A DNA stretch of 11,637 nucleotides from Minisyncoccota bacterium (GTDB taxonomy: Bacteria > Patescibacteriota > Minisyncoccia > UBA6257 > GWB1-50-10). The position numbers and the translations under genes are program-made. The stretch lies in contig JAGUWR010000050.1 in NCBI GenBank assembly GCA_020062265.1, positions 1-11,637 of the forward strand, in the 5' to 3' direction. The notes beneath the pieces are model-generated. The model was given only the letters and a program-made list of their open reading frames with translations. It was not told the DNA's origin and did no database searches. Shown here in pieces: positions 1-11,637 of the stretch (position 1 is the stretch's first letter; each line of letters starts with the position of its first letter).

Positions 1-826
1 AAACAATGGTCAGATCGCTCTGACGAATGAGTGGGCTCGGACAACTTCGAACCTTCCCATCGCATTTGGCATAGGTGATGGTAGCGTCAACTTGAAGCGG
101 CATTTTCACCTCCAACCGTTTGAGAAGGATGCCGGCCACGATCTGACGATCGGGAAAACCAGGCACTTCCCGTTCAAGAAATGAAGCAAGAATCAAACGG
201 TCATACCAGGCTGGCGCGCCTTCAAGAAGCGGCCAAACTTTATCCCTGAAGTTTATTAGAAATCGTTCGGCAATCTCTTCGGCTGATGAATCAACTCTGA
301 AATTATAAGTGTCGGGGAAAAGAAAACCTTCAAGTAAACTAACCCCCGGAAGGAAAAGAAAATCTGCGGCAAGGTCAGCCGGTTCGACTGCGGTCAGAGT
401 CCCTTCTTTGATAACGCCGGCATCAGCCAGAAGCGTATCAACATCTTTAAGAGTCATCCCTTCGGTGACAATAACCCGCACCTGCTTAACTTCGCCTCGA
501 GTCAATACGTTCACTATTTGAGGAACACTCATACTTGCCTTTAGATCATAAACACCCGGCTGAAATTTTTGGGCCTTGCCGCTCATAAGCGAATAAAACT
601 TGAATACACTAACCGATTTGATAAGAGAACGTTGGGATAAACGCGCGCCAATCTCACGGATACCTTCTCCTTTTTCAATCTTCAATTCCTCCGGCTCGGC
701 TCGCGACACATTTGGCTGAAGACCGTAGAAAAAATAAGCAATTATAACAATGAAAAACAAGGATAGCGTCAAGCTACCAAAAAAACGAAAATTTAAAACA
801 CCTCTTTTGATACTATGAGGATTCAA
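1..826 (-). CDS. mltG: Endolytic murein transglycosylase MltG (YceG-like), 3' end cut by window
   Basis: MltG cleaves nascent peptidoglycan glycan strands at the outer face of the membrane and is thought to set strand length. I translated this frame by hand; it is open from the stop at 830-832 to base 1. Visible in order are a membrane segment (residues about 17-36), a LysM-like region ending in QKFQPGVYDL, the family motif EGFLFPDTY (166-174), and ASFLERE, whose first Glu (codon 173-175, residue 218 counted from the TTG) matches catalytic Glu218 of E. coli MltG. QVDATITYA follows. The C-terminus lies outside the window. The start is uncertain: there is no ATG before the membrane segment. TTG at 826 would overlap the end of rodA by 14 bases; TTG at 772 is the alternative. 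An AGAGG at 800-804 precedes no usable in-frame start. Function is secure, start is not. Confidence 0.93.
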   Translation of the reverse strand, partial: MNPHSIKRGVLNFRFFGSLTLSLFFIVIIAYFFYGLQPNVSRAEPEELKIEKGEGIREIGARLSQRSLIKSVSVFKFYSLMSGKAQKFQPGVYDLKASMSVPQIVNVLTRGEVKQVRVIVTEGMTLKDVDTLLADAGVIKEGTLTAVEPADLAADFLFLPGVSLLEGFLFPDTYNFRVDSSAEEIAERFLINFRDKVWPLLEGAPAWYDRLILASFLEREVPGFPDRQIVAGILLKRLEVKMPLQVDATITYAKCDGKVRSCPSPLIRQSDLTIV

Positions 827-1889
827 GCTTTATGCGTTGAATTATACTCATAAGGATTGCTAACGTCAAGAGGCTGGATCCGCCGTAGCTCAGGAAGGGA
901 AGAGTGATGCCGGTGACGGGAAGCAACCCTAAATTAGCCCCTAAATTCAAAATAAAATGAATAGCTAATATAAAAACAGTGCCCAGAACGATGAACTTCG
1001 AATAATTATCACGAGCCCGAATACCTATATTAGAGAGTCTATAAATAACCAAAAAAAATGTCGAAATTACGATAACGGCGCCAATAATTCCCCATTCTTC
1101 GGTAAAAGCGGCGAAGATGAAATCATTATGAGCTTCGGGAAGAAAACCGAGTCTCGCTTGACTGCCGGCGCCGAAACCCTTGCCCCACAAACCGGCCGAA
1201 CCGATCGCAATTTTCGACTGAACAACGTTATAATTTACCCCTAAAGGATCAAAATTTGGGAAGAGAAAACCAATTAGTCGTTCCTTCTGGTAGGACTGAA
1301 GATAAAAATTCCAAATGAGGACGCAGCCGACAATCGCAATGACGATGCCGGCGACTAATTTCTTTTTATTCGCACCGCTCATAAAAAGAAAGCTCAGCCA
1401 GAGAACAATAAAAATTATCGCTGACCCAAAATCCGGCTGGATAGCGATAAGGACGGTTGGTATAAAAACATAGATTGATGAGACAAAAATATTCCGTCCC
1501 GCCCAAGCGGCGATGTAACGGCGAGCAAAAAAACTGGCTAACATAAGCACCACCGCTACCTTCATTAATTCTGACGGCCCAAACTGGAAATCGCCGATGA
1601 TAAACCAGCTTTTGGCTCCGCGAACGGTCGCGCCTTGGAGAAGCACGGCGATAAGAAAAGCAATCCCCAGCCAGTAAAAGCCATGGCGAAACCAACCCTG
1701 ATTCACCAACCAACGCCAATCAAACATTACCCCCAAAAAAAGAATAGCTAAAAAAAGCCCGCCCCAAACGAGCTGACGCCAAAAAAAATAGGGCGACGTG
1801 CTGGCAAGAGAAAGGAGACCGGCGCCAATAAGAATAACAATTCCAAAAATTAACGGCCAGTCAAGTTTTTTATAAAGATAAAGACTCAT
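813..1889 (-). CDS. rodA: Peptidoglycan glycosyltransferase RodA (SEDS family)
   Basis: RodA polymerises lipid II into glycan strands during cell elongation, working with a class B penicillin-binding protein in the inner membrane. The 358-residue product is close to the usual family length and is almost entirely membrane segments. SEDS hallmarks are present: GPSELMKVAVV (104-114), IQPDFGSAIIF (150-160), PEAHNDFIFAAFTEEWG (251-267), where D256 corresponds to the essential Asp of the large extracellular loop (D255 in Thermus RodA), and the C-terminal LPVTGITLPFLSYGGSS (323-339). RodA is preferred over FtsW because of the short N-terminus and the mltG neighbour, but family members are hard to split by eye. 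The ATG at 1889 lies 15 bp after the upstream gene and has no clear ribosome-binding site. The TAG stop gives a normal C-terminus, so TAG is a genuine stop in this genome. Confidence 0.95.
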   Translation of the reverse strand: MSLYLYKKLDWPLIFGIVILIGAGLLSLASTSPYFFWRQLVWGGLFLAILFLGVMFDWRWLVNQGWFRHGFYWLGIAFLIAVLLQGATVRGAKSWFIIGDFQFGPSELMKVAVVLMLASFFARRYIAAWAGRNIFVSSIYVFIPTVLIAIQPDFGSAIIFIVLWLSFLFMSGANKKKLVAGIVIAIVGCVLIWNFYLQSYQKERLIGFLFPNFDPLGVNYNVVQSKIAIGSAGLWGKGFGAGSQARLGFLPEAHNDFIFAAFTEEWGIIGAVIVISTFFLVIYRLSNIGIRARDNYSKFIVLGTVFILAIHFILNLGANLGLLPVTGITLPFLSYGGSSLLTLAILMSIIQRIKLESS

Positions 1890-1904
1890 TAAGCCAAAAT
1901 ATTG

Positions 1905-2609
1905 TTATCGGGCGCTTACAAAAACCCGGGTTCTTTGAAGATCTATCCGCTCTATTAGTTGACGGGCCGCCGGCAGAAAAACCCCAAATGATTGACGACT
2001 GAGCGGCTCAAGTTTATTGATAATTGTCCGGGAAGCAGCAATTTCATAACCAAAATGATCAAAGACGATCACGCTAATCCTAATTTCGTCCACCAAAACC
2101 GAACTGTTATTGATAACTATTCCCTCTATTTGAATAGCGTTCTCGGCAATATTTGTGGAAACATTGGTAACGCCAACCGCCGGCTTAAAAAACTGCCCAG
2201 CTCGTTCCCATTTCACTTGAGAGATCTCCAGGTCTGCTCGGTCAATGTCGGCAGGATTTACCCTTTTTAAAATTTCAAAAATATACTTATTAGTTTCCGA
2301 CGCGTACAAAAAATCAGATCCCCCGGCCTCGGCCGCCAATCGTCCGCCAGTGTTGTAAACTCTAAAAACGTAGGAAAATTCGCGGGCGCCGTAGCCAGAG
2401 TTCGGATTGGATATTTTAGCCAGAACAACACCTTGGTCGCTGCCCAGGAATAAAAACTGCGGCGAACTCGTGATTCGCAGAGGTGAAACAGCCGGCGTCT
2501 CTTCAACCACGTGTTTCTTGGGAGCGCCGCCGAAAATCCACCAGCCAATCAAAGAAAAAATAGCGATATAAAATAAACCGTAGAGAAATTGTTTATTAGA
2601 ACGAGACAT
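1905..2609 (-). CDS. Single-pass membrane protein with extracellular beta domain, function unknown
   Basis: I do not recognise a named family. The 234-residue product starts with a short basic N-terminus (SRSNKQ), then one membrane segment at about 9-27 ending in WWIFGG, so the remainder should be outside the membrane. A Pro/Glu linker (30-45) follows. Residues 45-135 look like a beta-rich module with FRVYNTGGR. Residues 159-213 (IEGIVINNSSVLVDEI, then VIVFDHFGYEIAASR) resemble FxLYD/DUF3426-type immunoglobulin-like domains, which are common in extracellular bacterial proteins. It sits between tpiA (33-bp gap) and rodA (15-bp gap), so it is probably co-transcribed with the wall genes. A role in cell-envelope assembly is inference from position only. 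Confidence 0.85.
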   Translation of the reverse strand: MSRSNKQFLYGLFYIAIFSLIGWWIFGGAPKKHVVEETPAVSPLRITSSPQFLFLGSDQGVVLAKISNPNSGYGAREFSYVFRVYNTGGRLAAEAGGSDFLYASETNKYIFEILKRVNPADIDRADLEISQVKWERAGQFFKPAVGVTNVSTNIAENAIQIEGIVINNSSVLVDEIRISVIVFDHFGYEIAASRTIINKLEPLSRQSFGVFLPAARQLIERIDLQRTRVFVSAR

Positions 2610-2642
2610 GTTGATGTGATTAAAATTTACAAGCTCAATAAA

Positions 2643-3428
2643 TCATTCATCTTTCAACTCTGATTTTTTGAACAAGCTAATAATTTTTTGGAATTCTTTT
2701 GGTTTTGAGCTTACCCCGCCTACTAAAGCGCCGTCAATTTCTTTTTGGCTCAGAAAACCGGCAACGTTTTTTGAAGTGACCGAACCGCCGTAAAGTACTT
2801 TAACTCGAAACTTATAACTTATAACTAATAACTTTTTTATGTACTTTGCCATTTCCGCTGTGTCTTCTGGTTTATCACCCCGGCCGGTGCCGATGGCCCA
2901 GATTGGTTCGTAGGCAATGACTAATGACCGATGACTGATGACTGATGACTTTACGCCTCTTAAGTCTTTAGTGAGTTGATTTTTGACGTATTTTTTTGCT
3001 TCTCTTTCATTCCGCGTTAATCCGCGTGAAGTCCGCGTAAATCCGCGTTCTATCGGTTCGCCGACACAAAGAATCACTTTTAATCCGGCGGCAAGGGCAG
3101 CTTTCACTTTCTTATTAATTACTTCATCGGTCTCGCCCAAAGCTCGACGCTCCGAATGACCGATAATCACATATCTCACGCCAAACGATTTGAGCTGATC
3201 GGGCGATACTTCCCCGGTATAGGCGCTTCCGCCAGCCGGCGAATTCTCCCAAAAAACATCCTGGGCGCCAAGCCAAGCTTTTTTTACCAATTTTTTAATT
3301 GTTTTTAAAAAAATAAACGGCGGCGCAATGACCACATTTGAAGCGTCAATTTTCTTAGCCAGAACCAATGCTTCGCTCTCGCCGACTGGGTTCATTTTCC
3401 AATTGGCGATGATTAATTTTTGCATCAT
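2643..3428 (-). CDS. tpiA: Triosephosphate isomerase
   Basis: Interconverts dihydroxyacetone phosphate and glyceraldehyde 3-phosphate in the cytoplasmic glycolytic pathway. The 261-residue product keeps all catalytic elements: N9 and K11 in ANWKMN, H91 in IIGHSERR (88-95), E174 in AYEPIWAIGTG (172-182, including flexible loop 6), and YGGSV (213-217). Length is slightly above the usual 250 or so because three separate short-repeat tracts are read in frame: residues about 127-140 (RGFTRTSRGLTRN), about 161-172 (SSVISHRSLVI) and about 198-207 (VISYKFR). All fall between catalytic strands in surface loops or helix ends, so activity is probably kept. The ATG overlaps the galT stop as ATGA, which suggests translational coupling; a second Met follows at once and could be the true start. 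Confidence 0.97.
   Translation of the reverse strand: MMQKLIIANWKMNPVGESEALVLAKKIDASNVVIAPPFIFLKTIKKLVKKAWLGAQDVFWENSPAGGSAYTGEVSPDQLKSFGVRYVIIGHSERRALGETDEVINKKVKAALAAGLKVILCVGEPIERGFTRTSRGLTRNEREAKKYVKNQLTKDLRGVKSSVISHRSLVIAYEPIWAIGTGRGDKPEDTAEMAKYIKKLLVISYKFRVKVLYGGSVTSKNVAGFLSQKEIDGALVGGVSSKPKEFQKIISLFKKSELKDE
2811..2834. repeat. Heptamer repeat inside tpiA, site 1
   Basis: Plus-strand units CTTATAA, CTTATAA, CTAATAA, then a partial CTT. Read on the minus strand it encodes LVISYKFR just before the conserved VKVLYGGSV strand. It takes the place of the variable helix end found here in other TIM proteins. Confidence 0.8.
2914..2948. repeat. Heptamer repeat inside tpiA, site 2
   Basis: Five 7-bp units on the plus strand: GCAATGA, CTAATGA, CCGATGA, CTGATGA, CTGATGA. 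The minus strand reads them as SSVISHRSLVIA, which runs straight into the catalytic AYEPIW block. 21 bp equals three units and seven codons, so the frame repeats every three units. Confidence 0.85.
3011..3049. repeat. 10/11-bp TCCGCGT repeat inside tpiA, site 3
   Basis: Four copies beginning TCCGCGT start at 3011, 3021, 3032 and 3042 (spacing 10, 11, 10). On the minus strand they encode RGFTRTSRGLTRN after CVGEPIE. This adds residues not present in the usual CVGE(x)LEERE segment of TIM. Confidence 0.85.
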
Positions 3429-4456
3429 TTCTTTAATATTTTAGCCGCTTCGTCAGGATCAACCGGATTAATTTCAATGCCGGTGCCAAGCTCGAAACCG
3501 GCCGAGATATTAGTTTTTGGAATAACTTCAATGTGCCAATGGTAATTCTTGTATTTGTTCTTATTTTGAATGGGGGCGGTATGGATGAAAAAGTTGTAAT
3601 CAGGATCGCTAAGTTTGCTTTTTATTTTTCTCAAACCTGTCTGCAAGGCCTCCACCGCATATCCTAATTCTAAATCAAGAGTATTCTCAAAGTAAGGGAG
3701 ATGTTTTTGGGGAAATATTCTCAATTCAAAAGGTTCGCGTGATACAAACGGCGTAAAGACAACAGCCCCATCGTTTTCATAAATAATTCGTTTCTTCTCC
3801 CTTTGTTCATAACTAATAATATCGCAATGGACGCAGCGCCGATATTTTTTGAAATAATTCAGCGAACCGGTAAGCGAATGTTTGATATCCGGCGGTACAA
3901 CCGGTAAAGCCAAAAGCTGATAATGGGGATGGTATACCGAAGCGCCGGCGGCCGGACCCCAATTGTGGAAAATTGAAATATAAGCAAGACAAGGATCATC
4001 TAAAAGCATTAGATAGCGATCGCGGAACGCTTCAAAGACTTGATTGGCCTGGCTCGGTTTGAGGTCAACAAAATTCTTATCGTGGTCGCGAGTGATAATA
4101 ACGTCGTGATGGCCGATTCCTTCGGCTACCAAATAAGGACCATCGCGGAAAGAATCGGCGCAGACCTTGTGATGAACAACGGCCGGATATTTATTTTCCA
4201 CAACTACCAATTCCCAGCCGCGTTTGCTCTCATATACTAAAATTGGTTTGTGACTCTTTAAAGGATTTTCAAAAGGACAATTTTTCTTGGGCCGATATGA
4301 CTTATAGGTCTTATTGGTCCTATTGGACCTATCGGCCAAAAAAGTCTGCGGCTTTTTGCCCCGCTTCGGCGCGATAAGAATCCAATCGCCGGAAACCAAA
4401 TCTTGTCTTAATTCAGACCTATTGGACTTATTGGACTTATTGGACTTATAAATCAT
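3425..4456 (-). CDS. galT: Galactose-1-phosphate uridylyltransferase-like protein (HIT superfamily)
   Basis: GalT enzymes move a nucleotidyl group between sugar phosphates through a covalent histidine intermediate. This 343-residue protein has the active-site motif YHPHYQ (175-180), with H178 as the expected nucleophile, and the second-half motif NYHWHIEVIP (304-313). GHHDVIITRDHD (115-126) matches the region carrying a zinc-ligand His. In the first cysteine pair only C60 is present (CPFE, not CxxC), while CVHC (208-211) lies further on. Substrate is therefore uncertain: UDP-glucose/galactose-1-phosphate exchange is likely, but a related ADP-sugar phosphorylase is possible. No other Leloir gene is in the window. 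Two 9-mer tracts are translated: the N-terminus (YKSNKSNKSNRS, 3-14) and SNRTNKTYKSYRP (44-56). The start overlaps the preceding gene by 11 bp, and its stop overlaps tpiA. Confidence 0.9.
   Translation of the reverse strand: MIYKSNKSNKSNRSELRQDLVSGDWILIAPKRGKKPQTFLADRSNRTNKTYKSYRPKKNCPFENPLKSHKPILVYESKRGWELVVVENKYPAVVHHKVCADSFRDGPYLVAEGIGHHDVIITRDHDKNFVDLKPSQANQVFEAFRDRYLMLLDDPCLAYISIFHNWGPAAGASVYHPHYQLLALPVVPPDIKHSLTGSLNYFKKYRRCVHCDIISYEQREKKRIIYENDGAVVFTPFVSREPFELRIFPQKHLPYFENTLDLELGYAVEALQTGLRKIKSKLSDPDYNFFIHTAPIQNKNKYKNYHWHIEVIPKTNISAGFELGTGIEINPVDPDEAAKILKK
4299..4336. repeat. 9-mer repeat array inside galT
   Basis: Plus-strand units GACTTATAG, GTCTTATTG, GTCCTATTG, GACCTATCG, then GC. 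The array contains both GGTCC and GGACC forms. It is translated as SNRTNKTYKSYRP, residues 44-56 of GalT, in the variable stretch before CPFE. Confidence 0.85.
4416..4451. repeat. 9-mer repeat array at the GT2/galT junction
   Basis: Four plus-strand units: GACCTATTG, GACTTATTG, GACTTATTG, GACTTATAA. The minus strand reads them as the N-terminus of GalT (YKSNKSNKSNRS). In another frame the last unit gives the TAA stop of the GT2 gene. The 11-bp gene overlap lies at the array edge. Confidence 0.88.
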
Positions 4457-5183
4457 ATTTGTTAGTCCACAGCCACCATCTTACCCTTAAAACGTCCCAA
4501 AAAACCGAGAGATAACTTTTGAGACCGACGGCTGAACGCGGGTCATTCACCCACACTATCGGAATCTCTTTAATTTTATAACCTAATTTTTTAGCAAGCG
4601 CCAACGCTTCGGGGTCAAACCCGAAACGATTAATTTTTGAAATATTAAAAATCTGCTCGGCGGCTCTGGCGGTAAAACATTTAAAACCGCACTGGGTATC
4701 CCGAATGCCCGGTAAAAGGAGTGCTTGAATAATAAGATTGCCGATGTCGCCCAGCAGTCGCCGATACCAAGGCTGGGGCGGCTCTAATTTTGCCCCTTCA
4801 ATATCCCGAGAGCCAAAAACAATGTCATATTTTTCTCCGCTTTGATCGGAAAAATACGGCCGCAATTTTTGGAATTGATCAATAGAGGTAGAATTGTCAG
4901 CATCGGTGAAAATCCGGAGTTCACCTTTTGCGCTAAGCATCCCCTGTCTCACTACCCGGCCCTTGCCGTGGTTGTCCTTGTTATCAATCAGACGGAGGTT
5001 GGGGATAAGATGAGCGAAACGTTTGACAACATCAGCGGTCTCGTCGCGCGAACCGTCATTGACCACAATAATCTCGTAAGGGAAATTAAATTTTGAGATA
5101 TGACGATTGATGTCAACCAACGTCAGCGGCAGACGTTTGGCTTCGTTATAGGCGGGAATTATAACGGAAAGAAATGGTTTCAT
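4446..5183 (-). CDS. GT2 glycosyltransferase, ALG5/DPM1-like polyprenyl-phosphate sugar synthase
   Basis: Predicted to transfer a hexose from a nucleotide sugar to polyprenyl phosphate at the cytoplasmic membrane face. The 245-residue product is a single GT-A domain: SVIIPAYNEAKRLP (6-19), IIVVNDGSRDET (38-49), the metal-binding DAD in FTDADNST (92-99), FGSRDIEG (123-130), and DTQCGFKCF (162-170) followed by FGFDPE (187-192). The DTQCGFK block is typical of dolichyl-phosphate glucose synthase (ALG5) relatives, and no C-terminal membrane domain is present. The sugar cannot be read from sequence. It follows gtrA by 57 bp of repeats, a common functional pairing in which GtrA-type proteins handle the lipid-linked sugar made by such enzymes. 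The last residues (TNKYDL) and stop are encoded by a 9-mer repeat shared with the start of galT. Confidence 0.92.
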   Translation of the reverse strand: MKPFLSVIIPAYNEAKRLPLTLVDINRHISKFNFPYEIIVVNDGSRDETADVVKRFAHLIPNLRLIDNKDNHGKGRVVRQGMLSAKGELRIFTDADNSTSIDQFQKLRPYFSDQSGEKYDIVFGSRDIEGAKLEPPQPWYRRLLGDIGNLIIQALLLPGIRDTQCGFKCFTARAAEQIFNISKINRFGFDPEALALAKKLGYKIKEIPIVWVNDPRSAVGLKSYLSVFWDVLRVRWWLWTNKYDL

Positions 5184-5185
5184 GG

Positions 5186-5253
5186 TTTTAACTTATGACT
5201 TAAAACTATTAACTTATAACGGCGGGTTATTAGTTATAAGTTATTGGTTATTA
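5186..5253. repeat. Head-to-head heptamer arrays between gtrA and GT2 (possible hairpin)
   Basis: Five 7-bp units (TTTTAAC, TTATGAC, TTAAAAC, TATTAAC, TTATAAC; 5186-5220), a GGCGG spacer (5221-5225), then four units in opposite orientation (GTTATTA, GTTATAA, GTTATTG, GTTATTA; 5226-5253). The inner 15-base arms (5206-5220 and 5226-5240) pair at 12 of 15 positions. This fills the gene gap and encodes the end of GtrA. It could act as an mRNA stem-loop. Confidence 0.8.
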
Positions 5254-5855
5254 GTTGCACGAAATACAACGTGCCGGTAGCTCAAAAAGTTCCAGAGCAT
5301 TGCAACAAAAACCGCCATGACCGCTCCGACATTCGCCCAAAGTTTTGGCTCAAAGCCGGCGGGCGGACCGATAACGTTTACAATAAGGGAAGCGACGCTC
5401 ACATTAATCAAAGTGCCGATGAAAGTGAAGAACAAAAAACGGGCATACTCTTGCGGCGCAACCGGCATTCGGCTTTGAAACGTCCAGAACTTGTTCCAAA
5501 AATAGCTGTTAGTGGTAGCGACGAGAAAAGAAATTGCTTTGAAACCGCTGAAGTAAAAACCGGCGGCGATGTCCGTTGAATAAATAAGAAGATTAAGAAC
5601 GCCGAGATCCAACAAAGTATTGAGGGTGCCGACGGCGGCGAATTTTCCGAATTGACCCAATACTTTCCAGAAACGACTCAAGAAATTTAAAATAACAAGG
5701 GCAATCGGCGCAAAAACAGTAAAACCGGCAACGGAAATAAAAACCAAAAGAGGAGTGATTCTTAAGCCGATATTGGCGGCGGGTAGAAGCACCAGCCAGC
5801 CGACAAGAAAACCGATAATTGAAACAATATAGTAATCTTTGAAGTCATAAGTCAT
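5241..5855 (-). CDS. GtrA-family membrane protein with extra N-terminal membrane pair
   Basis: GtrA-family proteins are small four-helix membrane proteins proposed to flip undecaprenyl-phosphate-linked sugars. The core lies at residues 67-200: GQFGKFAAVGTLNTLLDLGVLNLL (from 67), NSYFWNKFWTFQ (116-127), and a last helix ending in WNFLSYRHVVF (188-198). About 66 residues precede the core and add two further hydrophobic segments (about 10-26 and 34-60), so the 204-residue protein is longer than the usual 120-150. The start is set by a heptamer repeat that places ATG at 5862, 5855 and 5848 in three different frames; only 5855 opens this gene, while 5862 reaches a stop after five codons. The last four residues (TNNQ) and the TAA are also repeat-encoded. 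It is 10 bp downstream of the ATPase gene. Confidence 0.9.
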   Translation of the reverse strand: MTYDFKDYYIVSIIGFLVGWLVLLPAANIGLRITPLLVFISVAGFTVFAPIALVILNFLSRFWKVLGQFGKFAAVGTLNTLLDLGVLNLLIYSTDIAAGFYFSGFKAISFLVATTNSYFWNKFWTFQSRMPVAPQEYARFLFFTFIGTLINVSVASLIVNVIGPPAGFEPKLWANVGAVMAVFVAMLWNFLSYRHVVFRATNNQ

Positions 5856-5868
5856 TGGTCATTAGTTA
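5842..5868. repeat. Heptamer array forming the ATPase/gtrA junction
   Basis: On the minus strand the units AATAACT, AATGACC, AATGACT and TATGACT follow each other. They supply the TAA stop of the ATPase gene (5866-5868) and three ATG triplets 7 bp apart, at 5862, 5855 and 5848. The second opens gtrA. Confidence 0.85.
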
Positions 5869-8220
5869 TTGTCTAAGTCTCTTGTAAATCTCCATCTCCA
5901 CTTCCTCGCGCGGCCGACCGTATTTCACTCTAGATAATTCTTTTAGTTTCGCTGCTTGATCCGGATCGCCCCGTTCGGAGAGAAGTGTCTTAATATTGAA
6001 CGGTTTAGCCGTCTCGCCCTGAACGAGAAACTTCACGTAGGCATTAAAATTATCAATGTTAATCAAATCCTGATCTTTAAAGACGGGCTCAAATTGTTTA
6101 ACCAAAAACTCGGCGTCGGCCGCCCCCACCCGGAACGAAACAATGGACCCAACGTTGCCGAACACCGCCTCTCTGATTTTCTCCGGCAACTGAGCGATGA
6201 ATTGGTGGGCGATGGTTAAATTAAGACGGTACTTGCGGGCTTCGGAAAGAATAACAGCAATGGAGTCGGTGGTAAAATTCTGAAATTCATCAATGAAAAG
6301 ATAGAAATCGCGGCGCTGCTCTTGAGGAATATCAACTCGGCTCAAAGCCGCCTTAAGGAGTTTGCCCGCTACAATCATACCGAGAAGATTGGCATTGACG
6401 TCGCCGATTCGGCCTTTTGAGAGGTTAACAAGAAAAATTTTCCCGTTATCAATGACTTCCCTGAACTCAAAAGCCGATCGGGGCTGGCCGATTATCGGCC
6501 GCACATAGTCATTAGCGGTGAAAGTATTAAATTTGGAAGTGATATAAGGCGTAATATTGGCAAGCGATGCTTCACCGCCGGCTTTGCTTGCTTCCTTTTC
6601 CCAAAAATCAATGACAACCGGATTTTTAATCCGCCCGATTTTGCGAGCCCGGAAAACGGCGTCAGAGAAAACTCTCGGCACTTCCATCAGAGTCGCCGCT
6701 TCATTAACCGCATCCTCCATAAGAAGAAGAACCGCGTTTCTCATATACTGCTCAAACATCGGCCCGCCGGTCAGTTTAAGATCGTAAAGTTTGTCAAAAA
6801 TATTGACGAGCTCGTTAACGATGAAGGTTTTTTCTTCGGGGCGGCTAAGGTTGTACTCAAGCATATTGAGACCAACCGGTCGAGTGAGATCGCCGGGGTC
6901 AAAAACAATAACATCGTCAAGGCGATGCTTGGGTATAGAACCAAGGATGCCCTCGATTAAATCGCCGTGAGGATCAAGAACAGAAACGCCCTTGCCCCGC
7001 CTTATATCTTCAACCGCCATATTAGTGAGAAGATTGGACTTGCCGGTGCCGGTTTGGCCGATGATATAGATATGGCGGCGGCGATCCTCATCACCGATTC
7101 TCACTTCTTTTGATTCGCCTCTAAAAGAGCTGTGGCCGATAAAGACGCCGTCTTTCACCAGGTTAGCCGGCGGCGGCGCTTCTCTCGCTTTAAGATGCTT
7201 GATTTTAGGAATAGCGGTGAAAGACGTCGGGAAATGAAAAATGCTTGCCAGTTCCTCGCTATTAAGAATGACTGTTTGATCTTCATTAAATTTACGGAAA
7301 GAAAATTGGTGGATAATTTTGTTAAAATTCTTCAGCCGAACCACTCTTAATTCATTCCGGCCAGGCGCGCCGAACTGAGCAAAACCTTCGGCCATGCCGC
7401 TGAGAAGGGCATCAGCTTGCAACTGGCTGGGCCCTGAAGCGATTAACCGAATGTTAACTTCAAAAAGCGGTTTGGCTGATTTCATTTCAACGGCTTTAAT
7501 CGCTAATTCGTCTATAATTTTCTCTTTTGGCTCTTCTTTAGCTTTGCCTCTAAGCGCTTCGGCAAAATCTGACAGTGGAATTGAAAGAGGGTGACTAAGA
7601 ATATCGCTCATTTTCCAACCTTTTTTAAGAGCTCGGAACGCGGAAAAAATATGTTTCTTATATTGAGGGGCTGACTTGACGACGATTTGAAGCGCCGCTC
7701 CCTCGCCAACTTCATTAACTTTGGCCAGGCCGCCAAGAATAGGCAGAAAAGTATCGGCGTTCATCTCTTGGTAGGTCCGAATCGGGAGAATAAAACGCTC
7801 CTTCTGTTTTACCGAAGCAACCGCTGTCGCTCCTGAATAGTTAAAAACATTATAGTCATCAACTTGTTTTACCTCGGCCTCGCTCCAGATTGACTGAATC
7901 TCTCGGGCCAGCACCTCACCTAAACTGATAGGGACGGCAATGTAGAAATGTATCTCCTCACCCACATAAGGAACGGCAACTTCAAAAATAAAAGGTTTCT
8001 TAAAAGTAGCGAAAGAACTAATGAGCTGTTCGGTGATATTGATTTCTTCTTTAACGTCTTTGCCCTGCTCTTTAACGCTGTAAGGCAAACGGATAAGAAA
8101 AAGTTTTAATTGGAGCGATTCCAAAATTTTCCGCCGGCGGACTCGGCGGCGGAAAAAATAGACCGCCACCCCGACGAGCACTACCAAAATAAAAATAAAA
8201 TAAATATAGAAACTGGTCAT
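5866..8220 (-). CDS. Membrane-anchored VirD4/TraD/HerA-like ATPase
   Basis: A putative DNA-pumping or coupling ATPase of the FtsK/HerA superfamily. The 784-residue protein has one N-terminal membrane segment (about 4-23) followed by a basic stretch (FFRRRVRRRK). A long region at 40-350 of the type found ahead of the motor in CPR homologues comes next, then the motor: Walker A GQTGTGKS (388-395), VLDPHGDLIEG (414-424), FDPGD (440-444), and Walker B FYLFIDEFQNF (639-649, D644 and E645). AHQFIAQLP (671-679) fits the sensor region, and IKTLLSERGDP (743-753) lies near the end. Its ATG directly abuts the TAG of the preceding 138-aa gene, so the two are probably translated together. No relaxase, VirB4, pilin or other type IV secretion gene is visible. 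A role in conjugation, DNA uptake or another export process is therefore open; motor identity is secure. Confidence 0.93.
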   Translation of the reverse strand: MTSFYIYFIFILVVLVGVAVYFFRRRVRRRKILESLQLKLFLIRLPYSVKEQGKDVKEEINITEQLISSFATFKKPFIFEVAVPYVGEEIHFYIAVPISLGEVLAREIQSIWSEAEVKQVDDYNVFNYSGATAVASVKQKERFILPIRTYQEMNADTFLPILGGLAKVNEVGEGAALQIVVKSAPQYKKHIFSAFRALKKGWKMSDILSHPLSIPLSDFAEALRGKAKEEPKEKIIDELAIKAVEMKSAKPLFEVNIRLIASGPSQLQADALLSGMAEGFAQFGAPGRNELRVVRLKNFNKIIHQFSFRKFNEDQTVILNSEELASIFHFPTSFTAIPKIKHLKAREAPPPANLVKDGVFIGHSSFRGESKEVRIGDEDRRRHIYIIGQTGTGKSNLLTNMAVEDIRRGKGVSVLDPHGDLIEGILGSIPKHRLDDVIVFDPGDLTRPVGLNMLEYNLSRPEEKTFIVNELVNIFDKLYDLKLTGGPMFEQYMRNAVLLLMEDAVNEAATLMEVPRVFSDAVFRARKIGRIKNPVVIDFWEKEASKAGGEASLANITPYITSKFNTFTANDYVRPIIGQPRSAFEFREVIDNGKIFLVNLSKGRIGDVNANLLGMIVAGKLLKAALSRVDIPQEQRRDFYLFIDEFQNFTTDSIAVILSEARKYRLNLTIAHQFIAQLPEKIREAVFGNVGSIVSFRVGAADAEFLVKQFEPVFKDQDLINIDNFNAYVKFLVQGETAKPFNIKTLLSERGDPDQAAKLKELSRVKYGRPREEVEMEIYKRLRQ

Positions 8221-8637
8221 CTAAATAATGCCCCGCTCTTTGAGAATGGGCAGAAGCTTATCAACCAACGCGTCATGAAAGGCGTCGGCCACAAAAGGCG
8301 GCTGCTGCTGCGCTTGCCGGATGACTTTATCAAGACCTTCGTGAAAAATCATATCAATCAGTCGCCCCACCTCGAGCTTAACTTCCGGCGGTGTGCTTTC
8401 GTCTTGAAGGTACGAAGGCAACATAGCCGCCACCGGCTGCGACGACGGCTCTACCGCTCCAGTTGTCGGCTCTGACGGAAGTTCTTTCTCTTCGTGAAAT
8501 ACCTTAAGCGATTCCCGCACTAATTCCCACTCGGGCTTTTTTTCAACTTCGGGCGCGGAACGGCGTTCTTTAATCTCGGCTGTCAACCGCTGAAGATCCC
8601 GTTCAAGAGCTTCGTGGAAATTCTTCACCTTTGGCAT
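8221..8637 (-). CDS. Small hydrophilic protein upstream of the VirD4-like ATPase, function unknown
   Basis: I do not recognise a named domain. From the ATG at 8637 the product is 138 residues with no membrane segment. Residues 1-50 are charged and probably helical (FHEALERDLQRLTAEIKERR). Residues 51-72 form a Pro/Ser/Thr-rich linker. Residues 73-138 form a compact, probably conserved module: LPSYLQDE, PPEVKLEVGRLIDMIFHEGL, a QQQPP turn at 111-114, then VDKLLPILKERG. The frame stays open further upstream to a possible start at 8772, but that would run through the promoter and 118 bp into the divergent gene, so 8637 is preferred. It ends exactly where the ATPase gene begins (TAG then ATG, no gap), which suggests a partner or regulator of that ATPase; this is inference from position. 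Confidence 0.82.
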   Translation of the reverse strand: MPKVKNFHEALERDLQRLTAEIKERRSAPEVEKKPEWELVRESLKVFHEEKELPSEPTTGAVEPSSQPVAAMLPSYLQDESTPPEVKLEVGRLIDMIFHEGLDKVIRQAQQQPPFVADAFHDALVDKLLPILKERGII

Positions 8638-8649
8638 ATAATTATTATA
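8637..8649. promoter_or_regulatory. Putative symmetric bidirectional promoter with two facing -10 boxes
   Basis: The gap between the divergent starts (8637 minus, 8655 plus) holds a 13-bp inverted repeat, TATAAT-T-ATTATA. It reads as a perfect -10 box on the plus strand (8637-8642) and on the minus strand (8649-8644). With usual spacing, plus transcripts would start near 8649-8650, about five bases before ATG 8655, and minus transcripts near 8637, at the ATG itself. A minus -35-like TTTCCA lies 17 bp away (8672-8667, four of six matches); no good plus -35 is seen. Neither start has a Shine-Dalgarno site. Confidence 0.5.
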
Positions 8650-8654
8650 GAACA

Positions 8655-10199
8655 ATGACTCGGCGCTGGAAAACAACAATATTCCTCTTATTGACAATCC
8701 TCTTATTTGCCTCATTTCTCCGCCTCTATAATCTCGATCAAACTCCGCCCGGCCTTTATGCCGATGAAGCAATGTACGGCAACAACGCTATCCAAGCGCT
8801 TGACAGCGGGTCGCCGGACGGCGGTTTTAAGGTTTTTTATGAGGAGAACAACGGCCGCGAAGGGCTTTTTATTAACATCCAGGCAGTGTTTATAGGACTT
8901 ATAAGTCCTATCGGTCCTATTAGTCCTATCGGTCCTATAGGTCTACTTCGGTTGCCAAGCGCCATTTTTGGCATACTAACTGTCTTAGGAATTTACTTCC
9001 TCGCCAGAGAACTATTCCAAGAAAACTCTAAATCCGAACAGTTTAGGATTTCTCGTAGCGAGCTTATTGGTCTTTTCTCTTCTTTTTTGCTCGCTACGAG
9101 CTTTTGGCATCTCAATTTTTCCCGCATCGGTTTCCGCGCCATTATGGCGCCGTTTTTCTTAACCTGGGGGTTGTATTTTCTTATAAAATCCTATAATTGG
9201 TCCAATAAATCCTATTGGTCTTATTTATTGCCAATCCTCGCCGGCTTGGTTTACGGTCTCGGCTTTCACTCCTACATCGCCTACCGCGCCACTCCAATTT
9301 TAATTCTCTTAATTATTTATTGGATTTATCAATCTAATAAATCCAATTGGTCCTATTCGGCTAAAAAGAATTATTGGTTAACAACATTTCTCTTTCTAAC
9401 CGCCGCCATCTTAACAGCGCTACCGCTCGGCATCTACTTTTTAGAAAACCCCCAGGACTTTTTCGGCCGGACCGCCCAAATTTCTATTTTCGATTCCCCG
9501 ACTCCGTTGAAAGATTTAGGGATAAATATTCTAAAAACTCTGGGGATGTTCAATTTTGTCGGCGACCACAACTGGCGGCACAATATCGCCGGCAATCCGC
9601 TTCTCTTCTGGCCGGTCGGCGTTCTCTTCCTTATCGGTCTTGCCGCAACAATGGTGAAAACTTCCAAAACTTCGCCGGAGCGATTCCCGGCGGTAATCAT
9701 TCTTACTTGGTTTATAGTCGCCGCTCTCCCGGTCATTATCTCAAACGAAGGAATGCCTCACGCTCTCCGAGCTATCCTGATGGCGCCGCCCGTCTTTATT
9801 TTGGCCGGCTTCGGCGGCATGTGGCTTTACGAAAAAATTAGACCAATAAGACCTATTAAACTTATTGGTCTTATAGGTCTTATGGCTTTTATCGCGGTCA
9901 ATACTTACGTCTCTTATTTCATTGTCTGGGCGCGACAGCCGGCCGTCGCCGACGCTTTCCACCAGCGCTATGTCGAAATTGGCCGATATATTAATAGTTT
10001 GCCAAAAGAAACTCCTAAGTACATAGTCATTGACACTGGCGGCCACGACGTCCGCAAAATCGGCACGCCGGCCCAACCGATAATGTTCATCACCGACACT
10101 TTCCTGCTTTCAAAACAAAAAGAAAAAAATCTCCACTATATCTCGTCGGAGCAAATAGAGTCCGTCCCGGCCGGCAGCTTTGTCATCACCATTGACTGA
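8655..10199 (+). CDS. GT-C glycosyltransferase, ArnT/PMT-like integral membrane protein
   Basis: Predicted to transfer a sugar from a polyprenyl-phosphate donor to an acceptor on the outer side of the membrane. From ATG 8655 the product is 514 residues, with many membrane segments starting at about 7-23. The first extracellular loop carries LYADEAMYGNNA (34-45), where D37-E38 is the acidic GT-C motif position. NNGREGLF (65-72) follows, as in ArnT/PMT-like proteins. GFHSYIAYRATP (203-214) and SNEGMPHALRA (363-373) are further loop motifs. A short soluble tail (about 430-514) ends the protein. Four 9-mer repeat arrays are translated in frame at about 79-97, 179-190, 222-237 and 395-410. An in-frame TTG at 8631 would lengthen it, but ATG 8655 sits after the promoter. 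The likely donor route is the nearby GT2 and GtrA pair; the acceptor is unknown. Confidence 0.9.
   Translation: MTRRWKTTIFLLLTILLFASFLRLYNLDQTPPGLYADEAMYGNNAIQALDSGSPDGGFKVFYEENNGREGLFINIQAVFIGLISPIGPISPIGPIGLLRLPSAIFGILTVLGIYFLARELFQENSKSEQFRISRSELIGLFSSFLLATSFWHLNFSRIGFRAIMAPFFLTWGLYFLIKSYNWSNKSYWSYLLPILAGLVYGLGFHSYIAYRATPILILLIIYWIYQSNKSNWSYSAKKNYWLTTFLFLTAAILTALPLGIYFLENPQDFFGRTAQISIFDSPTPLKDLGINILKTLGMFNFVGDHNWRHNIAGNPLLFWPVGVLFLIGLAATMVKTSKTSPERFPAVIILTWFIVAALPVIISNEGMPHALRAILMAPPVFILAGFGGMWLYEKIRPIRPIKLIGLIGLMAFIAVNTYVSYFIVWARQPAVADAFHQRYVEIGRYINSLPKETPKYIVIDTGGHDVRKIGTPAQPIMFITDTFLLSKQKEKNLHYISSEQIESVPAGSFVITID
8891..8944. repeat. 9-mer repeat array in the GT-C gene, site 1, with 20-bp palindrome
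   Basis: Six units: TATAGGACT, TATAAGTCC, TATCGGTCC, TATTAGTCC, TATCGGTCC, TATAGGTCT. The first unit is inverted relative to the rest, which creates a perfect 20-bp palindrome at 8892-8911 (half site ATAGGACTTA). Translated as IGLISPIGPISPIGPIGL. Confidence 0.9.
9030..9100. repeat. 12-bp perfect inverted repeat plus nested 6-bp inverted repeat inside the GT-C gene
   Basis: CTCGTAGCGAGC (9052-9063) and GCTCGCTACGAG (9089-9100) are exact reverse complements with a 25-base spacer. Just upstream, AAATCC (9030-9035) and GGATTT (9046-9051) pair as well. All lie in coding sequence for residues about 126-149 (NSKSEQF to LLATS). Confidence 0.8.
9191..9225. repeat. 9-mer repeat array in the GT-C gene, site 2
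   Basis: A degenerate array of the same family, including TTGGTCCAA (9198-9206) and TTGGTCTTA (9215-9223). CCAATA (9202-9207) and TATTGG (9213-9218) form a small inverted repeat. Translated as NWSNKSYWSYLL at residues 181-192. Confidence 0.75.
9320..9364. repeat. 9-mer repeat array in the GT-C gene, site 3, with inverted 9-mers
   Basis: Units TTGGATTTA, TCAATCTAA, TAAATCCAA, TTGGTCCTA, TTCGGCTAA. The first and third are exact reverse complements one unit apart, so a 9-bp stem with a 9-base loop is possible. Translated as YQSNKSNWSYSAK (residues 225-237). Confidence 0.82.
9838..9882. repeat. 9-mer repeat array in the GT-C gene, site 4, with 10-bp inverted repeat
   Basis: Units TTAGACCAA, TAAGACCTA, TTAAACTTA, TTGGTCTTA, TAGGTCTTA. 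GACCAATAAG (9841-9850) and CTTATTGGTC (9861-9870) are perfect inverted repeats with a 10-base loop. Translated as IRPIRPIKLIGLIGL, which leads into a membrane helix. Confidence 0.85.
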
Positions 10200-10202
10200 T
10201 TC

Positions 10203-11637
10203 TTAATCCCGCCGGTCGTAAAGAGTAAACATCAAATCGCAGGCCGAGCCGCCGGTGCAGGCAAGGGCGCCGGCCGCTTGAACCGGCGGGTTGTCGCTAG
10301 AATCGGTCTGGTAGTTAAGATAGAAACCATCATTATAGACGTCAATGTTGGCAATGATTTGGTTGTATTGGTCGCTATAAACGACAAACCAGTAGGAGCT
10401 ATCGGCGTTCAAAACCGGTCCGGTCGGGAAATTAAACTCCAGCCAGCCGCTTGCCACAACTTGGGTATTGCTAACCGCAACAGATGTGCCTGTGGCAAAA
10501 CCCGTCCCGCCGTCCCGCTCAAAAATTTTTACGAACGCCCCGCCGCCAATCTGAACGTTAAAATTGAATTTAATGGAGCTAACCGCGGCCGTGTACGGAA
10601 TCTTAATCAACTGACCGGCCCGGTAAGAGGGCGGCTGAATTCCTTTTACTTCGGTAAAAGCGGTTAAACTGTTATCAACCCAATATTCTGGCTTGGGCAC
10701 CGCTGGCGTGGTGGTCGCAAACAAAGTTGAAGAAGAATTACCGAGATAATCCAAAACTTTAATTTCTAAATTGTAAGCCGTAGCTGGCTTGGCAGAAATT
10801 TTAGCCCGGGGCTTTAAAAAATCCGTCAAATTCACCTTCTGCCACTCGCCGTTATCTACTCTTAATTCATAACGCAAAAGAAAATCCAACGTGTCCGGGT
10901 CAGACGAACACAACCAGGAAATGGTCAGTTCTGAAGTGGAAAAATCAAAAGAGGTTTCAATGCCGGCCGGTGCCGTCGGCGGACTGGTCGCTGGCGTTTC
11001 CTCTCTAAACTAATACCGCGTTTTATCAACCGCCACCAAACTGAAAATGCGCGTAAACAAACCCAACCGGTCAAGGTCGTAAAAGGCAATGGTTAAATAA
11101 TCTGATGAGGCGGAAAAAACAACGTCCTGGGTAGAAGAAACCAAAGCCAGCTGGAGGTGGCCTGAATCTTCTAATTGAGAAGGGTTGAGGTAACGGATGG
11201 TCGGCGCGAAAGGAGGACACTCGGCGTTGGGGAGAACAATCGCTGACGTCAAATCATCAAACCGAGCTTGAGAGTTAAGATTGCAGCAAGGCGTATACCG
11301 GACCACAGCCGCTCCTGGTAAACTACCACTGGTGATTTGAGAAGCTGAATCCTTGTCAAAAATAATTGGATCAACCACATCATCCTCGTCTAAATAAAAA
11401 GCAACTAACTTATAAGGTTGACTTGAATCCGACAAAGCTGGAATGAACGGATAACTGTCATAATACAAATCAATCAAATAGAGTGTGCTGGTCGGATTGG
11501 GGTCTTTATAAAAATAGGCCGCCTTCAAGAAGCTCGGCACGGCCACGCTGGAAGTGGCAACGGCTGAAGCAAGGCCATCGCGGTCAATCGCCTGAATTGA
11601 AATTTCGTAAGGCCGGCCAATTTCATATATCCGTTGT
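10203..11637 (-). pseudogene. Fibronectin-type surface protein, 5' partial, interrupted by in-frame TAG
   Basis: One reading frame runs from the right edge to the TAA at 10203-10205, broken only by TAG at 11010-11012. The upstream part ends a fibronectin III-like repeat (YEISIQAIDRDGLASAVATS at 11620-11561), continues through a beta-rich module with a CC pair and one more Cys, and reaches LVAVDKTRY before the TAG. Directly after it the frame reads FREETPATSPPTAPAG, a typical inter-domain linker, then a fibronectin-like module (FSTSELTISW, LRYELRVDNGEW) and a C-terminal domain (about 10203-10700) like choice-of-anchor or jelly-roll modules, with SSYWFVVYSD near the end. After the TAG no ATG or GTG starts the linker; the first possible start (TTG at 10913) lies inside the fold. 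I therefore read one secreted or surface adhesin-like gene with a nonsense mutation, a sequencing error, or stop read-through. Signal peptide and true start lie outside the window. Confidence 0.75.

Follow-up and report, generated by a model that had tools for sequence, protein, structure and literature searches.

The repeat arrays of the window and their host genes

The window, an 11,637-nucleotide stretch of DNA from a Minisyncoccota bacterium (contig JAGUWR010000050.1), carries six short arrays built on a 9-bp unit, two in galT and four in a gene for a GT-C-like membrane protein. All six had been named in the original prediction and were confirmed, with Tandem Repeats Finder alone calling four of them. 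The strand given for an array is the strand scanned, the 9-mer unit being self-complementary.

3425..4456, minus strand: galT, host of arrays 1 and 2, with PF01087, PF16268 and HIT matches
4287-4340, plus strand: array 1, within galT, loop-coding, units TTGGGCCGA TATGACTTA TAGGTCTTA TTGGTCCTA TTGGACCTA TCGGCCAAA
4413-4448, plus strand: array 2, GalT N-terminus, peptide KSNKSNKSNRS
8649..10199, plus strand: GT-C-like membrane protein gene, host of arrays 3-6
8893-8946, plus strand: array 3, GT-C gene, GLISPIGPISPIGPIGL
9197-9223, minus strand: array 4, GT-C gene, peptide WSNKSYWS, in a loop separating membrane segments
9320-9364, plus strand: array 5, GT-C gene, WIYQSNKSNWSYSA
9838-9882, minus strand: array 6, GT-C gene, RPIRPIKLIGLIGL, an inverted-symmetric array

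The parent genome of the window (G000) was compared with 58 relatives. A galT match was present in 33 of these 59 genomes and orthologues of the GT-C gene in 19, the parent genome being included in both counts; the latter gene gave no Pfam match, and its name is that used in the original prediction. Alignment with the orthologues showed that three of the six arrays encode added residues absent from most orthologues, and that of the other three one swaps residues without a change in length, one sits in an already variable loop and one stands before a conserved N-terminus. The array peptides were not kept in the aligned orthologues. The region of array 1 comprises 37 residues, against 29-33 (median 31) in 29 GalT orthologues; that of array 3, 42 residues against a median of 35 (34-42) in 17 relatives; and that of array 5, 47 residues against a median of 40 (37-73) in 17 relatives. 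The loop with array 4 has 39 residues, compared with 34-101 in 17 relatives. The region of array 6 is 42 residues long against a median of 44 in 15 relatives, and therefore represents a replacement, not an insertion. Array 2 precedes the conserved SELRQD motif of GalT, the start codons of the relatives being putative. The RNA hairpin z was -4.9 for arrays 1 and 6, -4.2 for array 5, -2.6 for array 3 and -2.5 for array 4, with no hairpin excess for array 2 (z +0.7).

Short arrays of other periods are also found in the window, three of them within tpiA, a gene with a TIM match (PF00121).

2809..2834, unstranded: 7-bp array (AACTTAT) within tpiA, from Tandem Repeats Finder
2917..2950, unstranded: 7-bp array (ATGACTG) within tpiA
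3011-3049: 10-bp array within tpiA
5189..5256, unstranded: two inverted 7-bp arrays around GGCGG, a gene-less hairpin between the GT2 gene and the GtrA gene

The AACTTAT array is another family of the same kind as the 9-mers. The paired arrays at 5189..5256 score 26 in inverted and 14 in direct orientation (95th percentile of random, 17), and the 7-bp unit also holds for the window array at 5226; an inverted partner accompanies only 2 of the 22 7/8-mer arrays of the parent genome. The earlier claim that no other coding region carries arrays thus stands for the 9-mer in this window, but not for tpiA with its 7-bp and 10-bp arrays, nor for other genes of the parent genome, in which 9-mers occur.

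One repeat class in housekeeping genes and across bacteria

The parent genome was examined over 331 kb and is 68% complete. Its unit has the consensus TNRGWCYNA, which over 9 bp forms an odd palindrome and not the half-palindromic unit first described. A weight-matrix scan gave 18 arrays in 136,355 bp, with a mean of 0.25 arrays (maximum 1) in 20 dinucleotide shuffles and none in the reversed sequence. The window contributed 6 arrays to this sample, 18 stretches of contigs picked by contig number and totalling 108 kb another 8, and two stretches picked for having matches the remaining 4. Likewise, TTGGTCCTATTGGTCCTA with at most 3 mismatches occurred at 19 places genome-wide and the backwards pattern at none. 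The arrays, made of 9-bp units, span 18-72 bp. All 18 lie inside open reading frames, and the class is present in housekeeping genes: 16 of the arrays fall within 10 recognised genes, among them RpL13, RpL16, IleRS, PNPase, Pth and GalT. Counting beyond the window, as had been proposed, therefore found arrays well outside the two original genes, and in 7 of the 59 genomes (parent genome included).

The class makes up 64 of 14,572 possible 9-mer classes (0.44%), yet accounted for 8 of the 10 period-9 arrays that unsupervised Tandem Repeats Finder detected in the sample, and for 6 of 16 further period-9 arrays in distant genomes. It was found again in many bacterial groups, in hundreds of independent assemblies. 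Outside the parent genome, 51 of 94 arrays lay in open reading frames of at least 200 residues and the remaining 43 outside long open reading frames. Units in the latter setting also vary at positions 2, 5 and 8, and codon wobble (ATN GGW CCN) was for this reason set aside as the source of that variation.

The first T of the unit occupies codon position 3 in 13 of the 18 arrays, position 2 in four and position 1 in one. It had been stated that a 9-bp period keeps any frame open; the frame is indeed kept, but it is not always open, and with some units two of the phases contain stops. The mean RNA-folding z of the 18 arrays was -1.8, a better fold than that of shuffles. Within single arrays, inverted symmetry had a small effect (0.676, compared with 0.662 when the order of units was shuffled; Wilcoxon p 4e-4) and was dropped as an argument; GGTC-first arrays outnumbered GGAC-first arrays by 33 to 14 (p 0.008).

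Association with a four-helix-bundle gene

The partner of the class is a gene for a four-helix-bundle protein (23S-rRNA-IVP/Avd-like, PF05635) carrying the suffix domain TIGR04258, and repeat and gene are associated both between genomes and by position. With kinship ignored, array and TIGR04258 occurred together in 23 of 379 Patescibacteria genomes (3.8 expected) and in 24 of 296 Bacteroidota genomes (5.3 expected), the latter becoming 21 of 292 (4.4 expected) after removal of four preselected genomes. The domain was present in 40 of 50 genomes selected by array alone. The overlap in Patescibacteria is partly due to arrays at the gene itself; far arrays alone gave p 2.5e-4. The pairing is incomplete in both directions: array genomes without the gene numbered 18 of 41 (Patescibacteria) and 14 of 38 (Bacteroidota), and gene genomes without an array 12 of 35 and 17 of 41, respectively. 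The reversed arrays, used as a control, matched 7 of the 379 and 16 of the 296 genomes.

By position, blocks of the class were present at 14 of the 30 Patescibacteria suffix loci and at 18 of the 25 from other groups, being missing at the other 16 and 7, and were present at none of 57 control loci. Every stretch above the periodicity threshold at suffix-gene loci had period 9. The arrays bracket the gene at many loci and in Patescibacteria also fill its linker, where the unit is the same as in the flanks of the gene. Among 80 loci selected by array, the gene itself was found in four, and in all four the array lay within or next to it. One genome (G654) holds 14 array matches and four genes, and the 13 matches among those listed are all more than 90 kb from any such gene.

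No PF05635 or TIGR04258 match was obtained in the 331 kb of the parent genome, and TIGR04258 was above its cut-off in none of the 59 genomes, though seven have arrays. Three array-bracketed proteins that were scanned matched four-helix models, and neither a transposase model nor a recombinase domain. One suffix protein gave no sequence match in the PDB. Its structure model (mean pLDDT 86.6) returned nothing at E <=0.001 in a fold search, and the sole relevant match, 2rld of the S23 family (rank 3, E 0.66, probability 0.97, TMt 0.63), lends slight support to a predicted S23-like fold. The suffix protein had no match in phages and matched one plasmid record, from Prevotella nigrescens, with flanks showing neither an inverted nor a direct match.

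Plain four-helix genes and presence or absence of whole units

Most plain four-helix genes have 7-8-bp arrays on both sides, inverted relative to each other. Flanks matched in inverted orientation at 26 of 30 plain loci and in direct orientation at one, and inverted exceeded direct at 10 of 12 cyanobacterial plasmid loci; the arrays of Pseudanabaena are direct and Calothrix PCC 7716 is without matching arrays. The period is not a strict code, the best period at one plain locus (L270) being 9.

Gene and arrays are present or absent as one unit at conserved sites. Comparison of Trichormus/Scytonema plasmids with empty plasmids at ~97-98% identity showed the gene with its inverted heptamers to be cleanly present or absent, the empty plasmids at the Trichormus site containing no repeat. 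The unit is accompanied by a 4-5-bp duplication, with GTAAT on both sides of this 7-mer element. At the same insertion site, a Brasilonema plasmid carries a gene-less hairpin. A unit present in genome G063 is absent from G192, where the 191-bp gap has no repeat, and the nrd site is a further such case. The full elements examined here sit between protein genes. The clean empty site belongs to a 7-mer element, not to a 9-mer.

Origin of the arrays

The core of the original prediction, an element that spreads at the level of nucleic acid and is tolerated in loops and ends, is supported by the use of three codon phases, the unrelated host genes and the extra residues. Judged from sequence comparison, the window arrays are probably solo repeats of very small mobile elements, the full form of which would be a four-helix gene (23S-rRNA-IVP/S23 family, Avd-related) set between short tandem-repeat arrays. 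The suffix form pairs with 9-bp repeats, often TNRGWCYNA, and plain four-helix genes mostly with 7-8-bp repeats, their two flanking arrays being inverted copies of one another. The 9-mer unit is a plausible candidate for a protein-binding or recombination site. The four-helix protein may recognise the repeats in the form of hairpins, of DNA or of RNA, and allow their copying to other sites, in the way suggested for RAYT and REPINs; an array that lands in an essential gene would persist only if the reading frame and the fold can accommodate it. The arrays of the parent genome may be relics, or their partner gene may lie in the third of the genome that is missing.

Other origins were weighed against this reading. 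Selection at the peptide level for tripeptide repeats might be read from the uneven codon phase, 13 of 18 arrays being in the phase that yields polar residues. It was rejected because all three phases are used and aligned orthologues lack the peptides; the class also extends outside long open reading frames, and the earlier argument that peptide selection cannot account for the shared DNA is borne out. An assembly artefact sits badly with the number of independent assemblies, and either explanation is hardly credible. Growth of chance seeds by replication slippage, favoured by folding of the palindromic unit, would make a partner gene unnecessary, and slippage has been proposed for period-7 arrays (Mrazek 2007, as cited in the part of PMC4679880 used here). 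The fixed period with varying units, the folding excess over shuffles and the dominance of period-7 arrays in many genomes agree with it. It is nonetheless unlikely, in view of the prevalence of one rare class among period-9 arrays, their association with one gene family, and the unit-wise presence or absence with a short duplication in plasmids.

If instead the arrays came first, the repeats would be independent and the four-helix gene a parasite preferring insertion in or beside them (hairpin loops), in parallel with the rRNA intervening sequences found in loops of rRNA helices. Solo arrays do far outnumber genes, as in G654, and many array genomes lack the gene; against this order of events, which we consider quite improbable, stand the repeat-free empty plasmids of the Trichormus site, the repeat-free gap of G192 and the unit shared by linker and flanks of the Patescibacteria gene. 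The arrays could also be binding sites by which the four-helix protein controls array-bearing genes, its own included. The palindromic unit and the arrays at the ends of the partner gene would suit such control, as would the translational role proposed for TAACTGA heptamers (MacGregor 2015, PMC4679880, in the portion considered). It is very unlikely, however, with all 18 arrays of the parent genome inside reading frames of unrelated function in three phases, and no gene for the binder found in its 331 kb (68% complete).

Taken as elements, the 9-mers and their partner gene point to a previously unrecognised type of very small mobile DNA element, a few hundred bp long, whose repeats can enter essential genes and lengthen proteins. 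Such insertions would account for the odd low-complexity segments within conserved proteins of these bacteria, a point of importance for both annotation and structure prediction. We know of no mover for the short tandem repeats of cyanobacteria, Beggiatoaceae and Bacteroidetes, to which Patescibacteria are now added; to our knowledge the IVP/S23 family, although very common in bacteria, has a function only as Avd of diversity-generating retroelements. A link between the two makes both questions testable, and no paper connecting IVP/four-helix genes with flanking tandem repeats was found in the open PMC literature. More tentatively, and with the balance somewhat against it, the four-helix-bundle (IVP/S23/Avd) superfamily as a whole might be the factor that spreads short tandem repeats in bacteria. 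Protein architecture would be tied to the period, mostly 7-8 bp for plain genes and 9 bp for the suffix form. Using a hairpin or RNA as intermediate and no known transposase, the element would place copies of its repeat at new positions, among them its own coding sequence and essential genes. If true, cyanobacterial heptamers and the patchy repeats found across phyla would have one common explanation, and the orphan IVP family would gain a function.

Comparison with known systems

The window arrays fit the four-helix-suffix (TIGR04258) 9-mer family in class and in 9-bp period, the partner gene not being found in the 68% complete parent genome. Cyanobacteria possess short tandemly repeated heptamers (STRR), to which the heptamers beside cyanobacterial four-helix genes belong. 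The TAACTGA heptamer repeats, as described in the part of PMC4679880 drawn on here, which mentions no partner gene, are similarly short fixed-period arrays, patchy across phyla and with no known mover, whereas the window unit has 9 bp, is palindromic and lies inside genes. Rickettsia palindromic elements resemble the arrays in their in-frame insertion in unrelated protein genes, where they are kept as extra residues, but are ~150 bp each, occur in Rickettsia and are not tandem 9-mers; the portion of PMC10969869 consulted reports no partner. MITEs, defined by terminal inverted repeats and a target-site duplication, were compared with the 7-mer plasmid element, which has GTAAT on both sides and a gene-less hairpin at its site. 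With diversity-generating retroelements (PMC10053308, in part) the likeness lies in the accessory protein Avd, which PF05635 proteins resemble, and in the proposed copying of nucleic acid into new places.

The 23S rRNA intervening sequences with an S23/IVP gene (Coxiella, PMC4990558; CPR rRNA insertions, PMC11270868; excerpts of both) share with the full elements, not with the window arrays, the protein family (PF05635/TIGR02436), and likewise have a gene between inverted repeats and are described as selfish. They lie in the rRNA gene and are excised by RNase III, in contrast to the present elements, which are outside rRNA genes, contain tandem-repeat arrays and have gene-less copies in protein genes. 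The REPIN/RAYT system, as far as the section of Bertels and Rainey (2011, PMC3116915) used here describes it, differs in its partner, RAYT being a Y1 tyrosine transposase and not a four-helix IVP/Avd-like protein; in its repeats, which here are tandem arrays of 7-9 bp; and in their extragenic location, against 18 of 18 arrays in reading frames in the parent genome and 51 of 94 in long ones elsewhere. The two are alike in having short palindromic repeats in many dispersed copies that also flank a dedicated gene, in inverted pairs, and in lineage-specific repeat families matched to lineage-specific genes. Flanking of the partner gene together with dispersal elsewhere was found here as well, at the suffix loci with class blocks (14 of 30 and 18 of 25) and in the distant arrays.

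Repeat arrays in the parent genome

All six 9-mer arrays named in the original prediction are present in the window:

3425..4456 (-), galT: arrays at 4287 and 4413
8649..10199 (+), GT-C gene: arrays at 8893, 9197, 9320 and 9838

The window is contig 17 of the parent assembly (331,095 bp, 67.8% complete). Scanning 136,355 bp of this genome with a weight matrix gave 18 arrays (six in the window, eight in 18 contigs taken by number and four in a further pair selected on their hits), whereas 20 dinucleotide shuffles averaged 0.25 and reversed DNA had none. The motif-blind Tandem Repeats Finder returned 10 period-9 arrays in the sample, eight of class TNRGWCYNA, which covers 64 of 14,572 9-mer classes and is its own reverse complement. 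Conservation among the 258 units lying off the search seed was 95% at T1 and G4, 90% at C6 and 94% at A9, percentages that are upper bounds since the array-extension rule favours these bases. Positions 2, 3, 5, 7 and 8 were variable, and the 126 units outside long ORFs varied at these positions too. Folded as RNA, the 18 arrays were on average more stable than their shuffles (mean z -1.8), with values of -4.9 at 4287 and 9838 and -4.2 at 9320; five of the 18 showed no gain (z >= 0).

Other repeats were also seen. The conserved tpiA gene (window 2643-3428) carries arrays of other periods, two of 7 bp and one of 10 bp (TCCGCGTTAA), so coding DNA hosts other repeat families too. Between the GT2 and GtrA genes (window 5189-5256) lies a gene-less hairpin of two inverted 7-bp arrays around GGCGG, resembling one from Brasilonema described below. 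Further families of the parent genome, GTCCGCGTAA-like and ACGAAT-like with less regular spacing, occur in loci L010 (1639-1674, 4253-4293), L012 (4486-4527) and L022 (18603-19579).

Host genes and orthologues

All 18 arrays lie in ORFs, 16 of them in ten recognised genes and two in ORFs of no assigned family. T1 falls on the third codon position in 13, the second in four and the first in one.

Table. Recognised genes holding arrays in the parent genome (number of arrays; entries marked Pfam were identified by Pfam)
GalT: 2
GT-C gene: 4
Peptidyl-tRNA hydrolase (Pfam): 2
Class-V aminotransferase (Pfam): 1
L13 (Pfam): 1
L16 (Pfam): 1
Type IV coupling ATPase (Pfam): 1
NusA N-terminus (Pfam): 1
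PNPase (Pfam): 1
Isoleucyl-tRNA synthetase (Pfam): 2

The suggestion that array-coded residues are insertions relative to orthologues was borne out for the GalT loop (37 aa against 29-33 aa, n=29) and for GT-C arrays 3 (8893; region of 42 aa against a median of 35) and 5 (9320; 47 aa against a median of 40, longer in 2/17 orthologues). It did not hold for array 6 (9838), a replacement (42 vs 44 aa, n=15). Array 4 (9197) is within a loop of 34-101 aa among orthologues, and the second GalT array precedes the conserved N-terminus. Some GT-C loops of relatives hold other short arrays, including 7-mers, and 16 of the 53 arrays of orthologue loci lie inside the GalT or GT-C ORF. The peptide PAGRHG appears twice in the loops of one GT-C relative (L098, genome G024) and may derive from a further palindromic repeat scattered through coding sequence.

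Distribution across bacteria

A pattern scan of GTDB representatives found at least 118 matching stretches, of which 80 were listed; those listed come from Prevotella and other Bacteroidales, Chlorobium, planctomycetes, Lentisphaeria, Acidobacteria, Hydrogenedentes, Desulfobacterales, Cloacimonadota and others, and 6/16 of their off-seed period-9 arrays belong to the class. Among the matches listed, ORFs of at least 200 aa hold 51/94 distinct arrays vs 84.5% by random placement; outside Patescibacteria, arrays lean to intergenic DNA. Within the parent genome and 58 relatives, 7/59 genomes match at two mismatches, the parent included.

One Prevotellaceae genome (G443, UBA4336, the source of locus L109) has 400 forward-strand matches, extreme for a single genome. 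In the acidobacterial Centralia_MAG_134 (L116, L117, L120, L121, L135, L165, L175), 9-mer triplets recur by eye in similar contexts of ~50 bp, a pattern that would fit the dispersal of a longer element.

Co-occurrence with TIGR04258

In 3/12 loci read by eye, a four-helix gene was bracketed and interrupted by arrays; all three genes exceeded the cut-offs for TIGR02436 and TIGR04258 and scored 30-35 bits for PF05635 (cut-off 33.8). With purpose-built HMMs a four-helix gene was found in 8/29 array loci vs 0/57 control loci. The parent belongs to Patescibacteria: G128, a genome of its phylum, shares its TIGR04258 match and the coordinates of that match with G457, the genome of locus L129 (Candidatus Doudnabacteria, a lineage of Patescibacteria). 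Across this phylum, arrays (three units, one mismatch) occur in 41/379 genomes, the backward pattern in 7/379 and TIGR04258 in 35/379 (32 above cut-off). Arrays and TIGR04258 coincide in 23/379 vs 3.8 expected (Fisher 2e-17, kinship ignored), an overlap due in part to arrays lying at the gene; when the count was restricted to listed arrays >2 kb from a gene, with unlisted genomes scored zero, nine genomes shared both (p 2.5e-4, kinship ignored).

In Bacteroidota the counts were as follows: arrays in 38/296 genomes (backward control 16/296), the gene in 41/296 and both in 24/296 vs 5.3 expected (5e-15), or 21/292 vs 4.4 expected (2e-13) after removal of four preselected genomes, kinship being ignored in each. 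In one Bacteroidota genome (G654), 13 of 14 matches were listed, all >90 kb from its four genes; Bacteroidota arrays can thus stand far from the gene. Genomes picked solely by array had TIGR04258 in 40/50 (37 above cut-off), against 38/292 Bacteroidota with the preselected genomes removed (3e-21, kinship ignored).

A four-helix gene was not found in the parent assembly (331,095 bp, 67.8% complete), and TIGR04258 was above cut-off in 0/59 genomes comprising the parent and its 58 relatives. The window arrays are hence assigned by sequence class rather than by a partner in the same genome; judged by class, they probably belong to the TIGR04258-associated family.

Array geometry at suffix genes

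Thirty loci, one per genome, were drawn from 44 matches to four-helix genes with the TIGR04258 suffix domain (suffix loci). Stretches of class units (blocks) were present at 14/30 (39 blocks in 91 kb), vs 0/57 control loci (206 kb) and 1/30 loci of four-helix genes lacking the suffix (plain loci), there away from the gene. They sit directly before the gene, in the linker ahead of the suffix domain and directly after the gene, with a small number farther away. By eye, different 9-bp units stand at these sites in most of the remaining 16 loci (AAGTNACTT, TAACNGTTA and more); L286, L291 and L293 showed no clear 9-bp units by eye. Periodicity exceeded 0.7 in 11/29 upstream, 16/30 linker and 11/29 downstream stretches, every one of period 9, vs 8/171 control stretches, none of period 9.

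In Patescibacteria, flanks and linker match within a locus more than between loci (p 2e-3 to 7e-6). Elsewhere the two flanks match within a locus (2e-5) and linker matches are weak (0.05, 0.01); blocks occur at 18/25 of these loci (upstream 11, linker 7, downstream 15). By eye, several suffix-type genes (L227, L277, L279, L281, L282, L285) adjoin NVGIGTT-motif proteins or directly follow proteins ending F[ND]W[WF][IV][IV].

Plain four-helix genes and presence or absence of the unit

PF05635 is present in 43/59 genomes, the parent being without it. At 30 plain loci, comparing the upstream flank with the reverse-complemented downstream one gave a mean score of 34.8, vs 17.2 for mismatched loci; 26/30 inverted and 1/30 direct matches exceeded the mismatched p95. 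Periods above the 0.8 threshold were 7 (seven loci) and 8 (four loci), and L270, below it, was best at 9, so the period does not follow a strict rule. Of the 28 plasmid records with a match, 13 were read; all 13 are cyanobacterial and give 12 non-redundant loci, with mean scores of 41.7 (inverted), 25.1 (direct) and 19.9 (mismatched); 7/12 exceeded p95 and inverted surpassed direct in 10/12, the two exceptions being Calothrix PCC 7716 and Pseudanabaena. On such plasmids, some four-helix genes interrupt operons of CRISPR-Cas (cas6|cas4, cmr2|cmr3) or of ribonucleotide reductase (nrd beta|alpha) (L348, L350, L351, L354).

Genome G063 holds the gene and 9-mers within 716 bp between two genes, where a congener (G192) has a 191-bp gap with neither; at ~70% flank identity, gain and loss are indistinguishable. 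A plain four-helix unit is present on Trichormus and Scytonema plasmids. Some 430 bp are absent from six listed plasmids (H35-H40) whose aligned part is 97-98% identical. The three of these that were read have a 13-bp gap between the genes. The empty site reads AAAAAGTAATTAAC and the occupied site AAAAAGTAAT|AAATCAG...TTCTTTG|TAATTAAC, so that GTAAT flanks the unit on both sides. By eye, Nostoc C052 retains a remnant at this site, and Brasilonema has an inverted pair of heptamers there that lacks the gene. Calothrix NIES-4105 has no unit between its nrd genes (85% identity). The clean insertion on the Trichormus and Scytonema plasmids is a 7-mer unit, not a 9-mer one, and movement of the units is putative, read from sequence comparison.

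Mechanism and relation to known systems

Arrays are associated with the four-helix gene, also by position, and at the sites compared are present or absent with it as a unit. The four-helix protein would recognise the repeat, and the repeat would be copied to new places. The central reading of the original prediction, spread at the DNA or RNA level with tolerance in proteins, is upheld, on a broader case than it supposed. According to PMC10053308, PF05635 resembles Avd, a likeness that hints at a nucleic-acid-copying context; the fold-search match of the modelled suffix protein was weak.

Among known systems, REPIN/RAYT is similar in anatomy, but the three four-helix genes scanned show no RAYT enzyme. 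The rRNA IVS elements have the protein in common and differ in insertion site; Rickettsia palindromic elements likewise insert in genes and differ in the element itself.
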